This document shows positions 1-63,204 of a DNA stretch of 63,204 bases, one piece after another. Made by a program: the position numbers and the translations under genes. This stretch comes from Nitrososphaerales archaeon (GTDB lineage Archaea > Thermoproteota > Nitrososphaeria > Nitrososphaerales > Gagatemarchaeaceae). Location: positions 1 through 63,204 of the forward strand of contig JAJTZB010000008.1 of the NCBI GenBank assembly GCA_032906765.1, read 5' to 3'. Position 1 is the stretch's first letter; every line of letters starts with the position of its first letter. The notes below the pieces were generated by a model, which worked only from the letters and a program-made list of their open reading frames with translations, had not been told where the DNA came from and made no database searches.

Positions 1-83
1 AGGGATTCGAACCCTTGGCCTCCCGATTATCAGTCGGGTGCTCTAGCCAAGCTGCTCGTCTTTCGACTCTGAGCTACCGGCCC
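1..83 (-). tRNA. tRNA-Ile(GAU), 3' end cut by window edge, D-loop intron
   Basis: Read on the minus strand, the 5' acceptor strand GGGCCGG (77-83) is followed by a D-arm, an anticodon arm with loop CTGATAA (anticodon GAU) and a T-loop TTCGAAT. The 3' acceptor strand lies outside the window. The D-loop is about 17 nt too long; removing 52-68 restores a standard GCTC...GAGC D-arm. This is a non-canonical intron just after the conserved AG of the D-loop, the same place as introns in the tRNA-Gly and tRNA-Ser genes here. A TATA-like ATTATAG (minus strand, about 107-115) sits 28 bases upstream. Confidence 0.9.
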
Positions 84-165
84 GCAGCCGCGTTCGATTC
101 CGTGAGGCTATAATTCCTTTTCAGGAGGAAGAGGATAAGAAGTGAAGTGGGACTGCCTCGCTCGT

Positions 166-257
166 GGGCCGGTAGTTCAGCGGTACGAACGCCCGCCTTG
201 CACGCGGGAGAACCCTGCTGGGTCCCAAGGTCGGGGGTTCAATTCCCCCCCGGTCCA
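166..257 (+). tRNA. tRNA-Ala(UGC) with a 19-nt intron at the anticodon-stem/variable-loop border
   Basis: The acceptor strands GGGCCGG (166-172) and CCGGTCC (250-256) pair with a G3-U70 wobble, the alanine identity signal. The anticodon stem CCCGC/GCGGG encloses the loop CTTGCAC (anticodon UGC). After the 3' anticodon stem there are 19 extra bases (209-227) before the variable loop AGGTC; removing them gives a normal 73-base tRNA body. The intron is therefore near position 43/44 rather than the canonical 37/38. The ABC permease gene ends convergently just after it. Confidence 0.92.
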
Positions 258-258
258 C

Positions 259-1365
259 CTACGCTTCCTTCCAGCGCGTGGCCCAAGCCCCGATGGCGAT
301 GAATGCCACGGCGAAAGCAGTCGAGACCCCCACGTTGACAAGAACAGCAGACGGGTTGTTGAGAATCATCGAGTCCCTGAGCCCGTTCGAGAAATACGTG
401 AGAGGAAGGACCTTGGCTACGGCCTGTAGGTACGAAGGCATGACGTCGAGAGTCCAGAACGTTCCTGATAGGAACATCATGGGGAAGGCTATCGCGTTTC
501 CAAGCCCTGATGCCGCCTCGGGGTCACGCACGAACCCTGCCAGTGTCATACCAATCCCAGAGAAGAGCACTGCGCCAACGACAAGCGTGACAATCGAATA
601 AACGTCGATCGTGACAGTGGTGTGGTAAGCCGCCTCCGCGAGGATAATCATCACGGCGGCAAGGAGCAGGGCCAGCAGCGTCTGGCTGAGAACGTTGCCG
701 ACCATCCACTCGAGCTTGGTCAGGGGCGTGGCCGAGAGCCTCTTGGTGAGCCCAGTCCTCCTGAACTCAGTCGCGACGTTCGTCAGGCCTATCACGCCGT
801 TGGTCATCATGAAGGCAGCTATCAGCCCCGGCATGTAGTAGTCGATGAACGTCAGGGGCCTGACGGAAGACGGGGTATACGAGAGCCCTATCAGCAAGTG
901 CGTCCCAGTGGCGTTGAGGCTGAAGGCGTTTGCAACGCTGGAGACGACCCCTCCCGCCTGCGCGCCGAGCGGGTCGGCGGGCGAGAAGATGTACGTCAGT
1001 CTCGATGGGAGTCCCCTGGTTATGTTGGCAGCGAAGCCCTGTGGAATCACCAGCAAACGTGGATTCCCGCCGAAGGTCCCAGCCTGGTTCTGAATGTACG
1101 CAGTGACGTTGACAGACTGAGGCTGCTCAGACACAATAATGGCTTTCGTCGAATTGAGGGTTGCGATGAAGGTCTGGGAGAGGGACTTGCCACCGTTGCT
1201 CGCGTCGTTGTTCTGCACAGTCAGTGGAATCGGCTTGCTCGCTGTTCCGAAGATGCTCCCGAAGAGCAGCAAGAATATGATGGGGAAGAGAAAGCTGAAG
1301 AACAATCCGCTCCTGCTTCTGAGCCAGTTTCTCGTGACCGCCTTGAAGACTGCCGTTACCCTCAT
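259..1365 (-). CDS. ABC-2 type transporter permease
   Basis: This 368-residue integral membrane protein is typical in size for ABC-2 exporter permeases. It has one N-terminal transmembrane helix (residues about 19-40), a long extracytoplasmic domain (about 45-175) rich in Asn, Thr and Ser, and a block of about five helices (175-365) with the ABC-2 region around residues 195-260. Its ATG overlaps the stop of the upstream ATPase gene by four bases, so the two are translationally coupled and form one exporter. The substrate is not visible from sequence; drug, polysaccharide or lipid export are all possible. Confidence 0.85.
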   Translation of the reverse strand: MRVTAVFKAVTRNWLRSRSGLFFSFLFPIIFLLLFGSIFGTASKPIPLTVQNNDASNGGKSLSQTFIATLNSTKAIIVSEQPQSVNVTAYIQNQAGTFGGNPRLLVIPQGFAANITRGLPSRLTYIFSPADPLGAQAGGVVSSVANAFSLNATGTHLLIGLSYTPSSVRPLTFIDYYMPGLIAAFMMTNGVIGLTNVATEFRRTGLTKRLSATPLTKLEWMVGNVLSQTLLALLLAAVMIILAEAAYHTTVTIDVYSIVTLVVGAVLFSGIGMTLAGFVRDPEAASGLGNAIAFPMMFLSGTFWTLDVMPSYLQAVAKVLPLTYFSNGLRDSMILNNPSAVLVNVGVSTAFAVAFIAIGAWATRWKEA

Positions 1366-2291
1366 TTGGCCTCGCCTGTCTCCGTCATCCTGAAACCGGA
1401 CAGCTTGAGGAAGACATCCTCAATCGTCCCTGACTTCAGCGCCATGTCCACCTGAAGACCCCTGTCCATCAGCGCGGTGAGCGCGACCTGGATGTCTCTG
1501 CTCTCCTCTATGGGCAGGATGACATCCGAGCCCTCCATGGAGACTGTGTCGAAGAATCTGCGAAGCGTGCCGAAGGTCGCCTCGCCGCCGTTCCTGAAGA
1601 CGACGGACTTGCCCCCGCTGTAGGTCTTGACGAGGTTGGAGGGAGTGTCGAGCCCTGCGATCTTCCCCTTTACCATGATTCCGATTCTGTCCGCGAGGTT
1701 CTCTGCTTCCTCCATGTAGTGCGTCGTCAGGATTATGGTCTTCCCCTTCGCCTTCAGGTCCTCGATAACCTTCCAAGTCGCCCTCCTGACTTCGGGGTCG
1801 AGACCTGTCGTGGGTTCGTCGAGGAAGATGAGCTCCGGGTCGTTGACCAGAGCCGCGGCCACGCCGACCCTCTGCTTCAAGCCTCCCGAGAGGTTCCCGA
1901 ACCTCACCTTCGCCTTGTCCTTGATCTCAAGGAGTTCGAGGAGGTTGTCGATCTCGGCGTGCTTTCTGTACATCCCAGCGAAGAACTCCAGGTTCTCCCT
2001 GACCGTCAGCCTGTCGAGCGTACGAAAGTCCTGCGGCAGGACGCCCATCCGACTCTTCAGCGCCTGCACCCCGCTCCCGTCAGAGATGTCGTGGCCGAGG
2101 ACTCTCACCCTGCCCGCGGTGAGGGGCCTGATGCACTCCAGTACCTCGACTGTTGTTGTCTTCCCTGCGCCGTTGGGGCCGAGCAGCGCGAAGATCTCCC
2201 CTCTCTGCACCTCAAAGGATACGCCGTCCACCGCAACTGTATCACCGTAACGCTTCACGAGGTTCTGTACGGTGACGGCCGGCTCTGCCAT
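1362..2291 (-). CDS. ABC transporter ATP-binding subunit
   Basis: The protein (about 309 residues) has the ABC motifs in order: Walker A GPNGAGKTT near residue 40, Q-loop LPQDF, signature LSGGLKQR, Walker B LIFLDEPTTGLD and a switch His in TTHYMEE. After the ATPase core come about 90 residues typical of DrrA/CcmA-type exporters. The reading frame is open upstream to 2720, but the start is placed at the ATG at 2291, where homology begins and which lies about 28 bases downstream of a TATA element (2315-2323). It energises the adjoining permease. Confidence 0.9.
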   Translation of the reverse strand: MAEPAVTVQNLVKRYGDTVAVDGVSFEVQRGEIFALLGPNGAGKTTTVEVLECIRPLTAGRVRVLGHDISDGSGVQALKSRMGVLPQDFRTLDRLTVRENLEFFAGMYRKHAEIDNLLELLEIKDKAKVRFGNLSGGLKQRVGVAAALVNDPELIFLDEPTTGLDPEVRRATWKVIEDLKAKGKTIILTTHYMEEAENLADRIGIMVKGKIAGLDTPSNLVKTYSGGKSVVFRNGGEATFGTLRRFFDTVSMEGSDVILPIEESRDIQVALTALMDRGLQVDMALKSGTIEDVFLKLSGFRMTETGEAK

Positions 2292-2311
2292 ACTCCGTTG
2301 CCGCCTCCCGA

Positions 2312-2325
2312 TTGATATATTTAGC
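2312..2325. promoter_or_regulatory. Shared TATA element of the divergent ABC and CBS genes
   Basis: The A/T core TTGATATATTTAG is about 25-30 bases from the first codons on both sides (ATG at 2291 on the minus strand, GTG/ATG at 2341/2347 on the plus strand). This spacing implies two leaderless or nearly leaderless divergent transcripts. Confidence 0.6.
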
Positions 2326-2340
2326 CTGTGATTCGGAATC

Positions 2341-2811
2341 GTGACTATGGAAGAGGAAGAACCGAAGGTCGCCGAGATAATGGAGAGCAAAGTGCTCGCG
2401 GTCGAGATGAACACGACCGCGAAGGAATGCGCAAAGGCGATGACAAAGAGGGGTGTGGGCTGCGCAGTCGTAGTGCAAGGAAAGGCTGCTATCGGCATAG
2501 TCACCGAGCGTGACCTCGTGGGCAAGGTGATGGCGGACGTCTTGGACGCTTCGAAGACCTTAGTTAGGGACATAATGTCTACGCCCTTGATCACAGTCAA
2601 CCCGGAAGCGACGATGACGGAGGCGGCCAAGTTGATGGAGGAGTACGGGATCAGGAGGCTAGTTGTAATTGGACGGGACGGTGGGTTGACAGGGATCGTC
2701 ACCGCCATCGACCTAGCCAAGGTGCTCGCAAGGAAGCACGGCTACGAGGAGGCCGCGCTGAACGCGATAGCAAGGGCCAAGGAAGGACCCGCTGGCGGCC
2801 CGTATCAGTGA
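2341..2811 (+). CDS. Two-CBS-domain protein
   Basis: This 156-residue protein consists almost entirely of a pair of CBS motifs: residues about 10-65 (with GIVTERDLV) and 75-135 (with IMSTPLITV and GIVTAIDLAKV). CBS pairs bind adenosyl ligands such as AMP, ATP or SAM and act as energy-state sensors; stand-alone ones are common in archaea and their partner is usually unknown. Translation could start at GTG 2341 or ATG 2347, and both fit a leaderless transcript from the shared TATA element. It is divergent from the ABC operon and convergent with hsp20, with no gap. Confidence 0.88.
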   Translation: MTMEEEEPKVAEIMESKVLAVEMNTTAKECAKAMTKRGVGCAVVVQGKAAIGIVTERDLVGKVMADVLDASKTLVRDIMSTPLITVNPEATMTEAAKLMEEYGIRRLVVIGRDGGLTGIVTAIDLAKVLARKHGYEEAALNAIARAKEGPAGGPYQ

Positions 2812-3410
2812 CTAGTCGACCCTGAGACTGACGCCGCTGCCGCCTTTCGACTTCAGGGGCAGCGTGACCTCCAGCACGCCGTTGTTGTAGGTTGACTTCG
2901 CACCGTGCGGGTCGACGACTCCGGGGAGGTCCAACTCCTTGTGGTACTTCCTGCTCTCGGTGTCGACCGAGATTACGAGCGACTTCTCGTTGACTGTGAC
3001 CTTACGTCCTCCTTCCCGACCCCTGGAAGCTCCGCTATCACCCTCACTTCTTTGTCGGAGCTGACGACGTCGACCAGGGGTTCTCTCTTGTCCTGTATCT
3101 CCTTGAAGGGCGTCCCCTCTCCCCTCCTCACGTTTCCGAACTCCCTGACGACTGGCTTGCCGTCAGGTCCTAGGGTCACCGAGTAGCCGTATACAATGGG
3201 ACCGATTTCCTTGCTCGTGCTGCCGTCGGGCAGCCTCTTCTCCCTGACCAGGTTCTTGGGGAGCTCCTTCTCGAGCTCCTTGAACTGCTCAGAGAAGGCG
3301 CGCTCCATCTCCTTCATCATCTCGTCAATGTCCGCGAACGGCCACGGGCCGAATGGGAAGCCTCGTCTCTTCTTCATGCGCCAGTCGTCGTTCTCATCGT
3401 CTTCTGACAT
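2812..3410 (-). CDS. Hsp20 small heat-shock protein, interrupted by a one-base frameshift
   Basis: The N-terminal part (MSEDDENDDW to ELPGVGKEDV) and C-terminal part (VTVNEKSLVISVDT to the end) together make a normal alpha-crystallin-domain chaperone of about 198 residues, but they lie in different frames. The shift is at about 3001-3004, where the minus strand reads GTAAGGTC; one extra A would give DVKVTVNEK. As it stands translation stops at 2973, about 53 residues early and inside the alpha-crystallin domain. A TATA-like AATAAATT lies about 35 bases upstream of the ATG. A sequencing or assembly deletion is as likely as real decay. Confidence 0.85.
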
Positions 3411-3514
3411 TATAGGTCGAAGAGCGAAAACGGCTCGGAGGAATTTATTCTTTCCCTACCGTCAGCACGCAAAGTATTTACGCATGGGAGGGGCCGGATT
3501 TTTTTGCAAGGCGC

Positions 3515-4420
3515 ATGTCCGCTTCTATCTACGCGAAGATAACGATACTTTTCGCCGTCCTCACAGCTCTGCTGATGGCGCTTGGTTACGTAGTGGGGCT
3601 CTACTTCGGAGACCCGCTGACCTTCATGCTGCTAGGCCTGATCCTTGCGGCAGTCTTCAACTTCATCTCGTACTACTACAGCGACTCGATTGTGGTCAAG
3701 ATAAGTAGGGCGAAGATTATCCAGGAGAGCGACAGCCCCGCCCTCTTCAGGGCGGTGAGAAACGTGACGCAGAAGGCGGGGATTCCGATGCCAAAGGTGG
3801 GGGTCGTCGACTCGCCGCAGCCTAACGCGTTCGCGACGGGTAGGGGCCCGGACAAGGCGGTTGTCTGCGCCACCTCAAGCATCCTCCAGGCGCTCACCCC
3901 AGCCGAGCTGGAGGCTGTGATCGGCCATGAGATCGGGCATGTGGTCCACAGAGACGTCCTGATGTCCAGCATAGCAGCGACCATGGCGGGCGCGATCTCC
4001 TACATCGGCACCCTCGCCATGTGGTCAGTCTGGTTCGGAGGAGGCAACAGTAGGAGCAGAAACGGCGGTTCCCCCATCTTCCTTCTCATAGCTGCAATCC
4101 TTATTCCGTTGGGAGCCTCGTTCGTCCAGCTCGGGATCAGCAGGAACGACGAATATACCGCAGATGAGTACGGGGCTAAGCTCACCAGGGAGCCAGGAGC
4201 GCTGATCAGCGCCCTCACCAAGATCTCGAACATGGTTCACGTGAGGTCGTTCACAAGGCCCGGCGCACAGAACCCGTCTCCGGCCACTGGTTCTCTTTGG
4301 ATAGTGAATCCGTTCAGGGGGGGCACGATGATGGAGCTGTTCTCCACGCACCCCTCGCTGCCTCATAGGGTAGAGCGGCTCAAGAAGGTCGCGCGCGAAA
4401 TGAACCTCTACGTCCCCTGA
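3515..4420 (+). CDS. htpX: HtpX-like membrane metalloprotease (peptidase M48)
   Basis: The protein has 301 residues, normal for HtpX. Two transmembrane helices (about 10-30 and 36-54) precede the zinc site HEIGH at residues 138-142; further helices lie at about 155-175 and 188-208, and the third zinc ligand is probably the Glu of NDEYTADEYG near 213. The C-terminal THPSLPHRVERLKK is conserved in the family. HtpX degrades misfolded membrane proteins on the cytoplasmic side. Its neighbour hsp20 suggests a small protein-quality-control locus. The ATG at 3515 follows a T-rich stretch; a TATA-like GTATTTAC lies at about 3471-3478. Confidence 0.92.
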   Translation: MSASIYAKITILFAVLTALLMALGYVVGLYFGDPLTFMLLGLILAAVFNFISYYYSDSIVVKISRAKIIQESDSPALFRAVRNVTQKAGIPMPKVGVVDSPQPNAFATGRGPDKAVVCATSSILQALTPAELEAVIGHEIGHVVHRDVLMSSIAATMAGAISYIGTLAMWSVWFGGGNSRSRNGGSPIFLLIAAILIPLGASFVQLGISRNDEYTADEYGAKLTREPGALISALTKISNMVHVRSFTRPGAQNPSPATGSLWIVNPFRGGTMMELFSTHPSLPHRVERLKKVAREMNLYVP

Positions 4421-4791
4421 CTCGAGAGGAATCTCAGAAAGGCCAGAGCCGCAACTATCTCCACAAGCTCTTCCCTGGACTCTTGCCCTTCGGGCTTTGC
4501 TTGGGCCACCTGTTGCGGCGCCGACGCAGGTTGCAAGAAGGAGGGGAACATGGTTGTAGGGAAGAGTGCGGGGCTGGCGACAGTCATAGGCGTACCTGGC
4601 TGAGCATAGATCGACTGGGGTGGTTGGATTGGCTGCGAAGCTGGCATTGGTTGCTCCGGAGTGGGGGGGCTAGGCGCGCGCATGGTTCTACTGGGCATTT
4701 CGCGCCTCTGCTGCTGAGGCCCTGGTTGAGGGCGGGCTGCCCGAGGCTTTGAAGGTGCGAGGAGCGCTGGAATCAGAAACAGCACGCCCAA
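4408..4791 (-). CDS. Hypothetical membrane-anchored Pro/Gln-rich protein, 5' end uncertain
   Basis: I do not recognise this protein. A hydrophobic segment is followed by about 80 residues rich in Pro, Gln and Ala, then a short helix ending VEIVAALAFLRFL. The listed start is a TTG. The same frame stays open upstream to about 4875 and encodes more hydrophobic sequence (RGLLTFALLLVLLGVSAGYY), suggesting the true N-terminus is further upstream. There an in-frame TGA separates it from a GTG at 4890 that follows a TATA-like TTAATACC. The gene may carry a point stop, or start at an unseen codon. Its 3' end overlaps htpX by 13 bases. Confidence 0.45.
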   Translation of the reverse strand: MGVLFLIPALLAPSKPRAARPQPGPQQQRREMPSRTMRAPSPPTPEQPMPASQPIQPPQSIYAQPGTPMTVASPALFPTTMFPSFLQPASAPQQVAQAKPEGQESREELVEIVAALAFLRFLSSQGT

Positions 4792-4967
4792 GATGGCGAT
4801 GGGGTAGTAACCGGCGCTGACGCCGAGCAGGACCAGGAGAAGCGCGAAGGTGAGCAGGCCGCGGTTCGTGTTTCAGTCGCCTCTGCGCACGGCTTGCTCG
4901 CTGGTATTAAGGGTTGGCAGAAGTGGGCCGATACTGCTTCACTATGAGGGTGGTTCATCGGTCTGGT

Positions 4968-5282
4968 TCACTTGGGTGGTTCCTCTGACAACCACTTTCT
5001 CCTAACGCCAATCCATCGAAGGACCATTGTGATGTTTCCAATCCAAATCAAGTAGATACCGAAAAGAAGAATCGGGTATTGGTTGTTCGGACCCCAGTTG
5101 AACATTACCAACTCTGGTACATATCCGCAGCCTTGATTGGGTTGTGGACTCGAACCACCTACGCATAGACTCTGGGTGAATGAAATCGTCCAGACAGTGG
5201 ATGCAGAAACAAGCAAACCGAATCCCGTGAGCAGGACTCCCACATAGAGACACACCTTTCCAGTGAGTATCCGTGTCCTCAT
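4968..5282 (-). CDS. Small two-helix membrane protein, unknown function
   Basis: The protein has 104 residues with transmembrane helices at about 9-33 and 70-90 and a positively charged end. Between them is an outside loop with two cysteines (SLCVGG and QGCGY) that could form a disulfide. I recognise no family. Codon usage is less G+C-rich than the flanking housekeeping genes, which fits a mobile or recently acquired stretch next to the homing endonuclease locus. Confidence 0.5.
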   Translation of the reverse strand: MRTRILTGKVCLYVGVLLTGFGLLVSASTVWTISFTQSLCVGGSSPQPNQGCGYVPELVMFNWGPNNQYPILLFGIYLIWIGNITMVLRWIGVRRKWLSEEPPK

Positions 5283-5418
5283 TGTACTCCTCTAATCTCC
5301 AGTTTGCTTCCTTATCGACCAATGCATTTCAGGTTATGGGTTTGGCCACAAGTTGCAACCACGCCACCGTCCTGTGAAGCACGGCAGCCTACCACCCTGA
5401 TAATGGAGCAGAATCAGT

Positions 5419-5479
5419 GGGCCGGCCAGGATTTGAACCTGGGACCTGTTCACGGGATTGAATTCCTAGAATGCTCGTC
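5419..5479 (-). tRNA. Orphan tRNA 3' half directly downstream of a homing endonuclease gene
   Basis: On the minus strand the last part reads as a clean tRNA 3' portion: variable loop AGGTC, T-arm CCAGG-TTCAAAT-CCTGG, acceptor CCGGCCC and discriminator A. It is preceded by TAGGACG, which resembles the 3' side of a D-arm, then by bases that do not fold into a regular anticodon arm. The 5' half (expected GGGCCGG...) is absent between here and the preceding tRNA-Val gene; the LAGLIDADG gene sits where the intron would be. It could be the remains of an intron-invaded tRNA or a split-tRNA 3' half. The anticodon cannot be assigned. Confidence 0.55.
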
Positions 5480-6343
5480 CTATGTCTTCGCCCCCTTTCT
5501 CATCCAAGCATAGACCGTATCATACGGCACTCTGGTCAGGAATTCTCTGGAGAGCTGGTCACTCACCTGCTTGCAACTCATGCCGCCAGCCCAAAGCCCC
5601 TCTGCTCGAGCTCTGAGCTGCCACGGCCATGGGGTCCATTGTCTTCGATAAGCAGCTCCGTCAAGAATCGCCTGCTTCCACTCCACGTTCAGATTCCCGA
5701 CTGTCTTGGCAAAGTCGCGTGTATTGACAGAGAATCTGATTTTCGGTTGCCTACTCACAATCTCTTTTGAGCCTGCGAAAGTCACTTCGCCGACTTTCCC
5801 ATAGGATCGAATCCTGCTCACTCGCATTCCAAGCCTTCTGCATAGAAGTCGCTCGAAATTCATTAGTTTGCGATGAGGCTCGATGCCAACCAAGTCCACT
5901 CTGTATTTTCCAACACTGCCATCGCTGTCAAACCGCCCACGAAGGTACGCGATCGGGAAGGCTTCGATTAGCCCTTTCAAGTTCGACAGGTTACGCCTCT
6001 GCCACCACAAAACGAAGTCCTTTGCACGATATCTCACCATCATGTGCCCTTCACTGTTGGGTCGCGATATTCTGACCCTTCTCCTCCGCAGGACCTTCGC
6101 GCACTCCTCATCGAACTTTCCGAGAAATCCTGTCGATTTGTTCTTGAGTTCGATTCGAGGGACGGGGACTCTGACAAGAATGCCCCCTCTAAGCACCTCT
6201 TGACTGGTGAAGTAGACCGAGCCATCACCCTTTAGCAGAACCCCCACTACATACGAGAGAGCCTGAAGATGAGCCACTGGCCAAAGATGGTCTGAACCGT
6301 CAAATGCCCGTGGCGGTCGCCACTTCAGCCTTCTCGACATCAT
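5480..6343 (-). CDS. LAGLIDADG homing endonuclease, double motif with C-terminal HTH
   Basis: The 287-residue protein has two LAGLIDADG helices, near residues 29-43 (ALSYVVGVLLKGDGSV) and near 130-144 (PIAYLRGRFDSDGSV), each with the metal-binding acidic residue, so it is a monomeric double-motif enzyme. The C-terminus (about 250-285) looks like a helix-turn-helix. Its own TATA (GCTTATAC, about 6364-6371) lies 25 bases upstream of the ATG, giving a leaderless mRNA. The stop codon abuts the orphan tRNA half, and the gene lies downstream of tRNA-Val(GAC) on the same strand, typical of archaeal endonucleases that home into tRNA or rRNA introns. Confidence 0.9.
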   Translation of the reverse strand: MMSRRLKWRPPRAFDGSDHLWPVAHLQALSYVVGVLLKGDGSVYFTSQEVLRGGILVRVPVPRIELKNKSTGFLGKFDEECAKVLRRRRVRISRPNSEGHMMVRYRAKDFVLWWQRRNLSNLKGLIEAFPIAYLRGRFDSDGSVGKYRVDLVGIEPHRKLMNFERLLCRRLGMRVSRIRSYGKVGEVTFAGSKEIVSRQPKIRFSVNTRDFAKTVGNLNVEWKQAILDGAAYRRQWTPWPWQLRARAEGLWAGGMSCKQVSDQLSREFLTRVPYDTVYAWMRKGAKT

Positions 6344-6393
6344 TACTGCAGCAGAAAGGAGTGTATAAGCAACAACGAGCCGGATTCAGTGGT

Positions 6394-6482
6394 GGGCCGG
6401 GGGAGATTCGAACTCCCGACCTTCGCCGTGTCAGAGCCTAACGCCAGAGGAGACGTCCTAAACCGAGCTAGACGACCGGCCC
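6394..6482 (-). tRNA. tRNA-Val(GAC) with a 14-nt non-canonical intron
   Basis: The gene has 89 bases. The acceptor GGGCCGG/CCGGCCC, D-arm GTCT...GGAC and T-arm GGGAG-TTCGAAT-CTCCC are regular. A 5-bp anticodon stem (TCGCT/GGCGA) around the loop CTGACAC forms only after removing 14 bases, 6438-6451, from the 5' strand of the anticodon stem (about position 28/29). The mature length is then 75. A TATA element (GCATAAAAG, about 6510-6518) is 30 bases upstream. Confidence 0.88.
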
Positions 6483-6527
6483 AACGTTCGCACCGCTTCC
6501 CGACCCGCTTTTATGCTTAGAGGCGTG

Positions 6528-6653
6528 TCATTCAACCAGAGACTCGTCCTGCACCTTCGCAGAGGCCTCCAAGATGTCCCTGCGGATGACGTAGGCCACT
6601 GGCCTGCCCACACCGCCGATAATTGTCAACTGCTGCACAGATTGTTCGACCAT
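6528..6653 (-). CDS. Small protein of 41 residues, unknown
   Basis: An ATG-initiated frame begins MVEQSVQQLTIIGGVGRPVA and ends DESLVE. It lies 35 bases downstream of the TATA element at 6684-6694, and the amino-acid mix is protein-like. The N-terminal half predicts a beta-turn-beta pattern like small AbrB-type or ligand-binding folds, but no family can be named. The gene is divergent from HMG-CoA reductase and shares its promoter region, and it ends just upstream of the tRNA-Val promoter. Confidence 0.45.
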   Translation of the reverse strand: MVEQSVQQLTIIGGVGRPVAYVIRRDILEASAKVQDESLVE

Positions 6654-6683
6654 TGCCGACAGTCGAGTGCGCGTCCGTCGCTT

Positions 6684-6694
6684 GGATTAAATAA
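6684..6694. promoter_or_regulatory. Near-palindromic TATA element between a small gene and HMG-CoA reductase
   Basis: GGATTAAATAA reads as a TATA box on both strands: 35 bases from the ATG of the reductase (6725) and 35 bases from the ATG of the 41-residue protein (6653). Confidence 0.5.
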
Positions 6695-6724
6695 CCAAGA
6701 GCAGGCCTCGCAAACCTAGAGAAG

Positions 6725-7996
6725 ATGGAAGGAAGCTCGGAGATCCCTGGATTCTACAAGATGTCCCCCGAGGAGAGGTTGAACCTCGTGAAGAAAGCGA
6801 CAGGGCTGAGCGAGGAAGAGGCGAAGTCTTTGGCAAACACCGGAGGCCTGCCCATGGAAGTGGCTGACAGGATGATAGAGAACGTGGTGGGCGGAATCAC
6901 ATTCCCGATGGGTATCGCCGTGAACTTCAGGATAAACGACAAGGACTACCTTGTCCCGATGGCGCTTGAAGAGCCATCCGTCGTCGCTGCCGCGAGCAAC
7001 GCAGCCAAGATGGCGAGGGTGAAGGGCGGGTTCACAGTCACCAACACGGGGCCTGTGATGATTGGCCAGATTCAGGTGGTCAACGTCGAGGACCCGAACG
7101 GAGCCAAGATGAGGGTGCTCAGTAAGAGGGAAGAGATACTGAAGAAGGCGAACGAACAGGACCCGCTCCTCGTCTCGCTGGGCGGAGGTGCCAAGGACCT
7201 TGCGGTCAAGGTTGTGCCGTCGATGAAGGGACAGATGGTCATAGCCGAGCTGATAGTGAACACCGGAGACGCGATGGGCGCCAACGCCGTCAACACTATG
7301 GCAGAGGCAGTCGCGCCGATGATTGAGGAGATCACGGGCGGCAGGGTCTTCCTGAGGATAATCTCGAACCTCGCTGACAGGAGGTTGGTGAGGGCCGCAG
7401 CCGTCTTCGACAAGGAGGCCATAGGTGGAGAGGAGGCTGCGGACGGAATAGTCTACGCGTACGCGTTCGCCGAGGCAGACCCCTACAGGTGCGCCACGCA
7501 CAACAAGGGGATAATGAACGGGGTCATCGCAGTCGCGATAGCGTGCGGCCAGGACATCAGGGCCCTCGAGGCCGGCGCCCACACCTACGCATCGAGAAGG
7601 GGCGCATACAAACCCCTCACGACGTGGGAGAAGAACACAGACGGAGACCTGGTAGGAACGCTCGAGATGCCGATGGCCGTGGGCCTCGTCGGAGGGGCGT
7701 CGAAGACACATCCAGCTGCAAGGGCCGCAATCAAAATCCTTGGCGTGAAGACTGCTACCGAGCTGGCTGAAGTGATTGGCGCGGTCGGGCTCGCGCAGAA
7801 CTTCGCCGCTCTAAGAGCGCTTGCAACAGAGGGGATACAGCGCGGACACATGCGACTTCACAGCAGGAATATTGCCGTGGCCGCCGGGGCTACGGGCAAG
7901 ATGGTTGACCTTGTGGCAGATAGGATGGTGCAGGAGAGAAAGATCAGGATGGACAGGGCCAAAGAAATTCTCGCCGAGCTGCAGAAGGGCAGCTAG
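6725..7996 (+). CDS. mvaA: Hydroxymethylglutaryl-CoA reductase, class II
   Basis: This 423-residue cytosolic enzyme interconverts HMG-CoA and mevalonate, the committed step towards archaeal isoprenoid lipids. Its sequence follows the class II (bacterial-type) pattern: ENVVGGITFPMGIAVNF near residue 57, the dinucleotide-site motif DAMGANAVNTMAEA near 181, ITGGRVFLRIISNLAD near 204 and a C-terminal His region RGHMRLHSRN near 376. Class I enzymes common in other archaea have DAMGMN-type sequence instead. Class II occurs in some archaea (Archaeoglobus, Thermoplasma), often with NADH preference. It appears to be single and promoter-proximal here, so it is probably biosynthetic. Confidence 0.92.
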   Translation: MEGSSEIPGFYKMSPEERLNLVKKATGLSEEEAKSLANTGGLPMEVADRMIENVVGGITFPMGIAVNFRINDKDYLVPMALEEPSVVAAASNAAKMARVKGGFTVTNTGPVMIGQIQVVNVEDPNGAKMRVLSKREEILKKANEQDPLLVSLGGGAKDLAVKVVPSMKGQMVIAELIVNTGDAMGANAVNTMAEAVAPMIEEITGGRVFLRIISNLADRRLVRAAAVFDKEAIGGEEAADGIVYAYAFAEADPYRCATHNKGIMNGVIAVAIACGQDIRALEAGAHTYASRRGAYKPLTTWEKNTDGDLVGTLEMPMAVGLVGGASKTHPAARAAIKILGVKTATELAEVIGAVGLAQNFAALRALATEGIQRGHMRLHSRNIAVAAGATGKMVDLVADRMVQERKIRMDRAKEILAELQKGS

Positions 7997-8601
7997 GCAG
8001 TCCCGTAGGCAGTCTTCTTTGAGTGCTTGCCCACGTGGCCTTTGAAGCGCTCCTCCTCCCATGCGTTCGCCCTCTCGTGATATCCGAACATCTCCCAGTA
8101 GCCGTCAGAGTAGTCCCGGACGAACTCGATCCTGTTCAGCCACTTCGCGCTCTTCCACGCGTACAGGTGGGGCATGAACGGTCGGACGGGGAAGCCTTGT
8201 TCGGCGCTGAGCTGCTTCCCGTTCAGCCTGAGCGCCACTATCGAGTCCTCGTGCAGGGCGTCTTCCGCCGGGACCGGCGCGGTGTAGCCGTCGACGCAGT
8301 GGAACATCACCCACCTGGCCTCTGGGTCGACGCCCGCAGGTTCGACCAGCTTCCGGATTTGGACTCCGTCCCATTCGACGTCTTTGATTGACCAAGAGGT
8401 AACGCAGTGGAACGACCTGGTGTAGTGGAAGAGCTCGCCTGATGTCAGTTGGGCGTAGGTGTACTCCAGCGGCTGCCTCACCATTCCGTCCACCTTGAGC
8501 TTCCAGTCGCCAGCTGCGACCCTCGGTATCCCGAGGGCGGCGTAGATGACGAACTTTTTTCCCCACACCTGCCCTGGGGGGAGCTGTGCCTCTGCCGTCA
8601 T
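7993..8601 (-). CDS. Molybdopterin-dependent oxidoreductase, sulfite-oxidase fold
   Basis: The protein has about 202 residues from the ATG at 8601; the frame is open further upstream but only this part shows homology. It has the sulfite oxidase/YedY core with the Mo-ligating cysteine in RSFHCVTSWSI (near residue 68), WDGVQIRKLVEP, FHCVDGYTAPVP and GFPVRPFMPHLYAWKSAKW. There is no signal peptide or twin-arginine motif, so it appears cytoplasmic, and the size is that of the bare Mo-cofactor domain. The substrate is unknown; the family reduces or oxidises sulfoxides, sulfite and similar compounds. It overlaps the next gene upstream by four bases. Confidence 0.85.
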   Translation of the reverse strand: MTAEAQLPPGQVWGKKFVIYAALGIPRVAAGDWKLKVDGMVRQPLEYTYAQLTSGELFHYTRSFHCVTSWSIKDVEWDGVQIRKLVEPAGVDPEARWVMFHCVDGYTAPVPAEDALHEDSIVALRLNGKQLSAEQGFPVRPFMPHLYAWKSAKWLNRIEFVRDYSDGYWEMFGYHERANAWEEERFKGHVGKHSKKTAYGTA

Positions 8602-9104
8602 CCCCTGACACCCAAAGTTGCGAGGAACCTCGCGAAGTCTTCGTCCGGGACCCATTCTACCTCGAGGTACTCCACGAGCTCGGCGTCTGTCAGTCCTATC
8701 CTCCGCGCCTCCGCCACAGCAACCCCGTAAGCCTCAATCTCCGTCGGCCTGTCGACATACTTGTAACGGTCGTCCCAGAGCTGCTTTCCCTCCCTGTGCT
8801 GTCGTATGTGCACCAGCTCGTGGATGACGTCGAGGTAGAGGTGTCTCTCGTGGCCTTCCCTCAGATACTTTGAGTTGACTATGACTGACCCCTTCTCTGC
8901 GTTGATCCTGAGGTAACCGCGTGTCTCCATGATTTCGACTTCAAGGGCAGACAGTATGTCGTCTGTTTGTTGTCCGAATATCGACCTTACCGCCGCTACG
9001 CCCTCGAACCCTCTGAAGACTTCGGTGAAGGGGAGCGACCCAGGATCTGCGCTCCTTTCTATGGAGACGCCTAGCTCCAACGGCTGGCTGTGCGAGGAGT
9101 TCAT
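8598..9104 (-). CDS. Putative zinc metalloprotease-like protein (HExxH)
   Basis: This 168-residue protein has a clear zincin helix, VIHELVHIRQHREG, near residues 93-106; a downstream Glu (DRPTEIEAYGVAVAEA, near 120) can supply the third ligand. It resembles short archaeal zincins without an assigned family. It is in a tight minus-strand run with a GNAT acetyltransferase (overlap four bases), the molybdenum enzyme (overlap four bases) and cysS. Protease activity is inferred only from the motif. Confidence 0.65.
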   Translation of the reverse strand: MNSSHSQPLELGVSIERSADPGSLPFTEVFRGFEGVAAVRSIFGQQTDDILSALEVEIMETRGYLRINAEKGSVIVNSKYLREGHERHLYLDVIHELVHIRQHREGKQLWDDRYKYVDRPTEIEAYGVAVAEARRIGLTDAELVEYLEVEWVPDEDFARFLATLGVRG

Positions 9105-9856
9105 GATTTTAGCTTTCTCGCCATCACGTTCTTTGCGTAGAGCCTCTTGAACCCCCCCGCCACGTAGAAGCCCTCGGCTCCGTCTGACTCGAGCGTCTGC
9201 AGGATGAGCCTGCGCCTCCCAGCGGACGCAATTCGGTAGGCCTCACTGATCAGTGTGCCAGAGACGCCGGTCTTCCTGAAACGCGGGATTGTTCCCACGC
9301 AGTAGACGCCAGCGAGCTGGGAGCTGCGCTGGATGGCGAGGACGCCCGCGACCTCCCCACCGATCCTTCCTTCCAGCAGTGTCACTCCCCTTTTCCTCAG
9401 GAGCCGCGAGACGACCCTACTGACTGCGGACAGCAACCCGGTCCCGCCGTAGAATGAGAGAAGGTAAGCCCTCGACCACCCTTCGCGGCTGCCAGACTTG
9501 ACACTCTCGACTCGAAGGGCTCCGTTGGTGCGGAATTTCGGCGTAATCAGCCGCAGGACCGCCATCTTGTCGACCAAGGTGTAGCCCGAGTCAGTCAGCG
9601 CAGCCGTGGCCGACGCGCACGAGTCGTAGGCCAGCACTGTCGGGTCGACACGGACGGACTGGAACCTTCTCTCCACTTCAGCCAGCGAACGTCGGATTCC
9701 CCTGCACTCAAGGAAGCCTGCTCTGTTGAAGAAGGGCTCGTTGAACTCCGAGGACGTGAAGACGTAGGTGTTCCTGTCGAGCCATGTCAGGCTGGCCCAG
9801 CCCGACCACCATGTCAGCTCGTTGAGCTCGAGCGCCCTCCTACTTGGTTCAGCCAT
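9101..9856 (-). CDS. GNAT-family N-acetyltransferase
   Basis: The 251-residue protein has the GNAT acetyl-CoA core in the C-terminal half: VAGVLAIQR (beta-4), VYCVGTIPRFRKTGVSGTLI with the Q/RxxGxG/A-type pyrophosphate loop near 190-205, then LILQTLESDGAEGFYVAGGFKRL. The N-terminal half (about 1-120) is a degenerate GNAT-like region, suggesting a tandem-GNAT architecture. The acceptor substrate is unknown. It overlaps cysS by eight bases. Confidence 0.8.
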   Translation of the reverse strand: MAEPSRRALELNELTWWSGWASLTWLDRNTYVFTSSEFNEPFFNRAGFLECRGIRRSLAEVERRFQSVRVDPTVLAYDSCASATAALTDSGYTLVDKMAVLRLITPKFRTNGALRVESVKSGSREGWSRAYLLSFYGGTGLLSAVSRVVSRLLRKRGVTLLEGRIGGEVAGVLAIQRSSQLAGVYCVGTIPRFRKTGVSGTLISEAYRIASAGRRRLILQTLESDGAEGFYVAGGFKRLYAKNVMARKLKS

Positions 9857-11042
9857 TCAGGTCGACCCCGAGTAAGTTCATGGCTGTGACAGCAGAGGCC
9901 AAGTCAGTGGCCCGCTCGCGAGGATGATGCTTCGTGGCAGCCCGCCTGAGAAAGGTCTCGATGGCATCGATAGCCCCCAGGGTGTCGAAGTCGTCGTTCA
10001 TGGCCGAAATGAAGGACGCAGGCAGTATCGCTCCCTTGACTTCCTTCACCCCGGTCGACGGCGCTAGGCTCCTTGCTGTCTCCCTGAGCCTCCTGAACCG
10101 CGCAACGGCCTTCTCCAACCCGTCAAGGTCCATGTCCGTCCTGTAGTGAGTGGAGAGGAAGAACAACCTCAGCTCGTCTGCCGAGTAGTGCTTTAGGGCA
10201 TCCCTTGCTGCGAAGACGTTTCCTAAGGATTTCGACATCTTCTCGCCTCTCATGTTTACCAAGCGAGTGTGGATCCAGTACTTCACCACCGGCGTCTGAC
10301 CTGTCAGCGATTCAGCCTGAGCAATCTCGGCCTCGTGGTGCGGATAGATCAGCTCGTAAGCGCCCCCGTGGATGTCATACCGAGGGCCCAAGAGTGAGAT
10401 CGTCAGGGCCGTATCCTGGATGTGCCACCCTGGCGACCCGATGCCCCAAGGGCTCTTCCACATACCCTCCACCAGCGTCTCTGGACGCCAGAGCGCGAAG
10501 TCGAGCAGGTTCCTCTTCTGCAGCGACAGCTCGAGCGGCCTCAGGGACAGCTCCTTCTTTGACTGGTGCGAGAGCTTCCCGAACGAGGGGAATGTCGAGG
10601 CGTCGAAGTAGACCCAGCCGCCGACGATGTATGCGTGGCCTTTCTTCAGCAGGGTTTCGACCTGCTCGATCATCTCGTCCACATGACTTGAGACGGGCTC
10701 GAACCGCCTTACGGACGTGATGTTGAGCGCAGCCATGTCCTCGAGGAAGAGCTTGGAGAAGCGACCCGCAAGCTCGCCTGGGCTGGTTCCGGACTTCTTG
10801 GCTTCCTGGGTAATCCGCTCGTCAACGTCCGTGATGTTCATCAGGTATTCGACGTCGTATCCAAGCCAAGCCAGGTACCTCGCCACAACGTCATAGAAGA
10901 TGTAGGTTCTTGCGTGGCCCAGGTGCATCAACGACTGGACCGTCGGTCCGCAGACGAACATGCTGACACGACCCCGCTTCAAGCTGCGGAAGGGTTCCTT
11001 CCGCTGAGTCAAGGTGTTGAAGACCTTCAGAACGCGAGCCAT
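9849..11042 (-). CDS. cysS: Cysteinyl-tRNA synthetase, short form
   Basis: This class I synthetase attaches cysteine to tRNA-Cys. It shows the HIGH-type motif HLGHARTY near residue 41, NITDVDERI, the zinc-site residues (C-GPTVQ and GWHIQ with HHEAEIAQ) and KMSKSLGN near 268. At 397 residues it is 60-70 shorter than typical CysRS; the missing part is the C-terminal tRNA-binding region. A TATA element at 11072-11080 lies about 33 bases upstream of the ATG and may serve the divergent small gene as well. Confidence 0.93.
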   Translation of the reverse strand: MARVLKVFNTLTQRKEPFRSLKRGRVSMFVCGPTVQSLMHLGHARTYIFYDVVARYLAWLGYDVEYLMNITDVDERITQEAKKSGTSPGELAGRFSKLFLEDMAALNITSVRRFEPVSSHVDEMIEQVETLLKKGHAYIVGGWVYFDASTFPSFGKLSHQSKKELSLRPLELSLQKRNLLDFALWRPETLVEGMWKSPWGIGSPGWHIQDTALTISLLGPRYDIHGGAYELIYPHHEAEIAQAESLTGQTPVVKYWIHTRLVNMRGEKMSKSLGNVFAARDALKHYSADELRLFFLSTHYRTDMDLDGLEKAVARFRRLRETARSLAPSTGVKEVKGAILPASFISAMNDDFDTLGAIDAIETFLRRAATKHHPRERATDLASAVTAMNLLGVDLNG

Positions 11043-11108
11043 TTAGACGCAGTCTGTGGCGCGCCTCGCCAGTTGGTATTAGGGTTTTTGAAGAGGACGC
11101 CCGAGCCC

Positions 11109-11408
11109 GTGGCTTACGTTATGTTCTACGAGAAGCGCGTGGCCTCCTTCCGCTCTCTGATGAGGGAGGCCCGAGTCATGGACTCGGACGCCGGCATCAG
11201 GGTGGTCGGCAGGTATGGTAAGGAGAGGTGCTACTGCTTCGTCACTAGGTTCGGTGGCAGATATACAGTCATGATATACAAGAGGTCGGCTGGCGCGAAG
11301 GTATCACCCGGACGACTCATCACCTCGAAGGAAGTGAGCAGGGTTGCGGACCTCTCGGGGTTGCTGCGGGATATCACCAAGGGAGGCATGGAGGCGTACG
11401 TCTACTGA
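11109..11408 (+). CDS. Conserved-looking small protein, unknown function
   Basis: A protein of about 99 residues starts at GTG 11109 (or ATG 11121), the first in-frame starts after a TATA element at 11072-11080. It is basic, alpha/beta in pattern, with CYCFVTRFGGRYTVMIYKR in the middle, and has no transmembrane segments. I cannot name a family. The frame is open upstream to 10914, but that part is antisense to cysS and probably not coding. Confidence 0.55.
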   Translation: MAYVMFYEKRVASFRSLMREARVMDSDAGIRVVGRYGKERCYCFVTRFGGRYTVMIYKRSAGAKVSPGRLITSKEVSRVADLSGLLRDITKGGMEAYVY

Positions 11409-11473
11409 CTCGGCCCCCGCTGTGAAAGCGGCGGAATTAATTAACTAGCATCCTTTCGCGGAGGTCTACGAAC

Positions 11474-11821
11474 ATGAACCGCATCAGGGCCATACATGTT
11501 GTCTATGCGAACTGGTGCCCCCACTGCGTACCTACGACAGTCGAACCGGTCAAGAAGGCTGCGGCAGAGCTTGGGGTCCCTTGCCTTCTTTACGACATCG
11601 ACACCGAAGAAGAGAAGGCCGCAGACGAGCTTGTAAAGAAGTACGGCGACTGGTCACCGGATTACCTGATACCGCAGGTGTTCGTCGAGTTCGAGGATGG
11701 AGAGATCAAACACGTGCTGACGGGTTACCCAGAAGGAGTCGCCTTCACTAGGAAGGCTGTTGAGAACCTGCTGGGAAGCGAGCTCTTCAGGAGCCAGAAG
11801 GCACCGAATGTGGTCCCGTAG
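11474..11821 (+). CDS. Thioredoxin/glutaredoxin-fold protein with CPHC
   Basis: The 115-residue protein has the redox motif WCPHC at residues 14-18, preceded by a beta-strand (AIHVVYA), and a cis-Pro region LIPQVFVEFEDG near 67. The size and order match a stand-alone thioredoxin fold. CPHC is the active site of DsbA-type oxidases but also appears in archaeal glutaredoxin-like proteins. No signal peptide is present, so it is cytosolic. ATG 11474 follows a TATA-like TTAATTAAC at 11436-11445. Confidence 0.75.
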   Translation: MNRIRAIHVVYANWCPHCVPTTVEPVKKAAAELGVPCLLYDIDTEEEKAADELVKKYGDWSPDYLIPQVFVEFEDGEIKHVLTGYPEGVAFTRKAVENLLGSELFRSQKAPNVVP

Positions 11822-12262
11822 TCAACCGGCACAATTCTGACAGAGAGACTCGGCCGCCGAAAGAGAGCGACGGAAAAGAGATCCGCATCGAGAGCAGATG
11901 AAGAGGGCTCTCCTGTCTGGGTCTTCGCTCTTCGTCCTGCGGTAGTTCTGCGTCCAATAGGATGCGGTGATGTCTTCCCCAGAGGCCTTGAGGTCCCAGG
12001 GGTGCCTGGTGGCCACGCGCAGGTCGTCATCGCTCACGTCGGCCCCCTCGCCCAAGGCTCCGAGGAGGAATGATCTGAGCCTCTCTAGTGTTGGGCTTCG
12101 GCCGTACACCATCACCTTCGACACGTAGCCGCCCGGGCAAGCGTAGCATGCGATGGCGACGTCGTCGGACTCCAAGAGCCTGAAGGTCGCCGGTTGCTCG
12201 CAGTGGCCGTAGCACCGCTGAGGCTCGGAGAAGACAGCCGCAACGACCTCCCCGACTTTCAT
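11822..12262 (-). CDS. Cysteine-rich putative zinc protein, unknown
   Basis: A protein of about 146 residues starts at MKVGEVV, 25 bases downstream of a TATA (GTTAAAGG, about 12284-12291). It has a first Cys/His cluster (CYGHC, then CYAC) in the N-terminal third and a C-terminal zinc ribbon CSRC...CQNC. I do not recognise the family; a nucleic-acid-binding role would be typical for such ribbons. It is convergent with the thioredoxin-like gene with no gap. Confidence 0.55.
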   Translation of the reverse strand: MKVGEVVAAVFSEPQRCYGHCEQPATFRLLESDDVAIACYACPGGYVSKVMVYGRSPTLERLRSFLLGALGEGADVSDDDLRVATRHPWDLKASGEDITASYWTQNYRRTKSEDPDRRALFICSRCGSLFRRSLSAAESLCQNCAG

Positions 12263-12283
12263 GTGTTCTTGGCCGCCTCCAGA

Positions 12284-12313
12284 GCCTTTAACGTTTCTGC
12301 CCCGATTAAATAG
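12284..12313. promoter_or_regulatory. Divergent TATA pair between the zinc protein and the M29-like gene
   Basis: GTTAAAGG on the minus strand (12284-12291) and GATTAAATAG on the plus strand (12303-12312) lie 22-27 bases from the respective ATG codons (12262 and 12336), both consistent with leaderless mRNAs. Confidence 0.55.
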
Positions 12314-12335
12314 CAAGCTGTTGAGGAGCTGAAGG

Positions 12336-13394
12336 ATGGCACCTCAAAGTTCGCTCGACCGGCTCTACGGACGTGTGGCCCGCAAAGTGCTCACAGAGAC
12401 CGTGCATGTGAAGAAGGGGGAGACGGTCACGGTTGAAGCGTGGAACAACGGTTTGGGCTTCGCAAGGCACGTCCTGGCGGAGGCAAGGGCGATGGGCTGC
12501 ACTGCCATCCTTCTCCTGGAGGATGAGAAGGCGTACGTCGAAGGAGTGAAGAGAGCCCCGAAAGACGCTTTGGGAATCATGGGGAGGCACGAACTCGGCC
12601 TTCTCGCTGCGACGGACGCGTACATCTTCGTGCCAGGCCCTCCGCTCTGGGCCTTCTCCAAGACGCTGAAGCCCGAGGAGCTCGCGGACTCGACGAGGTA
12701 CAACTCGTCTTGGTACGAAGCTGCTGAGAAGGCGAAGTTGAGAGGCGCCCGTATGACATTCGGTTACGCCGGGCCCGACATGGCAAGGATTGTCGGGAAG
12801 AGCGTGGACAAGATCGTCACAGCCCAGTTGAAGGCTGCATTGGTGGACTTCGGCGACATCTCCGAGGCCGCGGCCAGGCTGGTGCCGCATCTTGGGGACG
12901 GTACACAGGGCAGCCTGGAGTCGCCTGGGACCAATGTACGATTCGTGTTCAAGGGAGAGCTCGGCGTGGAAGACGGAGTAGTGGATGCGAACGACGTGAC
13001 CGGCGGGAACGGCATGACGTACGTGCCGCCCGGCCTCGTGTCCAAACAGGTCGAGCCGACCTCCGCCGCTGGGACAGTGAAGATATCGGCGTCCCTCACG
13101 AGGTACGGCGTTGTCGACGGCGCGATGCTGACGTTCAGCGGGGGCGTCTTGACCAGCTGGGAGGGCAAGGACAAGGACAAGCTCGGCGCGTTCCTGAAGC
13201 CGCTTCCCCCGGAGAAGAGGAGGCTCACTTCGCTGAACGTGGGGCTCAACCCGGCCATGAGGTATGGGTTCGGCCGTGACGCATTTGTCAGAGGTGCGAT
13301 CACCATCGGCGGCTTCGGGTTCACTGCCGCAATCAGGAGAGGGAACCTAGCGTCGGACGGGAAGATGCTGATTACTGAAGGCAAACTGAATTAG
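12336..13394 (+). CDS. M29-like (AmpS/leucyl aminopeptidase) family protein, active site uncertain
   Basis: The 352-residue protein matches the overall pattern of M29 thermophilic aminopeptidases (COG2309): the N-terminal VHVKKGETVTVEAW near residue 25, a middle region with Rossmann-like helices, and the C-terminal LNVGLNPAMRYGFGRD. The usual metal-binding stretch (PDGEVFT-type) reads GNGMTYVPPG and the C-terminal His/Asp ligands are not evident, so it may be a non-peptidase relative. ATG 12336 is 27 bases after a TATA box. Confidence 0.6.
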   Translation: MAPQSSLDRLYGRVARKVLTETVHVKKGETVTVEAWNNGLGFARHVLAEARAMGCTAILLLEDEKAYVEGVKRAPKDALGIMGRHELGLLAATDAYIFVPGPPLWAFSKTLKPEELADSTRYNSSWYEAAEKAKLRGARMTFGYAGPDMARIVGKSVDKIVTAQLKAALVDFGDISEAAARLVPHLGDGTQGSLESPGTNVRFVFKGELGVEDGVVDANDVTGGNGMTYVPPGLVSKQVEPTSAAGTVKISASLTRYGVVDGAMLTFSGGVLTSWEGKDKDKLGAFLKPLPPEKRRLTSLNVGLNPAMRYGFGRDAFVRGAITIGGFGFTAAIRRGNLASDGKMLITEGKLN

Positions 13395-13439
13395 CAGGAA
13401 CGTCGCGCTCAAATACGCCTCCTGAGGCGCTGGCTGTAG

Positions 13440-13847
13440 TTGAGTCGCTGGAGGGGCATCGGGCTCATATTGGCTTTGGCTGGGCTCGTAGACGGCCTCT
13501 ACCTGACGGTCGACTCATTCTATCCGCAGGTGCCGCTTTACTGTCCGTCTGGAGACATCATCAACTGCGCAACCCTAACCACAAGTGTTTACAGCAGGTT
13601 CGCGGGTGTGCCCGTTTCGATATTGGGGGCGGCATGGTTCGCTGTCGTCCTGGTTGTGATCGCCCTCAACAGACCGATTCTCAACTACGCGTTGATACCG
13701 TTGTGGGCAGTCGGGGCGGTGTTCGCTGGATACCTCATCTTCACAGAGCTGTTCGTCCTCCACGCCATCTGTCCATACTGCACCCTCGCCCATGTGTTGG
13801 GGATAGCGCTCGTCGTGCCCGTGGCCAAACTCGTGCTCGAAGGCTGA
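13440..13847 (+). CDS. Vitamin K epoxide reductase (VKOR) family membrane protein
   Basis: This 135-residue protein has four transmembrane helices, a loop cysteine pair CPSGDIINC (near 35-43), the conserved Ser/Gly region GVPVSILGAAWF near 59-70, and the quinone-side active site CPYC near residue 115. VKOR homologues reoxidise thiol oxidases and pass electrons to quinones. TTG 13440 is about 28 bases downstream of a TATA-like CAAATAC. The convergent neighbour is a CPYC-containing extracytoplasmic protein, so the two plausibly form a DsbB/DsbA-like system. Confidence 0.88.
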   Translation: MSRWRGIGLILALAGLVDGLYLTVDSFYPQVPLYCPSGDIINCATLTTSVYSRFAGVPVSILGAAWFAVVLVVIALNRPILNYALIPLWAVGAVFAGYLIFTELFVLHAICPYCTLAHVLGIALVVPVAKLVLEG

Positions 13848-14659
13848 CGGTACGCGACGAGTCCGACTGTCATCGCGGAGATGTTCGAGTTGCCGCAGAC
13901 CGAGATGGGGGTGCCGCCGGTGAGCTTGCAGATGGCCGCCGTTATCATGTTGGCCGAGTCTATCACCTCGTTGGACAATTGGTTGCTACCCCCGAGCAGC
14001 TGTGCAATCTGAGTCCAATTCTTCCCGCCGAGCAGAGTGGGGTACTCGAAGGCGTCGCTGACGATGTACTTGTTGCCGATGTCAAGGAAAGGGTACGAAG
14101 AGCCGAACTGCGAGAAGACGGCTGTGTAGTTGTTCGGGACTGTCTGAAGCGGGGTCCCATTCCCGTCTTGCTGCTCGTAACCCTGGAAGACGATGTACTT
14201 GCTGGAGTACGTCGACTGGTAGAAGGTGAAGGTGGGCGAGTTCGGAAAGACTTCGGGACTGGGCGCAGACACCATATAGTGGAGGTCGGTGAAGTTCCCG
14301 AATCGCATCAGCGCGACGATTATCGCCCAGCGTTGGAAGGCGCAGTATGGGCAATAATCCGCCCCAATGTAGACGACAATAGGCTTACCGCCGGCGGTGA
14401 AGGGCTGGCCTGAGAACGACTTCGGCTGCGAGAGAAGCGAGGAGTTGGAGTTGCCATAGGAGGTCTGAGCGGCCGCGTACATTGCATGGTACACTGTCGA
14501 GGAGACGGGAGTACCGACGAACTGTTGGAGATTCGACCCAGGAGTCTGAAGAGTCGAGAGGGCGTAGGCCCCGACAATCACAACGGCGATAACGGCCACA
14601 AGCGCCGAGACAATCAGCAGCCTCCTGTTGCGCTCGCGCTTCTTTATCCTAGCCCGCAT
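13685..14659 (-). CDS. DUF929-type extracytoplasmic thiol-disulfide protein
   Basis: A 324-residue protein with a basic N-terminus (MRARIKKRERNRR), one signal-anchor helix (about 14-33), a Ser/Asn/Thr-rich outside region and a thioredoxin-type motif DYCPYCAFQRW near residue 101. A second cysteine pair (ICKLTGG...SVC) lies near 243-254. This matches the DUF929 family of archaeal secreted redox proteins. The last 55 residues are antisense to the VKOR gene (163-base convergent overlap) and are of low-complexity Ser/Thr type, so the natural end could be earlier if a base is wrong. Confidence 0.75.
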   Translation of the reverse strand: MRARIKKRERNRRLLIVSALVAVIAVVIVGAYALSTLQTPGSNLQQFVGTPVSSTVYHAMYAAAQTSYGNSNSSLLSQPKSFSGQPFTAGGKPIVVYIGADYCPYCAFQRWAIIVALMRFGNFTDLHYMVSAPSPEVFPNSPTFTFYQSTYSSKYIVFQGYEQQDGNGTPLQTVPNNYTAVFSQFGSSYPFLDIGNKYIVSDAFEYPTLLGGKNWTQIAQLLGGSNQLSNEVIDSANMITAAICKLTGGTPISVCGNSNISAMTVGLVAYRQPSSTSLATGTTSAIPNTWARVQYGQMAWRTNSSVKMRYPANTAPTAHNGINA

Positions 14660-14784
14660 GTCAGTCCTATCTCTAGGCCCCAGGCGGCATGAGATTAACT
14701 CTTTCCAAGACCTCGGGTGGGCAAAGGAAGAGGCGGGTGACCTGCATCTTGTTTAAAACGCGGACGACTGGCTGCCGACCGTCC

Positions 14785-15552
14785 TTGGACGTGAGCAAGT
14801 CCCGAAGAACCGTCTTGCCTCTTAACAAATACCTCCTTGTCATCGCCCTGTTCGCGTTCTGCCTGAGCCTGATAGAACTGTCAGAGGCGGTTGAGCTGCC
14901 GTTCGAGACCTGGGTCCTGGGAACGTCGTCTTCCTCGATATTCTCTTCAGCGTCTCTAATCGCATTGATGAGGGACCTCGGGTACGTCAGTCTCTTCGCC
15001 CTGATGACTCTCGAGAGCGCCTCGCTCCCGATTCCGAGCGAGGTCGTCCTGCCCTTCGCGGGATACCTCGTCTACCTCGGGGTGATGAACTTCGAGCTCG
15101 CTCTGGCAGTGAGCGTAGCTGCGGGCCTGGTCGGTGCTTTGATTGACTACTACATCGCACTCCTGTTGGGGAGGGCAGTCGTCGACAGGTTCCTCCTGAA
15201 GTTCGGCATCCGCTCCGAGGCGCTCCAGAGGGCTGAGAAGTGGTTCGGAGGGCGTGGCGCGTGGACCGTCCTTGTTGCGCGATTCGTCCCGCTTCTCAGG
15301 TCGATCATCTCCTTCCCTGCCGGACTCTTCAGGATGAGGCTGTCGACGTTTGCGATGATGACGATCATAGGGTGCTTTGGGTGGTCGGCCGTCCTGATCT
15401 ATGCTGGATATGCGGCAGGCCAGCTCTGGAATCAGGTGATTGGCTCGTCGTCGGCGCTCCTTACGACAGCGATCGTTCTGGCTGTGGCCCTAGCCTCCGC
15501 GTTCTACATGGTCTACTTCGCGTACTTCATGAGATGGAAACAGGCGGGATAG
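14785..15552 (+). CDS. DedA/SNARE-associated-type membrane protein
   Basis: The DedA-family core is visible: ESASLPIPSEVVLPFAGYL near the first third, then helices with VGALIDYYIALLLGR, and FGGRGAWTVLVARFVPLLRSIISFPAG, the conserved re-entrant-loop motif with F/GRxxPxxR. About 255 residues from TTG 14785, which lies 28 bases after a TATA-like GTTTAAAAC (14751-14759); the frame is open to 14689 but the upstream part is not hydrophobic. DedA proteins are undecaprenyl- or phospholipid-flippase-like; the archaeal role is unknown. Confidence 0.85.
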   Translation: MDVSKSRRTVLPLNKYLLVIALFAFCLSLIELSEAVELPFETWVLGTSSSSIFSSASLIALMRDLGYVSLFALMTLESASLPIPSEVVLPFAGYLVYLGVMNFELALAVSVAAGLVGALIDYYIALLLGRAVVDRFLLKFGIRSEALQRAEKWFGGRGAWTVLVARFVPLLRSIISFPAGLFRMRLSTFAMMTIIGCFGWSAVLIYAGYAAGQLWNQVIGSSSALLTTAIVLAVALASAFYMVYFAYFMRWKQAG

Positions 15553-15592
15553 ACCTCAACGGAGTTGACACAGGGGTGGGCGGGAGCGGAGA

Positions 15593-15898
15593 CTAGCCCT
15601 TCCAGATTCCCAGGGCGAATCCAATGAGCCAGGATATCGGGAAGGCCGAGAACGCCCCGCCGATGTGTCTAATCTGGGAGGTGAAGATGTTCGTCAGGTG
15701 TGTTATGATATCGCCCGACGAAATCGAGAACGGGAGCGCCAGACCTGCGAACCCCGCCAGCAGCAGGCCAACTGCTAGCAGCACGGCGGACACCACGCCT
15801 CGCTTGGCTGCGACACCGATGATTAGGCCGTCGACAAGGAGGAGAGCGATCGTGATTATGGAGGAATATGCGTCGTACTGCGGAGGAAGCAGGGCCAT
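15593..15898 (-). CDS. Small three-helix membrane protein, unknown
   Basis: The protein has 101 residues with transmembrane helices at about 12-30, 35-58 and 80-100, the last ending with a short positive tail. No family recognised. A TATA-like TTTAATTACC lies about 27 bases upstream of the ATG, so the mRNA is probably leaderless. It is the last chromosomal gene before the integrated element. Confidence 0.55.
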   Translation of the reverse strand: MALLPPQYDAYSSIITIALLLVDGLIIGVAAKRGVVSAVLLAVGLLLAGFAGLALPFSISSGDIITHLTNIFTSQIRHIGGAFSAFPISWLIGFALGIWKG

Positions 15899-15986
15899 CT
15901 CGAAGCTGGTCTCTCTCTATGGTAATTAAAGGCGATTGCGATTGTCATAGCTGAAAACCTGAGGGCCAACCCAGCTACGGATTGAA

Positions 15987-16004
15987 GGTGCGGTCGCCGG
16001 GATT
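15987..16004. repeat. Distal attachment repeat (att) of the tRNA-Gly element
   Basis: Exact 18-bp copy of the tRNA-Gly 3' end. Beyond it the sequence (AAGAACCTTCGGGTCC) keeps only a degenerate resemblance to the tRNA T-stem, so this is an attachment-site remnant and not a second tRNA. Confidence 0.85.
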
Positions 16005-16406
16005 AAGAACCTTCGGGTCCAAATCTGTGACCATTGCGGGCGGGTTAGTGAGTCAAATGTTCGAACCGGAAGGGATGGGGTCAATGTAGGCGAACCCTAG
16101 CGTCAAAAGTTTATGCTTGACGGATTCGCTCGACAACCAGACTGGCTGAGTCAGCTTATTTCCCTCTTGTATTCAGCCAATTCGAATTACCTCACCATAG
16201 CCGAGGGAAAGATGCGCGAAGATTGCTATTATGTTGCCGGGTCAGGAGATGGTCTGACTCTCTTCAAGTAACCTTTTGTCCAAACCGCTTTGGATTCGAG
16301 TTTCGTGCATGATTTCGGAATCGGACAGTGCGGAGTCAATTTTCGAATTCGCATCGAAATAATCTAAAACATTTATATAATCGCCAAACGTAGTTTGGTG
16401 TTACGT

Positions 16407-17105
16407 ATGCGCGCAATCAAGTTTGCGACTTTCCTCCTGATGGGAATACTTCTTTTCTCAGCGATTCCGCATCGCATAGCTACCGCAGACGCACCTCTGG
16501 ATTGGGACTCGTTGCAAGTTGGGCAGGTTGTTGCGCATGGGACTCGCGATCCGAATAGCAGCGGCGCCGCAGCGGGCAATGTTGGCTGTCATTTCGGAAG
16601 CGTTAGTGGAATTACGGTGTCAAGGGCGGGCACAGTGTCAAGGGTCAGCGAAACGAAAAACATCGGTTTCCTAACCGACAGTGATTGCAACCTTCGTGTC
16701 TCTTCGAAGTCAATAGTCACTCATACCTATACACCAGGTGATCCTACGAACAATCAAGTGTATATGGTGGATCCCATCGGCTTACACCTGACGCAAGAGA
16801 CAGGAACCGCAACCATTTCTATATGTGGTTCTAATATCTGCATCTCCCAGTATGTCGAATCGCCGTATGTCTTCCCTGATGGTTGGGTCAATACAGCCAC
16901 CATCATCGACAGTGTAACTTTTGTAGGCAATCCCGCACATGCGGCTGCCCACGGCGATTTTCACTGGTTGTCGAACACTTATCAACATACACTCTACAAT
17001 AGCGAGGACATCTCCGTGAGTGGCAATGTCATAACGCTAGTGTGCTATTGGAGTTATAGCGGAACGATCGTGAGTGGAGTTGGCGAGAGTTGCTACTTTA
17101 CGTGA
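16407..17105 (+). CDS. Secreted protein of the integrated element, unknown
   Basis: A protein of about 232 residues starts at ATG 16407, 30 bases downstream of a strong TATA (ATTTATATAAT, 16370-16380). It has a Sec-type signal peptide (basic MRAIK, hydrophobic core FATFLLMGILLFSAI, likely cleavage near TADA). The mature part is rich in Ser, Thr, Gly and Asn, with several cysteines (VGCHFG, SDCNLR, SICGSNICIS, LVCYWS, ESCYFT) probably forming disulfides. It looks like an extracellular beta-rich protein, perhaps a surface or virion component. No homology is recognised. Confidence 0.6.
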   Translation: MRAIKFATFLLMGILLFSAIPHRIATADAPLDWDSLQVGQVVAHGTRDPNSSGAAAGNVGCHFGSVSGITVSRAGTVSRVSETKNIGFLTDSDCNLRVSSKSIVTHTYTPGDPTNNQVYMVDPIGLHLTQETGTATISICGSNICISQYVESPYVFPDGWVNTATIIDSVTFVGNPAHAAAHGDFHWLSNTYQHTLYNSEDISVSGNVITLVCYWSYSGTIVSGVGESCYFT

Positions 17106-17123
17106 AGCACGCGTCTAAAGTAG

Positions 17124-17576
17124 GTGATCATTTCGCGAGGACCGTCGCGTAGAAGAACCCTCATCTTGCTTTCTCTCGCTGTGATTCTGCCCATATTCTT
17201 TATTGTTGCTATAACTCTCGCGAGTGTGATTCTGGACCTGATTAATCCATGTATTTATTGGGGAGCGAGCGGTGCTGTCGTTACCGTCTCGCCAGGCGGG
17301 GCATGTTCTTCGGCTGGAGCGAGGTCTGAGACAGTCGCCCAGGCGGTATCGGGACTGACGCTAATTCAAGGCGGAATCTCTGTCGGAGCAATACTGGGCA
17401 TCTTGGGGGTTCTCAGGACTAGACCGGTTTTTCTGCTCATAAGCGCCGCCATACTGTTTGCAGAATCAGCTCCTCTCCTCCTCGACGGCTTGTTCGTTTT
17501 TTCCCTCATTCCAGCAGTATTCTTCCTTTGGGTAGCAAGAAAGAAGGCTCTTTCAACAACGAGCATCTCACGGTAA
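17124..17576 (+). CDS. Membrane protein of the integrated element, unknown
   Basis: 150 residues, four predicted transmembrane helices (about 11-35, 68-92, 96-112, 115-136) and an external loop with two cysteines (NPCIYWG and GGACSSAG). It begins 18 bases after the secreted-protein gene, so the two are probably co-transcribed. No family recognised. Confidence 0.5.
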   Translation: MIISRGPSRRRTLILLSLAVILPIFFIVAITLASVILDLINPCIYWGASGAVVTVSPGGACSSAGARSETVAQAVSGLTLIQGGISVGAILGILGVLRTRPVFLLISAAILFAESAPLLLDGLFVFSLIPAVFFLWVARKKALSTTSISR

Positions 17577-18085
17577 GATCGCCGTCTGTGTGAAACCCCT
17601 TTCATCGAACTCTTGCGCCATGAACAACCCGTATAGCTTTTGGGATGCCTCGGCGATTCGGTCCTCCGCCTAGATATTTGGGTCCCCGAGATGGACCGAA
17701 ATTTGACATCGCGGCACCAGTCACTACACGAGAAATTCCGAGCCCGTCGTTGGTGATGTAGTAATCGTACTCGTCTGAACCTTGTATTCCACTCATATGG
17801 CAAGAAAGTATCTACGGTGATTGCTACCTCTGGCCATGCATAATCATGGGCAGACAAATGGATGCCTACCAAGTAAGATATCGGATTCAATCCCATGTGG
17901 GCATGAGCCGGATCATTATAGTACTAATTCTAGCACCATTTTCAGTTCGGTAACCGTCGAGCCCCCTCCCCTTCGAATCCAAGTTCATCACTAATTTTCG
18001 AATCTCCGAGAGGAGCAGAAAGGATATATCATCGACAAGATGGTGCTGGGAAAATGTCATCAGGATAAGACGAATTTCCGTTCCC
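17577..18085. other. Non-coding or unrecognised stretch within the element
   Basis: About 500 bases of A/T-richer sequence. Open frames here are short on both strands and none has a convincing start with a promoter. A TATA-like GGATATATCA at about 18021-18030 could drive the small membrane gene at 18086. Confidence 0.4.
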
Positions 18086-18250
18086 ATGCAGACAACGCAT
18101 GTGGCTTTCTTTGGCGTCACACTCTTCATTCTGCTCCCGTTTCTCATGCCCGCGACGATTAGTTCTGTCTATTTCTTTGCGATCATAGTTAATGTTGCGG
18201 CACTTGGGATTTCATTATACGAAGCACGGAAGACACTGAGGCATCTCTAG
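18086..18250 (+). CDS. Small membrane protein of 54 residues
   Basis: The ATG frame begins MQTTHVAFFGVTLFILLPFL, continues with a second hydrophobic helix (SSVYFFAIIVNVAALGISLY) and ends with a positive tail EARKTLRHL. Two transmembrane helices with a short turn are clear. The TATA-like GGATATATCA lies about 60 bases upstream. Small two-helix proteins of this type are common in archaeal viruses and plasmids. No family can be assigned. Confidence 0.45.
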   Translation: MQTTHVAFFGVTLFILLPFLMPATISSVYFFAIIVNVAALGISLYEARKTLRHL

Positions 18251-18299
18251 ACAGTCATGCGACACAATTGCTAAAGCTAGCTGCGACTCCAGCATACCT

Positions 18300-18600
18300 C
18301 TTGCACACCCCTCGATGGGGTGTATCTCCGAAGGAGCTTCTTTCCATCAGAATAGCTCAATTCTTCCCCTTTTCCCTCCCCCCTCTGGCGAGCACATACC
18401 AACCGACACCCCCACGAGCGGAGCGAGTGAGCCCCGAAGGGGTGAAGGCGAAATCCGAGCGAGGGCAAAAGAGGGGGGAGGGAGCGAACGGAGTGAGCGG
18501 AAGGCCGTGAGGAGCGGAGCGACGGACACGGCTCGCGAAGCGAGGGGGTGAATTTTGCTCGAAGCGAAGGATGAGCCTGAAGGGCGTCGGTTGGTGCGGG
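18300..18600. repeat. Cluster of short hairpins and GAGCGNAGCGAG-like repeats
   Basis: This region has a strongly biased composition with repeated words such as GAGCGGAGCGAG, GAGCGAACGGAGTGAGC and CTCGAAGCGAAGG. Several perfect hairpins occur: CACCCC-TCGAT-GGGGTG (about 18305-18321), CCCC-GAA-GGGG (about 18432-18442) and CTCGC-GAA-GCGAG (about 18532-18544). Open frames on both strands come from the biased composition and are not convincing genes. It may be a structured RNA, a replication origin of the element, or a repeat array. Confidence 0.55.
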
Positions 18601-18611
18601 CGAGCCATTCC

Positions 18612-18633
18612 CTTGGTGGTCTAGTCCACCAGG
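18612..18633. terminator. Hairpin downstream of the ATPase operon
   Basis: TGGTGG-TCTAGT-CCACCA, extended by one more G-C pair, forms a stable stem seven bases past the stop of the 224-residue gene. The position suggests transcription termination or RNA 3'-end protection. Confidence 0.45.
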
Positions 18634-18639
18634 CGCGCC

Positions 18640-19314
18640 CTAACGCCTTCTGTATCTCCGGTTGACCTCTTCCGTCGCGTCCCTGACCAGCTCGTGCGCT
18701 GCGCGCCCGAACGCCTTGTTCTCCGTCGCTAGCAGGGCTGCCACGGCGGTCAGGATGAACTCCTTCGCTGGCAGGCTGATGTCCTCGGCATCTCCGATGT
18801 ACCTGTAGATCGTGGCCAGCGTCCTGAGCTCCAGAAGGTATTCTTCTGCATCATGCGCCCAGAGCCTCTTGAGAACCTCGTTGTAGATTTCCTCCACTCT
18901 GGCTCTCGAATCGGTTTGGGTGGCCTCGAACTTGGCCGGCTGCTCCAGGTGCTTGGAGAGCTGGTTCGCCATGACCGATGAGTAGAATTCCTCCTCTGTC
19001 TTTTCAATCTCCTTCTTGACGGCTTCGACCTTGTGATACCTCTCCACCGTGCCGAAGAGAGGCAGGCCTCCCAAAGCGCACTCCGCTATCTCGTCTGCTT
19101 GGAGGTCGATCATCAGGCGCTTGGCGTACTCGACGTCCCATTTGTGCTGCTCACTGCCTTGGTATTCGTGTACGTCGTGCCCCCACGAGACGTATTCATG
19201 TATCAAGTCCTCCGCCATCCTGTGGGAGAGTTCATCGATGCAGTGCCTGAGTGTTCTTCGGTAGGCTTCCGTTAGCTCATCTCTTCCGTCCAGATTCGCA
19301 TCACCGTCGCTCAT
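18640..19314 (-). CDS. Unknown protein paired with the element ATPase
   Basis: 224 residues, mostly alpha-helical and acidic, with no transmembrane helix and no motif that I recognise. The middle part (residues about 85-150) has heptad-like charged helices. Its ATG overlaps the stop codon of the HerA-like ATPase gene by four bases, so the two are made together; it may be an accessory or relaxase-associated factor of the ATPase. Confidence 0.6.
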   Translation of the reverse strand: MSDGDANLDGRDELTEAYRRTLRHCIDELSHRMAEDLIHEYVSWGHDVHEYQGSEQHKWDVEYAKRLMIDLQADEIAECALGGLPLFGTVERYHKVEAVKKEIEKTEEEFYSSVMANQLSKHLEQPAKFEATQTDSRARVEEIYNEVLKRLWAHDAEEYLLELRTLATIYRYIGDAEDISLPAKEFILTAVAALLATENKAFGRAAHELVRDATEEVNRRYRRR

Positions 19315-21179
19315 GGCTTCTCGGCCCCGTTGAGGAACTCTGCGAGTGTGGTCACAGTCACCCTCTCGCTAATCAAGGCGGTGTACCTCCCGTTCTTTGC
19401 TATCTCGGAATTTGGAACGAGGATGATGAACGGCTTGGCTGTGAATTTCGAGATGCGTTCCTCCAAGTCGTCCGTCCTCTTCTTCAGCCCTGTCTCGACC
19501 TCGAAGTATGCGCTCCCGGTTTCAACGTCGGGCAGCGCCTCGCCTCGCTCCGCTACGTGGACGATGCCTTCGCTATTGTCGAGTCCCTTGACCAGCTGCT
19601 CTTGCATGTAGCGGTGAAGGTTGCTGACCTTCTCGTCCTCGCTCTTCGGGAAGTACAGGACGATGGTCTCGCCCGACTCGGCGTCATACTTCATCCGCTG
19701 AACCTCGTCACCGTTGACCAGCTTCTCAAGGATGTCCCTGACCTTCAGCTTCGCCTCGTCCTTGGCGACTCCGTATCTGTCGCTGAAGTAGCCTGCCAGA
19801 CCGGAGACCCAGACCGGTTCGTCCCTGAGCTTGTCCCTGACCGTCGCCTCGTAGTCGATTCTTGGTGCGGTCGCTCCTGCGGGAGTGCTCGAAAGGTACT
19901 CCTCGACAGACACTGGAGCTTGCTCCTTCGTTATTCCCTCCGGGCTGAACGTGAGAACCCGTATCCTGGCGTGAACCTCCTCCGATTTCGCGTCCAAGAA
20001 CTGGTGCGGTTTGAGGACCGTGACCGACCAGGCGAGCATCGGGTCTATCGCCCTCAACGCCTCGATGTCTGCCTTCGACGAGGTGCCGAAGAAGAACTGT
20101 GTCGCGAACTGGTTCCTCACGTCGTCCTCTATGTCCGTGTAGTTCTGGGTTGACGTCCACAAGGAGCCTCTAGACCTGATTTCCTTCGCCATCTCGTACA
20201 GGATTGAGTGGTACTTCTCGAACGTCCCTCTCGTCAGCCTGTGAGCCTCATCGACGCAGATTATCGGCTTGTTGTCTGGTATCTCGTTCCATATCTGCCT
20301 GAGCATGAGTTCTGCGAAGAACACCTTGGCGGAGTCGGAGAGCTTCGAGAAGTCCAGGACTAGGCTCGTGCCGTTGTGAATCAATTGTCGGATGACGCTT
20401 GCGTCTCCATCAGCTCCGTGCTGTAGGGACTTCAGCTGCTGCTGGATGAAGCAGAGGGCGGAGAGTTGGACCTTGTCCTTCGCCTCATTTATCCTGCGCT
20501 CAAGCCTGCGGTTGAACTCCTTCCACGACGCGCATCCATAGCCTAGCTCCCTGACCAGAGACGGAATCTGGCTGGCGGTTATCCCTATGGTGGTGATGGG
20601 GAAGGCTATCGCGAAGGCGCTGACGAACGCGTCTACGTCTTGGAACGGGTCAGGGCCGAGTCTGCTTACGTCTGCGACTGGGTATCCGGCCCTGAGATAT
20701 TCGTCGTTCACCTTGAACGAGAAGATCACCTTGACCCCGTCCACCACGCTTAGGAGCAGCTTGTTGAGCGTGGTCTTTCCCTCTCCGGAAGCGCCGCTCG
20801 TGAAGACGTTCCTGTTGGGCTTGCCCTTGAACGTCTCGTCGAGGTCTATCCAGAGGAACCGAAACTCGTCGTCGCGATACGGCTCGGTCGCTGCGTCGCT
20901 GCCCGTGTTCTTTGCGATGACCCTGACTATCCCTATGTGACCAGGAGTGAGCTTCTGCGGGCCGTCGCCGCTCCTCCGGTAGGTGAGTGACCTCCCGAAC
21001 TGGTACTCAAGCTCCTCCCTGTCAACTCCGTACTTTTGTTCGAGCTCCTTCCAGCGCCTGTCTTCCTGTTCCTTCCTCTTCCTTTCCTGCTCCCAGTGCT
21101 CCTGCCATCGCCTCTGCTCCTCTTCTTCCTGCCTCTTCCGCTTCTTCCTACCGAAGATGTCGAATTCCATGCGGGACAA
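19311..21179 (-). CDS. HerA/VirB4-like hexameric ATPase of the integrated element
   Basis: 622 residues. An N-terminal coiled, highly charged segment (about 5-45, KRKRQEEEEQRRWQEHWE) precedes the RecA-type core: Walker A TSGASGEGKTTLNK near 128-141 and Walker B PIICVDEAHRL near 300-310, then the arginine-containing strand RSRGSLWTSTQNYTD. The C-terminal ~110 residues include GSAYFEVETGLKKR, resembling a PD-(D/E)xK nuclease-like fold. Such proteins pump or process DNA during archaeal conjugation or packaging. A TATA (TTAAATAG, about 21190-21197) is close upstream of the ATG. Confidence 0.8.
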   Translation of the reverse strand: MSRMEFDIFGRKKRKRQEEEEQRRWQEHWEQERKRKEQEDRRWKELEQKYGVDREELEYQFGRSLTYRRSGDGPQKLTPGHIGIVRVIAKNTGSDAATEPYRDDEFRFLWIDLDETFKGKPNRNVFTSGASGEGKTTLNKLLLSVVDGVKVIFSFKVNDEYLRAGYPVADVSRLGPDPFQDVDAFVSAFAIAFPITTIGITASQIPSLVRELGYGCASWKEFNRRLERRINEAKDKVQLSALCFIQQQLKSLQHGADGDASVIRQLIHNGTSLVLDFSKLSDSAKVFFAELMLRQIWNEIPDNKPIICVDEAHRLTRGTFEKYHSILYEMAKEIRSRGSLWTSTQNYTDIEDDVRNQFATQFFFGTSSKADIEALRAIDPMLAWSVTVLKPHQFLDAKSEEVHARIRVLTFSPEGITKEQAPVSVEEYLSSTPAGATAPRIDYEATVRDKLRDEPVWVSGLAGYFSDRYGVAKDEAKLKVRDILEKLVNGDEVQRMKYDAESGETIVLYFPKSEDEKVSNLHRYMQEQLVKGLDNSEGIVHVAERGEALPDVETGSAYFEVETGLKKRTDDLEERISKFTAKPFIILVPNSEIAKNGRYTALISERVTVTTLAEFLNGAEKP

Positions 21180-21258
21180 GGAGACGGGGCTATTTAACGG
21201 GGGTAAGCAGAATCGGATGGCTCGACCCGTCTTTTATAGCAGGCCAGACTTCTCCTGC

Positions 21259-21375
21259 ATGACAGAAAGCGACGATGAAGGGTACGTAAGGGTGAAGAAA
21301 GAAGACCTTGAACGGATGGGTAGGGTGCTCAGGAAGCTTGAGGGCCTGCTAGGTACCTCTCGACAATCTTCCTGA
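21259..21375 (+). CDS. Small acidic/basic protein of 38 residues
   Basis: ATG 21259 lies about 25 bases after a good TATA (CTTTTATAGC, 21229-21238), consistent with a leaderless mRNA. The product begins MTESDDEGYVRVKKEDLERM and continues with one amphipathic helix. It is transcribed towards the integrase and its 3' end overlaps the integrase 3' end by 47 bases. It could be a small DNA-binding or regulatory peptide; no family is recognised. Confidence 0.5.
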   Translation: MTESDDEGYVRVKKEDLERMGRVLRKLEGLLGTSRQSS

Positions 21376-22519
21376 GTTCTTTGACCTCGCTCCTCACGCT
21401 CTCGTCCTCAATCGTTGCCCTGCTCCTCTCCTTCGGGTCGAGGGGGCTGGCACATTTTGGGCAGTAGAGCATCCCGGGGGATGCCTTCTCGGAGCATCTG
21501 GGACAGATTACGGGGGCAAACTCCGGCTTTGGCTGCTCAATCTTCGTCCCCGAGTACAGGGCCGTGAGCTTGTCGTCCAAGTCCTTCCCGGAGAGATGGA
21601 CGTACACCGCTGGCATCTTGCTGCTCATCGACCATCCGTACATCACCTTCAGCTCCGAGTCGGTGAGGAACTTGGCGTTCCTCGTGGCCGAGCCGTGCCT
21701 CAGCATGTGGTTGAAGACTCTCTTCTTGATCCCCACCTCCTTCGCTATCTGCTTGAGCCTCCTATTCCACCTGACCCAGCTTAGGCGGCGGTTCATGTAG
21801 TTGGTGCTCTCCGTCAGCCAGAGCGGTGCGTCGGGGTCGTTCCTGAAGGGGTGGGTCTCCAAGTGTTGAGATAACAGCTTCACGGAGCTAATCAGCCTTA
21901 CCACTCTTGAGCCCGTCTTCCCTCTCTCCACGTGGAGCCTTACTCCTCTGTCGTCGAATGAGACGCTTCCGACGTTGAGTGTCAACAGCTCGGTAGCCCT
22001 CAACCCGGCCTCGAACCCGACCGATAGCATCGCCTTGTCCCTCGGACTTGTCGCTGACCTTATCATCGATTCGACCTCCTGGCTGGTCAGGAATTGAGGC
22101 TCCTTCCTCTCGTTGGGCTTGATCGCGGTCTTGAGCCACCTTACCTCCTCTGGGTATGGTGTCTCTTTGTCTATGTTGCCGTACCGAACGAACTTGAAGA
22201 ACCTCTTGATGGCGAATATGTAATCGGAGATTGTGTGGGCGGTATAGCCTGAATCGCGCTGCAACCATACGACTAGCCCCTCAATATGCTCTCGTTTTGC
22301 GTCCTTGGTCTGCGCTCCAAGGTGCTCCATCGCCTTCTTGAGATGGAAGAGGTACTTGGCTAGCCTGCCAGTCGATACACCATGCGCTCTAAGATGCTGG
22401 ACGAAGTTCCTGATTAGTTCCTTATCCTGGGTCGAGATTACGCTCGATTCGCACAGAAGCTTCTCGGCATTAGCGAGGCTGTACTGGTAGTTGTATACTT
22501 CGTCCTCTGACCTGTTCAT
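21329..22519 (-). CDS. Tyrosine recombinase (integrase) of the element
   Basis: The protein has 396 residues from the ATG at 22519, which lies 26 bases after a TATA (CGTTAAAAAGC, about 22540-22549). It has an N-terminal SAM-like core-binding domain (about 1-130), then the catalytic domain with Arg in GLRATELLTL, HMLRHGSATR (HxxR box) and Tyr in VYVHLSGKD. A zinc ribbon follows (CPRC...CPKC, near 345-365), then a C-terminal helix. The intact gene shows that integration did not split the integrase (unlike the SSV type). It adjoins the attachment tRNA-Gly and presumably drives integration and excision. Confidence 0.92.
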   Translation of the reverse strand: MNRSEDEVYNYQYSLANAEKLLCESSVISTQDKELIRNFVQHLRAHGVSTGRLAKYLFHLKKAMEHLGAQTKDAKREHIEGLVVWLQRDSGYTAHTISDYIFAIKRFFKFVRYGNIDKETPYPEEVRWLKTAIKPNERKEPQFLTSQEVESMIRSATSPRDKAMLSVGFEAGLRATELLTLNVGSVSFDDRGVRLHVERGKTGSRVVRLISSVKLLSQHLETHPFRNDPDAPLWLTESTNYMNRRLSWVRWNRRLKQIAKEVGIKKRVFNHMLRHGSATRNAKFLTDSELKVMYGWSMSSKMPAVYVHLSGKDLDDKLTALYSGTKIEQPKPEFAPVICPRCSEKASPGMLYCPKCASPLDPKERSRATIEDESVRSEVKELRKIVERYLAGPQAS

Positions 22520-22583
22520 GTGATACTGGTATGAGGGGCTTTTTAACGGAGAAAGGAGTCTGCGATTTGAACGCATGGGTTAG

Positions 22584-22601
22584 GGTGCGGTCGCCGGGAT
22601 T
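22584..22601. repeat. Proximal attachment repeat (att) inside tRNA-Gly
   Basis: The 18-bp sequence identical to 15987-16004. It covers the last bases of the tRNA T-arm, the acceptor strand and three bases beyond, so tRNA-Gly stays functional after integration. Confidence 0.85.
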
Positions 22602-22715
22602 TGAACCCGGGTTTCTGGTCTTGTTCAGATTACCAGCGTGGCAGGCCTACACACCCTCGCGGGCTTGATGTCCTGGACCAGGTTTTCCTCGTTGCAAGAT
22701 CTAGACGACGACCGC
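22587..22715 (-). tRNA. tRNA-Gly(GCC) interrupted by three short introns
   Basis: The gene is 129 bases between GCGGTCG (22709-22715) and CGACCGC (22587-22593). Removing 18 bases in the D-loop (22683-22700), 19 bases in the 5' anticodon stem (22647-22665) and 17 bases at the 3' anticodon stem/variable loop (within 22604-22634) gives a regular 75-base tRNA. In it, D-arm GTCT...GGAC, stem TCAGC/GCTGA and loop CTGCCAC (anticodon GCC) are all paired. The exact junction of the third intron is ambiguous by a few bases. A TATA (CTTTTATCC, about 22742-22750) is 30 bases upstream. This gene is also the integration site of the element. Confidence 0.85.
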
Positions 22716-22763
22716 GCCAATCACGTCGCGAGACTGGCGGGGATAAAAGCTTGTGGGGTTCTC

Positions 22764-23093
22764 TCAGCCAACCTTGGTGCCGAGTGGCACCTCCTTGTCA
22801 GGGGACAGGAGGGAGACCTCGCTGTCGTTGAACGCTGCAAGCATCATACACTCCGAGATCACCCCTGCAACAGACTTCGGCTGGAGGTTGACGACGGCGA
22901 CGACGCGCCGGCCCAGCAGCTGCTCCTTCGTGTAGAACTGCTTTATGCCGCCGACGCACTGTTTGGTCACCCCGTCCCCGAAGTCGATGACTAGCTTGTA
23001 CATCGGCTTCCTCGCTTGCGGGATGTCCTCAACGGACACTATCTTCCCCACCTTCATCTCCAACTTCCCGAATTCATCGATGCTGATCGACAT
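22764..23093 (-). CDS. EMAP/CsaA-type tRNA-binding OB-fold protein
   Basis: A protein of about 109 residues from MSISIDEFGKLEMKVGKI. The EMAP-II/Trbp111 OB fold is recognisable from the start motif, then VEDIPQARKPMYKLVIDFGDG, QLLGRRVVAVVNLQPKSVAG and ISECMMLAA, LLSPDKEVPLGTKV. These proteins bind tRNA elbows, either free-standing (CsaA, Trbp111) or as the C-terminal domain of methionyl-tRNA synthetase. It sits between two tRNA genes, tRNA-Gly and tRNA-Ala. The start is placed after the upstream TATA (TTTAAGCC, about 23128-23136). Confidence 0.88.
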   Translation of the reverse strand: MSISIDEFGKLEMKVGKIVSVEDIPQARKPMYKLVIDFGDGVTKQCVGGIKQFYTKEQLLGRRVVAVVNLQPKSVAGVISECMMLAAFNDSEVSLLSPDKEVPLGTKVG

Positions 23094-23125
23094 CGCGGAC
23101 ATCAACAACCCCCGTCTGCAAATAA

Positions 23126-23138
23126 GGCTTAAAGAGAG
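23126..23138. promoter_or_regulatory. Shared TATA of the EMAP-domain gene and tRNA-Ala(GGC)
   Basis: AAGGCTTAAAGAG reads as TATA on both strands: about 30 bases upstream of the tRNA-Ala 5' end (23162) and about 38 bases upstream of the EMAP gene start. Confidence 0.55.
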
Positions 23139-23161
23139 CGGCGGGCGCGGCGTGAATCGTA

Positions 23162-23247
23162 GGGCCGGTCGTCTAGTCTGGTAGGATAGTCCCTTGGCAA
23201 AGATTCCAAATTGGGACAGGTCGGGGGTTCGAGTCCCCCCCGGTCCA
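23162..23247 (+). tRNA. tRNA-Ala(GGC) with a 12-nt intron at the canonical site
   Basis: The acceptor GGGCCGG/CCGGTCC contains the alanine G3-U70 wobble. The anticodon stem GTCCC/GGGAC encloses TTGGCA plus T once the 12 bases 23200-23211 are removed; the intron lies between positions 37 and 38, the canonical archaeal site. The mature tRNA has 74 bases including the discriminator A. The anticodon GGC agrees with alanine. Confidence 0.88.
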
Positions 23248-23305
23248 TTATAGATTCACATCCTGTCGCGTACGGAATCGATTCCTATCGATTTCTCCGC
23301 CCTGT

Positions 23306-23399
23306 CAGTATAAATACCAGATATGCCAGCTCGTGTCGGCGGGTTGAGTGGTACCTCCACCCGTTCCGCCTAACAAACCCCGGAGTCGGAGGATAGATA
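23306..23399 (+). promoter_or_regulatory. Promoter and structured 5' leader of queT, possible queuosine-precursor riboswitch
   Basis: TATA AGTATAAATACC (about 23306-23317) predicts transcription from about 23335-23340. This leaves a leader of about 60 bases, unusual here where most mRNAs look leaderless. The leader can form CGGGT-14 nt-ACCCG or GGCGG/CCGCC with an inner GTGG/CCAC hairpin, followed by CUAACAAACCCC. A strong ribosome-binding site GGAGG (about 23387-23391) stands 8 bases before the GTG start, and CCTCC in the hairpin loop (about 23353-23358) is its exact complement. The gene imports a queuosine/archaeosine precursor, so ligand-controlled translation is plausible but unproven. 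Confidence 0.45.
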
Positions 23400-23888
23400 G
23401 TGAGAAGGAGCGTAGTGGTTGCGACTGCGTCTGTGTACGCAGCGATGTACGTCGCGCTTGTCCTTGCCTTCAGCCCAATCAGTTACGGTGTAATCAACCT
23501 GCGCGTGGCCAACATCCTCATCGGCCTAGTTCCCCTTGTGGGTTGGCCAGCAATATTGGGACAGACGATAGGGGTCCTGATAGCCAACCAACCTTCTCTC
23601 GGAGACCAGCTCGGGCCCATAGACCTGATCAACGTCGTCCCCACCTTCGTATTCTCATGGCTCCTCTGGAGGCTGAGACATGTGAGCGTTTTCCTTGGCC
23701 TGACACTTTACTCCTTGGCCCTGGGAGTTTCCGTAAGCTTCGCCCTGAGCTACGCCTTCAACCTGCCGGTGCTCGTCGAAATCCCGTTGGTGACGACAGG
23801 GATATTTCTGGCGACAACAGTCCTGGGCTACTTGCTCTACGGGGCGGTCAAGAAACTCGGAATACTGCAGAGGAGGTTTGCCGACTGA
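23400..23888 (+). CDS. queT: QueT-type queuosine precursor transporter (S component)
   Basis: 162 residues with five or six transmembrane helices, in the pattern of the QueT family (COG4708): ISYGVINLRVANILIGLVPL near residue 28, GWPAILGQTIGVLIAN near 48, and conserved GP(I)DLIN near 74. QueT proteins are substrate-binding subunits of ECF importers for queuosine precursors such as preQ0/preQ1. The start codon is GTG with a GGAGG Shine-Dalgarno. The downstream gene is a queC homologue, in line with archaeosine supply for tRNA position 15. Confidence 0.82.
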   Translation: MRRSVVVATASVYAAMYVALVLAFSPISYGVINLRVANILIGLVPLVGWPAILGQTIGVLIANQPSLGDQLGPIDLINVVPTFVFSWLLWRLRHVSVFLGLTLYSLALGVSVSFALSYAFNLPVLVEIPLVTTGIFLATTVLGYLLYGAVKKLGILQRRFAD

Positions 23889-24765
23889 GTTGAGTCTGGG
23901 TCTCGTCGTGGACAGGCAGAGCTCGGACGAGACAAGGAACGCAATCAGCTGCATATCCGGCGGAGTCGACTCGGTCACAACAACATACTACGTCAGTAAG
24001 GTCCTGAAGCCGAAGAAGCAGCTCCTGATTTTCTGCAACTACAAGCAGAGGACCTACAGGTATGAAGAGTTCTGCATCAAGAGGATCTCCCAGGAACTCG
24101 GTATCCCTCTCAAAATAATAAATCTCGATTGGCTCGGCGACATAAGCACATCTGTCCTCACTCATCCGCAGAAGGAGATCACAGAGACCAAGGAGGAGGA
24201 CCTTTGGGACTCGGCGAAGGCGAGAAGCAGGATCTTGAAATGGTGGGACCCCTGCAGGAACGCCATCCTGCTACTGGTTGGCCTTTCACACGCCGAGTCG
24301 TTCTACATCTCCGAGGGCGAGCGGTACGATGTCTTCATCGGCATCAGGAGGGAGACCCCGGTAGCCATGAAAGACAATACGCCGGAATTCATGCAGGAGA
24401 TCAACCGCCTCGCAGAGCAAGCCACCCACCACGGCGGCTACAGGCTGTTGGCCCCGCTCATCACGTACGACAAGGACAAGGTGGTCAAACTGGGCCAAGA
24501 GCTCGGCGTCCCCTGGGAGTACACCTACAGCTGCTATGCCGGGCACAGCTTCAGGACCATCGGCGGCAGGACGCTGCCTGTCCACTGTGGAATCTGCTCG
24601 AATGACAAGAGAAGGGCACTTGCTTTCAAGATGTCCGGAGTGCACGATCCCAGTTTATATTCGAGACCCCCAATCCATGATGTAGAATACGAGAAACCAA
24701 ATGGAGTCTATATCCAGAAGCGAACAGGTAAGGAAGACTTGGCAGAATCACGAGAGAAGGATTAA
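23878..24765 (+). CDS. queC: QueC-like 7-cyano-7-deazaguanine synthase with altered C-terminus
   Basis: The 295-residue protein has the PP-loop motif CISGGVDSVTTTY near residues 24-36, a central PP-loop ATPase fold and the QueC ending SCYAG...VHCGICSNDKRRALAFK, but only two of the usual four zinc-type cysteines are spaced normally. QueC makes preQ0 from carboxydeazaguanine. The coding frame overlaps queT by 11 bases (start TTG 23878 or 23890). After residue ~260 the natural end (SGVHDPSLY) is followed by about 34 foreign residues that run into an inserted endonuclease gene, which itself ends with a second copy of the QueC tail. Confidence 0.8.
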   Translation: MPTELSLGLVVDRQSSDETRNAISCISGGVDSVTTTYYVSKVLKPKKQLLIFCNYKQRTYRYEEFCIKRISQELGIPLKIINLDWLGDISTSVLTHPQKEITETKEEDLWDSAKARSRILKWWDPCRNAILLLVGLSHAESFYISEGERYDVFIGIRRETPVAMKDNTPEFMQEINRLAEQATHHGGYRLLAPLITYDKDKVVKLGQELGVPWEYTYSCYAGHSFRTIGGRTLPVHCGICSNDKRRALAFKMSGVHDPSLYSRPPIHDVEYEKPNGVYIQKRTGKEDLAESREKD

Positions 24766-25441
24766 GCAAAAAGAAGCGATGAGGAAGTGTTGGCAGAGAG
24801 AGGATTACAGAGCAAAAGTGTCTGAACACCTGCGCCAAATGGCCAGCAAGGGCGGGCAAAAGGCTGCGCAATTGAGACGTGCAGGTGCGATAACGATTAG
24901 TGAGGAGACTAGAAAGCATTGCAGCGAATCCCAAAGAAGGAGATTCCAGCGACCTGAGGAGCTGAAGAAACTGGAAATGGCCAGACTGCTCTCCTACGAA
25001 TCCGTCGACCTCCAGGAGCGGGCTCAAAGGATGAGAGAGGCTTTCCTTGAGAAATACGGATCTTTCTTGGAGCTTGCAAGGATGGGTATGAAGGCTCCAA
25101 AGAGGAAGCCTAACAGATTGGAGATAGAAGTTGGAAAGATGCTGGGAGACGAATGGGAATACGTTGGTGACGGAAGATTAGTAATCGATGGTTTGATTCC
25201 TGACTTCGTCCATAGGACCAAGAGGAAAGTCTTGGAAGTTCTAGGCTGTTACTATCACTCTTGCCCGATACATTTCCCAAATGTTCGAATGGGATACAAG
25301 ACATTGCCCGCATTCAGAGAATCCGTCTTTAGAGATAAAGGATACGAGGTTACATTTCTCTGGGAGCACGACATCAAGAAACGGAGGAAGGTAGCCTTCA
25401 GAGAAGCGGGCGTCAACGACCCCTCGGTTTACGCCGAGTGA
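24701..25441 (+). CDS. EDxHD-type homing endonuclease with NUMOD-like repeats, fused to a QueC-like tail
   Basis: 246 residues, much more A/T-rich than the neighbours. N-terminal basic helical repeats (EQVRKTWQNHERRIKQ, EAMRKCWQREDYRAK) resemble NUMOD3 DNA-binding motifs. Residues about 135-225 show a Vsr/EDxHD-like nuclease core: NRLEIEVGKMLGDEW, IDGLIPDF, KVLEVLGCYYH, FRDKGYEVTFLWEHD. The last 17 residues, KVAFREAGVNDPSVYAE, are not part of the nuclease; they are the expected C-terminus of QueC. The gene overlaps queC by 65 bases. The likely history is invasion of queC by a homing endonuclease gene. Confidence 0.75.
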   Translation: MESISRSEQVRKTWQNHERRIKQKEAMRKCWQREDYRAKVSEHLRQMASKGGQKAAQLRRAGAITISEETRKHCSESQRRRFQRPEELKKLEMARLLSYESVDLQERAQRMREAFLEKYGSFLELARMGMKAPKRKPNRLEIEVGKMLGDEWEYVGDGRLVIDGLIPDFVHRTKRKVLEVLGCYYHSCPIHFPNVRMGYKTLPAFRESVFRDKGYEVTFLWEHDIKKRRKVAFREAGVNDPSVYAE

Positions 25442-25498
25442 CTACCCTGGGTACACTTCCTTCCAGGATTTCCGAGATCCCCAGATCGCTGGTCCGTC

Positions 25499-26833
25499 CT
25501 AGCTCTGGGGACGATCTTGGTTGATGGAGGGCAGCTTGGCGACGACAGCGGCTGCGAGGAAGGCGAGCAGGCCGGCCAAGACGAATGTCACGTGGAAACC
25601 CAGGTAGACGGAGATGAAACTGGAGGCAAGGGAACCTGCGAGGGTGGCGAACCCGACCACGGAACTGTAGACGCCGAGTGCAGCGCCCGGACTCCTCGTC
25701 TGCACAGTGTTGAACATCATCGTGTTGGATGAGGTGTAGTATACCGCGAAGGCAGTCCCTGCCGAGATCGGATAGAGTATGAGGACTGGGATGATGAACG
25801 ATGGGCTCGCAGCGAGAAGCGCCGAGGCGCCGAGCAGGACATAGCCTCCTCCCCTCAGGAGGAGACCCTGGATGGAGGTCGACTTGAGAGTCCGGCTCTC
25901 CGCGTACCTCCCGACATATCTGAACGAAAGCGTCTGGATGAACGAGCCAGCGAGTATGACTGCGAAGACGACGCCTGCGGAGAGCGAGAATGCTGAGAGG
26001 GCGGGGACGAATGAAGTGTTGAACAGCCCGCTCGAGAGGTAGAAGCAGACTGTCGAGATGTAGAAGAGAGGGATGTAGCTGGTGATTGTGAACCTGAGAC
26101 CTCTGAAGACGCGGCGGAAGTCTGATGCCCTCGGCAGGTTGAGGAACATCAGTGGGAGGCTCAGGAGCCTTGCGAAGAAGCTGGACTTCCTTCCGACTAT
26201 TGTTTCCCGCTCGAAGGTGAAGGCCGGCTCATGTATCGTGACGAGGGCGAGTGATGCGGAGGCCAAGGAAAAGACGCCGAGAGGTATCGCAAGTAGGATA
26301 AGGGGGAGGGTCTGCGCCCAGAACGTGCTGAGGACGAGTCCGCCCACGTTCCCTATGCTTGACATCATCGAGAGCCTGGCAAACGTGTCCGCCCACCTGC
26401 CCTTCTGTTCAGTCTCCATGATCAGCAGGTTCAGCGGGGTCGCAGCGGCAGCAGACATGAAGGAGAAGACGGAATAGACCAGGAGGGTTCCAGGCGTGCT
26501 ACTGGAATAGTAGAAGGCGAAGAGCACGAGGGACATGACGGAGTAGCTGAGAACGACTAGGGTTCTGCGCGCATGCAGTCGGTCGGTTGTGATTCCCCAG
26601 AAGATCGAGGCGGGGATGCTCACTCCGTTGAAGAGGGCCACGGCGAGACCCGCGTAGATGGTTCCGAGCGGGTGACCGCTGAGCTGGATGAGGTAGAGCT
26701 GGACTAAGGTCCCCAATGGACCGGTTGCGAGAGAGACCGGGAGCACAGAGTAGACCCAGTCTGCCGACCTCGTAGTCTTCGGCGCGCCCAAATTCTGTCT
26801 CTGCCCCCGACTCCAAGGCTCGGAGCAGTCCAC
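25499..26833 (-). CDS. Major facilitator superfamily transporter
   Basis: The protein has 444 residues and about 12 transmembrane helices in the MFS pattern, with the signature loop between helices 2 and 3 (FWGITTDRLHARRTLV near residue 78) and its weaker counterpart in the second half (RYVGRYAESRTLKSTS near 305). A central basic loop (FERETIVGRKSSFF) separates the halves. The substrate is unknown. The start codon is GTG at 26833; the first ~25 residues are hydrophilic and a later start is possible. Confidence 0.82.
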   Translation of the reverse strand: MDCSEPWSRGQRQNLGAPKTTRSADWVYSVLPVSLATGPLGTLVQLYLIQLSGHPLGTIYAGLAVALFNGVSIPASIFWGITTDRLHARRTLVVLSYSVMSLVLFAFYYSSSTPGTLLVYSVFSFMSAAAATPLNLLIMETEQKGRWADTFARLSMMSSIGNVGGLVLSTFWAQTLPLILLAIPLGVFSLASASLALVTIHEPAFTFERETIVGRKSSFFARLLSLPLMFLNLPRASDFRRVFRGLRFTITSYIPLFYISTVCFYLSSGLFNTSFVPALSAFSLSAGVVFAVILAGSFIQTLSFRYVGRYAESRTLKSTSIQGLLLRGGGYVLLGASALLAASPSFIIPVLILYPISAGTAFAVYYTSSNTMMFNTVQTRSPGAALGVYSSVVGFATLAGSLASSFISVYLGFHVTFVLAGLLAFLAAAVVAKLPSINQDRPQS

Positions 26834-26906
26834 TCATCTACTTATTGAAGTCCATCGAGGTGTGACAGGAAAAGCTGAACTAACGCGCCTCGGACGTAAG
26901 TGACGC

Positions 26907-27722
26907 TTGACTCTTCTGGGGAGGAACCTGGCGATCGCGATTCCTGATACTGTGCTTGAGGAGAGAGAGTCGCCCCGAGAGAAGACGGTCAAGATGGGCT
27001 CGATAGCAAGGGCGTGCGCGATTTACGGCGTCGATGTTGTCGAGGTGTTCAGGGACGAGAAGGGGAGAGGAGAGGCCAGGCTGATCAAGAAGATCCTCGA
27101 GTACTTGGAGACGCCGCAGTATCTCAGGAAGAGGTTGTACTCCATCGACGAGTCTCTCAGGTATGCCGGGCTTCTTCCTCCGTTGAGAATACCCTCCCAC
27201 AAGCCGAAGATACCTGTCGAGAAGCTGCAGGTGGGAGACGTTAGGGAGGGTGTGACAAACGCCGACGGCACGGTAGACATAGGTCTTGACAGCAATCCGA
27301 GGATGAAAGAGAGGATCGGCGCGAACAGAAGGGTGACTGTCAAGCTCGCGTCGAAGAGCCCGTTGACCGCCGAGCTCGTGGAGAGGGAGAAGGTCAACGA
27401 GTACTGGGGCTACGTGGTCGAGGTCAGGACTGTGGACGACGTCATAGCTGACAAGAGGTTCGGGCTGAAAATCGCCACCTCGAGGTATGGGAACAATCTC
27501 CAGTCTCAGGTCTTCCAGGTGCGCGAGGCTGTGTTGAAGTCCGCTTCCATCCTTATCATGTTCGGTTCTCCCGCGAGGGGGCTCTTCGACATAGCAGGCC
27601 GGACGCTCAGCGAAAGGATTTCGTTCGTATTGAATCTCTTCCCTGAGCAACACGTCGAGACTGTCAGGACTGAAGAGGCAATCTTCGCAGCACTCAATCT
27701 CGTGAATACATTGGCAGTTTGA
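26907..27722 (+). CDS. SPOUT-class RNA methyltransferase (COG2106)
   Basis: 271 residues with the SPOUT fold of the COG2106 family: N-terminal LAIAIPDTVLEERESPREKT (strand and trefoil-forming elements), a middle region with YLRKRLYSID and an OB-like insert (about 110-185), and a C-terminal trefoil-knot part with ILIMFGSPARGLFDIAG and LNLFPEQHVETVRTEEAIFAALNLVN, which binds SAM. Archaeal members lie directly upstream of the L3 gene, as here, pointing to rRNA modification coupled to ribosome synthesis. TTG 26907 is the chosen start. Confidence 0.85.
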   Translation: MTLLGRNLAIAIPDTVLEERESPREKTVKMGSIARACAIYGVDVVEVFRDEKGRGEARLIKKILEYLETPQYLRKRLYSIDESLRYAGLLPPLRIPSHKPKIPVEKLQVGDVREGVTNADGTVDIGLDSNPRMKERIGANRRVTVKLASKSPLTAELVEREKVNEYWGYVVEVRTVDDVIADKRFGLKIATSRYGNNLQSQVFQVREAVLKSASILIMFGSPARGLFDIAGRTLSERISFVLNLFPEQHVETVRTEEAIFAALNLVNTLAV

Positions 27723-27776
27723 GTGGAAAGCTTAAAGGCTGAACGAAAAACGGGGTTCGGGAAAGGTTAGAGTGAA

Positions 27777-28715
27777 TTGGGTCACAGGAAGCATAGTGCG
27801 CCACGCAGGGGTAGCCTTGCATACAGGCCCAGAGGACGTGCGAACAGGCGTGTTCCCAGAGTGAGAAACTGGCCCAAGATAGCGAGCGACAAGCCGACGA
27901 TTCTGGGGTTTCCAGCCTTCAAGGCGGGGACGATTCACGCAATCACAGTCGACGACAGGGCGAAGACGCCCAACTTCGGCAAGCCTCTCTTCAACCTCTC
28001 GAGCGTCCTGTCCCTCCCTGACGCTGAGGTGAAGGGCATAAGGTTCTACGGATGCGAGAACGGATACGAAGTCGCAATCGCCGACGGGCAGAGCCTGCCA
28101 GCCGGCGTGCCAATGGAGAAGGTGAATAGGGTAGCGGCAGTCGTCTCCGTTGTTCCCAGCGAGGTCGGGCTGTCCCAAAAGGAGCCGCTCGTCTTCGAGG
28201 TCGGCGTCGGGGGTGGTGACATAAAGTCGCAGATTGACTACGCTGTCGGTCTGGTAGGTAAGAAGGTCAAGTTCTCAGAAGTCTTCAGGCCGGGTATGTA
28301 CGTTGACGTCCTCGGCATCACGAAGGGAAAGGGATTCGAGGGACCTGTGACCAGGTTCGGAGTGAAGAGGAAGCAGCACAAGTCAAGGAAGAGCGTCAGA
28401 GCGGTCGGTGTCATCGGCCCTTGGCACCCTGCAGCGGTCATGTACACAGTCGCAAGGGCGGGCCAAATGGGATTCCACCAGAGGACAGAGACAGGCAAGA
28501 GGATTCTTCTCATGGGAAACGGCAAGGAAAAGCCGATAACGCCCGCGGGGGGCTTCCTACACTTCGGGGTCGTGAACGGCGACTACGCTGTGCTGAGGGG
28601 TTCCGTTCCTGGCCCTGCCAGCAGGTTCGTCATAGTAAGGTTCCCGGAACGCTGGGTTCCAAGGAGTCAGGCTCCACCCCAAGTCGTTGAAGTGAGCACG
28701 ATGGCGAGGGCGTAG
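27777..28715 (+). CDS. rpl3: 50S ribosomal protein L3
   Basis: 312 residues, the normal archaeal length (about 330). The start MGHRKHSAPRRGSLAYRPR and the centre KGKGFEGPVTRFGVKRKQHKS, with WHPAAVMYTVARAGQMGFHQ near 215, are typical of archaeal/eukaryotic L3. TTG start 27777; a TATA-like GCTTAAAGG is about 45 bases upstream, after the SPOUT gene. First gene of a block L3-L4-L23-L2-S19 with gaps below 6 bases. Confidence 0.96.
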   Translation: MGHRKHSAPRRGSLAYRPRGRANRRVPRVRNWPKIASDKPTILGFPAFKAGTIHAITVDDRAKTPNFGKPLFNLSSVLSLPDAEVKGIRFYGCENGYEVAIADGQSLPAGVPMEKVNRVAAVVSVVPSEVGLSQKEPLVFEVGVGGGDIKSQIDYAVGLVGKKVKFSEVFRPGMYVDVLGITKGKGFEGPVTRFGVKRKQHKSRKSVRAVGVIGPWHPAAVMYTVARAGQMGFHQRTETGKRILLMGNGKEKPITPAGGFLHFGVVNGDYAVLRGSVPGPASRFVIVRFPERWVPRSQAPPQVVEVSTMARA

Positions 28716-28720
28716 CGCTG

Positions 28721-29524
28721 ATGAAGGTCGGTGTGCTGGGGCTGGATGGAAAGCAATCAGGGACGGTCGAGGTGCCTGACGTGTTCACAGGCGCGCTGAG
28801 ACCCGACCTGATTAGGAGGGCGTTCTGGCTCATTGGCTCGCATACCCTTCAGCCGAAGGGGAGGGACCCGATGGCTGGAGAGAGGACCACTGCTGAGACG
28901 CACAGCCCGCCCACCGGGACTGGCCAGTCCAGGGTTCCGAGGGTGAAGGGGAGCAGGTATTCGAGGTCAGGGATGGCAGGAGGGATTGCAAGCGTCGTGA
29001 AGGGAAGGCTTGCGCATCCGCCTAGGTCTGAGAAGGTCATCTACCTCAAAATCAACTCGAAGGAGAGACGCCTAGCAACGGCCTCGGCCATAGCCTACAC
29101 TGCGAATCTGGAGGCTATACAGTCTAGGGGGCACAGGGTCAAGAAGGTGTCGCTCCCGATGGTTGTCTCAGACGACGTAGAGGCGCTGGGCAAGACCTCG
29201 GAATTGGCTGCGTTCTTCGAGAAGCTGGACCTCGCTGAGGAGATGAGCAGGTTGTACCGAGGCATCAAGAGGAATCCCGGCAAGTCTAGGCTCAGGGGCA
29301 GGGCGTACGAAGAGAAGGTCGGGCCTCTGTTAGTGGTGACCAACGACAGAGGAGTAGGCAAGGCAGCTGGGTCGATCCCAGGCGTCGACGTGGCCAGGGT
29401 TGACAGTCTGAGCGTCCTCAACCTTGCCCCGGGAGGTGTCCCTGGAAGGTTAACCCTGTGGACCGAGTCGGCGTTCGGAGCGCTCTCGCCAGAGAAAGAG
29501 GAGGTAGTCGCAGTTGCGGCTTGA
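28721..29524 (+). CDS. rpl4: 50S ribosomal protein L4
   Basis: 267 residues with the archaeal L4 pattern: VGVLGLDGKQSGTVEVPDVF at the start and the long loop RVPRVKGSRYSRSGMAGG near 70-90 that reaches into the peptide exit tunnel, then the DDVEALGKTSELAAFFEKL region. It is five bases from L3 and overlaps L23 by 11 bases. Confidence 0.95.
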   Translation: MKVGVLGLDGKQSGTVEVPDVFTGALRPDLIRRAFWLIGSHTLQPKGRDPMAGERTTAETHSPPTGTGQSRVPRVKGSRYSRSGMAGGIASVVKGRLAHPPRSEKVIYLKINSKERRLATASAIAYTANLEAIQSRGHRVKKVSLPMVVSDDVEALGKTSELAAFFEKLDLAEEMSRLYRGIKRNPGKSRLRGRAYEEKVGPLLVVTNDRGVGKAAGSIPGVDVARVDSLSVLNLAPGGVPGRLTLWTESAFGALSPEKEEVVAVAA

Positions 29525-29780
29525 AGACGCGCAGAAGATAGTGAAGAGACCGTACGTGACCGAGAGGACCTTCGACCAGATAGAGAAGGAGAACAAGATC
29601 TGCTTCCTGGTCTGGGACGGGGCCACCAAGGTCCAGATAGCGAATGCAGTCGAGGCGCTCTACGAGGTCAAGGTCAGGGCGGTCAACACTGCCAGAACGA
29701 TAAAGGGGAAGAAGGCGTTTGTGCGATTGGCAGAGGAGAGCTCCGCAGCAGACCTCGCGACAAAGCTGGGGCTGGTGTAA
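29514..29780 (+). CDS. rpl23: 50S ribosomal protein L23
   Basis: 88 residues, standard L23 length, with IVKRPYVTERTFDQIEKENK and AVEALYEVKVRAVNTARTIKGKKAFVRL. The TTG start lies inside the end of L4. L23 forms the SRP and chaperone docking site near the tunnel exit. Confidence 0.95.
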   Translation: MRLEDAQKIVKRPYVTERTFDQIEKENKICFLVWDGATKVQIANAVEALYEVKVRAVNTARTIKGKKAFVRLAEESSAADLATKLGLV

Positions 29781-29783
29781 CAG

Positions 29784-30530
29784 ATGGGAAAGAGGATTCT
29801 TCAACGCAGGCGCGGCAAGGCTGGCATACAGTTCAGGGCCCCGATCATCGGCAAGATAGCACCGTCGAGGTACCCGAATGTTCCGTTGGCCGGCTCGGAC
29901 AAGGCCCGCGTCACTGCCATCCTGGATGAGAGGGGAAGGAGCGCGCCGCTTGCACAGCTCGAGTACGGCCTGAGGCAGTTCACCTATGTCCCCGCAGCCG
30001 TGGGTCTCTCTGTTGGGAGCGAGGTTTCAATCGGAGCGGGGGCGAGCCCCGTGGGAGGTAACATACTGCCCCTCTCAGCAATACCAGAGGGGACGAAGGT
30101 GTGCAACGTGGAGCTGAGGCCAGGCGACGGAGGGAAGCTCGTCAGAGCATCCGGCGGTTCGGCCGTCCTCTTCTCGAAGTCAGGAGGGAGGGCCATACTG
30201 AAGCTGCCTTCAGGCAAGAACATATTGGTGAACGAGAGGTGCAGGGCGACTGTGGGCGAGGTTGCCGGAGGCGGAAGGAGGGAGAAACCCTTCCTGACTG
30301 CAGGCAAGAGGCATCACGCGATGAGGGCTTCTGGGAGGGTCTACCCTCGCATGAGAGGAATCGCAATGGCCGTGGTCTACCATCCGTTCGGAGGAGGCAG
30401 ACATCAGCATCCTGGCAAGTCGACGAGCACTTCGAGGAACGCGCCGCCGGGCAGGAAGGTCGGCCTTATAGCCCCCAGGAAGACAGGAAGGGGGAGGTTG
30501 CCTAGGGCTAGCATGGAGGTAAGGGAGTAG
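29784..30530 (+). CDS. rpl2: 50S ribosomal protein L2
   Basis: 248 residues. Characteristic L2 features: MGKRILQRRRGKAGIQFRAP at the start, AGASPVGGNILPLSAIPEGT in the middle, and the C-terminal peptidyl-transferase loop VYHPFGGGRHQHPGKS with the conserved His. A three-base gap follows L23. Confidence 0.96.
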   Translation: MGKRILQRRRGKAGIQFRAPIIGKIAPSRYPNVPLAGSDKARVTAILDERGRSAPLAQLEYGLRQFTYVPAAVGLSVGSEVSIGAGASPVGGNILPLSAIPEGTKVCNVELRPGDGGKLVRASGGSAVLFSKSGGRAILKLPSGKNILVNERCRATVGEVAGGGRREKPFLTAGKRHHAMRASGRVYPRMRGIAMAVVYHPFGGGRHQHPGKSTSTSRNAPPGRKVGLIAPRKTGRGRLPRASMEVRE

Positions 30531-30926
30531 TTGCCGAAAGAGTTCAGGTACAGAGGGCACAGTCTTGAGGAGATGCAGTCGATGTCCACAGAGTCTATGC
30601 TGCAGCTGCTGCCGTCAAGGGCACGGCGCTCCTTGAACAGGGGTGTCTCCGACGAGAAGAGGAAGCTGCTCGAGGACGTGCGGGCCATGAAGGATGGTAA
30701 GATCGAGGGGCAGATTAAGACTCACGCCCGAGACATGATAGTCCTGCCTTCGATGGTCGGTCTGACGCTGAACGTGCACAACGGCAAGGAGTTCGTCGCC
30801 CTCCAGGTGAAACCAGAGATGATCGGGAGGTACCTCGGAGAGTTCGTGATCACCAACAAGAAGGTGGTTCACGGGACTCCTGGAATCGGTGCGAGCCGTT
30901 CGAGCCTGTACGTGCCGCTAAAGTGA
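30531..30926 (+). CDS. rps19: 30S ribosomal protein S19
   Basis: 131 residues, the archaeal S19 size. N-terminal PKEFRYRGHSLEEMQSMS; the conserved C-terminal MIGRYLGEFVITNKKVVHGTPGIGASRSSLYVPLK. TTG start immediately at the stop of L2. In most archaea L22 and S3 follow; here the run ends, and only a membrane protein gene continues it. Confidence 0.96.
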   Translation: MPKEFRYRGHSLEEMQSMSTESMLQLLPSRARRSLNRGVSDEKRKLLEDVRAMKDGKIEGQIKTHARDMIVLPSMVGLTLNVHNGKEFVALQVKPEMIGRYLGEFVITNKKVVHGTPGIGASRSSLYVPLK

Positions 30927-30927
30927 C

Positions 30928-31332
30928 TTGTTCGAGCCATTCTCGTTCCTGAGGTCTGTCGCTTTCGCCGTGCTTTTCGCCGGGATAGAGTACAGGTACG
31001 TGAACAGGAGGGAGGAGGAGTGGACGAGGAAGGTCGAGAGTTTCTACGAGAAGGCCGCCTTCTGGATAATCTCGCCCTACCAGGCGTACCTCCTCCTGCC
31101 CACCTTCGTGGTGGTCGCGTTCGCTCTCCCCGTCTCGGCGTGGGCTGGGAACACCTTCCTGGTCGCGGTCGCCGAGGACATGGCCTACTTTGCGTGGAGG
31201 GGCAGCCGGGTAGTGAAGGGCGAGTGGACGACGATGCTCTTCGGGAGCTTCACCGTGAATGGCCACGAAGTCTCGGTCTGGTGGCCCCTCGGGCTCTTAA
31301 TCGCTGCTGCGCTGTACCTTATGCCGCTCTAA
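30928..31332 (+). CDS. Membrane protein at the end of the ribosomal block, unknown
   Basis: 134 residues, about four transmembrane helices with a conserved-looking charged segment between the first two (YRYVNRREEEWTRKVESFYE). TTG 30928 lies one base past the S19 stop codon, so it is co-transcribed. I recognise no family. Its place where rpl22 would be expected is unusual. Confidence 0.6.
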   Translation: MFEPFSFLRSVAFAVLFAGIEYRYVNRREEEWTRKVESFYEKAAFWIISPYQAYLLLPTFVVVAFALPVSAWAGNTFLVAVAEDMAYFAWRGSRVVKGEWTTMLFGSFTVNGHEVSVWWPLGLLIAAALYLMPL

Positions 31333-32913
31333 TCATCTGACGTTGGTCTGCGACTGGTCGCGCAGGAAGTTCAACAGGTAGTGGGGCCCGCCCACCCCTC
31401 TCCCCGTGGCACCACTCGCATTCCAGCCGCCGAAGCTCTGGGCGCCGGGCCACGCTCCCGTCGTCGAACCTCCGCTTCTGTTCGCGTAGACGACACCGAA
31501 CTTGATTCCGTCGAAGAACTTCCTGACCTCGACCTTGTTCTCAGAGAAGATGCCGGCCGTAAGGCCGTACTCGGTCTCGTTTGCCTTCGCAACTGCCTCG
31601 TCCACTGAGTCGAACTCGTCAACCACGACGAGGGGGACGAAGAGCTCGTCCTTGAAGAGCCTGTGGCCGCTAGGGAGGCCAGTTATCACCGTGGGTGTCA
31701 CGTAGAACCCGTTCGCGGTCGGACCGGACCGCATGACATTCCCCCCAGCAATGACCTTCCCACCTGCTTGGACCGCCTCAGAGACAGAGGTCTCGAACCG
31801 TTCGACGGCTGCTTGGTTGATGACGGGACCCATGAACACTTCCTTCTCCCTTGGGTCACCGACCCTGAGTTTCTGGATGCGCTCGAGGAAGGCAGAGATG
31901 AACTTCTCGCTCACCTTCCTCTGGACGTAGACCCTGGAGGTGGCACTGCACTTCTGTCCTCCGTAGCCATAGGCAGCACGCACTGTTCCCTCCACAGCCT
32001 TCTTGAGGTCTGCCTTCGCGGTGACAATCGTCGGGTTCTTGCTCCCCATCTCTAGGATAATCGGCTTGGGGAAGGGTTGAGAGGTCATGAACCCGCGGAA
32101 GAGGCGCATGCCGACGTCCCTCGAGCCTGTGAAGGCGATGCCCGCAACGTCAGGGTTGGAGACGAACTCCTCCTCGAAGTTCCCCCCGGGCCCCGTGACG
32201 TAGTTCACCACGCCAGGCGGTACACCCGCCTCCCTGTACACCTGATACAGCATCAGACCCGTCAAAGGCGCCTCGCTGGTAGGCTTCAGTATGATTGAGT
32301 TGCCGGTGATGAGGGCCCCGAGAGCCATGCCGCTGGCCAGCATGAACGGGAAGTTGAACGGGGAGATGACCGGCCAGACTCCGATCGGCTTTGAGACGAG
32401 CTTGCAGTCTTCACCAGGCCCGCCAGGTCCCATCTTGATCTCGTAGCCGTGATGCTCCTTCATCAGCCGGGAGTAGTACTTGATTGCGTCCACTGCCTCC
32501 CAGGCCTCGGCCAGCGCCTCCAGCCTGTTCTTCCCCACCTCGTATGTGATCGCCACTGCTATCTCGAACTTCCTCTTGTCTATGACCCTCGCTGCGTTCT
32601 CCAGTACCCTCACCCTCTCTCGCCATGGCGTCCCGCTCCATAGCTCGAACCCGGCCTTGGCCTCTGCGATTGCCTCCCTGGCGTGCTCGCGGGTGCCAAC
32701 CTGGAAACTTCCGACGACTACGGAGGTGTCGATGGGACTGTGGTGCTCAAAAGTCCCGGCGTCTGACTCCACCTCTCTCTTTCCGATGTACATCGGGTAG
32801 CGGCGGCCGAGCTGGCTCTTGAATTTCGCCAGGGCTACCTCGTACTTTGGATTGATGCTTTCGTCAGCGAAGAGCGTTACGTATGTTATTTTTTGAGGGG
32901 ACTTCTTTGCCAT
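31333..32913 (-). CDS. Aldehyde dehydrogenase, pyrroline-5-carboxylate dehydrogenase-like
   Basis: 526 residues from the ATG at 32913 (the frame is open to 33105, but homology starts at MAKKSPQKITYVTLFADES). The NAD(P) aldehyde dehydrogenase core is intact: FNFPFMLASGMALGALITGNSIILKPTSEAP, ILEMGSKNPTIV with catalytic Glu, GGQKCSATSRVYV with catalytic Cys, and GTWPG-like C-terminal FGGWNASGATGRGVGGP. Length and the N-terminal part resemble RocA/PutA-type P5C dehydrogenases, which finish proline and arginine breakdown to glutamate. A TATA-like CATTAAG is about 28 bases upstream. A succinate-semialdehyde-type substrate cannot be excluded. Confidence 0.82.
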   Translation of the reverse strand: MAKKSPQKITYVTLFADESINPKYEVALAKFKSQLGRRYPMYIGKREVESDAGTFEHHSPIDTSVVVGSFQVGTREHAREAIAEAKAGFELWSGTPWRERVRVLENAARVIDKRKFEIAVAITYEVGKNRLEALAEAWEAVDAIKYYSRLMKEHHGYEIKMGPGGPGEDCKLVSKPIGVWPVISPFNFPFMLASGMALGALITGNSIILKPTSEAPLTGLMLYQVYREAGVPPGVVNYVTGPGGNFEEEFVSNPDVAGIAFTGSRDVGMRLFRGFMTSQPFPKPIILEMGSKNPTIVTAKADLKKAVEGTVRAAYGYGGQKCSATSRVYVQRKVSEKFISAFLERIQKLRVGDPREKEVFMGPVINQAAVERFETSVSEAVQAGGKVIAGGNVMRSGPTANGFYVTPTVITGLPSGHRLFKDELFVPLVVVDEFDSVDEAVAKANETEYGLTAGIFSENKVEVRKFFDGIKFGVVYANRSGGSTTGAWPGAQSFGGWNASGATGRGVGGPHYLLNFLRDQSQTNVR

Positions 32914-32939
32914 AAATGGCGCGCCTCCGTCAGTTCTAC

Positions 32940-33593
32940 TTAATGTTTCGCGAGGCTCGGTAGCTTGGCTGGCTCCTGTCTCACGAACGCTTCGCCAGCC
33001 GCGGATGAGAACTCCTTGGCGACAGCGCTTCTCACTGCCGCAAATTCCAGCCGCCTCCCGAGAAGCATCTCCATCGAGGTCATCGTCGAAGGGTCGAGCC
33101 CGCACGGCCTGATCAGGTTGAAGTACGACATGTCGGTGTTGACGTTAAGCGCGAAACCGTGGTAGGTCACCCAGTTCGTGACGGCCACGCCGATTGAGGC
33201 GAGCTTCCTGCCTGCGACCCAGACGCCTGGATGGCCTTCCTCAAGCCCAGCTTCGATGCCGAACCTCCCCACTGAAGCGATTAGCGCCTTCTCAATGACC
33301 TTCACGTGCCTCCTCACATCGTGGTCGTGAAGCTTCACGATTGGGTAGCCGACGAGCTGCCCCGGACCGTGATAGGTCGCGTCGCCGCCTCGCTCGACCG
33401 TGAAAACTGGTACGCCCTGGGGGTTCAGGTTGGCCGGGCTGGTCTTCCTTCCCAGCGTGACGACATGCGGGTGTTCGAGAAGAATCAGCGTGTCTGGGAC
33501 CTCGTCTCTCGCCCTCCGCTCCACAAGGACCTTCTGCAGTTCCCAGGCCTTGCCGTACTCTACGGTGCCGAGGTCCAGAAGCGAGGCCGTCAT
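32940..33593 (-). CDS. lipB: Octanoyltransferase LipB
   Basis: 217 residues from the ATG at 33593, which overlaps the stop of lpd by four bases (the frame is open much further upstream). LipB transfers octanoyl from acyl carrier to E2 lipoyl lysines, the first step of lipoylation. It carries HPHVVTLGRKT, RGGDATYHGPGQLVGYP, the invariant Lys in GVWVAGRKLASIG, and the nucleophile Cys in NLIRPCGLDPSTMTS. The operon with E3 and E2 and the nearby lipA fit the pathway. Confidence 0.93.
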   Translation of the reverse strand: MTASLLDLGTVEYGKAWELQKVLVERRARDEVPDTLILLEHPHVVTLGRKTSPANLNPQGVPVFTVERGGDATYHGPGQLVGYPIVKLHDHDVRRHVKVIEKALIASVGRFGIEAGLEEGHPGVWVAGRKLASIGVAVTNWVTYHGFALNVNTDMSYFNLIRPCGLDPSTMTSMEMLLGRRLEFAAVRSAVAKEFSSAAGEAFVRQEPAKLPSLAKH

Positions 33594-34987
33594 GTTCTCA
33601 GCTGGTGGATTGGACGGCCTGCGGCCGACTCGGCAGCCTCCATGATCGCCTCCGGCAGAGTGGGGTGTGGGTGCATTGTGAGCGCTATGTCCTCGACCGT
33701 GGCACCCATCTCTATCGCGAGTGCAGCCTCGCTTATCAGGTTCGAAGCCTCCGGCCCGACTATCTGCACCCCTAGGACCAAGCCGCTCTTCGTCTCCGAC
33801 ACGACCTTCACGAACCCCTCCGCCTCTCCCGTCGAGAGGGCCCTTCCGAGGGCAGAGAACTGGAACCTGGTCTTCTTGACCTCGTGGCCTGCGGCTAAGG
33901 CCTTCGCCTCGGTGAGCCCCACACTGGCTACCTCGGGGTCGCAGAAGACAGCGTCTGGAATGACCGTCCATTCGGCTGCCGTGGGCAAGCCGGCGGCAGA
34001 TTCAGCGGCGACGATTCCCTCCTTTGACGCCTTGTGTGCGAGCAGGGGTGGCCCCCTCACGTCTCCGATGGCATAAATCCCCTCGACGTTCGTCATCATC
34101 CGGCTGTCCGTAACTATGAACCCCTTCTGGTCGGTGTTGACTCCGACCTTCTGTAGGTTCAACCTCTCAGTTCTCGGCCTCCTCCCTACGCTCTGAAGCA
34201 CAACGTCCGCCTCCACCATGAGCTTGCCTTCTGGAGTATCGACCTCCAGCTTGGTCACTCCGTCCCGCTTTGAGACAGAGGTGACACTGGACCTGAGGTG
34301 GATGCTGGCCCCCCTTGACTCGAGCTTCTTGTGGACGACCCTGACCACCTCGGGGTCGCTGCCTGGGAGGAGTTGATCCATCACCTCGACGATGGTGACA
34401 TTGCTTCCAAGATTCTGGTACATCGAAGCGAACTCCAGGCCTATGGCCCCTCCTCCGATGATGACCAGCCTCCTAGGGGCTTTCATCAGATCGAGCGCCT
34501 CCTTCGAACCGATCACAAGGCTCCCGTCGTACTCGATTCCTGGGAGCTGAATGGGCCGCGTCCCCGTCGCTATGACAATCTTCTTTGTGGAGAACTCCTC
34601 GCGACCAGAAGCGGTCTGGACTGCGATTGTGTTCCTGTCCAGGATTTCCGCTTCGCCGTGGACTATCGTCACGTGGTTCCCCTTTAGGAGATACTCCACG
34701 CCTGAGACGAGCTTCCCGACGACTTCAGACTTCCACTTCTGCATCTGCGCATAGTCGACAGAGACGCCTGACGCATTCAGGCCGAACCTCTCTGCTTGCT
34801 TGACCTTATCGTAGAGCTTCGACACTGTTATGAGCGACTTCGACGGGATGCACCCGTAGTTCAGGCACTCCCCGCCGAGCTTTTCCATCTCGACGATGGC
34901 GGTCTTGAGCCCCAGTTGGGCGGCCCTGATGGCGCAGACGTATCCCCCCGGTCCGCCCCCGATAACGGTGATGTCGAAACTGTCCAT
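33590..34987 (-). CDS. lpd: Dihydrolipoamide dehydrogenase (E3)
   Basis: The 465-residue flavoprotein reoxidises E2-bound dihydrolipoamide with NAD. FAD site GGGPGGYVCAIRAAQLG (residues 10-26), redox disulfide CLNYGC (C41, C46), NAD site VIIGGGAIGLEFASMY near 175-190, second FAD region IYAIGDVRGPPLLAHKA near 305, and the C-terminal His-Glu active-site dyad in HPHPTLPEAIMEAAES near 444. Length is normal. It is 57 bases downstream of the E2 stop. Confidence 0.95.
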   Translation of the reverse strand: MDSFDITVIGGGPGGYVCAIRAAQLGLKTAIVEMEKLGGECLNYGCIPSKSLITVSKLYDKVKQAERFGLNASGVSVDYAQMQKWKSEVVGKLVSGVEYLLKGNHVTIVHGEAEILDRNTIAVQTASGREEFSTKKIVIATGTRPIQLPGIEYDGSLVIGSKEALDLMKAPRRLVIIGGGAIGLEFASMYQNLGSNVTIVEVMDQLLPGSDPEVVRVVHKKLESRGASIHLRSSVTSVSKRDGVTKLEVDTPEGKLMVEADVVLQSVGRRPRTERLNLQKVGVNTDQKGFIVTDSRMMTNVEGIYAIGDVRGPPLLAHKASKEGIVAAESAAGLPTAAEWTVIPDAVFCDPEVASVGLTEAKALAAGHEVKKTRFQFSALGRALSTGEAEGFVKVVSETKSGLVLGVQIVGPEASNLISEAALAIEMGATVEDIALTMHPHPTLPEAIMEAAESAAGRPIHQLRT

Positions 34988-35044
34988 GAAGGAGACGGAC
35001 GCTTCGGGTGCGAAGCTGGCTTAAACCTTGCTGAGCGGAGGCGT

Positions 35045-36268
35045 CTATTGGAGGGCGGCGCGCAGTCTAGTCCTGTCCTGAATCGCGTCGATCAGCCTGC
35101 TGGTGAACCTGGCGGCGTAAGCGCCGTCGAGGATTCTGTGGTCGAAGGTGAGAGAGAGGAACATCGTGTCCCTCGCCTCAATCTTCCCGTCCCTGACGAC
35201 TGCCCTCTTCGTTATCTTGTGGGTCCCAAGTATCGCAGCCTCTGGCATGTTGATTATCGGCGTTGCAAAGAGACCACCGATTGCCCCGACGTTCGTCACA
35301 GTGAAGGTCGACCCGCGTACCTCCTCCAAGGTAAGTTGGCCGCTCCTGGCTCTCGCCGCGAGCCTATCTATCTCCACAGCGAGTGCAAATACGTCCTTCG
35401 AGTCGGCGTCCTTCACGACCGGGACGACCAGTCCCTGCTCTGTGTCCGTCGCGATGCCGATGTTGTAATACTTCTTGAGGACTATGTTCCCAGCCTGCTC
35501 GTCCATTGCGGAGTTGACGTAGGGGAACTCCTTCAGAGCGGGGATTAGCGCTTTGATGAGCAATGGGAGGTAAGTCAGCTTGACGCCCCTCTTCTCGGCC
35601 ATAGGCTTGAGCTCCTCCCTCAGGAGGACCAGCTCCGTTGCGTCCGCCTCGTCGACATGGGTGACCTGAGCCGTGGTTTGCTGCGACTTTAGCAGCCTGT
35701 CCGCGATTGTCTTCCTGATGCCCCTGAGCGGGACCAGCTCCTCCTTCCCGGGCTGGCTCGCGACGAGCACCTGGCCCGGCGTTCCGGCGGCGTGCGACGA
35801 GCTGCCTTGGGAGGAGGCCCTCCTGACATCGTCGTCCACCACCCTCCCCTGAGGGCCCGTCCCCTTCACAGTCCCCATGTCGACACCTAGCTCCCTCGCC
35901 AGCCTGCGAGTGGCGGGCGAAGCTAGGACTCCGGCTGCCGACGGCTGGGCAGGGGGTGCCGACGTAACGCGTGGAATCTGTGGCTCCTGCGCCTGCGGGG
36001 CGGACGGGGCTGTCGTGGCCCCAGCTCCTCCCTCCGTTTTTATCACGACGATCGTCTGGCCGACTTTCGCCACATCCCCTTCCTTGACCATGATTCTTGT
36101 GACCACACCGCTTCGGGGCGCGGGAATCTGAACGTTCACCTTGTCAGTCATCACTTCAACGAGGGGCTGGTCTTCTGTGATCTTGTCCCCCTCCTTGACC
36201 ATCCATTTCAGTACCTCACCCTCCGCCACGCCTTCCCCGATGTCGGGAAGCCTGAACTCGTAATCCAA
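35045..36268 (-). CDS. 2-oxoacid dehydrogenase E2, dihydrolipoyl acyltransferase
   Basis: About 407 residues from the TTG at 36268; the frame is open further upstream but the lipoyl domain begins exactly here (DYEFRLPDIGEGVAEGEVLK). Domains: one lipoyl domain with modified lysine K43 in EVMTDKVNVQI, an Ala/Pro-rich linker, a peripheral-subunit-binding domain (SPATRRLARELGVDM...GRVVDDDV, about 115-150), and the catalytic domain with SLTFDHRILDGAYAARF (HxxxD) at the C-terminus. It receives the acyl group from the fused E1 and passes it to CoA. Confidence 0.94.
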   Translation of the reverse strand: MDYEFRLPDIGEGVAEGEVLKWMVKEGDKITEDQPLVEVMTDKVNVQIPAPRSGVVTRIMVKEGDVAKVGQTIVVIKTEGGAGATTAPSAPQAQEPQIPRVTSAPPAQPSAAGVLASPATRRLARELGVDMGTVKGTGPQGRVVDDDVRRASSQGSSSHAAGTPGQVLVASQPGKEELVPLRGIRKTIADRLLKSQQTTAQVTHVDEADATELVLLREELKPMAEKRGVKLTYLPLLIKALIPALKEFPYVNSAMDEQAGNIVLKKYYNIGIATDTEQGLVVPVVKDADSKDVFALAVEIDRLAARARSGQLTLEEVRGSTFTVTNVGAIGGLFATPIINMPEAAILGTHKITKRAVVRDGKIEARDTMFLSLTFDHRILDGAYAARFTSRLIDAIQDRTRLRAALQ

Positions 36269-36320
36269 AGGAGATTCCAACCCCGGACGACTGGCACATC
36301 CTATTAGTGTTTTTCGCGGG

Positions 36321-38435
36321 CTAGTAACTGGCCAGCTCGAGTGCCGCCTTGAGAATCCTCTCTTTGCTGGGCACGTAGTAGTCCTCCATCTTGGCGAGAG
36401 GGACGACGGTATCGAACCCAGCCACCCTTCTGACTGGTGCCCGGAGGTAGTCGAGCGCCTTGTCCACCACAGTGGCGACGATCTCAGCGCCGACCCCGAA
36501 GCTCCTGGGCGCCTCGTGCACGACGACAAGCTTGCCCGTCTTCTTGACGGACGCGAGTATTGTCTCGAAGTCCAAGGGGGCGATGGTCCTCAGGTCGATT
36601 ACCTCGGCTTCAATCGAGTTCGCAGACCGGAGCTGCTCCGCTGCCTGCATTGTAGGGACCATCATCGCCCCGTAAGCGACGAGGGTCAGGGCGGAGCCCT
36701 CCCGGACCACCTTCGCCTTTCCGATCGGGATTGTATACTCCTCCTCTGGAACCTCCATCTTGGGCGAGTCGTACAGGCGCTTCGGTTCCATGAAGATCAC
36801 GGGATTTGGCTCCCTCAGGGCAGAGGCAAGAAGTCCCTTGGCGTCGTATGGGTTCGAAGGTATGACGACCTTCAGCCCGGGCGTGTGGCCGAAGTAGGCC
36901 TCAGGAGAATCGGAGTGTTGCTCCGGAGCCCTGATTCCGGCACCGTAGGGGAAGCGTATGACGCCGGCCGTGGTGTACCTGCCGCGAGTCCTGTTTCTCA
37001 TCCGAGCGATGTGCCCGAATATCTGGTCGTAGGCCGAAGGGACGAACCCGTCGAATTGAAACTCGGCGACTGGCACCATCCCGCCGGCCGCGAGTCCCAC
37101 GAAGATGCCTGCTATAGCGGCCTCTGCCAGGGGTGTGTCGAAGACCCTGTCTGGCCCGAACTCATCTTGGAGTCCCCTCGTGACCTGAAAGACGCCGCCG
37201 TTCTTTCCGACGTCCTCCCCGAAGACAACGATCTTGCTGTTCCTTTCCATCTCCTGCCTGAGCGCCATGTTCAAGGCGTTCCTGATGTTCACCCCCTGCT
37301 TGCCGCCTGCGAGCTTCGTCTCCTCTTGTGCCGGTTGCGGCGTGTCACCCTTGCCGAAGGCCTCGGCCATCTCTCCGGCGAGGACTGGTGTGATTGAATC
37401 GTACATGTACCTGAACATCTCCGCGGGTTCGGCTTCCGTTGAACTCCTGTAGCCCTGCACTGCCTCAGCCACGACATTCTTGGCGGACTCGAGTATAGCC
37501 TGCCTCTCCTGCTCGCCGAGGTACCCTCGCTGCTGCAGGAACTTCTCCATCCTGAGGATTGGGTCCCTGTGCTCCCACTCTGCTATCTCCTTCGGGTCTT
37601 TGAGCTTGTTTGAGACAAGCTCGGCGGTCGTGTGCGGTCCCATCCTGTACGTGTAGAACTCGATGAGTGTCGGGCCATCGCCGCGCCTCGCCCGTTCCGC
37701 TGCGTATCTAGTCGCCTCATAAGAAGCGACGACATCGTTGCCGTCGACCAACAGTCCTTCGAACCCGTAGGCGAGCGCTTTCTGGGCGAGCGTCTTCGAC
37801 GCACTCTGCCTGTCCCTCTTGACGGATATGGCCCACTGGTTGTTCTCCACTGCGAAGACGACGGGAAGGTCGTAGACTCCGGCGAAGTTCATTCCCTCGT
37901 GGAAGTCGCCCTTCGATGTGCCGCCGTCACCAGTGCTGACCAGAGTGACCGACTTTTCCCCCTGCATCTTCCTCGCCATCGCGAGGCCCGTGGCGTGTGG
38001 AATCTGCGTGGCAACCGGCACGGCGATCGGGAGCATGTTGACGCCAGCAGGGATGCGCATCCCATTCTCGTCACCTCCCCAGAACTGGAGGAGCTGCCTG
38101 GGAGGCAGACCGAAGGCTAGCATCCCGGCACTGTCCCTGTACATCGGGACATACCAGTCGCCTTTCTCGAGCGCGAGCACGAAGCCAATCTGGGCTCCCT
38201 CCTGCCCCTTCCCAGGCGCGTAGGTCCCAATCTCTCGGAGGGTGGACAGGTTCATCGCCTTCTCGTCGAAGGTGCGGCCGAGGACCATCGCGGAGTACAT
38301 CCTCTTCAGTGTCTCGGGAGTGGCCTTCGGAGCATCGCCGATGAGCGCGCCTTCGGGTGTCAGCCTCCTGAACATCACATCGTCGAGGTCGCCGACGTTC
38401 AGGTCTGACTCCCTGAGGATCCGGGGGGAAGTCAT
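36321..38435 (-). CDS. 2-oxoacid dehydrogenase E1, natural fusion of alpha and beta chains
   Basis: A single 704-residue chain. Residues 1-370 are E1-alpha: the thiamine-diphosphate motif starts at GDG 169-171 and closes at ENNQWAIS near 197, with the phosphorylation-loop-like RMGPHTTAE later. Residues ~383-704 are E1-beta: FGEDVGKNGGVFQVTRGL, DTPLAEAAIAGIFVGLAAGG, QFDGFVPSAYDQI, VIRFPYGAGIRAPEQHSDSPEA and a transketolase C-terminal domain. E1-alpha and E1-beta are usually separate genes; here they are joined by a ~30-residue Ala/Gln/Pro linker. A TATA (CTTTAAATAA, about 38459-38468) gives a leaderless mRNA. Pyruvate or branched-chain oxoacid are both possible substrates. Confidence 0.93.
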   Translation of the reverse strand: MTSPRILRESDLNVGDLDDVMFRRLTPEGALIGDAPKATPETLKRMYSAMVLGRTFDEKAMNLSTLREIGTYAPGKGQEGAQIGFVLALEKGDWYVPMYRDSAGMLAFGLPPRQLLQFWGGDENGMRIPAGVNMLPIAVPVATQIPHATGLAMARKMQGEKSVTLVSTGDGGTSKGDFHEGMNFAGVYDLPVVFAVENNQWAISVKRDRQSASKTLAQKALAYGFEGLLVDGNDVVASYEATRYAAERARRGDGPTLIEFYTYRMGPHTTAELVSNKLKDPKEIAEWEHRDPILRMEKFLQQRGYLGEQERQAILESAKNVVAEAVQGYRSSTEAEPAEMFRYMYDSITPVLAGEMAEAFGKGDTPQPAQEETKLAGGKQGVNIRNALNMALRQEMERNSKIVVFGEDVGKNGGVFQVTRGLQDEFGPDRVFDTPLAEAAIAGIFVGLAAGGMVPVAEFQFDGFVPSAYDQIFGHIARMRNRTRGRYTTAGVIRFPYGAGIRAPEQHSDSPEAYFGHTPGLKVVIPSNPYDAKGLLASALREPNPVIFMEPKRLYDSPKMEVPEEEYTIPIGKAKVVREGSALTLVAYGAMMVPTMQAAEQLRSANSIEAEVIDLRTIAPLDFETILASVKKTGKLVVVHEAPRSFGVGAEIVATVVDKALDYLRAPVRRVAGFDTVVPLAKMEDYYVPSKERILKAALELASY

Positions 38436-38538
38436 TCAGGCGACGCGATGTTAGAAATTATTTAAAGAGTGAGAAAGGGCCGCGGGGAATCCGTCAATCT
38501 CCGAAGCGTCGCGTGCTGGCGGGCGACTGAATTGAGAG

Positions 38539-39873
38539 CTACCGGGCATTCAGGGAGACATTCGGGAATAGCCGCTCCAGCGTGAGCGCGAAGGAGAGGA
38601 CCGCTGGGTCGCTGTATATGTCTCCTGCAAGTTGGAAGCCCACAGGAAGGCCGTCACGCGTGAGCCCGCACGGGATTGTGATTGAGGGTGCGCCGAAAAG
38701 GTTGAACGGTTCGGTCAGGCCGAGGAGAGCAGTCCTTATCCCTGGGGCAGTCCGGTCACTCTTGCTCGCCTTCACAGTGGGCGCGGGGATTCTAGTTGTT
38801 GGGAGCGCGAGTACGTCTACCCTCCTGAAGATTGACCTGTAGTACTCCAGCAGGGCGCTCCTCGCCCTCAGGGCGTCAAGATAAACAACCGCGGGAATCG
38901 CCAGACCCTGCGCGATGCGCCGCCTCACGTCCTTCCCGTAGTCTTTGAACTTCGCAGCGAAGTACTCCCTGTGGTACGAAGCTGCCTCAGCATGGGTGAT
39001 CAGACTCCTGCTCGCCGCAATTTCCTCGATGTGCAGGAACTTCACATCGACGACTCTCGCACCTTCTCCCTCTGCGAGCTCAAGCGACCGTTCGAAGCTG
39101 CTCCGCACTTCGCTGTCCAGAGGCTCCAGTATGTTGCGCGGCACACCAATCCTCGTCCGCTTGAGGGGCATTGGCTTCGGCCTGCGCAGCGTAGGTGAAG
39201 ACTTCGATTCGAATGACAAGAGAGCGAGCCTCGCTGCGTCTGACACGCACCGTGTCAGGAAACCGACGGTGTCAAGACTCCACGCGAGTGGCACCACGCC
39301 TCGTCTGCTGGTCAGCCCGTAGGTGGGCTTGTACCCAACTACACCGCAGAGCGCCGCCGGGGTTCTGACGGATCCGCCAGTGTCGGTGCCCACTGCGGCG
39401 CATGCCATCCCTGAGGCAACGGCCACGGCCGAGCCGCCGCTTGAGCCGCCTGAGATCCTCTCGTCGTCCCACGGGTTCCTGCAGTCGCCGAAGTGCGGAT
39501 TGATGTTCGTGGCCCCGAAGGCAAATTCGTGGAGGTTCGTCTTCCCCACCAATGTCGCGCCAGCCGCGGAGAGCAGCTTCACAACGTCTGCGTCGAAGGC
39601 GGGAACGAAGTTGCGGAAGACCTTGGAACCCGCCGTCGTGCGGTGACCTTTCACGTAGATGTTGTCCTTGACCGCGACTGTTATCCCGTGGAGCTCCCCC
39701 TTTCGTCTTGTCTGCTTCACCCCGGTGGGCAGGAGCGTGATGAAGGCGTGCAGCTTCTTGTTCGAACGCAGGATGACCCTGCGCTGCGATTCGAGTATGT
39801 CCCGCGGCGAGAGCTCCTTAGTGGCGAGCATGCCTAATGCCTCACCAATCGTGAGCGTTGCCAGTTCAGTCAA
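38539..39873 (-). CDS. Amidase signature enzyme (GatA-like)
   Basis: 444 residues with the Ser-Ser-Lys triad of the amidase signature family: Lys in HGITVAVKDNIYVKG near residue 68, SGGSSGGSAVAVASGMA near 140-156 and GTDTGGSVRTPAALCG near 163-178. It resembles GatA of the tRNA amidotransferase, but gatB/gatC are not nearby and sequence alone does not decide between GatA and a general amidase. Start TTG 39873 overlaps the stop of a possible small gene upstream. Confidence 0.8.
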   Translation of the reverse strand: MTELATLTIGEALGMLATKELSPRDILESQRRVILRSNKKLHAFITLLPTGVKQTRRKGELHGITVAVKDNIYVKGHRTTAGSKVFRNFVPAFDADVVKLLSAAGATLVGKTNLHEFAFGATNINPHFGDCRNPWDDERISGGSSGGSAVAVASGMACAAVGTDTGGSVRTPAALCGVVGYKPTYGLTSRRGVVPLAWSLDTVGFLTRCVSDAARLALLSFESKSSPTLRRPKPMPLKRTRIGVPRNILEPLDSEVRSSFERSLELAEGEGARVVDVKFLHIEEIAASRSLITHAEAASYHREYFAAKFKDYGKDVRRRIAQGLAIPAVVYLDALRARSALLEYYRSIFRRVDVLALPTTRIPAPTVKASKSDRTAPGIRTALLGLTEPFNLFGAPSITIPCGLTRDGLPVGFQLAGDIYSDPAVLSFALTLERLFPNVSLNAR

Positions 39874-40025
39874 GGTTTGCCCTGTCCGAAGGCTTGGAGC
39901 GGTTCGAGCTCGGCGTTGATGAGCCGCCTCAGAAGCTTGTCTTGGGAGCGGATGGTTTCAAGACTGGCGAGTGCGTCTGGCAGGGCACATTCAGGGACTA
40001 TCGGAAGCGTCTCTCGCCTTTTCAA
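39870..40025 (-). CDS. Possible small protein of 51 residues upstream of the amidase
   Basis: A frame from TTG 40025 begins MKRRETLPIVPECALPDALA and ends FGQGKP. The stop TGA overlaps the amidase start (CTTGACT), the tight coupling seen at real gene junctions in this window. The product is helical and acidic/basic mixed. It does not look like GatC. The upstream part of the same frame is also open to about 40110. Confidence 0.35.
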   Translation of the reverse strand: MKRRETLPIVPECALPDALASLETIRSQDKLLRRLINAELEPLQAFGQGKP

Positions 40026-40143
40026 TCCCGACCAGCTGCGCGCTGCCTCTTGGTACTGTAGGCGAGCGCGGACGTCGCCCGCGCTTGGTGGCCTGTAGAA
40101 CGCAACTTCATGACGTCATGATAGGCCGATATCAGATTCTTCG

Positions 40144-41088
40144 TTACCTCGCTGGGGGTTTGGAGGAAGACGCAGAACTTGAAACATGAGACTCTGGACC
40201 CGTGAACTCTCTTTCCTTCTCGATCACGGACTTGATGAAGAACTCGCCTGCCCGATAGCTGCTTCTAACCAGCGGTCCCGATGCCACGTACCTGAAACCG
40301 ATCTCTTCGCCCATTCGCCTATACCGCTCGAACTGCAGTGGCGACACGTACTCGACTACAGGCAGATGTCTCTTGGACGGTCTGAGGTACTGCCCGACGG
40401 TGAGGAAGTCGACGCCCGCCTGGCGAAGGTGCGTCATCGCCTGGAAGACCTCGTCCTCGGTCTCCCCGAGACCGACCATTATCGAGGACTTCGTGAACAC
40501 GTGATTCCCGAGCTTCTTGATGTTCTTCAGAACGGAGAGGGACTGCCAGTAGTTGGCCCTCGGGTCCCTCACCTTCGGCGTGAGCGAGAGCGTAGTCTCT
40601 ATGTTGTGCGCGATCACGTCGGGACGGGCCTCAAGCACCTTCCTGAGGGAGTCGATGTCGCCCTGGAAGTCTGGTATCAACACCTCGACAAGGAGGTCCG
40701 GACTCTTCTCCTTGGCCAGCCTGATCGTCTTCGCGAAGTGAGAAGCACCCCCATCTGGGAGGTCGTCGCGGTCGACCGAGGTGAGGACTATGTAGGTGAG
40801 GCCCATCTGGGAGAGGGCGAAAGCGACGTTGTCAGGCTCCATCTGGTCCAGTGCGCCCTCTGGCCTGCCTGGGATGACCATGCAGAACCTGCACGCCCTC
40901 GAGCAGACGTCCCCCATCAGCATGAGGGTCGCTGTCCCGCCGCCCCAACACTCGTGGACGTTCGGGCAGTGCGCTTCCTGGCAGACTGTATGGAGGTTCA
41001 GGTTGGAGAAAAGTTCCTTGAGCCTGGCGTGATTCTCGCCTCCCGTGGGTAGGACCGTCAGCCACTCTGGCCTGGCTTGTGCCTGCAA
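40144..41088 (-). CDS. lipA: Lipoyl synthase LipA
   Basis: 314 residues. This radical SAM enzyme inserts two sulfurs into octanoyl-E2. Auxiliary cluster ligands [12 protein letters not shown] (near 36-47), radical SAM cluster CSRACRFC (near 62-69), [13 protein letters not shown]-like continuation, and the C-terminal serine ligand in [14 protein letters not shown] are all present, so both [4Fe-4S] sites are intact. It is immediately downstream of an HTH regulator on the same strand. The last ~15 residues are Ser-rich and not conserved. Confidence 0.95.
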
Positions 41089-41089
41089 C

Positions 41090-41515
41090 TTACTGGCCGA
41101 CTACGATCTTGAGCCTTTCAAAATCTTTTCCCGAGAATGCTCCGTCGCAGGCCTCGCAGCCTTCCACCTGGAACCCTGGCTCGAGTTCTCTGTGGAGGGT
41201 GCACATGAGGTGGTTGAACCTCACGTAGTCGCAAACCTCTGTCATGATCCTCAGGGCCTCCATCTGGTTGGGTTTCTCTCCTGACAGGGTCGCTGCTATC
41301 TTGTCCGCCGCCTTCGACACCATAGGGTCGGTCTCGAGGTTCACCATTACGCCCCTCGCCTTCCTGGCGTAGTTGCTCACCGAGGCCTGTGTGACGCCTA
41401 ACCTCGACGCAACCTGTTGCTGAGTGAGATCGTACTTCTCCCTGAGCCTCTTGGCGACCATCGCCCTCAGCGCGGGGAGCGCTGACTTCGACACGATTTC
41501 ATACGGGTTTATCAT
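41090..41515 (-). CDS. HTH transcription regulator of the lipoate/2-oxoacid dehydrogenase locus
   Basis: 141 residues with an N-terminal XRE-type helix-turn-helix, [20 protein letters not shown] then [14 protein letters not shown] (near 15-50), and a C-terminal half with cysteines and His ([17 protein letters not shown]) that could bind a metal or Fe-S cluster as a sensor. It is expressed as the first gene of the operon with lipA, one base apart from it. Promoter TATA CCTTAAATAACG (about 41549-41560), with the palindrome CTAT-AAC-ATAG (41534-41544) between TATA and start, a candidate operator for autoregulation. Confidence 0.8.
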
Positions 41516-41688
41516 GAATTTATCACCTATGTTATAGCTCCGTTATTTAAGGATAGACTGTGTTTTCCAAAGACTGGAAAGAGGACGCCTGCACCGCAAC
41601 CTTATTGGAGGAGGCGAGGGTCTCGCGCTTCTTCGCCTCTCGGGAGTGAATCTTTTGCACCTATCGAAATCAGGAGGTCGTCTCTGCC

Positions 41689-44556
41689 TTGACTGAGCAG
41701 AACGTCTTCGAATTCTTCTCCCCGCCCCTCGTCGAGGCGCTCAAGGAGCGTGGCTTCACTTCGCCGACGGACCCTCAGATGAGGCTCGTGCCCTTGGTGC
41801 GCGAGGGAAAGAACGCACTGCTGATGGCGCCGACCGGGACTGGCAAGACTGAGGCTGCTTTCCTTCCCATTCTGGACAGTATGATCAGGGAGGGGCCGTC
41901 GAGAGAGAAGGGTGTCAAGCTGCTCTACATCACTCCGCTGAGGGCATTGAACAGGGACATGCTCGAGAGGATGCAGTGGTGGTGCAAGAGGTTCGACATC
42001 AGACTCGGCGTCAGGCACGGGGACAGCTCTCAGGCGGAGAGGACGAACATGAGCTACGCGCCGCCCGACATTCTGATCACCACCCCTGAGACATTGCAGG
42101 TACTCCTCGTAGGGAGGAGAATCAGGCTGAGCCTAGCCAAGCTGAGGTGGGTTGTCGTGGACGAGGTCCACGAACTCGCGGAGGACAAGAGGGGGAGCCA
42201 GCTGAGCGTAGGCCTGGAGAGGCTCAGGGACGCGGTCGATGGAGAGTTTCAGGTCGTCGGCCTCTCGGCAACCGTTGGATCGCCCGAGAGGATAGCAGAG
42301 TTCCTCGTCGGCAAAGGGAGGGTCTGCGAGATAGTGAGGGTGCCAGTTGAGAAGAGCCTGTCCCTGAAGGTTGTGGCGCCGAGGCCCACGGCAGAGGACG
42401 AGGAGCTGGCCCAAGCAATCTACTCCTTCCCCGAAGTTGCTGCGAGGCTCAGGACGATACGGGAGGCGGTTGAGAAGTACAAGTCTGTACTGATCTTCAC
42501 GAACACGCGGAGTGAGGCTGAGGCACTCGCAAGCAGGTTCAGGGTCTGGAACCCCGAGTTCCCGATTGGGATACACCACAGTTCACTTTCGAAGGCCACG
42601 AGGGAGGCCGTGGAGAGGAGCCTGAAGGACGGAAGACTTCTCGGGGTCATCTGCACGAGCAGCCTGGAGCTGGGAATCGACATTGGATTCCTCGAGTACG
42701 TCGTGCAGTACAACTCGCCAAGGCAGGTCACAAGGCTGATTCAGAGGGTCGGGAGGAGCGGACACAGGGTAGGTCAAGTCTCCAACGGCGCAATCATAAC
42801 TCAGGATTCGGATGACACACTGGAAGCTGCCGTGCTCTGCAGGAAGGCCGTGAAGGGTGAGCTCGAACCCCTGGAGCCAGTGCTTGCGCCCTACGATGTC
42901 GCTGTCCACCAGGTGGCAGGCCTGCTGGTGGAGCAGAGCAATTGGAACATCGGAGACATCTACGCACTTCTGAGGAGGAGTTACGCTTACTCCGGCATGA
43001 GCATGGAGAAGCTCAAGCGCGTCCTGAACTACATGCAGGAGAGGTACCCAAGGCTTGCCTACTACAAAGAGTCTGACGGGCGCGTCTACAGGGCTAGGGA
43101 CTTGAAGCCTCTCTTCCAGTACTACTTCGACAACCTCTCGATGATTCCCGACGAGAAGCAGTTCCTCGTGCTGGAGGCGGAGAACTTCGTCGGGGTGCTG
43201 GACGAGGCGTTCGTATCCGAATACGGCGAGGTCGGGGTGAAGTTCGTCGAGGCGGGAAGGTGCTGGAAGATAGAGCAGATCTACGGCAACAAGGTCTACG
43301 TCAAGTCAGAGGACGACCCGACGGGAGCGGTTCCCAACTGGGTGGGAGACGAGATACCCGTTCCATACGACGTCGCTGCCGAGGTTGGCATGATCAGGAG
43401 GAGGTACGCAGAGGAGATCGAAGCGGGAAGGGGGGAGGAGTGCGTCGCAGGGCTCTGCGAGTCATATCCTGTCGGCAAGGAGACGATGCTCGAGGCGCTG
43501 AAGGAGGTGGCCGAGCAACACGCAGCCGGCCTTCCGGTTCCGTCGGACAAGCTTGTCACTGTGGAACGGTGGGACAGGTACATCATCATTCAGGCAACGT
43601 TCGGACACAAAGTGAACAGACTCCTCTCAAGGGTGGTGGGTCACCTGATTTCAGAGAAGATTGGGCAGTCGGTAGCTGTCCACCAAGACCCCTACAGGAT
43701 GGTGATCGAGGCCGAAGTGAGCGCCGCGGCTGTGCTCTCAGTTGTCAAGGAGCTCCCTACGATGGACCTGAGGAAGGCCGCTGAGAAGGCCGTCGTGCGG
43801 TCGGGGATCTTCAAGCGGAGGATCATCCACGCAGGCAAGAAGTGCGGGGCCATCTCCAAAGACGCCGACTACGCAAGCGTCTCGATCTCTGGCCTCATAG
43901 AGGCCATGAGGGACACGCCCGTCTACGATGAGGCGATGGATACGATCTTCCGCGACGACTTGGATGTCCAAGGGGCTTCTGCAGTCCTAGAGAGGGTGCG
44001 GACGGGAGAAATCGAGCTGAAACTCCTCCAGTACGAGGGCCTCTCGCCCGTGGCGCGGATCGGCATCGAGGAGATCAGTAGGAGGGGAGAGATAGTCTCG
44101 CCAGAGAGGTTGAGGGCCCTGCTCCGCCAGTCGACGAGGGCGAGGATCATGGAGACATTCCTTGTCGTTGTCTGCACCAACTGCTGGAACTACTTGGAGC
44201 TGAAGAAGGCAGGCGACCTCGAAGAACTGGCCCGATGCCCCAAGTGTGGCAAGGAAGCCCTTGGGCTCTCGACTGAATCCTACGAGAACGTATTCTCTCT
44301 CGCGATGAAGGCGAGGAGCAGGACAGACCTCAGAGGGAGGAGGCTGAAGCAGGTCGAGGCGCTGCGCAAATCGGCCGAGCTTAGGAAGGAGCACGGCCAT
44401 GCCATTGACATGATCCTCGCCGGGAGGAGTATTAGACTGACTGACGCTGCGAACCTTGTTGCGAAGATGGAGAGGGAGGGGAAGGACCTCGTCGACGTCA
44501 TAATCGACGGGGAGCGCGAAGCCCTACGCAGGCGCTACTTTGCCACTACCCCGTGA
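41689..44556 (+). CDS. Lhr-type superfamily 2 DNA helicase, first copy
   Basis: 955 residues. Motif I APTGTGKTEA near residues 46-55, Ia ITPLRALNRDM, Ib TTPETLQVLL, motif II VVVDEVHELAED, III GLSATVGSPE, IV VLIFTNTRSEAEAL, V LGVICTSSLELGIDIG and VI QRVGRSGHR form a complete Lhr (large helicase-related) core. The C-terminal ~550 residues are the Lhr winged-helix and PUA-like-type region, ending with a zinc ribbon CTNCWN...CPKCG. TTG 41689 start. Lhr proteins translocate 3'-5' on DNA in repair. Unlike the second copy, motif V here is uninterrupted. Confidence 0.92.
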   Translation: MTEQNVFEFFSPPLVEALKERGFTSPTDPQMRLVPLVREGKNALLMAPTGTGKTEAAFLPILDSMIREGPSREKGVKLLYITPLRALNRDMLERMQWWCKRFDIRLGVRHGDSSQAERTNMSYAPPDILITTPETLQVLLVGRRIRLSLAKLRWVVVDEVHELAEDKRGSQLSVGLERLRDAVDGEFQVVGLSATVGSPERIAEFLVGKGRVCEIVRVPVEKSLSLKVVAPRPTAEDEELAQAIYSFPEVAARLRTIREAVEKYKSVLIFTNTRSEAEALASRFRVWNPEFPIGIHHSSLSKATREAVERSLKDGRLLGVICTSSLELGIDIGFLEYVVQYNSPRQVTRLIQRVGRSGHRVGQVSNGAIITQDSDDTLEAAVLCRKAVKGELEPLEPVLAPYDVAVHQVAGLLVEQSNWNIGDIYALLRRSYAYSGMSMEKLKRVLNYMQERYPRLAYYKESDGRVYRARDLKPLFQYYFDNLSMIPDEKQFLVLEAENFVGVLDEAFVSEYGEVGVKFVEAGRCWKIEQIYGNKVYVKSEDDPTGAVPNWVGDEIPVPYDVAAEVGMIRRRYAEEIEAGRGEECVAGLCESYPVGKETMLEALKEVAEQHAAGLPVPSDKLVTVERWDRYIIIQATFGHKVNRLLSRVVGHLISEKIGQSVAVHQDPYRMVIEAEVSAAAVLSVVKELPTMDLRKAAEKAVVRSGIFKRRIIHAGKKCGAISKDADYASVSISGLIEAMRDTPVYDEAMDTIFRDDLDVQGASAVLERVRTGEIELKLLQYEGLSPVARIGIEEISRRGEIVSPERLRALLRQSTRARIMETFLVVVCTNCWNYLELKKAGDLEELARCPKCGKEALGLSTESYENVFSLAMKARSRTDLRGRRLKQVEALRKSAELRKEHGHAIDMILAGRSIRLTDAANLVAKMEREGKDLVDVIIDGEREALRRRYFATTP

Positions 44557-45081
44557 GAGGAGCATCGTCATGAGCGTCTTCTCGTCCACCTCTGCCCTCG
44601 TCCTCCAGCCGACGTGAAGCAAGGCCCTGTCATCCTGCTCGAGGTAGCCTCGCTTGACGTAGCGGTCCAGCGAGTACTCGACCCTCCACTTTGGGAACTT
44701 CTCCCTGAGGAACTGCTCAGCCTCCCGCCTGCTCGCCCTCCCCTGCTTGGAGTTGATGAATGCGAGGGTGGCTGCCAAGACCGCCAGGTCGTCTATCCTG
44801 ATGCCGGAGGTCTCGGCATCGCTGATGCTCGGTGGCTCCTTGAACCTCAGCAGGAACCGTGAGGTGTCGTCGGCGCCGTCCGGGCCCTTCACCTCGAAGA
44901 CTTCGAGCCCCAACCCAGAGACGTCCTCCGAGAGGACCTCGATTATCTTCCTGTAGTCCCTGCCCAGGTGCCTCTTGAGCTCCCAACCTTTGACACCGGG
45001 ATTCCTGCTCCTCTGGATTACCAGGATCTGGAAGGCCTTCCTCACCTTTCTCTCGAGTAAAGCTTTGTCTGCCGACTCCAT
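44524..45081 (-). CDS. Winged-helix 'kite' subunit, MAGE/Nse3-like, of an SMC operon
   Basis: 185 residues from the ATG at 45081 (overlapping the kleisin stop, TGATG). Two winged-helix units are visible. The first (about 10-80) has RDYRKIIEVLSEDVSGLGLE and VFEVKG...SRFLLRF. The second (about 95-160) has DDLAVLAATLAFINSKQGRA then SRREAEQFLREKF and SLDRYVKRGYLEQ. This order strongly recalls the MAGE domain of Nse3, in which an LGLEVFEV-like strand is followed by an acidic helix, a GRAS-type turn and a final RGYLE helix. Its 3' end overlaps the 3' end of the first lhr gene by 33 bases. Role inferred: DNA-binding kite of an SMC-kleisin complex. Confidence 0.6.
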   Translation of the reverse strand: MESADKALLERKVRKAFQILVIQRSRNPGVKGWELKRHLGRDYRKIIEVLSEDVSGLGLEVFEVKGPDGADDTSRFLLRFKEPPSISDAETSGIRIDDLAVLAATLAFINSKQGRASRREAEQFLREKFPKWRVEYSLDRYVKRGYLEQDDRALLHVGWRTRAEVDEKTLMTMLLSRGSGKVAPA

Positions 45082-45839
45082 CAGGACCCACCCGTCACCG
45101 ACACTGCAACGGACCTCGGAACCCCGGTAGCCTTCTCGCTGAGGGCGACGGTCCAGATCTTCCCCGTCAGCGGGTCTGTCTTCAACGAAGCCTTTCCCTC
45201 GCTTATCACGAAGGCGAGCAGGTACGCCCGCACAACCTTCTTCTCGAGAGTCTCCGCCTCGATGAACTCCCTGTAGTCGATCCACTCGCCGTTTGACTTT
45301 TGGAGCAGTTCATCCTGGAGCGCATTCAGTCTGCTCTCGAAATCCTCCTGGGTGAAGACCTTCATGTCTATCAAGCCGCTGAGGTCGATAGTCCCAGGCA
45401 TCACGCCGTAGTTGCCGAACTCGGACTTGAACCTCTCGGACATCGGCGTGAGGTCCCTCCAGTACACGAAAGCCTTCTCAAGACCCTTCGGGGAGATCTG
45501 GTCGACCTGCGCGACCGGGTGCCAGCTCTTCACGAACGCTTCCACGAGTTCGTCCCTTGTGAGGAGCTTGACCTTCAGCTGTATCAGCAACGGGTCGATG
45601 TACAGTGAGGATGCCCTGTGTTTCAAAAACTCGTTCTGAAGCCTGACTATCTGGGCGAGTTCGAGCATTGCTTCCGAATCTAGCAACAGGTCTTCGAGGA
45701 ACTTCCACTCGGGAAGAAGCTTCTTGAGAATCTCTATCTTCTCTATAATATCAACTTCGAAGGGATTGGCGCTACTGGACTTTACAGACTCGCACAGGGA
45801 GATAACTCGCAATAGGTCTTCAAGACTCTTCTTGTCCAA
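45081..45839 (-). CDS. Kleisin-like subunit of an SMC operon
   Basis: 252 residues. The N-terminal part (about 25-95) has the helical pattern of ScpA/Nse4-type kleisins: FEVDIIEKIEILKKLL, then LDSEAMLELAQIVRLQNEFL and DPLLIQLKVKLL. The C-terminal ~75 residues predict a winged helix (EKKVVRAYLLAFVISEGKAS then LKTDPLTGKIWTVAL), where kleisins contact the SMC head. The middle is a less conserved linker. The gene begins one base from the SMC stop and its stop overlaps the next start, so the three are one transcription unit. Family assignment rests on pattern and context. Confidence 0.6.
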   Translation of the reverse strand: MDKKSLEDLLRVISLCESVKSSSANPFEVDIIEKIEILKKLLPEWKFLEDLLLDSEAMLELAQIVRLQNEFLKHRASSLYIDPLLIQLKVKLLTRDELVEAFVKSWHPVAQVDQISPKGLEKAFVYWRDLTPMSERFKSEFGNYGVMPGTIDLSGLIDMKVFTQEDFESRLNALQDELLQKSNGEWIDYREFIEAETLEKKVVRAYLLAFVISEGKASLKTDPLTGKIWTVALSEKATGVPRSVAVSVTGGS

Positions 45840-45840
45840 G

Positions 45841-47853
45841 CTACTTCGCCTTCAGCTCCCTTATCTCAGAGGCACCGTGGACTGCCTGCACCGTTATCAC
45901 GTGCGCGCTCTTGTCGAAGACTGTCATGATTGAGGGCGTGATCACCATGTACTGCGACGAGTCCCTCTGCCTCATCTGGGCAAGGATCATCTTGAACATC
46001 GCCTCCCTGTTCTTTGGGTCCATGTGGATGTCGAACTCGTCCAAGGCTCGGATCGGCGAGACTATCCTAGCCTGGAGGGAGAGTATGAACGCCATCAGCG
46101 CGACAGAGCGCTCGCCGCCGCTCTGAGTGAAAGGGTCCAGCGCGGTCGGAGCGCCTCCTCGGAAGCCGACGTAGAGTTCGATGCCCGCCTCTTCGATGTC
46201 TGCGCCCGCGTCGAACCTGATGAAGCCTGTGGCATCGGATGCGGCCAGGACAGCTTTGTAAGGGGGGTCGACGGACTCGATGAGATTGTTCATCGCGTCA
46301 ATCCAGACCTTCTTCCTAGTCTGCAGCTCCCCGAGAAGCGCCTTCTTGTTCTCCTGGAGTTGCGCCAGCCTGACTTTCAGCTCCTCTATGTTGCCCGAGT
46401 AGTCGTTGTAGATCTTCTCCGCGTCGTCGGGTATGTCCTGCATCTTCTGTAGGTGCGCCGAGACGAGCTTCAGCTCCTCGGAGACCTCGTACGGCTGTCT
46501 CTGCGTCTCAATCCTGGCACCCGCTTTTTCGATATCCGGTCTCAGCTTCTCCAGCTCATCTCTGTACTCCCGCGCGGTCCTCTCGAGCTCCCTGAGTTCC
46601 GATTCGTTGTTCTTGATCCTGAACGAGAGAACCTCGAACTTGACCCTGAGCGAGATGTAGCTCTCCATTGTCCTCTTGATCAGCTCCTCGGTCCTGCCTA
46701 TCTCGGTCTGGAGGGACGAGACCTCCTTGTCGAGGTCTGGCTTCCTTCTCTCGGCGTCCTCCTCGGCTGCCTGACTCTTCTTCGATATGTAGTCAACCAG
46801 CTCCTTCAGCCTCTTCGCTGTCTTCCCGGGAGCGATGCCGAGGAGCTCGTCGACAGATTTCGAGAGCCCCAGGATGTCCTCCTTCATCCCGCTGAACGCG
46901 ACCCTGCTCGCCTCGTCCTTGGCCTTCTCGCTCTCTGCCCTCACGAGCGCGCCGTAGAGCTTCCTCAGCTCGACCTGCTTGTCAAGAAGCGTCTTCTGGC
47001 CTTTCTCGGCATCCGCTGCGACCTCAGTCTGCTGCGACCTCAGGTCCTCAAGCGTCCTGATCTTCGATGTGATCTTCTCCTCGACTGACTGGAGCGACTT
47101 CGACAGCTTCGACTCCGTGCTCCAGAGAAGCTCCTTCTCGAGAAGGGACCTGTGCTCCATCTGCTTCCGCTTCTCCAGGTACCTGTCGTAGATTTGCTTC
47201 CAGTATTCCAGGGCCTGGTTGGCGTTTTCGATCAGCTGGAGGAGGGAGCTCTCTTCCCCCACGAGGCCGCTCAGCTCCTGCTCGGCCTGGAGGATTCTCT
47301 CCCTGTACTCCGAGAAGCCGACCGCCTCCTCGACCATCTTCAGCCTCTCCTGCGGGGTGACTGCGCCTAGTTCCTCTATCATCCCCTGGTGCATGATGAT
47401 CAGCAGGTTGTCGGGGTTGATGCCGAACTCGTGGAGGAGCCTCACCACCTCGCTCTTGTCAATCTCCTTGTAGTCGGCCTCGAACCAATAGGAGCCGTCC
47501 TTCCTGAGATAGCGGCTCAGCATGAAAGTCTCGGACTTCGAGTATGGGATGGGCCGTCTCCCGTTCTTGGAGGAGTTGTCAAACACTAGAGACACCCTCG
47601 CTATGTCCTTCCCCCTGCGTATCAGGTCAGAGAGTTTCCTCGACCTCTCGGTGTAAGCTTGGCCGAAAGCAACGGAGATGGCCAATAGGATGGACGACTT
47701 GCCGGACCCGTTGGGACCTACCACCAGGTTGAGTCCCTCCCTTAGCGGTATCCTTGCATACTCGTAGCTCATGAAGTTCTCCAGGATGATCTCCTTCACG
47801 GAGGTCTGAGGCAGCTCTCTCTCCTTCGTGACCTCCTCTGTACTCTTGGACAA
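45841..47853 (-). CDS. SMC-family ATPase with Smc6-like head
   Basis: 670 residues. Head half 1 has VVGPNGSGKSSILLAI (Walker A near 46-54). Coiled coils run from about 165 to 335 and from 345 to 530 around a very short middle (about 330-350) with no zinc-hook CxxC, so it is not Rad50, and no room for a classical SMC hinge. Head half 2 has the signature FTQSGGERSVALMAFILSLQ (near 575) and Walker B region IRALDEFDIHMDPKNRE (near 602), followed by YMVITPSIMTVF. LDEFDxxMDxxNR and the I/LTPxxM motif are those of eukaryotic Smc6. TTG start, TATA TCTAAATGC about 31 bases upstream, inside an inverted repeat. Confidence 0.85.
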   Translation of the reverse strand: MSKSTEEVTKERELPQTSVKEIILENFMSYEYARIPLREGLNLVVGPNGSGKSSILLAISVAFGQAYTERSRKLSDLIRRGKDIARVSLVFDNSSKNGRRPIPYSKSETFMLSRYLRKDGSYWFEADYKEIDKSEVVRLLHEFGINPDNLLIIMHQGMIEELGAVTPQERLKMVEEAVGFSEYRERILQAEQELSGLVGEESSLLQLIENANQALEYWKQIYDRYLEKRKQMEHRSLLEKELLWSTESKLSKSLQSVEEKITSKIRTLEDLRSQQTEVAADAEKGQKTLLDKQVELRKLYGALVRAESEKAKDEASRVAFSGMKEDILGLSKSVDELLGIAPGKTAKRLKELVDYISKKSQAAEEDAERRKPDLDKEVSSLQTEIGRTEELIKRTMESYISLRVKFEVLSFRIKNNESELRELERTAREYRDELEKLRPDIEKAGARIETQRQPYEVSEELKLVSAHLQKMQDIPDDAEKIYNDYSGNIEELKVRLAQLQENKKALLGELQTRKKVWIDAMNNLIESVDPPYKAVLAASDATGFIRFDAGADIEEAGIELYVGFRGGAPTALDPFTQSGGERSVALMAFILSLQARIVSPIRALDEFDIHMDPKNREAMFKMILAQMRQRDSSQYMVITPSIMTVFDKSAHVITVQAVHGASEIRELKAK

Positions 47854-47861
47854 TTTCTCAC

Positions 47862-47897
47862 GTGCGCAACTGGCCGAGGCATTTAGACATTGCGCAC
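47862..47897. promoter_or_regulatory. Perfect 8-bp inverted repeat bracketing the SMC-operon TATA box
   Basis: GTGCGCAA (47862-47869) and TTGCGCAC (47890-47897) are perfect inverted copies with a 20-base spacer that contains the TATA element of the SMC operon (about 47879-47887). The arms flank the TBP/TFB site on both sides, the usual layout of an archaeal repressor site. The divergent second lhr gene has its own TATA (GGCTTAAATG, about 47926-47935) 30 bases away, so both could be controlled together. Confidence 0.55.
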
Positions 47898-47960
47898 AAA
47901 CGCGGTGAGTTCGGGACGCGGCAATAGGGCTTAAATGAAACAGAAACTTCTTCGTGCTAG

Positions 47961-50900
47961 TTGAGTCCAGCTGACGGGTTCGAGCATCTGACTGGTCCCA
48001 TCAGGAGCATGCTGTTGGAGTCCGGCATCACTGAACCCACGCCCCCCCAGAGACAAGCCTGGCCATTCGTAGCCGCGGGGGAGGACGTCTTGATAGTCGC
48101 CCCGACGGGCTCGGGCAAGACCGAGGCGGCGATACTCCCGCTTCTGGGGAAGCTCGCCTCAAGAGGCGACCGCGAGGGAATCTCCCTGCTCTACATCACT
48201 CCGATGAGGGCTCTCAACAGGGACATGCTGAAGAGGCTGGCGCTTTGGTGCTCGAAGCTCGGCCTCACGGTCGATATCCGCCACGGCGACACCCCGCAGT
48301 CGCAGCGGACCAGGCAGGCGACCCACCCCCCAGACGTCCTAGTTACCACGCCAGAGACACTCCAGGCTGTGCTTCCCGGCCGCAGGATGAGGGATAACCT
48401 GAGCCACCTCAAGGCAGTAGTGGTCGACGAGCTGCACAACCTCGTGGAGAGCAAGCGGGGGGGTCCAGCTGTGCGTCGGGCTCCAGAGGCTCAGGAGGGT
48501 CGCAGGGGAGTTCCAGCTCGTCGCCCTTTCAGCGACTGTGGGGACGCCCGAGGTCGCCGCCAAGTTCATCTTCGGGGACAGGAAACACAGGGTCGTCAGG
48601 ACGGAGGTGCCGAAGGAGTTCAGGTATGCAATAGAGTACCCGGTCCCCGACCCCTCCAACCAGTCCGTCGCGAAGGAGGCGTTCGCCGCCCCCGACCTGG
48701 CCGCAAGGCTGAGCAGAATCAACGGGCTTGTCGAGAGCCACACGGCCACGTTGATCTTCGTCAACAGCAGGACTCTCGCTGAGATGCTCGGGGAGAAGCT
48801 GGCGAGGCTGAGGAAGGACGTCGGCGTCCACCACGGCTCGCTGCCCAGGGAGGAGAGGGAGAGGGTCGAACAGGACTTCAAGTCAGAGAAGCTGAAGGCC
48901 CTCGTCTGCATTCCCGAAGATGAACTCATTGTCACATCTAGGGGGATAAAGCAGGCCAAAGACGTGAAAAATGGAGATGAAATTCTCTCCTACGACATTC
49001 AGGCGATGAAGACGACGTTCAAACCTGTTGTTCGCAAGTATGAAAGAGTAGCAGATGGATTCTTGCAGATAAAACACGAACTTGGAGTGCTGAGGATTAC
49101 GGCTAATCATCCTGTTCTGTGTTTGGGTCCAGCTGGTCTCACGTGGAAGCCCGCCGGGGAAGTCCAAGTTGGAGATGCCATGGTGACCGTCGCGAAAATG
49201 CAGGGGAAGGATGTCCCAACTCACCAACTGATTGATTATCCGAATCTGTTTGTCAGGAATTCAGCGATAAGGGCCCTCGGTTACGAACCTCCGGGAAGGG
49301 CCCGTTCGAAAGTATCGAGATTCAATTCCCTGAAGCCAATCATGAGAGAAACCGACCTCGCCAAGCTGACGGAGTTCAACACCACGCAAGCTAGGTACAA
49401 TCTTCCGGTATGGGTGGATGCAAGGCTAGGCTACCTCCTAGGATTTCTGAAGTCAGATGGCGACAGGCATATGCGTTTCTTCAGTTCCGACCCACGTAAG
49501 CTTGCCAAAGTTCAAGCGTTGCTGTCAGACATTTACAGCGGCACGCCTTACCGTGGCCTGAACAGTGAATCAGGTTTCCCAACCAACAGGCCCCGGTTGG
49601 TGCTACAAGCGCAATCCAAGCCGCTCGCAAGCCTCTTTGGGAACATGTGGAACACACTACCACTTTCGGAGAATGTTGTGGCAGCGATTCTTGCGGCCTA
49701 TCTAGATGGTGATGGATGCATTGTGGTCAGAGACAGTACAAGGTTGGAACAAATCCAATTCGTGACTTTCAATCCTTCTAATCGCGAGTACCTGATTTAC
49801 AGTTTGCTGGCCCTCGGTTTCAAGCCAAAACTGTGGAAGGCAAATGGCGTTTCTGGAACTGGTTACTGCATCAGCATAGTCTATAACGATGAAAAGAGTA
49901 GATTCCTTGCTCTTGTCAAAGACTTGTCTCTCAAGGCAGCAGGATTACAGGTGCGGAATTTCGGCAACAAGCCAACCACCTACTACGGTCTGGGTAGTTA
50001 CATCAAAGAGAGACGTAAGAGACTTGGGATCTCGTCATATAGGCTTTGGAGAGAGATGGGATATTCGACGAAGTACGAAAACCAGAAACGCGGGGTAACC
50101 AAGCAGGTGCTAGCCGGGCTTAACAGTTATCTTCACTCCCCTCTCATCGAGTCTTTGATTCTTGGCAAGTTTGGCATATCGCAAGTAGGTTCGGTAAGCT
50201 CAGTGAAAGCGCGGACGAACGTCGTGAATTTCGAGGTAGAAGGTACTCAGGACTATGCTGTCACGGGAGTCGTGACCCATAACTGCACCAGCACGCTCGA
50301 GCTGGGGATAGACATCGGGACGGTCGACCTCGTGGTCCAGTACATGTCGCCGCGCCAGGTGACCTCGCTCGTCCAGAGGGTCGGGAGGAGCGGTCACAAG
50401 CTCGGCCGAATCTCAGAGGGCGTGCTGGTGACGGTGTCAGCGGACGACATACTCGAGTCGTCTTCGAGCATAGCCGCTGCGAGCCAGGGGAGGATTGAGC
50501 CGACGAGGCCGTACGCAAACAGCTTGGACGTGCTGGCGCACCAGATTGCAGGCTACCTGATGGACCTCGAGACGATGGAAACAGACGCTCTCCTCAGAGA
50601 GATTAGGTCCACCACCCCATTCTCTGGTCTCACCGAGGAGGCGTACCAGAGGACAGTGAGGTATCTGGCAGAGCTGAGAAAGATAGCCGTCGACGGATCT
50701 ACGCTGAAGCGCACGAAGATGACGAGGGACTACTACTTCGAGAACCTGTCGATGATACCCGACGAGACTAGGTACTTGGTGATTGACGTCTCCACGAACC
50801 AGACTGTCGGGATTCTTGGGGAGGAGTTCGTTGTGCTGAGGGCGAAGGTCGGGGTCCACTTCATCTGCAAGGGCAGAATCTGGCAGATAGAGCAGGTCGC

Positions 50901-52182
50901 TGACGACAGGAAGATCTACGTCACGCCAGTCGAGGATCCACTCGCGGCTGTTCCGGGATGGGACGGCGAGATGCTCCCAATCCCGTTCGACCTCGCCATG
51001 GAGACGGGGAAGCTGAGGCGCAAGATATCCGAAGGTCTGGACGGGGGTGAGGAAGCACTCGAGATTGTTCTGAAGCAGATTCCTGCCGACGCACCGGCGA
51101 AGAGCCTGGTAGTCGACCAGATAGCTGAGCACAAGAAGATGGGCGCCCCGGTCCCTTCTGACAGACTCGTTCTCCTGGAGGGATTCGACAAGTACCTGAT
51201 CCTGCACCTCTGCTTCGGCGAGTCGGTCAACAGGACGTTCGCCTACGTCTTCGAGGAGATACTGTCGAGGCAAGGCCTCGTCAGGATGTGGTGGCTCGAC
51301 GGCTACAGGATTCTCATGGAGCTCACGGAGGAGACTGAAGACCTCGACTTGAGGTCTCTTGCCAAGGAGTTGATGGAGATTACACCCGACGAGCTCGAGC
51401 GGACGTACGCAGTCGCCGCACAACGGAACTTCCCGTTCCCGACCAGGGTGAAGCAGGTGGCGGAGAGGTTCGGCGCCCTCAAGAGGGGCAAACTCATCGC
51501 GCATCCGAACCTCTGCTCTCTACCCACGAGGTTCGAAAGAACACCCATTTTCGAGGAAGCGCTCCAGGAGACGGGGAGAGACCTGTTGGACATGAAGAGG
51601 GGGAAAGAAATTCTGAGGCTTGTGTCCGCTGGGGAGATCACTGTTGAGGTATTCCAGGCGGGCGATAGGCCGACGCCGATTGCCTACAGCCTGCTCTACA
51701 GGTACCTCGAGGTCCCCGAAGCTGTGGCACCCGACTCCCTTGGGAAGTCGTCGTACCAGAGGATGAAGGCGAGCATATTCGGGACAGAGGTCGGCCTTGT
51801 ATGCGTGAAGTGCGGGTTCGACCAGGGGACTTCGGCGGTTGTTGACATGCCGGAGGAGCCTCGCTGCAGGTCGTGTGGGTCAGGACTGCTCGTCCCGTGC
51901 TATTGGGGGACGGCCAAGATCGTTGACCTTCTTCAAAGGCGCGCGGCCAAGAGGGAGCTGAACGAGGAGGAGAGAGGCGAGCTGGCGAAGGCGAGGAGGG
52001 CTGCGGACCTTGTCCTCTCATACGGGAAGAAGGCCGTGGTCGCCCTGACGGTCTACGGCATAGGACCGCAGACTGCATCCAGAATACTGGCAGAGATGCA
52101 GGAGGACGAGGAGAACTTCTACAAGAGCCTCCTGGAGGCCAAGATAAGGTTCGTCACCACCAGACAGTTCTGGTCGGACTGA
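47961..52182 (+). CDS. Lhr-type helicase, second copy, with intein and a one-base frameshift
   Basis: Start TTG 47961, 27 bases after a TATA. Helicase motif I APTGSGKTEA, Ia ITPMRALNRDM, DELHNLVESK and, after the shift, LSATVGTPEVA, VNSRTLAEML, CTSTLELGIDIG and QRVGRSGHK complete the Lhr core; the C-terminus ends with a zinc ribbon CVKCG...CRSCG and a coiled region. The two halves are in different frames: in the G7 run 48457-48463, one G fewer would restore KRGVQLCVGLQRLR. Removing the intein (48907-50283) leaves a protein of about 950 residues, like the first copy. It is either a sequence error, a slippage site or a broken gene. Confidence 0.85.
48907..50283 (+). other. Intein with LAGLIDADG endonuclease in Lhr motif V
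   Basis: 459 residues. The intein begins with Cys in CIPEDELIV (block A) and has block B as TANHPVLC at about 65-72. LAGLIDADG helices are LGYLLGFLKSDGD near 174 and ILAAYLDGDGCIV near 261; then come NFEVEGTQDYAV (block F) and VVTHN followed by the extein Cys (block G), so splicing residues are intact. It is inserted between LKALV and CTSTLELGIDIG, exactly at the conserved Cys of helicase motif V. The first Lhr copy has the same site empty. The intein DNA is clearly more A/T-rich than the helicase. Confidence 0.93.
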
Positions 52183-52224
52183 CCCGAAAAATCATTTAAC
52201 ATGCGATGGGCGGGGCAAGGCGGA

Positions 52225-52908
52225 TTGGTCCTAGCGGGCAAGGTCTTCCTCGTCAGGGAGAAATACGACATGGATGTCCTCGCAGACAAGCTGAAGTCCT
52301 TCAGAGTCGAGACGGAGACGAGCGTCGAGGGGCAGGAGTTCAAGCTGCTTTCCGAGATCAAGGACTTGTCGGCGGGCAGTAACAGCCTCGAAGGGAATTT
52401 CTTGTTTGACAGCGTCTTCGTTGTCAGCCACAGGGGGAAGCCGATGCCGGTCCCGAGGACATACGACGCTCCATTCGCGTTCGACGTCTACAAAGACAGG
52501 CTGTTCCTGACCGTCTACGACAAGAAGAACAGGGCGAACAACATAGCGAACGAGATGAGCAAGACCATCTTCCTCGCCCTGGGACAGGTTGTGGAGGCCA
52601 GGATAGACCCGGAGACGATGAAGAAGTTCCACGAACAGAACTTCGAGGACACAAAAATTATTTTTTACGACCAGGTGGACTTGCCCAACATTTCGAAACT
52701 CTCTCTCTACGGGGCGGAACTGGGCAACACATCACTGTATTCGGATTATCTCACACACGGGAAGTTATGGTATGTTGTATTCCGTAGCAAGGCATACGGA
52801 TACATCGTCGGCGTGACGAGGAACGCTGTGGTAACAATCTTCAGCAGGTTGGAGCTCCCCGAGTTCAAAACCTACATTAGGGGAGAGATAATTCCGCTAG
52901 TCGCATAG
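52225..52908 (+). CDS. Unknown protein downstream of the second Lhr
   Basis: About 227 residues from TTG 52225, 30 bases downstream of a TATA (ATTTAAC, about 52192-52198); the frame also has an ATG at 52201 but that lies within the promoter. The protein is mixed alpha/beta, cytosolic, with no motifs known to me; NEMSKTIFLALGQVVEARID and KLWYVVFRSKAYGYIVGVTR are notable stretches. It sits between the helicase and a COG1407 phosphoesterase with a one-base gap to the latter, so it is probably part of a DNA-repair cluster. Confidence 0.6.
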   Translation: MVLAGKVFLVREKYDMDVLADKLKSFRVETETSVEGQEFKLLSEIKDLSAGSNSLEGNFLFDSVFVVSHRGKPMPVPRTYDAPFAFDVYKDRLFLTVYDKKNRANNIANEMSKTIFLALGQVVEARIDPETMKKFHEQNFEDTKIIFYDQVDLPNISKLSLYGAELGNTSLYSDYLTHGKLWYVVFRSKAYGYIVGVTRNAVVTIFSRLELPEFKTYIRGEIIPLVA

Positions 52909-52909
52909 T

Positions 52910-53668
52910 TTGCTGAAGATAATCCCGGGCGAAGCGGCCCTCGTCTTCTCCGCGGACGGCGAGGGCACAATTCTCGTCTCCGACCTGCACCTCGGACTGG
53001 AGAAGGAATTGGCGAGGAAGGGGTTCAGTGTACCGTCCTACACCATGAAGATGGTCGAGAGGATAAGGAACATCTCTGAGATGCACAGGGCGAAGAGACT
53101 CGTAGTGCTCGGCGATGTCAAGCACTCTGTGGGCAAGGTCGAGGACATTGACTGGAGCGTCGTCCCCTGGTTCTTTGACACCATGCTAGACCTCTTCCCG
53201 ACAGTGGAGGTCGTGCCTGGCAACCACGATGGCAAGATCAAAACCGTGCTGCCACAGCGCGTCAAGTTGCACCCTTCTGACGGCGCAGTGATCGGCGAGG
53301 GCGGCGCGGAGGTCGGCGTGGCCCACGGTCACGCGTGGCCCTCCCAGAAGGCGATGGAGACAAGGAACATGGTGATTGGCCACTCGCACTTCACCTACGA
53401 GATGAAGGATAACCTGGGAACGAGGTCCAGAGAGTCTGTGTGGGTCTTCGCCAGATACGACGCACACGTCATGATGGAGAAAGCCGGTTACAGATCAAAG
53501 ATGAGAGGCGAGGGGGAGCTGATAGTGATGCCTCCTTTCAACAAATTGGTTGGGGGTCAGCCAATCAACAGGAAGAAGTCGTTCGAATTCGGACCTGTCC
53601 TCTCTTCGGGAGCAATCAGCCTGGAGGAGGCAGACATCTTTCTGCTCGATGGAACCAGAGTCTCCTAG
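52910..53668 (+). CDS. COG1407-type metallophosphoesterase
   Basis: 252 residues with the calcineurin-like phosphoesterase motifs: SDLHLGLEKEL (D-x-H) near 24, VLGDVKHS (GD) near 66, VVPGNHDG (GNHD) near 104 and HGHAWPS then GHSHFTYE near 144-165. COG1407 members are often encoded beside Lhr helicases in bacteria and archaea in ligase-associated repair clusters, which matches the neighbours here. Nuclease or 2',3'-cyclic phosphodiesterase activity is inferred from the family. TTG start. Confidence 0.88.
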   Translation: MLKIIPGEAALVFSADGEGTILVSDLHLGLEKELARKGFSVPSYTMKMVERIRNISEMHRAKRLVVLGDVKHSVGKVEDIDWSVVPWFFDTMLDLFPTVEVVPGNHDGKIKTVLPQRVKLHPSDGAVIGEGGAEVGVAHGHAWPSQKAMETRNMVIGHSHFTYEMKDNLGTRSRESVWVFARYDAHVMMEKAGYRSKMRGEGELIVMPPFNKLVGGQPINRKKSFEFGPVLSSGAISLEEADIFLLDGTRVS

Positions 53669-53997
53669 ACGGGGCTGCCGTTCAGGGCGCGCTTGAGGAG
53701 CTGGTCCAGCGACGCCTCGCCGACCGCCCCGATGACAGCGTCCATCGGCTTGCCCTTCTTGAATATCATGAACGTCGGTATCGAGAAGACCTGGTAGCGG
53801 GACGAGAGGTTCATCTCCTCGTCAACGTTGATCTTCCCAAAGACCACTTTGTCGGAGTACTTAGCAGCAAGCTTCTCGACAACGGGCTCCATGATCCTAC
53901 AGGGTCCGCACCATACTGCCCAGAAGTCAAGAAAGGCAATCGGGTTCTTTGAAACGAGGTCCTGGAAGTTCTCTTCAGTCACTCGGTTGATTTCCAT
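53665..53997 (-). CDS. trxA: Thioredoxin
   Basis: 110 residues from the ATG at 53997 (the listed frame is open to 54036, but a TATA at about 54030 falls inside it). Thioredoxin active site FWAVWCGPCRIME near residue 27-39 and the cis-Pro region VFSIPTFMIFKKG near 70-82 are complete. It is a cytosolic general disulfide reductant, convergent with the phosphoesterase gene by a four-base overlap. Confidence 0.93.
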   Translation of the reverse strand: MEINRVTEENFQDLVSKNPIAFLDFWAVWCGPCRIMEPVVEKLAAKYSDKVVFGKINVDEEMNLSSRYQVFSIPTFMIFKKGKPMDAVIGAVGEASLDQLLKRALNGSPV

Positions 53998-54101
53998 AAG
54001 AGCAAAGGAAGTGAGACACTGATGAGAATTAAGCATTTCCTTGGTCAGTTTCCTTTGAGCACATTCGATGGTGGTTATATTCCCTCTGCCTATGATGTGC
54101 G

Positions 54102-54866
54102 ATGATACCCAACGTTGGCGAATTGCCTGTCGTGGGCAAGGCCAACTCCTCGCGAAATTGCAGCCACTCTGAACTCATTCCAAGTGGCAATTCTCGCGCT
54201 TTCTCAGTCGAAGAACCCTCTCAGAAAAGTAGAGAAACCTTGGCCAGAATTCCGAGAGGCTACTCCGATTGGAAGCAGGTGACCGGATACTTCGACGGCG
54301 ATGGCAATGTGAACGTTAGGATCATGAAATTCACCCTCCTTTTTCAACTTGATTGGACTGATACGGACAGAGCCCAAGTCGAACAGCTTAGACATTTTCT
54401 CTCAAGAGAGAGGATTCGGGCTCCTTCAATCCTGGCCTACAAGCCCAAACTTGGCAGGACCAGCTACAACCTGAGGATAGCAAGTATTGAAGCGGTACTA
54501 AAGGTGGCGGAGTTGATGCTACCATTCTCCTTCAAGAAATCCTATGAACTTCGACTGTGCATTGCGTATCTAAGAGACCAGACTTCAGGGAAGGAAGCCA
54601 TGATGTGCCTGAACAGGCTTGTGAGAGCTGGAATAAGGTCGGGGGTCATCCGCAAAGCCCAGCATCTAAGTTTCACGCACTCGGAAGGAGTCAGGCTAGC
54701 GCAACTCAACAGTTCGAGAGCAGCTGCTGTTGTGAATTCTGTGTTGAATGCCGTGCAAAGAGAGGATGTTAAGCGTATGTATGACAGCGGACAATTTGGA
54801 CTGACTTCCCTCGCTCGAAAGTTTGGCGTCTCGAAGAATACAATTCTGCGGATAGTTCGCAAGTAG
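54102..54866 (+). CDS. Free-standing LAGLIDADG homing endonuclease (single motif) with C-terminal HTH
   Basis: 254 residues. One LAGLIDADG helix, WKQVTGYFDGDGNVNV, near residues 63-77, with a following beta sheet typical of a half-enzyme (would act as a dimer). Residues about 215-254 (DVKRMYDSGQFGLTSLARKF then GVSKNTILRIVRK) form a helix-turn-helix for DNA recognition. TATA GTTATATTCC (about 54074-54082) is 24 bases before the ATG, giving a leaderless mRNA. A/T-rich compared with its neighbours thioredoxin and NUDIX; it does not interrupt any gene. Similar in design to the gene at 58405. Confidence 0.85.
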   Translation: MIPNVGELPVVGKANSSRNCSHSELIPSGNSRAFSVEEPSQKSRETLARIPRGYSDWKQVTGYFDGDGNVNVRIMKFTLLFQLDWTDTDRAQVEQLRHFLSRERIRAPSILAYKPKLGRTSYNLRIASIEAVLKVAELMLPFSFKKSYELRLCIAYLRDQTSGKEAMMCLNRLVRAGIRSGVIRKAQHLSFTHSEGVRLAQLNSSRAAAVVNSVLNAVQREDVKRMYDSGQFGLTSLARKFGVSKNTILRIVRK

Positions 54867-54949
54867 TCGAAGAAGTCCCTGAAAACGACTTGAAACGTGC
54901 CGGCTGACTGCTACACCGATGAACAAGAATCGGCGATGTATATTTAAGA

Positions 54950-55540
54950 TTGCGAAGAGCAGTTTTCGCGTTTCCGGAATTGAAGAGCGGCGCTGTCCAA
55001 ACAATCGCGAGAACACTTGATCATGCTGAACCCAAGATCCAGTCGACGAGACTGGCTGGAGTCTCGATAATCCTCGACGGAGAAGAGTCCCCTAAGACAT
55101 TACTCATCAAGAGGGCCGAACGCGAAGGCGACCCTTGGTCAGGACAGATTGCGTTTCCAGGAGGAAAGATGAACCAAGGAGATGAATCGGTGCTACGGGC
55201 GGCAATTAGGGAGACGAGGGAGGAGGTCGGGGTAGATCTCGCTGGGGACGCCGCTTTCCTCGGCTACTTGGGGGCGTTCAGAACACACACTGGCACCATG
55301 GACGTTGTACCCGCCGTCTTCCTGCTGAAGAAGAAGGCGGAAATCACTCCGAACGAGGAGGTCTCGGACTACAAATGGGTCGGGCTCGGCTCGCTTCTCG
55401 CGTCAGGCTCTAGGTCAACCTACAGGCTTGAGATGGGTGGTTCTTCCATGGAGATGCCTGCCTTCGCAACAGGCGACTACGTGATATGGGGCCTCACCTT
55501 CAGGATAATCGAGACGCTTCTTGACCGGCTGAGAGCCTAG
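54950..55540 (+). CDS. NUDIX hydrolase, CoA-pyrophosphatase-like
   Basis: 196 residues; the complete NUDIX box GGKMNQGDESVLRAAIRETR with EEVGVDL follows at residues ~74-99, preceded by PWSGQIAFPGGK, the UPF0035 pattern characteristic of NudL-type CoA or isopentenyl-diphosphate-like hydrolases. It probably cleaves nucleotide pyrophosphates. Start is TTG 54950, although a TATA (GTATATTTAAG, about 54936-54946) is so near that a later TTG (54980) is possible. Confidence 0.88.
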   Translation: MRRAVFAFPELKSGAVQTIARTLDHAEPKIQSTRLAGVSIILDGEESPKTLLIKRAEREGDPWSGQIAFPGGKMNQGDESVLRAAIRETREEVGVDLAGDAAFLGYLGAFRTHTGTMDVVPAVFLLKKKAEITPNEEVSDYKWVGLGSLLASGSRSTYRLEMGGSSMEMPAFATGDYVIWGLTFRIIETLLDRLRA

Positions 55541-55616
55541 CGAATGGAAGCGCTGACCGGAATCATCGTACTGAACGTCTATCTTCTCTACTCGGTGCTT
55601 TGATAACCGCCGGTGC

Positions 55617-56114
55617 TCATCTTTGTTCGTGGAGCACCTCGCCGCGGGCAATCCTGAGCCTGTTCACCTCGCCGTGCTCCCAGGGGAAGACTATCCACTT
55701 TTCGACCACTTCGAGGAAGTAGTCTGGCTCGGTCTTGCTCCACGGCTTCTTGAAGAGCACCGCTGTCTTCAGTATGCGCGGCCCCTCGGTCATTAGAAAC
55801 TCTGTCACGGTATGCATCGTGTCGCCCTGGTCCACCAGGTCGTCGACAAGGAGGACGTCCTTCCCCTTGATCGCCTCCGTGAGAGTCGACAGGATTCTCG
55901 GGGGATTCCTTTCTGCGATTCCCTCATACGACTTCACGTTAATGATATCGAGCTTGACATCCAGATGGTCAGAGACAACCATCGCTACCGGGATGCCGCC
56001 TCTCGCTATGCCTATGATCAGGTCGTAGTGCTCGCCGTGCGACCGGACCTTCTCTGCCAGCGCGTCGGCGAGGTTGCCGTACTCTGTCCAGTTGATGTAC
56101 CTGAACTCGGCCAT
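55617..56114 (-). CDS. Phosphoribosyltransferase (hypoxanthine/xanthine type)
   Basis: 165 residues with the PRPP-binding motif DVLLVDDLVDQGDTMHTV near residues 93-110, and N-terminal YDLIIGIARGGIPVAMVVSD near 32. This is the COG2236/HGPRT-like family, which salvages purine bases. Length is typical. It is in a short minus-strand unit just upstream of tRNA-Val, without a neighbour in the same operon. Confidence 0.9.
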   Translation of the reverse strand: MAEFRYINWTEYGNLADALAEKVRSHGEHYDLIIGIARGGIPVAMVVSDHLDVKLDIINVKSYEGIAERNPPRILSTLTEAIKGKDVLLVDDLVDQGDTMHTVTEFLMTEGPRILKTAVLFKKPWSKTEPDYFLEVVEKWIVFPWEHGEVNRLRIARGEVLHEQR

Positions 56115-56196
56115 AGATCATCTTTGATGACTTCATAGATAACCCTTCGACGGGGCTTTGACACGACTCTGTGAAAATGCGCCGATGGAGAGAAAT

Positions 56197-56304
56197 GGGC
56201 CGGGCAGGATTCGAACCTGCGACCCTGGCGCGCGTTGGCGTTTCGCCGTGTAAGGGCTTGATGGGCTAGGGCCTGACATCCTAACCGGGCTAGACAACCG
56301 GCCC
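56197..56304 (-). tRNA. tRNA-Val(UAC) with two 17-nt introns
   Basis: 108 bases between GGGCCGG (56298-56304) and CCGGCCC (56197-56203). Removing 17 bases in the 5' anticodon stem (56258-56274) and 17 bases at the 3' end of the anticodon stem (56226-56242) leaves a regular 74-base tRNA. Its stem TCGCC/GGCGA encloses the loop CTTACAC (anticodon UAC), with variable loop GGGTC and T-arm GCAGG-TTCGAAT-CCTGC. The first intron is at the same site as in tRNA-Val(GAC), tRNA-Gly and tRNA-Ser. A TATA (GCTTATTAGC, about 56329-56338) is 29 bases upstream and is shared with the divergent enolase. Confidence 0.88.
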
Positions 56305-56341
56305 GCTGACGCGGCCAACAAGCCAATCTGCTAATAAGCAA

Positions 56342-57661
56342 TTGGAGTGGAGCCCTTGGTTGACCTTGCCTCCGCCACGTGGGAGAATCGCCCTGATAAG
56401 ATCGGTTACAGCGAGGGAGATTCTCGATTCGAGGGGCAACCCAACGGTCGAGGCTGAGGTCACCGCAGATACTGCTTGGGGAAGGGCGAGCGTGCCGTCC
56501 GGCGCGTCCACCGGCTCGACCGAGGCATTAGAACTCAGAGACGGCGACAAACGGAGGTTCCATGGAAAGGGCGTCAAGAAGGCAGTCTCTAATGTGAATA
56601 AGATAATCGGCCCGCGGCTAAAGGGGTTGGATTGCTCGGACCAGAGGCGAATCGATGACCTATTGATCGGGTTGGACGGGACGCCCAACAAGGAGAGGTT
56701 GGGAGCAAACGCCATACTCGCCGTCTCGATGGCAACGTCCAAGGCCGCGGCGAGGGCGCACGGGAGGAACCTCTACGAGGAGCTGCGGGAGGCCCGCAAG
56801 TACAGGCTGCCCGTGCCAATGATGAACGTCATAAACGGCGGCGAGCACGCCGGAAACAAGCTCGCGATTCAAGAATTCCTCATCGAGCCCGTTGGGGGGA
56901 GGAGTTGTAGGGAAGCGGTGCGGATGGGGGCCGAGGTGTACCAGTCCCTGAAGGGCATTCTTGTGAAGAGGTACGGGCGGGAGGCAATCAACGTGGGAGA
57001 CGAGGGTGGCTTCGCACCATCCCTGAGCAAGACCCGAGACGCGCTCGACTCGATCGCAGTAGCGATCAAGGATGCGGGCTACGGCGAGAAGGAGGTAAGG
57101 ATCGGAATGGACGCGGCGGCATCCGTTTTCTACGACCCCAAGAAGCGACTCTACACGCTCGACGGCAGGTCTGTCGATGCCGACAGGCTCGAAGACCTGT
57201 ACGCTGCGCTTCGAGATGAGTACTCGCTCCTCACCCTCGAGGATCCCTTCAACGAGGATGCCTTCGGATGGTTCGCAAGCATCACGAAAAGGCTGGGGAG
57301 CGGTACGAAGGTGATTGGTGACGACCTTTACACAACAAACGTAACCAGAATGACAGAGGGAATCAGGAAGAACGCGACGAACGGCATCCTGATCAAGCTG
57401 AACCAGATTGGTACTGTCTCCGAGACGGAGGATGCAATAGACCTCGCGAGGGATTGCGGCTGGGTCGTAGCTGTCTCTCACAGGTCAGGGGAGACGGAAG
57501 ACCCTTTCATCGCGCACCTTGCGACTGCCTTCGGGAGCGAATTCATCAAGGCAGGAGCTCCCGCCAGAGGAGAGAGGGTGGCAAAGTATAACGAACTCAT
57601 TCGGATTGGGGAGAAGCTCGGCTCGCGGGCGAGCTTCGCAGGCAGACTCTACGTCACCTGA
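56342..57661 (+). CDS. eno: Enolase
   Basis: 439 residues as listed; the conserved part begins IRSVTAREILDSRGNPTVE near residue 20, so the real start is probably the TTG at 56360. Motifs: SGASTGSTEALELRDGD, NVINGGEHAGNKLAIQEFLI, NVGDEGGFAPSL, TLEDPFNEDAFGW, VIGDDLYTTNV, LIKLNQIGTVSET and VAVSHRSGETEDPFIAHL; all catalytic Lys/Glu/His and metal ligands are in place. It converts 2-phosphoglycerate to phosphoenolpyruvate. A TATA (CTAATAAGC, about 56330-56338) lies close upstream. Confidence 0.96.
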   Translation: MEWSPWLTLPPPRGRIALIRSVTAREILDSRGNPTVEAEVTADTAWGRASVPSGASTGSTEALELRDGDKRRFHGKGVKKAVSNVNKIIGPRLKGLDCSDQRRIDDLLIGLDGTPNKERLGANAILAVSMATSKAAARAHGRNLYEELREARKYRLPVPMMNVINGGEHAGNKLAIQEFLIEPVGGRSCREAVRMGAEVYQSLKGILVKRYGREAINVGDEGGFAPSLSKTRDALDSIAVAIKDAGYGEKEVRIGMDAAASVFYDPKKRLYTLDGRSVDADRLEDLYAALRDEYSLLTLEDPFNEDAFGWFASITKRLGSGTKVIGDDLYTTNVTRMTEGIRKNATNGILIKLNQIGTVSETEDAIDLARDCGWVVAVSHRSGETEDPFIAHLATAFGSEFIKAGAPARGERVAKYNELIRIGEKLGSRASFAGRLYVT

Positions 57662-57779
57662 TTACAATCCGTCAAAGGGACCGGGGAGAATCTATCTCTC
57701 CACGTGTCGCTTCTTGGAGCGCCAGCTCTGACGCGGCCTCGGGACTCTGCTGCGAGTCCACCTGTGTTGAGCGGAAAGC

Positions 57780-57894
57780 GCCGGGGGTGGGATTCGAACC
57801 CACGAGTCCCGTGAGAGACACAGGCTTAGCAAGCGTGCGCCGACTTGTCTGCGCCTTACCAGGCTCCCCGTCTGTGACTCTAGGCTACCCCGGC
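57780..57894 (-). tRNA. tRNA-Ser(GCU), long variable arm, with two introns
   Basis: Gene of 115 bases, acceptor GCCGGGG (57888-57894) and CCCCGGC (57780-57786). Removing 16 bases from the D-loop (57864-57879) and 14 bases from the 5' anticodon stem (57835-57848) yields an 85-base class II tRNA: D-arm GCCT...AGGC, stem CAGGC/GCCTG around TTGCTAA (anticodon GCU), and a variable arm with a 5-bp stem GTCTC/GGGAC. Both intron positions recur in other tRNAs here. TATA CTTTTTAACA (about 57920-57929) is 30 bases upstream. Confidence 0.87.
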
Positions 57895-57936
57895 TCGAGT
57901 TTCCAAGCCGACTCCTCAGTGTTAAAAAGAATTGCA

Positions 57937-58260
57937 AGTGGCGGCGGCTCCTCCGGCGTTCACCATCCCTCTCCGCCCCCATCTCGTCGGGTCGGCAATC
58001 CTCCACGTAGACGAGGCAGCGTGGCCACGTCGCCATAGGGCTGCTCCCTCCCGGACCTCGCCCGATTCGGCAATTAAGAGTCAGGACCTCTCCTTCGAGA
58101 GGACTGCCCCTCATGACCGCCCGCCACGGCGTGAGTTCATCCTCCTTCTCGACGCGGGTGACGAGGAAGGTGGCTTAACCCGAAGGTTACTGGCCACTGC
58201 GTGTAGCCGGTTTCAGCCTATCGGGAGACGGCTGACCTCCCCGCCCTACCCGCCGCCACT
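57937..58260 (-). ncRNA. Signal recognition particle (7S) RNA
   Basis: The RNA ends AGTGGCGGCGG (5', 58250-58260) and CCGCCGCCACT (3', 57937-57947) are perfectly complementary, closing a 324-base RNA, the archaeal 7S size. The SRP54-binding helix 8 is recognisable: GGTCCGGGAGGGAGCAGCC, almost the universal SRP loop sequence, within GGCGAGGTCC...GGCGACG (about 58025-58060). The 5' region GGGGAGGTCAGCC...GGCTGA fits the Alu-domain end. A TATA (ACTTATAGG, about 58279-58288) lies about 25 bases upstream. It works with SRP19/SRP54 in targeting membrane proteins. Confidence 0.88.
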
Positions 58261-58404
58261 ATCGGCGTTGAATGTCGGTTCCTATAAGTATGAATTATCA
58301 GCCTTTCACGGATTGGTCGCTCGCATAAGCGTCATTCTTCTTCTGATTCGGAATAACCATAGTGGCCCTTAAGGGAGGAACGACTGTGATTTTTCGATTG
58401 GAGA

Positions 58405-59076
58405 ATGGCATCGGAATCGATTGCTCAAACAGTTCCTCGGGAACGTGGGGCGGCGTCCGCCGGGTACAAGACGTGGTGTGCCGTTGCAGCCTTTTTCGAT
58501 GGTGATGGAAGTCTGGATGTTGAAGCGCATTCGTATACCCTGCGGTGGACGATGAGTTTCGTGGATAACTGGCCGCCTCAACTCCTTCAAATCAAATCGT
58601 TTCTGGAGGGTCGTGGAATCCGAGTCAGCAAGTTGAAACATTGTGGACATGGCGGATGGAAAATTCAAGTCTCAGCTATTGAGTCGATGAAGAAGCTTGC
58701 CCAATTCATGTTGAGGTCTGGGTGCCTAGTCAAGAAGAAAGATGAGATTGGAATCATGGTCCAGTATTTCGACGGAAAGATTACTGGGACAGGCGTGGCA
58801 ATGTTTCTCAATGAAGAGGTAAGAATCGGAAAGAGAACGGGGAAAATTCGTCAGTTCCATGTTCCGTATACTTATCATCAAGGAAAAGCCGAATCACTCA
58901 AGGGAGTGCCTCCGGGAAGAACCACGCTTTCGGCGGCGCAAAAGGCCAACATAGTGAAGGCTTGCACATTCAAAGGAAGGACGATGTACCAGCTGGCTTC
59001 GATTTACCACGTATCTCCCTCGACGATCTACAGAATTGTGTGTGGTTCGCGTCGAAACACCACCTCGGCCGGTTGA
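58405..59076 (+). CDS. Free-standing LAGLIDADG homing endonuclease beside the SRP RNA gene
   Basis: 223 residues, with one LAGLIDADG helix KTWCAVAAFFDGDGSLDVEA near residues 24-40 and beta strands after it (TLRWTMSFVDNW...GWKIQVSAIES). The C-terminal part (about 178-220: TLSAAQKANIVKACTFKGRT, MYQLASIYHVSPSTIYRIV) is a helix-turn-helix of the type seen in resolvases. It resembles the gene at 54102 in motif spacing and HTH position. A/T-rich. It begins 145 bases upstream of the SRP RNA 5' end, divergent from it. No interrupted gene is visible. Confidence 0.85.
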   Translation: MASESIAQTVPRERGAASAGYKTWCAVAAFFDGDGSLDVEAHSYTLRWTMSFVDNWPPQLLQIKSFLEGRGIRVSKLKHCGHGGWKIQVSAIESMKKLAQFMLRSGCLVKKKDEIGIMVQYFDGKITGTGVAMFLNEEVRIGKRTGKIRQFHVPYTYHQGKAESLKGVPPGRTTLSAAQKANIVKACTFKGRTMYQLASIYHVSPSTIYRIVCGSRRNTTSAG

Positions 59077-59117
59077 CAATGCTTGCAGAGGAATGCCGGA
59101 TGCGATTGGTTGGAAGT

Positions 59118-60050
59118 CTATCGTCTTTGATTTACGTGCTCCTCGACCTTGGCCTTCATCCGGCACACGCCGCAGAGCCCGGACGACGAAGGCTTCCCGC
59201 AGACGCGGCAGGACAGGGACTCCTTCCAGCGGGGAGGGCCGAACCTTGAGACGACCTCAAGGCTGGACTTCAGGAGGACGTACTTCATACCCGGATGCCC
59301 AGCCTCCATGCGGTTGACGTAGTCTCGGACCTCGCTCCTGAGCCCCTCGTGCATGTAAGGGCAGCTGACGCTCTGGAAGGGCAGCCCCGAGAGGTAGGCG
59401 AAGAGTGCTACCTCCTCCTCGTATAGTTCCATGAAAGGCTTCACCCGCCTGACAGGGAAGCTGGTGTCGACGTAGGATGGGTTGAGCCAGGTGAGCCTCT
59501 CGACGTCGCCGTGGAGCAGGTTCATCAGGAAGGTCTGGACGTAGTCGTCAAGGTTGTGGGCCGTTGCGACTACCGAGACCCCTGCCTTTACTGCGAGCTC
59601 ATCTATCGCTCTCCTCCTGAAGACTCCGCAGAAGCTGCAGGAAGACGTGTCCCTGCCGTCCTTCCAGTCGAGCGCCTGGTCTAGGGAGAACCCGTAGAGT
59701 TCCTTGTAGGAGACCGTCATGTGCTCGACCCCCAGCTTTTCCGCCAGCGACCCGGCGTGAGCAAGGGACTCGTCCCTGTAGCCCTCGACGCCTTCGTCAA
59801 CCGAGAGAGCGATGAGCTCCCAATCATACTTCTCTCTGAGCCCGTGGAGCACGTGGAGGAGCGAGAGGCTGTCTTTGCCCCCCGACACAGCAACTCCGAC
59901 CCTCTCACGGCGCCGAATCATTTCGTATTTCGATATTGTTCGCCGCGCCTTCTCGGCAATCGATTCGCTGAAGCACGGCGCGCAGAGGGCCTCCCCAGAG
60001 TACTTCCGTGTGTAGAAGACCTTGCCGCCGCACCGCGAGCATCCTTCCAA
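59118..60050 (-). CDS. tRNA 2-thiolation enzyme (TtuA/Ncs6-like PP-loop ATPase)
   Basis: The 310-residue protein has an N-terminal zinc finger CSRCGG...CAPC (near 4-25), the PP-loop GVAVSGGKDSLSLLHVLHG near 52-68, catalytic cysteines in SSCSFCGVFRRRA near 137-149 and ATAHNLDDYVQTFLMNLLHG near 162, and a C-terminal zinc finger CRVCGK...CGVCRMK. This is the arrangement of TtuA/Ncs6, which thiolates U54 or U34 of tRNA using a ubiquitin-like sulfur carrier. No sulfur-carrier gene is adjacent. Confidence 0.9.
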   Translation of the reverse strand: MEGCSRCGGKVFYTRKYSGEALCAPCFSESIAEKARRTISKYEMIRRRERVGVAVSGGKDSLSLLHVLHGLREKYDWELIALSVDEGVEGYRDESLAHAGSLAEKLGVEHMTVSYKELYGFSLDQALDWKDGRDTSSCSFCGVFRRRAIDELAVKAGVSVVATAHNLDDYVQTFLMNLLHGDVERLTWLNPSYVDTSFPVRRVKPFMELYEEEVALFAYLSGLPFQSVSCPYMHEGLRSEVRDYVNRMEAGHPGMKYVLLKSSLEVVSRFGPPRWKESLSCRVCGKPSSSGLCGVCRMKAKVEEHVNQRR

Positions 60051-60278
60051 GTTGGCTCGGCGCTGGCTTCCGCTTCTCTATTAAGGCTGTGAACGATAGT
60101 GCGTTCCTGATTCTATTTGTCGTGCTCGGAGGCTCGAATGACCTTTCATGTCGAAGGGCTTTGATGGGTCGCCTAACGTTGCTCCAGGCGGGCGGTCTCC
60201 CTCCATGCCGATCATGTCACACCACACGCGTACAAATGCATCAACAATGTCGAAGGGTTCGGGCCGGAAGGGATGCAG

Positions 60279-61484
60279 TTAATTATTCAAGCGAATCCTG
60301 CGCGTCCAGTTGATGACCAGTAAAAGACTATCAAAGAGGAGCATCTTTCCGAGCCATATTGATCGCGCAATCGCCAACCATCTAACCGGAGCCAAGTAAG
60401 AAACGACGTCGAACTGGTAAGTTATGCCGAAGATGAGCAGAAATTGTGAAAAGCCCAGGACCACGAACAGCGAGTTGATGGCATCAAAGGCAAGAAACTC
60501 CCAGTACCTCTTAATGATGGGAGTGATGACGAAGAATGGGAGGAGCATGAGGTTCATCTGGGGCGTGAAGACGTATGTGCTGAATAAGAAGGCGAACGTG
60601 CTCAACCAAGACAAGGTAACTGCATCCTTAGCCTTCTTGAGCGAAATCCATGATATGGCCGCATAGAGCGATAGCAGCAAGGCGGGGAAGATGTAGTGAC
60701 GCAGGGGCGAGAGGCTCGGCAGGAACGCGAGCATCCACGAGCCCTCTATGTACCAGTTGGCGTGGAACTGCCAGAATGAGAGCCACAGGGAAGGGTTCAC
60801 AACGATGAATGGGAGGTTTATCGCGCCGTAGCAGGCGAGGGCTGAGACGAGAAAGACTGCTCTGTCCCTCAGCCCCTTGGCGGCCAAAAACATGCCCATC
60901 GCCGGAGTGGCGGTGACCAGATTCGAGGCAGCGGAGAGGCCAAAGAGAATCCCGCTCATCTTGTAGTTGCCTTGCAGGAACTTTCTGAGGCCGAAGGTTG
61001 CGAAGTACACGCCGATGACGTACCAGTTCAGGAGGAGCATGAACAGGAACGTTGGCGTCGCGATCAAGTACGCCAGAACTCTCCTGTCAGAGTAGCCTCG
61101 CATCTCGGCGATCTTCAAGGTCTCGTGTATCAGGAGGAATGTTGGAATGGCAAGGAAGGCAACGGTCAGGTAGTAGTAATTAGTCAGTATCGACCCCGGA
61201 AGGATTTTCGCAATCGCACCCATCGTGTAGATGAACTCGCTGACGACGATGGGATATTCAACGAAACTATTGACGTATGGAATGGCAAGGCAGGCGCCGC
61301 CGCACTCCCTCTGCTGGAAGAGGGTCGGGATATCGCTGAAGATGTGCCCGCCGCCGTACGGGATGTGCAACCAGAAACCAATGAGGAAGAGTATCGCTGT
61401 AACCAAGTACAGCTCGCTACGTTTCAAGAAGGCCGAAAAGTACTCGGATGTGGTAATAAACCAGTTACCATTTCCAGCTCGCAC
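60279..61484 (-). CDS. Polytopic membrane protein, GT-C glycosyltransferase-like
   Basis: 401 residues with about ten transmembrane helices. A first outside loop with GGGHIFSDIPTLFQQRECGGACLAIPYVNSFVEYPIV carries a D and paired cysteines, resembling the acidic loop of GT-C (dolichol-phosphate-mannose type) transferases such as the PIG-M/DUF2029 group. Further helices carry NWYVIGVYFATFGLRKFLQG and SNLVTATPAMGMFLAAKGLR. The substrate would be a dolichyl-linked sugar, but this rests on topology and loop pattern only. Confidence 0.6.
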   Translation of the reverse strand: MRAGNGNWFITTSEYFSAFLKRSELYLVTAILFLIGFWLHIPYGGGHIFSDIPTLFQQRECGGACLAIPYVNSFVEYPIVVSEFIYTMGAIAKILPGSILTNYYYLTVAFLAIPTFLLIHETLKIAEMRGYSDRRVLAYLIATPTFLFMLLLNWYVIGVYFATFGLRKFLQGNYKMSGILFGLSAASNLVTATPAMGMFLAAKGLRDRAVFLVSALACYGAINLPFIVVNPSLWLSFWQFHANWYIEGSWMLAFLPSLSPLRHYIFPALLLSLYAAISWISLKKAKDAVTLSWLSTFAFLFSTYVFTPQMNLMLLPFFVITPIIKRYWEFLAFDAINSLFVVLGFSQFLLIFGITYQFDVVSYLAPVRWLAIARSIWLGKMLLFDSLLLVINWTRRIRLNN

Positions 61485-61900
61485 CGTCGTGAACGGTGGT
61501 GATTCTAGGGGTCATTGAAGGTGTCAGACTGCACGAGAACCGCACAATCAAGCCAGAGCGTCCCTCATTACTGCCGTATGCCCGGGCCAGCCACCGTTTG
61601 GTGCCAAGTCCTTTCGTTCTTTCATCCAGCTATGGACTCTGATACAAATGTAGGCGGGTCCGGTGGGTTCGACCCCTCGCTACCTTTACTTTAGTGAGAT
61701 TTGTCGAGATTTGCGCTCAGGTAGCTGCCTGTTTCGAAACCGTCGAACGCCTGTTCGCCGGTGCATGAACCCGTCATAGATACGAGACAGCAGAAAAGGC
61801 GGTTTCGCTTGCTCACATGAAAGGAGGACGGGTATTAATTCACGTATGTCGGTTGTGAAGGCTTAAAGCGAAAGCGGAATCGGCGGGCTGAGGAAGAGGC
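61485..61900. other. Intergenic region, no gene recognised
   Basis: About 416 bases between two membrane-protein genes with no convincing open frame. A TATA-like GGCTTAAAGCG (about 61859-61869) is the probable promoter of the site-2 protease gene. A T-arm-like GGTGGGTTCGACCCC occurs at about 61660-61675 but has no tRNA around it. Confidence 0.4.
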
Positions 61901-63142
61901 TTGGGAGAGGAGTACAAGCGGGTAGAGTTCCAGTACGGTGTCGTGATGCTCAGGACGAAGAGGTTCCAAGGAATCATGGACAGTCTCGGGAGGAGAAGGA
62001 TCTCGAAGCCCGTTGCGTGGTTTCTTCTCTACTTGATGCCTGTCGCAGGAGGGATCGCCCTCTACCTCTTCCTGACTCAGCTCGGAATACTCCTCTCGCC
62101 GAGGGGCGCAGAGGTCGCAAGCTATGTCAGGACGTTGAGCCCGCTAGGCAACCTGGGCCTTCCAGGAATCAACCCGTACCTTCCGATAGTTGACGGCTGG
62201 ATCGCACTGTTCGCAGCGATAATCGTCCATGAGGGAGCCCACGGGGTGGTGGCAAGGAGCCTCGGGCTACCGGTCAAGTCGTCCGGACTCCTGTTCTTCT
62301 TAATCGTCCCGATAGGCGCCTTCGTGGAGGTCGATGAGGACGCCTTGAAGGTGGCAAGGGCCGCCGACTCGGGCAGGGTGCTGGCAGCGGGTGCAGGAAT
62401 CAACCTGGTCGTAGGAATCGTCTGTCTCTTGCTACTGTTCGGCGTAGTCTCCGCAATGAGACCCTCCGTCAACGGGATAGCTGTTGTCGGCGTCTATGGA
62501 AACACGACCGCGGGAGGGGCAGGAATCATGGTCGGTGATTTCATAACCCAAATCAACGGCGTGGCAGTGAACGACCCCGTCGTCGTGAGCCAGAGTCCCT
62601 GGTACCAGCCTGGTCAGGTCATCAATCTGACGGTGGTAAGGGACGGCAGGGCAATTCAGTTCACCAACCTGACACTTGGAACCCTCGTCTTGAACAACAC
62701 ACAGACGGGAAAGGTGACACAGACTGCGTTCCTTGGTGTCAGCGATGTAGGATACCAAGGACTCCAGGGTCTTGTTTCGTCGTACACGAATTCGTTCTTC
62801 AAGACGCCGGCGCTCTACATCTGCATTCCGACGCTCCCCAGTTGCCAAGGGATCGTCCCGTTCTCCGACAGCCTTTCACGGTTCTACTCCTCTTCCTTCG
62901 GGCAGTCTCTCGCTCCGCTCGCCAACCTCTTGTACTGGCTCTTCTTCCTCAACTTCAACCTCTCGATATTCAACTCGCTTCCGATCTATCCGTTGGACGG
63001 CGGTCAGGCTTTCAGGGTAGCCGTCAAAGCGCTCGGCGGCGAAAAGCTGGGGGAAAAATCGTTGTCAAGAGTTACGTCCGTCACAAGCATCGTTGTCGTT
63101 GCCATTCTGCTTAGTGTAATCGTGGGCCCTTATCTCCTGTAG
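61901..63142 (+). CDS. Site-2 protease-type membrane metalloprotease (M50) with PDZ domain
   Basis: 413 residues. Zinc site HEGAHG near residue 110, a second transmembrane block, an extracytoplasmic PDZ-like insertion (about 195-330, including GNTTAGGAGIMVGDFITQIN and a Val/Thr-rich strand set), and the third ligand motif NSLPIYPLDGGQAF near 365-378. About six transmembrane helices. M50 proteases cleave within the membrane, usually to release transcription factors or clear signal peptides; here no partner is visible. TTG 61901 start, about 32 bases after a TATA-like element. Confidence 0.9.
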   Translation: MGEEYKRVEFQYGVVMLRTKRFQGIMDSLGRRRISKPVAWFLLYLMPVAGGIALYLFLTQLGILLSPRGAEVASYVRTLSPLGNLGLPGINPYLPIVDGWIALFAAIIVHEGAHGVVARSLGLPVKSSGLLFFLIVPIGAFVEVDEDALKVARAADSGRVLAAGAGINLVVGIVCLLLLFGVVSAMRPSVNGIAVVGVYGNTTAGGAGIMVGDFITQINGVAVNDPVVVSQSPWYQPGQVINLTVVRDGRAIQFTNLTLGTLVLNNTQTGKVTQTAFLGVSDVGYQGLQGLVSSYTNSFFKTPALYICIPTLPSCQGIVPFSDSLSRFYSSSFGQSLAPLANLLYWLFFLNFNLSIFNSLPIYPLDGGQAFRVAVKALGGEKLGEKSLSRVTSVTSIVVVAILLSVIVGPYLL

Positions 63143-63204
63143 TCTGGACGGGCTCAGTAGAAACCCTCTTCTCGAAATCCAGCCCCAACGGATGATTTGT
63201 TCTC

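What the first reader, a model, noticed from the sequence alone, without database searches (positions are those of the whole stretch)
5419..6343. Orphan tRNA 3' half behind a LAGLIDADG gene
A clean variable loop, T-arm and acceptor (matching 5' GGGCCGG) directly follow the stop codon of the endonuclease, preceded by a D-arm-like TAGGACG. There is no matching 5' half in cis; the upstream tRNA-Val is complete by itself. Either an endonuclease-carrying intron once split this tRNA and the 5' exon was lost, or the half is a split-tRNA gene whose partner is elsewhere.
Basis: partly seen in the sequence, partly recalled or inferred. Interest (0 to 1): 0.65.

Follow-up and report, generated by a model that had tools for sequence, protein, structure and literature searches.

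The report
tRNA half left by homing endonuclease
A selfish DNA-cutting gene appears to have settled in an archaeal tRNA gene and left a leftover half tRNA beside a still-complete copy; relatives of the gene sit beside many other tRNA genes in related archaea, so this looks like debris of a tRNA-gene-targeting element rather than a working split tRNA.

Summary
The half tRNA is real (minus strand, 5482-5418): variable loop, T-arm and acceptor fit tRNA-Val, directly after the stop codon of a two-motif LAGLIDADG gene. It is not a split tRNA: Val-GAC, -CAC and -TAC genes are complete, and all four GGGCCGGTNGTCTAG 5' halves in the genome belong to complete tRNAs. Relatives carry one intact tRNA-Val at this site and no extra half. 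The endonuclease's three close relatives all lie beside tRNA-Arg(GCG); two keep the mirror-image relic, a tRNA-Arg 5' fragment, 29-30 nt after the promoter-like CATAACTA where empty sites start the tRNA (30 nt). In the wider family 28 of 58 loci have a tRNA just 3' of the gene, 0 of 58 within 600 bp 5'. Best reading: a homing-type element inserts at tRNA genes, keeps one functional copy and leaves a decaying partial copy. Cleavage and mobility are inferred. Sugahara 2012 described the same layout in Caldiarchaeum with an ORF not identified as an endonuclease; the LAGLIDADG identity, the range of tRNA targets and the clade-wise target choice were not found in the paper searches made. New variant of a known kind.

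The parts
6393..6482 (-). Intact tRNA-Val(GAC) gene (anticodon by my reading) with a short intron at about 6451-6438; splice points inferred from intron-free relatives
   Evidence: intron-free relatives
5480..6343 (-). LAGLIDADG endonuclease gene, 287 aa, two LAGLIDADG-type motifs and a C-terminal region that looks like a helix-turn-helix (my reading)
   Evidence: wider profile matches I-DmoI in the PDB
5476..5482 (-). TAGGACG, same as the D-arm 3' side of the intact tRNA-Val; its TAG is the stop codon of the endonuclease gene (possible insertion junction)
   Evidence: 7 nt only, suggestive
5418..5447 (-). Orphan tRNA-Val 3' part: variable loop, T-arm, acceptor 3' strand, discriminator A
6725..7996 (+). 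Neighbouring gene used as anchor for the empty site (HMG-CoA reductase by my reading; not run against a family library)

Best explanation
The half is the decaying remnant of a redundant tRNA-Val(GAC) copy made when a LAGLIDADG homing-endonuclease element settled at the tRNA-Val gene. Shown: the order intact tRNA, endonuclease gene, 3' half; single-copy (empty) sites in relatives; the same endonuclease subfamily at tRNA-Arg(GCG) with the mirror-image relic (a 5' fragment) in two of three cases; attachment of the wider family to tRNA genes on one side. Inferred: the enzyme cuts the tRNA gene (D-arm to variable-loop region); repair from an element-bearing allele copies in the gene together with part of the tRNA, so that one functional tRNA remains on one side while the displaced part remains on the other and drifts. 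The copied-in or intron-bearing tRNA may resist re-cleavage. The half itself most likely has no function.
For: Single intact tRNA-Val beside the same neighbour gene in 24 of 29 relatives' loci and no extra Val half in any of them. Close homologues in 3 of 45 other family genomes, all beside tRNA-Arg(GCG). Promoter-like CATAACTA to tRNA distance 30 nt in three empty sites, 29 nt to a 13-nt exact tRNA-Arg 5' fragment in G029 (0 of 1000 shuffles) and 30 nt to a decayed copy in G033 (p 0.011) (empty sites). 28 of 58 wider-family places have a tRNA within 300 bp 3' of the match; 0 of 58 within 600 bp 5'. Targets follow endonuclease clades and two clades (4 and 7 rows) have none. Profile match to I-DmoI, E 8.2e-13.
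Against: No cleavage or mobility shown. No half-tRNA relic above background in the 24 wider-family loci tested; in that plain-alignment test the window and G029 rank only moderately (2 and 4 of 27 controls at or above) and G033's best alignment lay elsewhere. G007 has no clear relic (p 0.113). The half keeps a perfect T-arm and acceptor while the anticodon region is unreadable, odd for even drift. The window protein alone is below the Pfam cut-off (17.3 against 22.5 bits), and the 3-row close-family profile alone finds no endonuclease in the PDB. In the window the intact tRNA is on the 5' side of the gene, unlike its relatives.
Confidence: 0.75

Rival explanations
1. Split tRNA: the half is a functional 3' gene, trans-spliced to a 5' half made elsewhere.
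For: Perfect T-arm and acceptor, exact pairing with GGGCCGG; split tRNAs exist in some archaea (PMC3293823 introduction).
Against: All four GGGCCGGTNGTCTAG 5' halves start complete tRNAs; Val-GAC, -CAC, -TAC complete; no readable Val anticodon arm before the half.
Confidence: 0.04
2. Integrase scar: a tyrosine-integrase element used the tRNA-Val gene as attachment site, then lost everything but the endonuclease gene as cargo.
For: Archaeal integrases use tRNA genes and leave partial copies (PMC3293823). The genome has 7 tyrosine-integrase matches, three of them about 0.5-1.1 kb from a tRNA.
Against: The nearest integrase match is 15 kb away (window 21590-22093); the unit is about 1 kb with only the endonuclease ORF; the endonuclease family itself recurs at different tRNAs.
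Confidence: 0.1
3. Alternative 3' exon: one transcript from the tRNA-Val promoter can join the shared 5' part either to the near 3' part or, by splicing out about 1 kb, to the far half at the variable-loop position used by introns in relatives.
For: The half's homology begins at AGGTC, where variable-region introns end in many relatives.
Against: No CGCC-type pairing partner before AGGTC in the half, unlike the relatives' introns (my reading); the near 3' part already makes a complete tRNA.
Confidence: 0.05

Closest known systems
Insertion at tRNA-Thr(GGU) of Caldiarchaeum subterraneum (Sugahara et al. 2012, PMC3293823; abstract, passages and section 6 read)
   Same: tRNA 5' fragment, then an insertion with one ORF (813 bp), then an intact tRNA carrying an extra intron; relatives of the ORF elsewhere in the genome, one of them next to another tRNA-Thr. 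Same layout as locus G029.
   Different: There the ORF was assigned only to DNA-binding/recombination by SVMProt and an integrating plasmid was proposed; here the gene is a LAGLIDADG endonuclease, many tRNA kinds are hit, and the window keeps a 3' instead of a 5' piece. Whether that ORF is a LAGLIDADG gene could not be tested.
I-DmoI type archaeal LAGLIDADG homing endonucleases
   Same: Two-motif LAGLIDADG protein; PDB profile match of the 15-row family alignment.
   Different: I-DmoI comes from an rRNA intron (recalled); here the gene is free-standing beside tRNA genes and no spliced intron around it was found.
Mitochondrial mobile introns that carry pieces of their host gene (Tremella fuciformis, PMC7315562, passages read)
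   Same: An endonuclease-linked element brings a partial copy of the host gene, leaving a truncated duplicate and exchanging gene pieces.
   Different: Protein genes with introns in fungal mitochondria; here tRNA genes in archaea.
Split tRNA genes (Nanoarchaeum type, recalled)
   Same: A lone tRNA 3' half in the genome.
   Different: No partner 5' half and a complete gene for the same tRNA.

Membership tests
LAGLIDADG homing endonucleases | Two LAGLIDADG helices with a catalytic acidic residue each | tested here: met
   VVGVLLKGDG (D40) and YLRGRFDSDG in the window protein, aligned with LGDG and FLRGLFDSEG in relatives
LAGLIDADG homing endonucleases | Match to a curated family model | tested here: inconclusive
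   Window alone 17.3 bits, below the LAGLIDADG_3 cut-off of 22.5; 13 of 15 aligned members match it at E up to 0.01; profile matches I-DmoI at 8.2e-13
LAGLIDADG homing endonucleases | Site-specific cleavage of the empty allele and homing | not testable with these tools
   Only empty and filled sites were compared
Split tRNA | Separate 5' half gene for the same tRNA | tested here: not met
   Four 5' halves, all in complete genes
Split tRNA | Trans-spliced mature product | not testable with these tools
   No RNA data
Integrase attachment-site scar | Integrase gene within the element | tested here: not met
   Nearest of 7 tyrosine-integrase matches is 15 kb away
Group I intron | Ribozyme core around the gene | tested here: not met
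   Rfam gathering scan of the window lists only tRNAs and SRP RNA; divergent introns could be missed
Caldiarchaeum tRNA-Thr type insertion | ORF of the insertion homologous to this one | not tested

The most novel reading that the evidence does not exclude
These archaea host a diverse set of LAGLIDADG endonucleases, each lineage attached to one or a few kinds of tRNA gene, that home into tRNA genes, swap tRNA halves and select for introns in the cut site. They would be a direct engine of the heavy tRNA intron load and of tRNA halves that could become split tRNAs.
Probability: 0.35. Interest if true: 0.82.

Novelty: new variant of a known kind. Interest (0 to 1): 0.6.

Why it matters
Why archaeal tRNA genes are broken up by introns or into halves is an old question; protection from integrating elements was proposed (Randau and Soll, as cited in PMC3293823). 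A tRNA-gene-attached endonuclease family gives a concrete agent that can be tested: cutting assays on intron-free against intron-bearing tRNA genes would decide it. At the tRNA-Arg(GCG) site a variable-region intron is present in 3 of 3 loci with the endonuclease and 0 of 15 without (my reading; not independent by descent).

Tried and rejected
Split tRNA (rejected). A Gly(CCC), Ile or Met half, considered while reading the sequence (acceptor, T-arm and the 31-nt identity point to Val). Integrase scar. Alternative 3' exon (kept as a low rival). Half-tRNA relics in the wider family: local alignment with shuffles or cross-locus controls showed none above background. Homologues in IMG/VR: none. 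Structure prediction was too poor to use. Paper searches; none listed a LAGLIDADG gene lodged at archaeal tRNA genes with a half-tRNA relic; subscription papers and preprints are mostly outside that library. One search used a wrongly spaced pattern and is not used.

Rows left out: of 64 match rows, 3 split pairs were merged and the window itself and two matches in very long frames (G260, G238) left out, giving 58 places; three more long-frame matches (G040, G027, G028) stayed in. Five of the 58 end within 300 bp of a contig edge on the 3' side, and several have short 5' flanks. The tree used 40 of the 58 plus the window. One search examined the 18 LysRS-linked tRNA-Arg loci matched. One search examined 30 of the 36 reductase matches listed (those with loci).

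Full report
Observation. On the minus strand the ORF 6343-5480 ends in TAG, which overlaps TAGGACG; 28 unreadable bases follow, then a perfect variable loop, T-arm and acceptor strand (5447-5418). A strict T-arm pattern followed by CCGGCCC occurs 3 times in the window and never in 100 shuffles. Thirty-one bases match the end of a tRNA in another family of the order at 31/31 (Val by my reading). Upstream lies a complete tRNA-Val(GAC) with a short anticodon-stem intron.

Not a split tRNA. Rfam finds 36 tRNA matches in the 1.77-Mb, 13-contig genome. By my reading of the sequences Val-CAC, Val-TAC and Val-GAC are all complete. The 5' half pattern GGGCCGGTNGTCTAG with up to one mismatch occurs four times, always starting a complete tRNA.

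Empty site at tRNA-Val. The neighbouring gene (HMG-CoA reductase by my reading) served as anchor. Of 30 loci examined, 25 (the window and 24 relatives) carry an intact tRNA-Val-type gene on that flank; 5 show none in the stretch held, two of which end soon after the gene. One of the 24 (G012) reads as anticodon CAC. None of the relatives has a second Val half; stray T-arm-like matches in L081 and L088 lack a tRNA context. The relatives differ in introns at up to four positions and in T-stem sequence, so which 3' part in the window is ancestral cannot be decided.

The endonuclease. The protein has two LAGLIDADG motifs. The window protein alone reaches only 17.3 bits with LAGLIDADG_3 (cut-off 22.5), but 13 of 15 aligned members match that family at E up to 0.01, and the 15-row profile matches I-DmoI chains at 8.2e-13. 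The 3-row close-family profile alone matches no endonuclease in the PDB. A structure model was poor (pLDDT 56.5).

Close relatives. In the family, 3 of 45 other genomes hold a close homologue. All three lie upstream of tRNA-Arg(GCG), at the site that in relatives follows lysyl-tRNA synthetase, sometimes with one or more genes between. In three empty sites (G016, G018 and the window's own genome) a promoter-like CATAACTA lies 30 nt before the tRNA. In G029 it lies 29 nt before GGGCCCGTAGCCT, the first 13 nt of a tRNA-Arg, after which the endonuclease gene and a whole second tRNA-Arg follow. In G033 it lies 30 nt before a decayed copy (p 0.011). In G007 no clear relic remains (p 0.113). The G033 gene is broken by a TGA. 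So the window (3' part kept) and the Arg loci (5' piece kept) are mirror images. In the window the C-terminal tail seen in the homologues is cut short at the tRNA-like TAG.

Wider family. A 15-row profile found matches in 33 of 400 class genomes. Of 58 places examined, 27 have a tRNA T-arm 27-260 bp 3' of the match, and Rfam adds one (tRNA-Cys in the window's own genome): 28 of 58. On the 5' side 0 of 58 have one within 600 bp (one at 673). Of 20 loci rescanned with Rfam only that Cys locus gained a tRNA. Targets as I read them: Ala, Phe, Met, Pro, Asn, Asp, Gln, Cys, Ser, Val, Arg. Most of these tRNAs are convergent with the endonuclease gene. G032 has a different endonuclease clade at the same reductase-linked tRNA-Val. 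In the tree most Cys users and most Ser users lie together across genera, the Arg users and the window form one clade (100), and two clades (4 and 7 rows) have no tRNA at all; the fewest target changes are 14 on 27 labelled rows, against 11 genus changes, so fidelity is partial. The places are not independent, since several are probably orthologous.

What speaks against. No half-tRNA relics stand out in the 24 wider-family loci tested; in that test the window and G029 rank only moderately (2 and 4 of 27 controls at or above), because plain alignment ignores pairing and position, and G033's best alignment lay elsewhere. Homing itself is not shown. The perfect T-arm next to an unreadable anticodon region is unexplained; a junction at the variable loop, or some use of the T-arm and acceptor, would explain it.

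Introns. At the tRNA-Arg site a variable-region intron is in 3 of 3 endonuclease loci and 0 of 15 others (my reading). This fits the idea that an intron shields the restored gene, but shared descent is not excluded.

Prior work. Sugahara et al. 2012 (PMC3293823; abstract, passages and section 6 read) describe a tRNA-Thr 5' fragment, a 1,868-bp insertion with an 813-bp ORF and an intact tRNA-Thr with an extra intron in Caldiarchaeum, and propose an integrating element. The layout is the same as in G029; the ORF was not identified as LAGLIDADG there (the word does not occur in the main text), and I could not fetch it. Tremella mitochondrial introns that carry host-gene pieces (PMC7315562, passages) are a mechanistic parallel. 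The archaeal group I introns in the passages seen of PMC6125680 are in rRNA genes.

Verdict. The half is most likely a functionless relic of a homing-endonuclease element at a tRNA gene. The larger point is a LAGLIDADG family attached to many tRNA genes in these archaea.

Noticed in passing
G000:C2:135081-135854 (L181): A second endonuclease gene of the wider family in the window's own genome, with one in-frame TAG in the match, lies about 27 bp from a convergent tRNA-Cys.
   Followed up: partly
window 21590-22093: Tyrosine-integrase match about 1.1 kb from the tRNA-Ala(GGC by my reading) at 23162-23247.
   Followed up: no
window 1-83 (minus): tRNA-Ile-like gene at the contig edge with what looks like an intron inside the D-arm, cut by the contig end.
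   Followed up: no
L068-L097, tRNA-Val beside the reductase gene: At one syntenic tRNA-Val locus the T-stem sequence and introns at up to four positions vary between relatives, as if 3' parts had been swapped.
   Followed up: partly
L105, L106, L103, L115, L117: D-arm introns in tRNA-Arg(GCG) sit after GGGCCCGTAGCCTAG, within 2 nt of where the G029 tRNA-Arg fragment breaks off.
   Followed up: no

Follow-up and report, generated by a model that had tools for sequence, protein, structure and literature searches.

A hingeless Smc5/6-like SMC-kleisin-kite operon in a Nitrososphaerales archaeon and its association with Lhr-type helicase genes

The distribution of genes was analysed in the window, i.e. 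the whole stretch of 63,204 nucleotides, which is contig 8 of a 1.77-Mb archaeal genome (96% complete). Three genes located on the minus strand between 47853 and 44524 code for an SMC ATPase, a kleisin and a kite protein. These genes and their neighbours are arranged as follows:

41689-44556, plus strand: Lhr-type helicase gene, a conserved neighbour, convergent with the kite gene and overlapping its 3' end by 33 bp
44524-45081, minus strand: kite protein (tandem winged-helix, MAGE/Nse3- and Nse1-like), 185 aa, ATG start
45081-45839, minus strand: Nse4-like kleisin, 252 aa, TTG start (family profile matches in Pfam and PDB)
45841-47853, minus strand: Smc5/6-like SMC ATPase, 670 aa, hingeless, TTG start (SMC_N match, profile and tree)
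47961-52182, plus strand: second Lhr-type helicase gene, divergent from the SMC gene, with a frameshift near 48460 and an intein at about 48928-50283
52201-52908, plus strand: uncharacterised 235-aa protein, whose homologues are usually divergent from the SMC gene and directly beside it in other archaea

The first-pass annotation had described the three minus-strand genes as an operon with junctions of zero to one base, and the ORF coordinates agree with this description: the SMC stop and the kleisin start are 1 base apart, and the ATG of the kite gene (45081) shares 1 base with the TGA of the kleisin gene. A 253-aa ORF in the mechanical list has its start within the kleisin gene in another frame; the kite itself has 185 residues. 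Chance ORFs can be excluded since the window SMC matches Pfam SMC_N with E=1.1e-35 and since gene order is conserved across regions.

The conservation of the operon was examined at several scales. The three genes are found together in 23 to 24 of the 24 regions from the same order, one of these regions beginning inside the operon. Among 20 further phylum-wide regions from other families, kleisin and kite genes are side by side in all 20, and the SMC gene accompanies them in 19. A scan of the genome collection with the SMC profile gave 80 loci in several archaeal classes: all three genes adjoin in 65, two genes are present before the contig end in 3, and the SMC gene stands alone in the remaining 12, several of which lie on short contigs. 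The kleisin gene is not beside the SMC gene in genomes labelled Methanosarcinales or Methanophagales and in a few others; a kleisin-family gene is present elsewhere in 8 of the 9 such genomes checked. The kleisin was detected in 158 of 397 genomes of the phylum and the kite in 114 of 299; all kite-positive genomes are also on the kleisin list, as a rule with one copy of each, and the window genome has only one kite gene (E<=1e-3). The kleisin is also found in 21 of 28 genomes of the phylum containing locus L188. These are small genomes, and although L188 is labelled Hodarchaeaceae, we take this phylum to be Hadarchaeota and not Asgard; the survey of homologues did not include Asgard archaea. 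In one large family of the same order (f10), represented by nearly complete genomes of 1.2-1.8 Mb, neither kleisin nor kite was found. Altogether this distribution suggests a system that is carried on the chromosome and inherited vertically.

A convergent Lhr gene was found at most 1 kb downstream of the kite gene in 46 of the 100 loci with enough sequence, the two 3' ends mostly overlapping or abutting. These loci include genomes labelled Nitrososphaeria, Methanomethylicota, Caldarchaeum and Thermofilales, together with the L188 group. The adjacency is absent in most Bathyarchaeia, which indicates that partnership with Lhr is not obligatory. The second Lhr gene, on the SMC side, was observed in no family other than that of the window. 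According to a previous survey of Lhr neighbourhoods with TIGR profiles, no gene is kept close to aLhr1 or aLhr2 throughout the archaea (PMC8301817). On the other side of the operon, a gene for a protein of about 230 residues of unknown family is present upstream in 52 loci, nearly always divergent and often adjoining the SMC gene; in the window the corresponding gene (52201-52908) is pushed away from the SMC gene by the second Lhr gene. No match to this upstream protein was found in Pfam, NCBIfam or the PDB.

To characterise the SMC ATPase we considered its nucleotide-binding motifs, which are positioned as follows:

47695-47718, minus strand: Walker A GPNGSGKS, residues 46-53, invariant in the family except that S50 is S or A
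46108-46122, minus strand: ABC signature SGGER, residues 578-582, inside TQSGGERS, invariant in the family
46030-46041, minus strand: end of Walker B, DEFD, residues 605-608, followed by the Smc6-like MDPKNR (alignment)

Throughout the family the ATPase motifs remain intact and do not vary (GPNG(S/A)GKS, Q156, SGGER, DEFD or DEYD, and MD..R). Three motifs (QSGGERS, LDEFDxxMDxxNR and ITPxxM) had initially been read as specific to eukaryotic Smc6, which is only partly correct. The DEFDxxMDxxNR box is indeed Smc6-like (human Smc6 has LDEFDVYMDMVNR), but the signature TQSGGERS is Smc5-like: yeast Smc5 has TQSGGERAVS, and also the ITP motif. Because motifs of Smc5 and Smc6 are mixed, the label "Smc6-type" is too narrow; such a mixture is what a relative predating the Smc5/Smc6 split would show.

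The ancestry of the head was analysed by profile search and by phylogeny, the two checks that had been suggested for it, and both favour Smc5/6. When the SMC family profile (A3) was compared with all PDB sequences, the first ten distinct sequences were human and yeast Smc6 and Smc5, with E-values from 9.2e-46 to 4.6e-38. They were followed by SMC2 (2.1e-33) and bacterial-type Smc (4e-31), and far lower by Rad50 (1e-7). The canonical SMC encoded in the window genome (1188 aa), used as a control, behaved differently, ranking prokaryotic Smc and SMC2, SMC3, SMC4 and SMC1 first and Smc5 near the end (3.9e-7). In a maximum likelihood tree of the N- and C-terminal heads, the family, Smc5 and Smc6 are separated from canonical archaeal SMC, SMC2 and SMC3 with a support of 100/99. 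For this tree the human SMC2 and SMC3 heads were checked residue by residue against PDB chains, and the C-terminal head of SMC3 was taken from a PDB alignment. When the genome's own Rad50 was added, the family was still grouped with Smc5 and Smc6 at 95/86; the alternative joining the family to Rad50 is 5.9 log units worse, and the AU test does not reject it (p=0.17). Caution is also called for by the length of the eukaryotic branches, owing to which the tree leaves unresolved whether Smc5 and Smc6 form a sister pair external to the archaeal family or arise within it (p-AU of 0.449 for the constrained tree). There is one Smc5/6-like SMC in the window genome, whose other SMC-type proteins are the canonical SMC and Rad50.

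The central part of the protein, where an SMC hinge is usually found, corresponds to the following feature:

46729-46851, minus strand: coiled-coil apex, approximately residues 335-375, a short variable tip at the usual place of the hinge (gapped columns, arm lengths)

An SMC hinge has about 150-180 residues. Among the members of the family, only 112 to 232 residues separate the conserved W244 of the N-terminal arm from R447 of the C-terminal arm, which leaves no room for a hinge in the short members. The columns of the apex are gapped and unconserved in the family alignment, and Pfam SMC_hinge gave no match in the window SMC, whereas the canonical SMC of the same genome matches solved hinges. 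The protein had been annotated as having almost no hinge and no zinc hook. The first point is borne out by these lengths and by the missing SMC_hinge match; the second is true of the window SMC, which contains no CxxC in its arms, and of nearly all relatives, in which CxxC is absent at the apex, the exception being one long member (L171). In the absence of a hinge we infer that dimerisation must rest on the heads, the kleisin, the kite or the short tip.

Short arms without a hinge are also found in RecF and RecN, so that the protein could be considered as an end-sensing ATPase of the Rad50/RecF kind accompanied by two unrelated winged-helix regulators. The CxxC apex of L171 and the result of the AU test leave some place for this explanation, which is nevertheless hardly credible: in the PDB profile search the E-value of Rad50 is some 38 orders of magnitude worse than that of Smc6, the family falls with Smc5/6 in the best tree, the genome has a separate Rad50 that carries a zinc hook, and the two partner proteins, as detailed below, match Nse4 and MAGE/Nse1, and neither Mre11 nor regulators.

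The window's own kleisin and kite gave nothing significant in direct scans of Pfam, NCBIfam and PADLOC. As these two members fall below the Pfam cut-offs, their assignments rest on family-wide profiles. For the kleisin, a profile of 17 members had Nse4/EID3 as the four best PDB sequences, with E-values of about 0.01-0.03, and Pfam Nse4_C was matched by 8 of the 17 members. With a phylum-wide set of 32 members, Nse4_C was matched by 21 of them (best 5.6e-9), and the top four PDB sequences were again Nse4/EID3, the best being yeast Nse4 at 9.5e-7. The kleisin call, until then inferred from pattern and context, is thus supported by both databases. The part matched to Nse4 is the C-terminal winged helix (residues 150-235 approximately). 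The 70 N-terminal residues match weakly the ScpA N-terminal domain (0.043), which is what a kleisin should give. The kleisin was modelled poorly by AF2 (mean pLDDT of 62), with values of about 70-85 in the C-terminal winged helix; in Foldseek the model came closest to Nse4 from the holo-complex of yeast Smc5/6 (E of 0.03), followed by the cohesin kleisin and ScpA C-terminal domains.

The kite family was likewise compared with known families. In Pfam the two families most commonly matched are MAGE (8 of 33 members, best 2.7e-4) and SMC_Nse1 (5 of 33, best 4.1e-4), these E-values of about 3e-4 being modest given 33 tries. The AF2 model (mean pLDDT of 80.7) has two winged-helix-like halves. Compared by Foldseek with 350,542 PDB chains, it matched seven at E<=0.001, all of them in entries containing MAGE/Nse3 and with E-values from 6.7e-6 (a MAGE-G1 complex, the best fold match) to 8.5e-4. 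JetB, the other chain of Nse1-Nse3-Nse4 (Nse1), MukE and ScpB came below. Whole-chain TM-scores are low (0.38), so that the relative placement of the domains is unsure, and an enlarged kite profile gave no MAGE match better than E=0.16 in the PDB. The kite had been proposed to be MAGE/Nse3-like and unlike ScpB; profile and fold agree with this, but in Pfam the family is equally near to Nse1. A single kite close to both Nse1 and Nse3 is what would be expected before these two diverged. No match to ScpA (PF02616) or ScpB (PF04079) was obtained for the operon proteins.

The same three kinds of subunits make up Smc-ScpAB, and the operon could encode a shortened relative of the archaeal form of that complex, a condensin-like organiser that folds or segregates chromosomes without a role in repair. 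A single-copy, vertically inherited chromosomal system is compatible with such a role. In addition no ScpA was detected by PF02616 in the window genome, and another genome (G118, 99% complete) is without canonical SMC at E<=1e-8, so that the complex may be the sole SMC-kleisin complex there. We consider this explanation unlikely however, as head, kleisin and kite are all nearer to Smc5/6, Nse4 and Nse3/Nse1 than to Smc-ScpAB, as the canonical 1188-aa SMC coexists in the window genome with an adjoining ScpB gene, and as no large ring can be formed without a hinge.

A composition in SMC, kleisin and kite is shared with JetABC as well, and the ATPase weakly matches JetC, LmuB and other defence ATPases. 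This raises the case of a complex directed against plasmids or viruses and comparable to Wadjet (JetABCD/MksBEFG) or Lamassu, which appears very improbable. The operon has no nuclease gene (JetD/Toprim) and does not meet the JetD nuclease and JetA/B/C models of Wadjet/MksBEFG; its synteny is kept over whole classes instead of being patchy; and the fold search of the kite places MAGE/Nse3 above JetB. A defence-system or viral origin was rejected, given that PADLOC gave no match for the kleisin family, nor for the window's kleisin and kite, and that no kite relatives were found on viral contigs.

The operon, with its observed subunit homologies and ATPase motifs, its synteny and co-occurrence, its lack of hinge and zinc hook and its conserved Lhr neighbour, is best interpreted as encoding a minimal archaeal Smc5/6-type complex, an ATP-gated homodimeric DNA clamp that would serve to maintain forks or chromosomes. 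We give this reading a probability of roughly 75%; assembly, clamp and function are inferred. Its core agrees with the first-pass annotation, which had proposed a minimal archaeal relative of Smc5/6: the three subunits are homologous to Smc5/6, to Nse4 and to Nse3/Nse1. Two copies of the single hingeless SMC would be bridged by the Nse4-like kleisin carrying the kite, the latter probably as a dimer; homodimer, trimeric contacts and stoichiometry are all inferences. ATP binding would engage the heads, and kleisin and kite would then close over DNA lying on them, in a clamp compartment of the Smc5/6 type; in Smc5/6, Nse3 is the main component of the DNA clamp (PMC10512200). Hydrolysis would release the DNA from the clamp. 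Since the protein lacks a hinge and long arms, and hence a large ring, a clamp or short-range holder is likelier than an extruder of long loops. The Lhr neighbourhood, taken with the homology to Smc5/6, designates replication-fork or recombination intermediates as the likely target; archaeal Lhr prefers to unwind fork DNA and is Hel308/RecQ-like in a genetic assay (PMC7437997). The likely role of the complex is a chromosomal one, in which it would hold branched or forked DNA while repair is coupled to replication, with the fork helicase Lhr encoded next to it as a partner; both the clamp and the repair function are predictions by analogy.

Several known systems share part of these characteristics. 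With eukaryotic Smc5/6 (Smc5, Smc6, Nse4, Nse1 and Nse3) the archaeal complex has in common the head clade, an Nse4_C-type kleisin, a MAGE/Nse1-type kite, and the signature and Walker B boxes; it differs by one SMC and one kite where the eukaryotic complex has two of each, by the missing hinge and by short arms. No genes for Nse2, Nse5 or Nse6 were found beside the operon, the locus alone being considered. As it is homologous in all three subunits but lacks the heterodimer and the hinge, we call it "Smc5/6-like" and not "Smc5/6". Smc-ScpAB and the archaeal binary Smc-ScpA (PMC7055376) have the SMC-kleisin-kite logic and the weakly matching ScpA-like kleisin N-terminus in common with it, but possess a canonical head and a hinge, with a ScpB-type kite or none; archaeal Smc complexes have been described as generally devoid of a kite (PMC7055376). 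MukBEF and Wadjet JetABC are also kite-type SMC complexes, JetB and MukE coming after MAGE/Nse3 in the kite fold search; they differ by a very long MukB or JetC with a hinge, by kleisin dimerisation and by the JetD nuclease. ASRP/coalescin and Rad50 are archaeal ATPases of the SMC superfamily without SMC hinge, but they have a zinc hook and neither kleisin nor kite. Against the NCBIfam model of ASRP (coalescin/Sph, NF045487) the window SMC scored 39.5 bits, for a cut-off of 300.

SMC5/6-related archaeal SMCs are themselves already known (2021/2022). Yoshinaga & Inagaki (2021, cited in PMC9389158) named an archaeal "SMC5/6-related SMC", and in PMC9389158 such archaeal SMCs group with SMC5 and SMC6 (MLBP 100). 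The SMC family of the window very probably belongs to their clade, as it occupies the same place in the tree; the sequences were not compared. The text consulted on this clade deals with the SMC alone and mentions neither partners, nor operon, nor the missing hinge, nor Lhr. A review derives SMC5/6 from an archaeal "SMC5/6-related" protein without naming archaeal partners (PMC10003631). Our full-text searches gave no account of archaeal partners resembling Nse4 and Nse3/Nse1, of an SMC built without a hinge in this way, or of a link with Lhr; many subscription papers and preprints are outside their coverage, so that priority is not proven.

A more far-reaching interpretation, which we advance tentatively as its chances seem slightly below even, is that the operon is the surviving archaeal form of a Smc5/6 ancestor predating both the duplication into Smc5 and Smc6 and that into Nse1 and Nse3, with one SMC, one Nse4 and one kite acting as a hingeless clamp together with the Lhr fork helicase. 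If this were true, the hinge would have been gained or regained toward eukaryotes, or lost in these archaea. For the origin of Smc5/6 and of its Nse4, Nse1 and Nse3 partners, the complex represents a small archaeal outgroup that can be reconstituted. As a natural hingeless SMC-kleisin-kite it provides a test of whether clamping, loop extrusion and topological entrapment need a hinge or long arms, and it offers a testable picture of Smc5/6 before eukaryotes.

An uncharacterised protein family of about 230 residues is conserved near the hingeless Smc5/6-like SMC gene, in 52 of 130 loci and across several archaeal classes, and is a candidate additional partner of the Smc5/6-like complex. The window contains a member of it, and also a second Lhr-type helicase gene:

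52201-52908 (+), window's member of this uncharacterised family
47961-52182 (+), second Lhr-type helicase gene, with frameshift and intein

The helicase gene is interrupted by a frameshift near 48460, whether genuine or an assembly error being undecided. It also contains an intein, roughly at 48928-50283 and some 450 residues long, that matches Hint and LAGLIDADG.

Among SMC relatives, one bathyarchaeotal member is long-armed:

L171 2941-6060 (+), SMC-family member of Bathyarchaeota, 1039 aa, long arms

This protein has Rad50-like arms carrying an Smc5/6-like head. Close to the apex it carries a zinc-hook-like MCDKCG (residue 551), and its genome yielded no member of the window's kleisin family.

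Second kleisins are perhaps present in two genomes of the L188 phylum, taken as Hadarchaeota, where the C-terminal half of the kleisin profile finds a second, weak match:

G483:C1:325012-325317, E 5e-5
G484:C25:979-1281, E 8e-6

Canonical SMC genes were also located:

G000:C1:54221-58914, window's genome, canonical SMC with adjoining ScpB gene
G457:C22:33954-36251, L237 canonical-type SMC, 779-aa frame in a small genome

ScpA (PF02616) was not found in the window's genome. Since the alignment of the 779-aa frame with a canonical SMC covers just two stretches of the latter, residues 2-420 and 890-1179, this protein too seems to lack a hinge. Searched with the canonical SMC, one genome (G118, 99% complete) yielded only the Smc5/6-like SMC, and another (G452) gave no match at E<=1e-8. 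In these two genomes the Smc5/6-like complex may be the sole SMC complex present.
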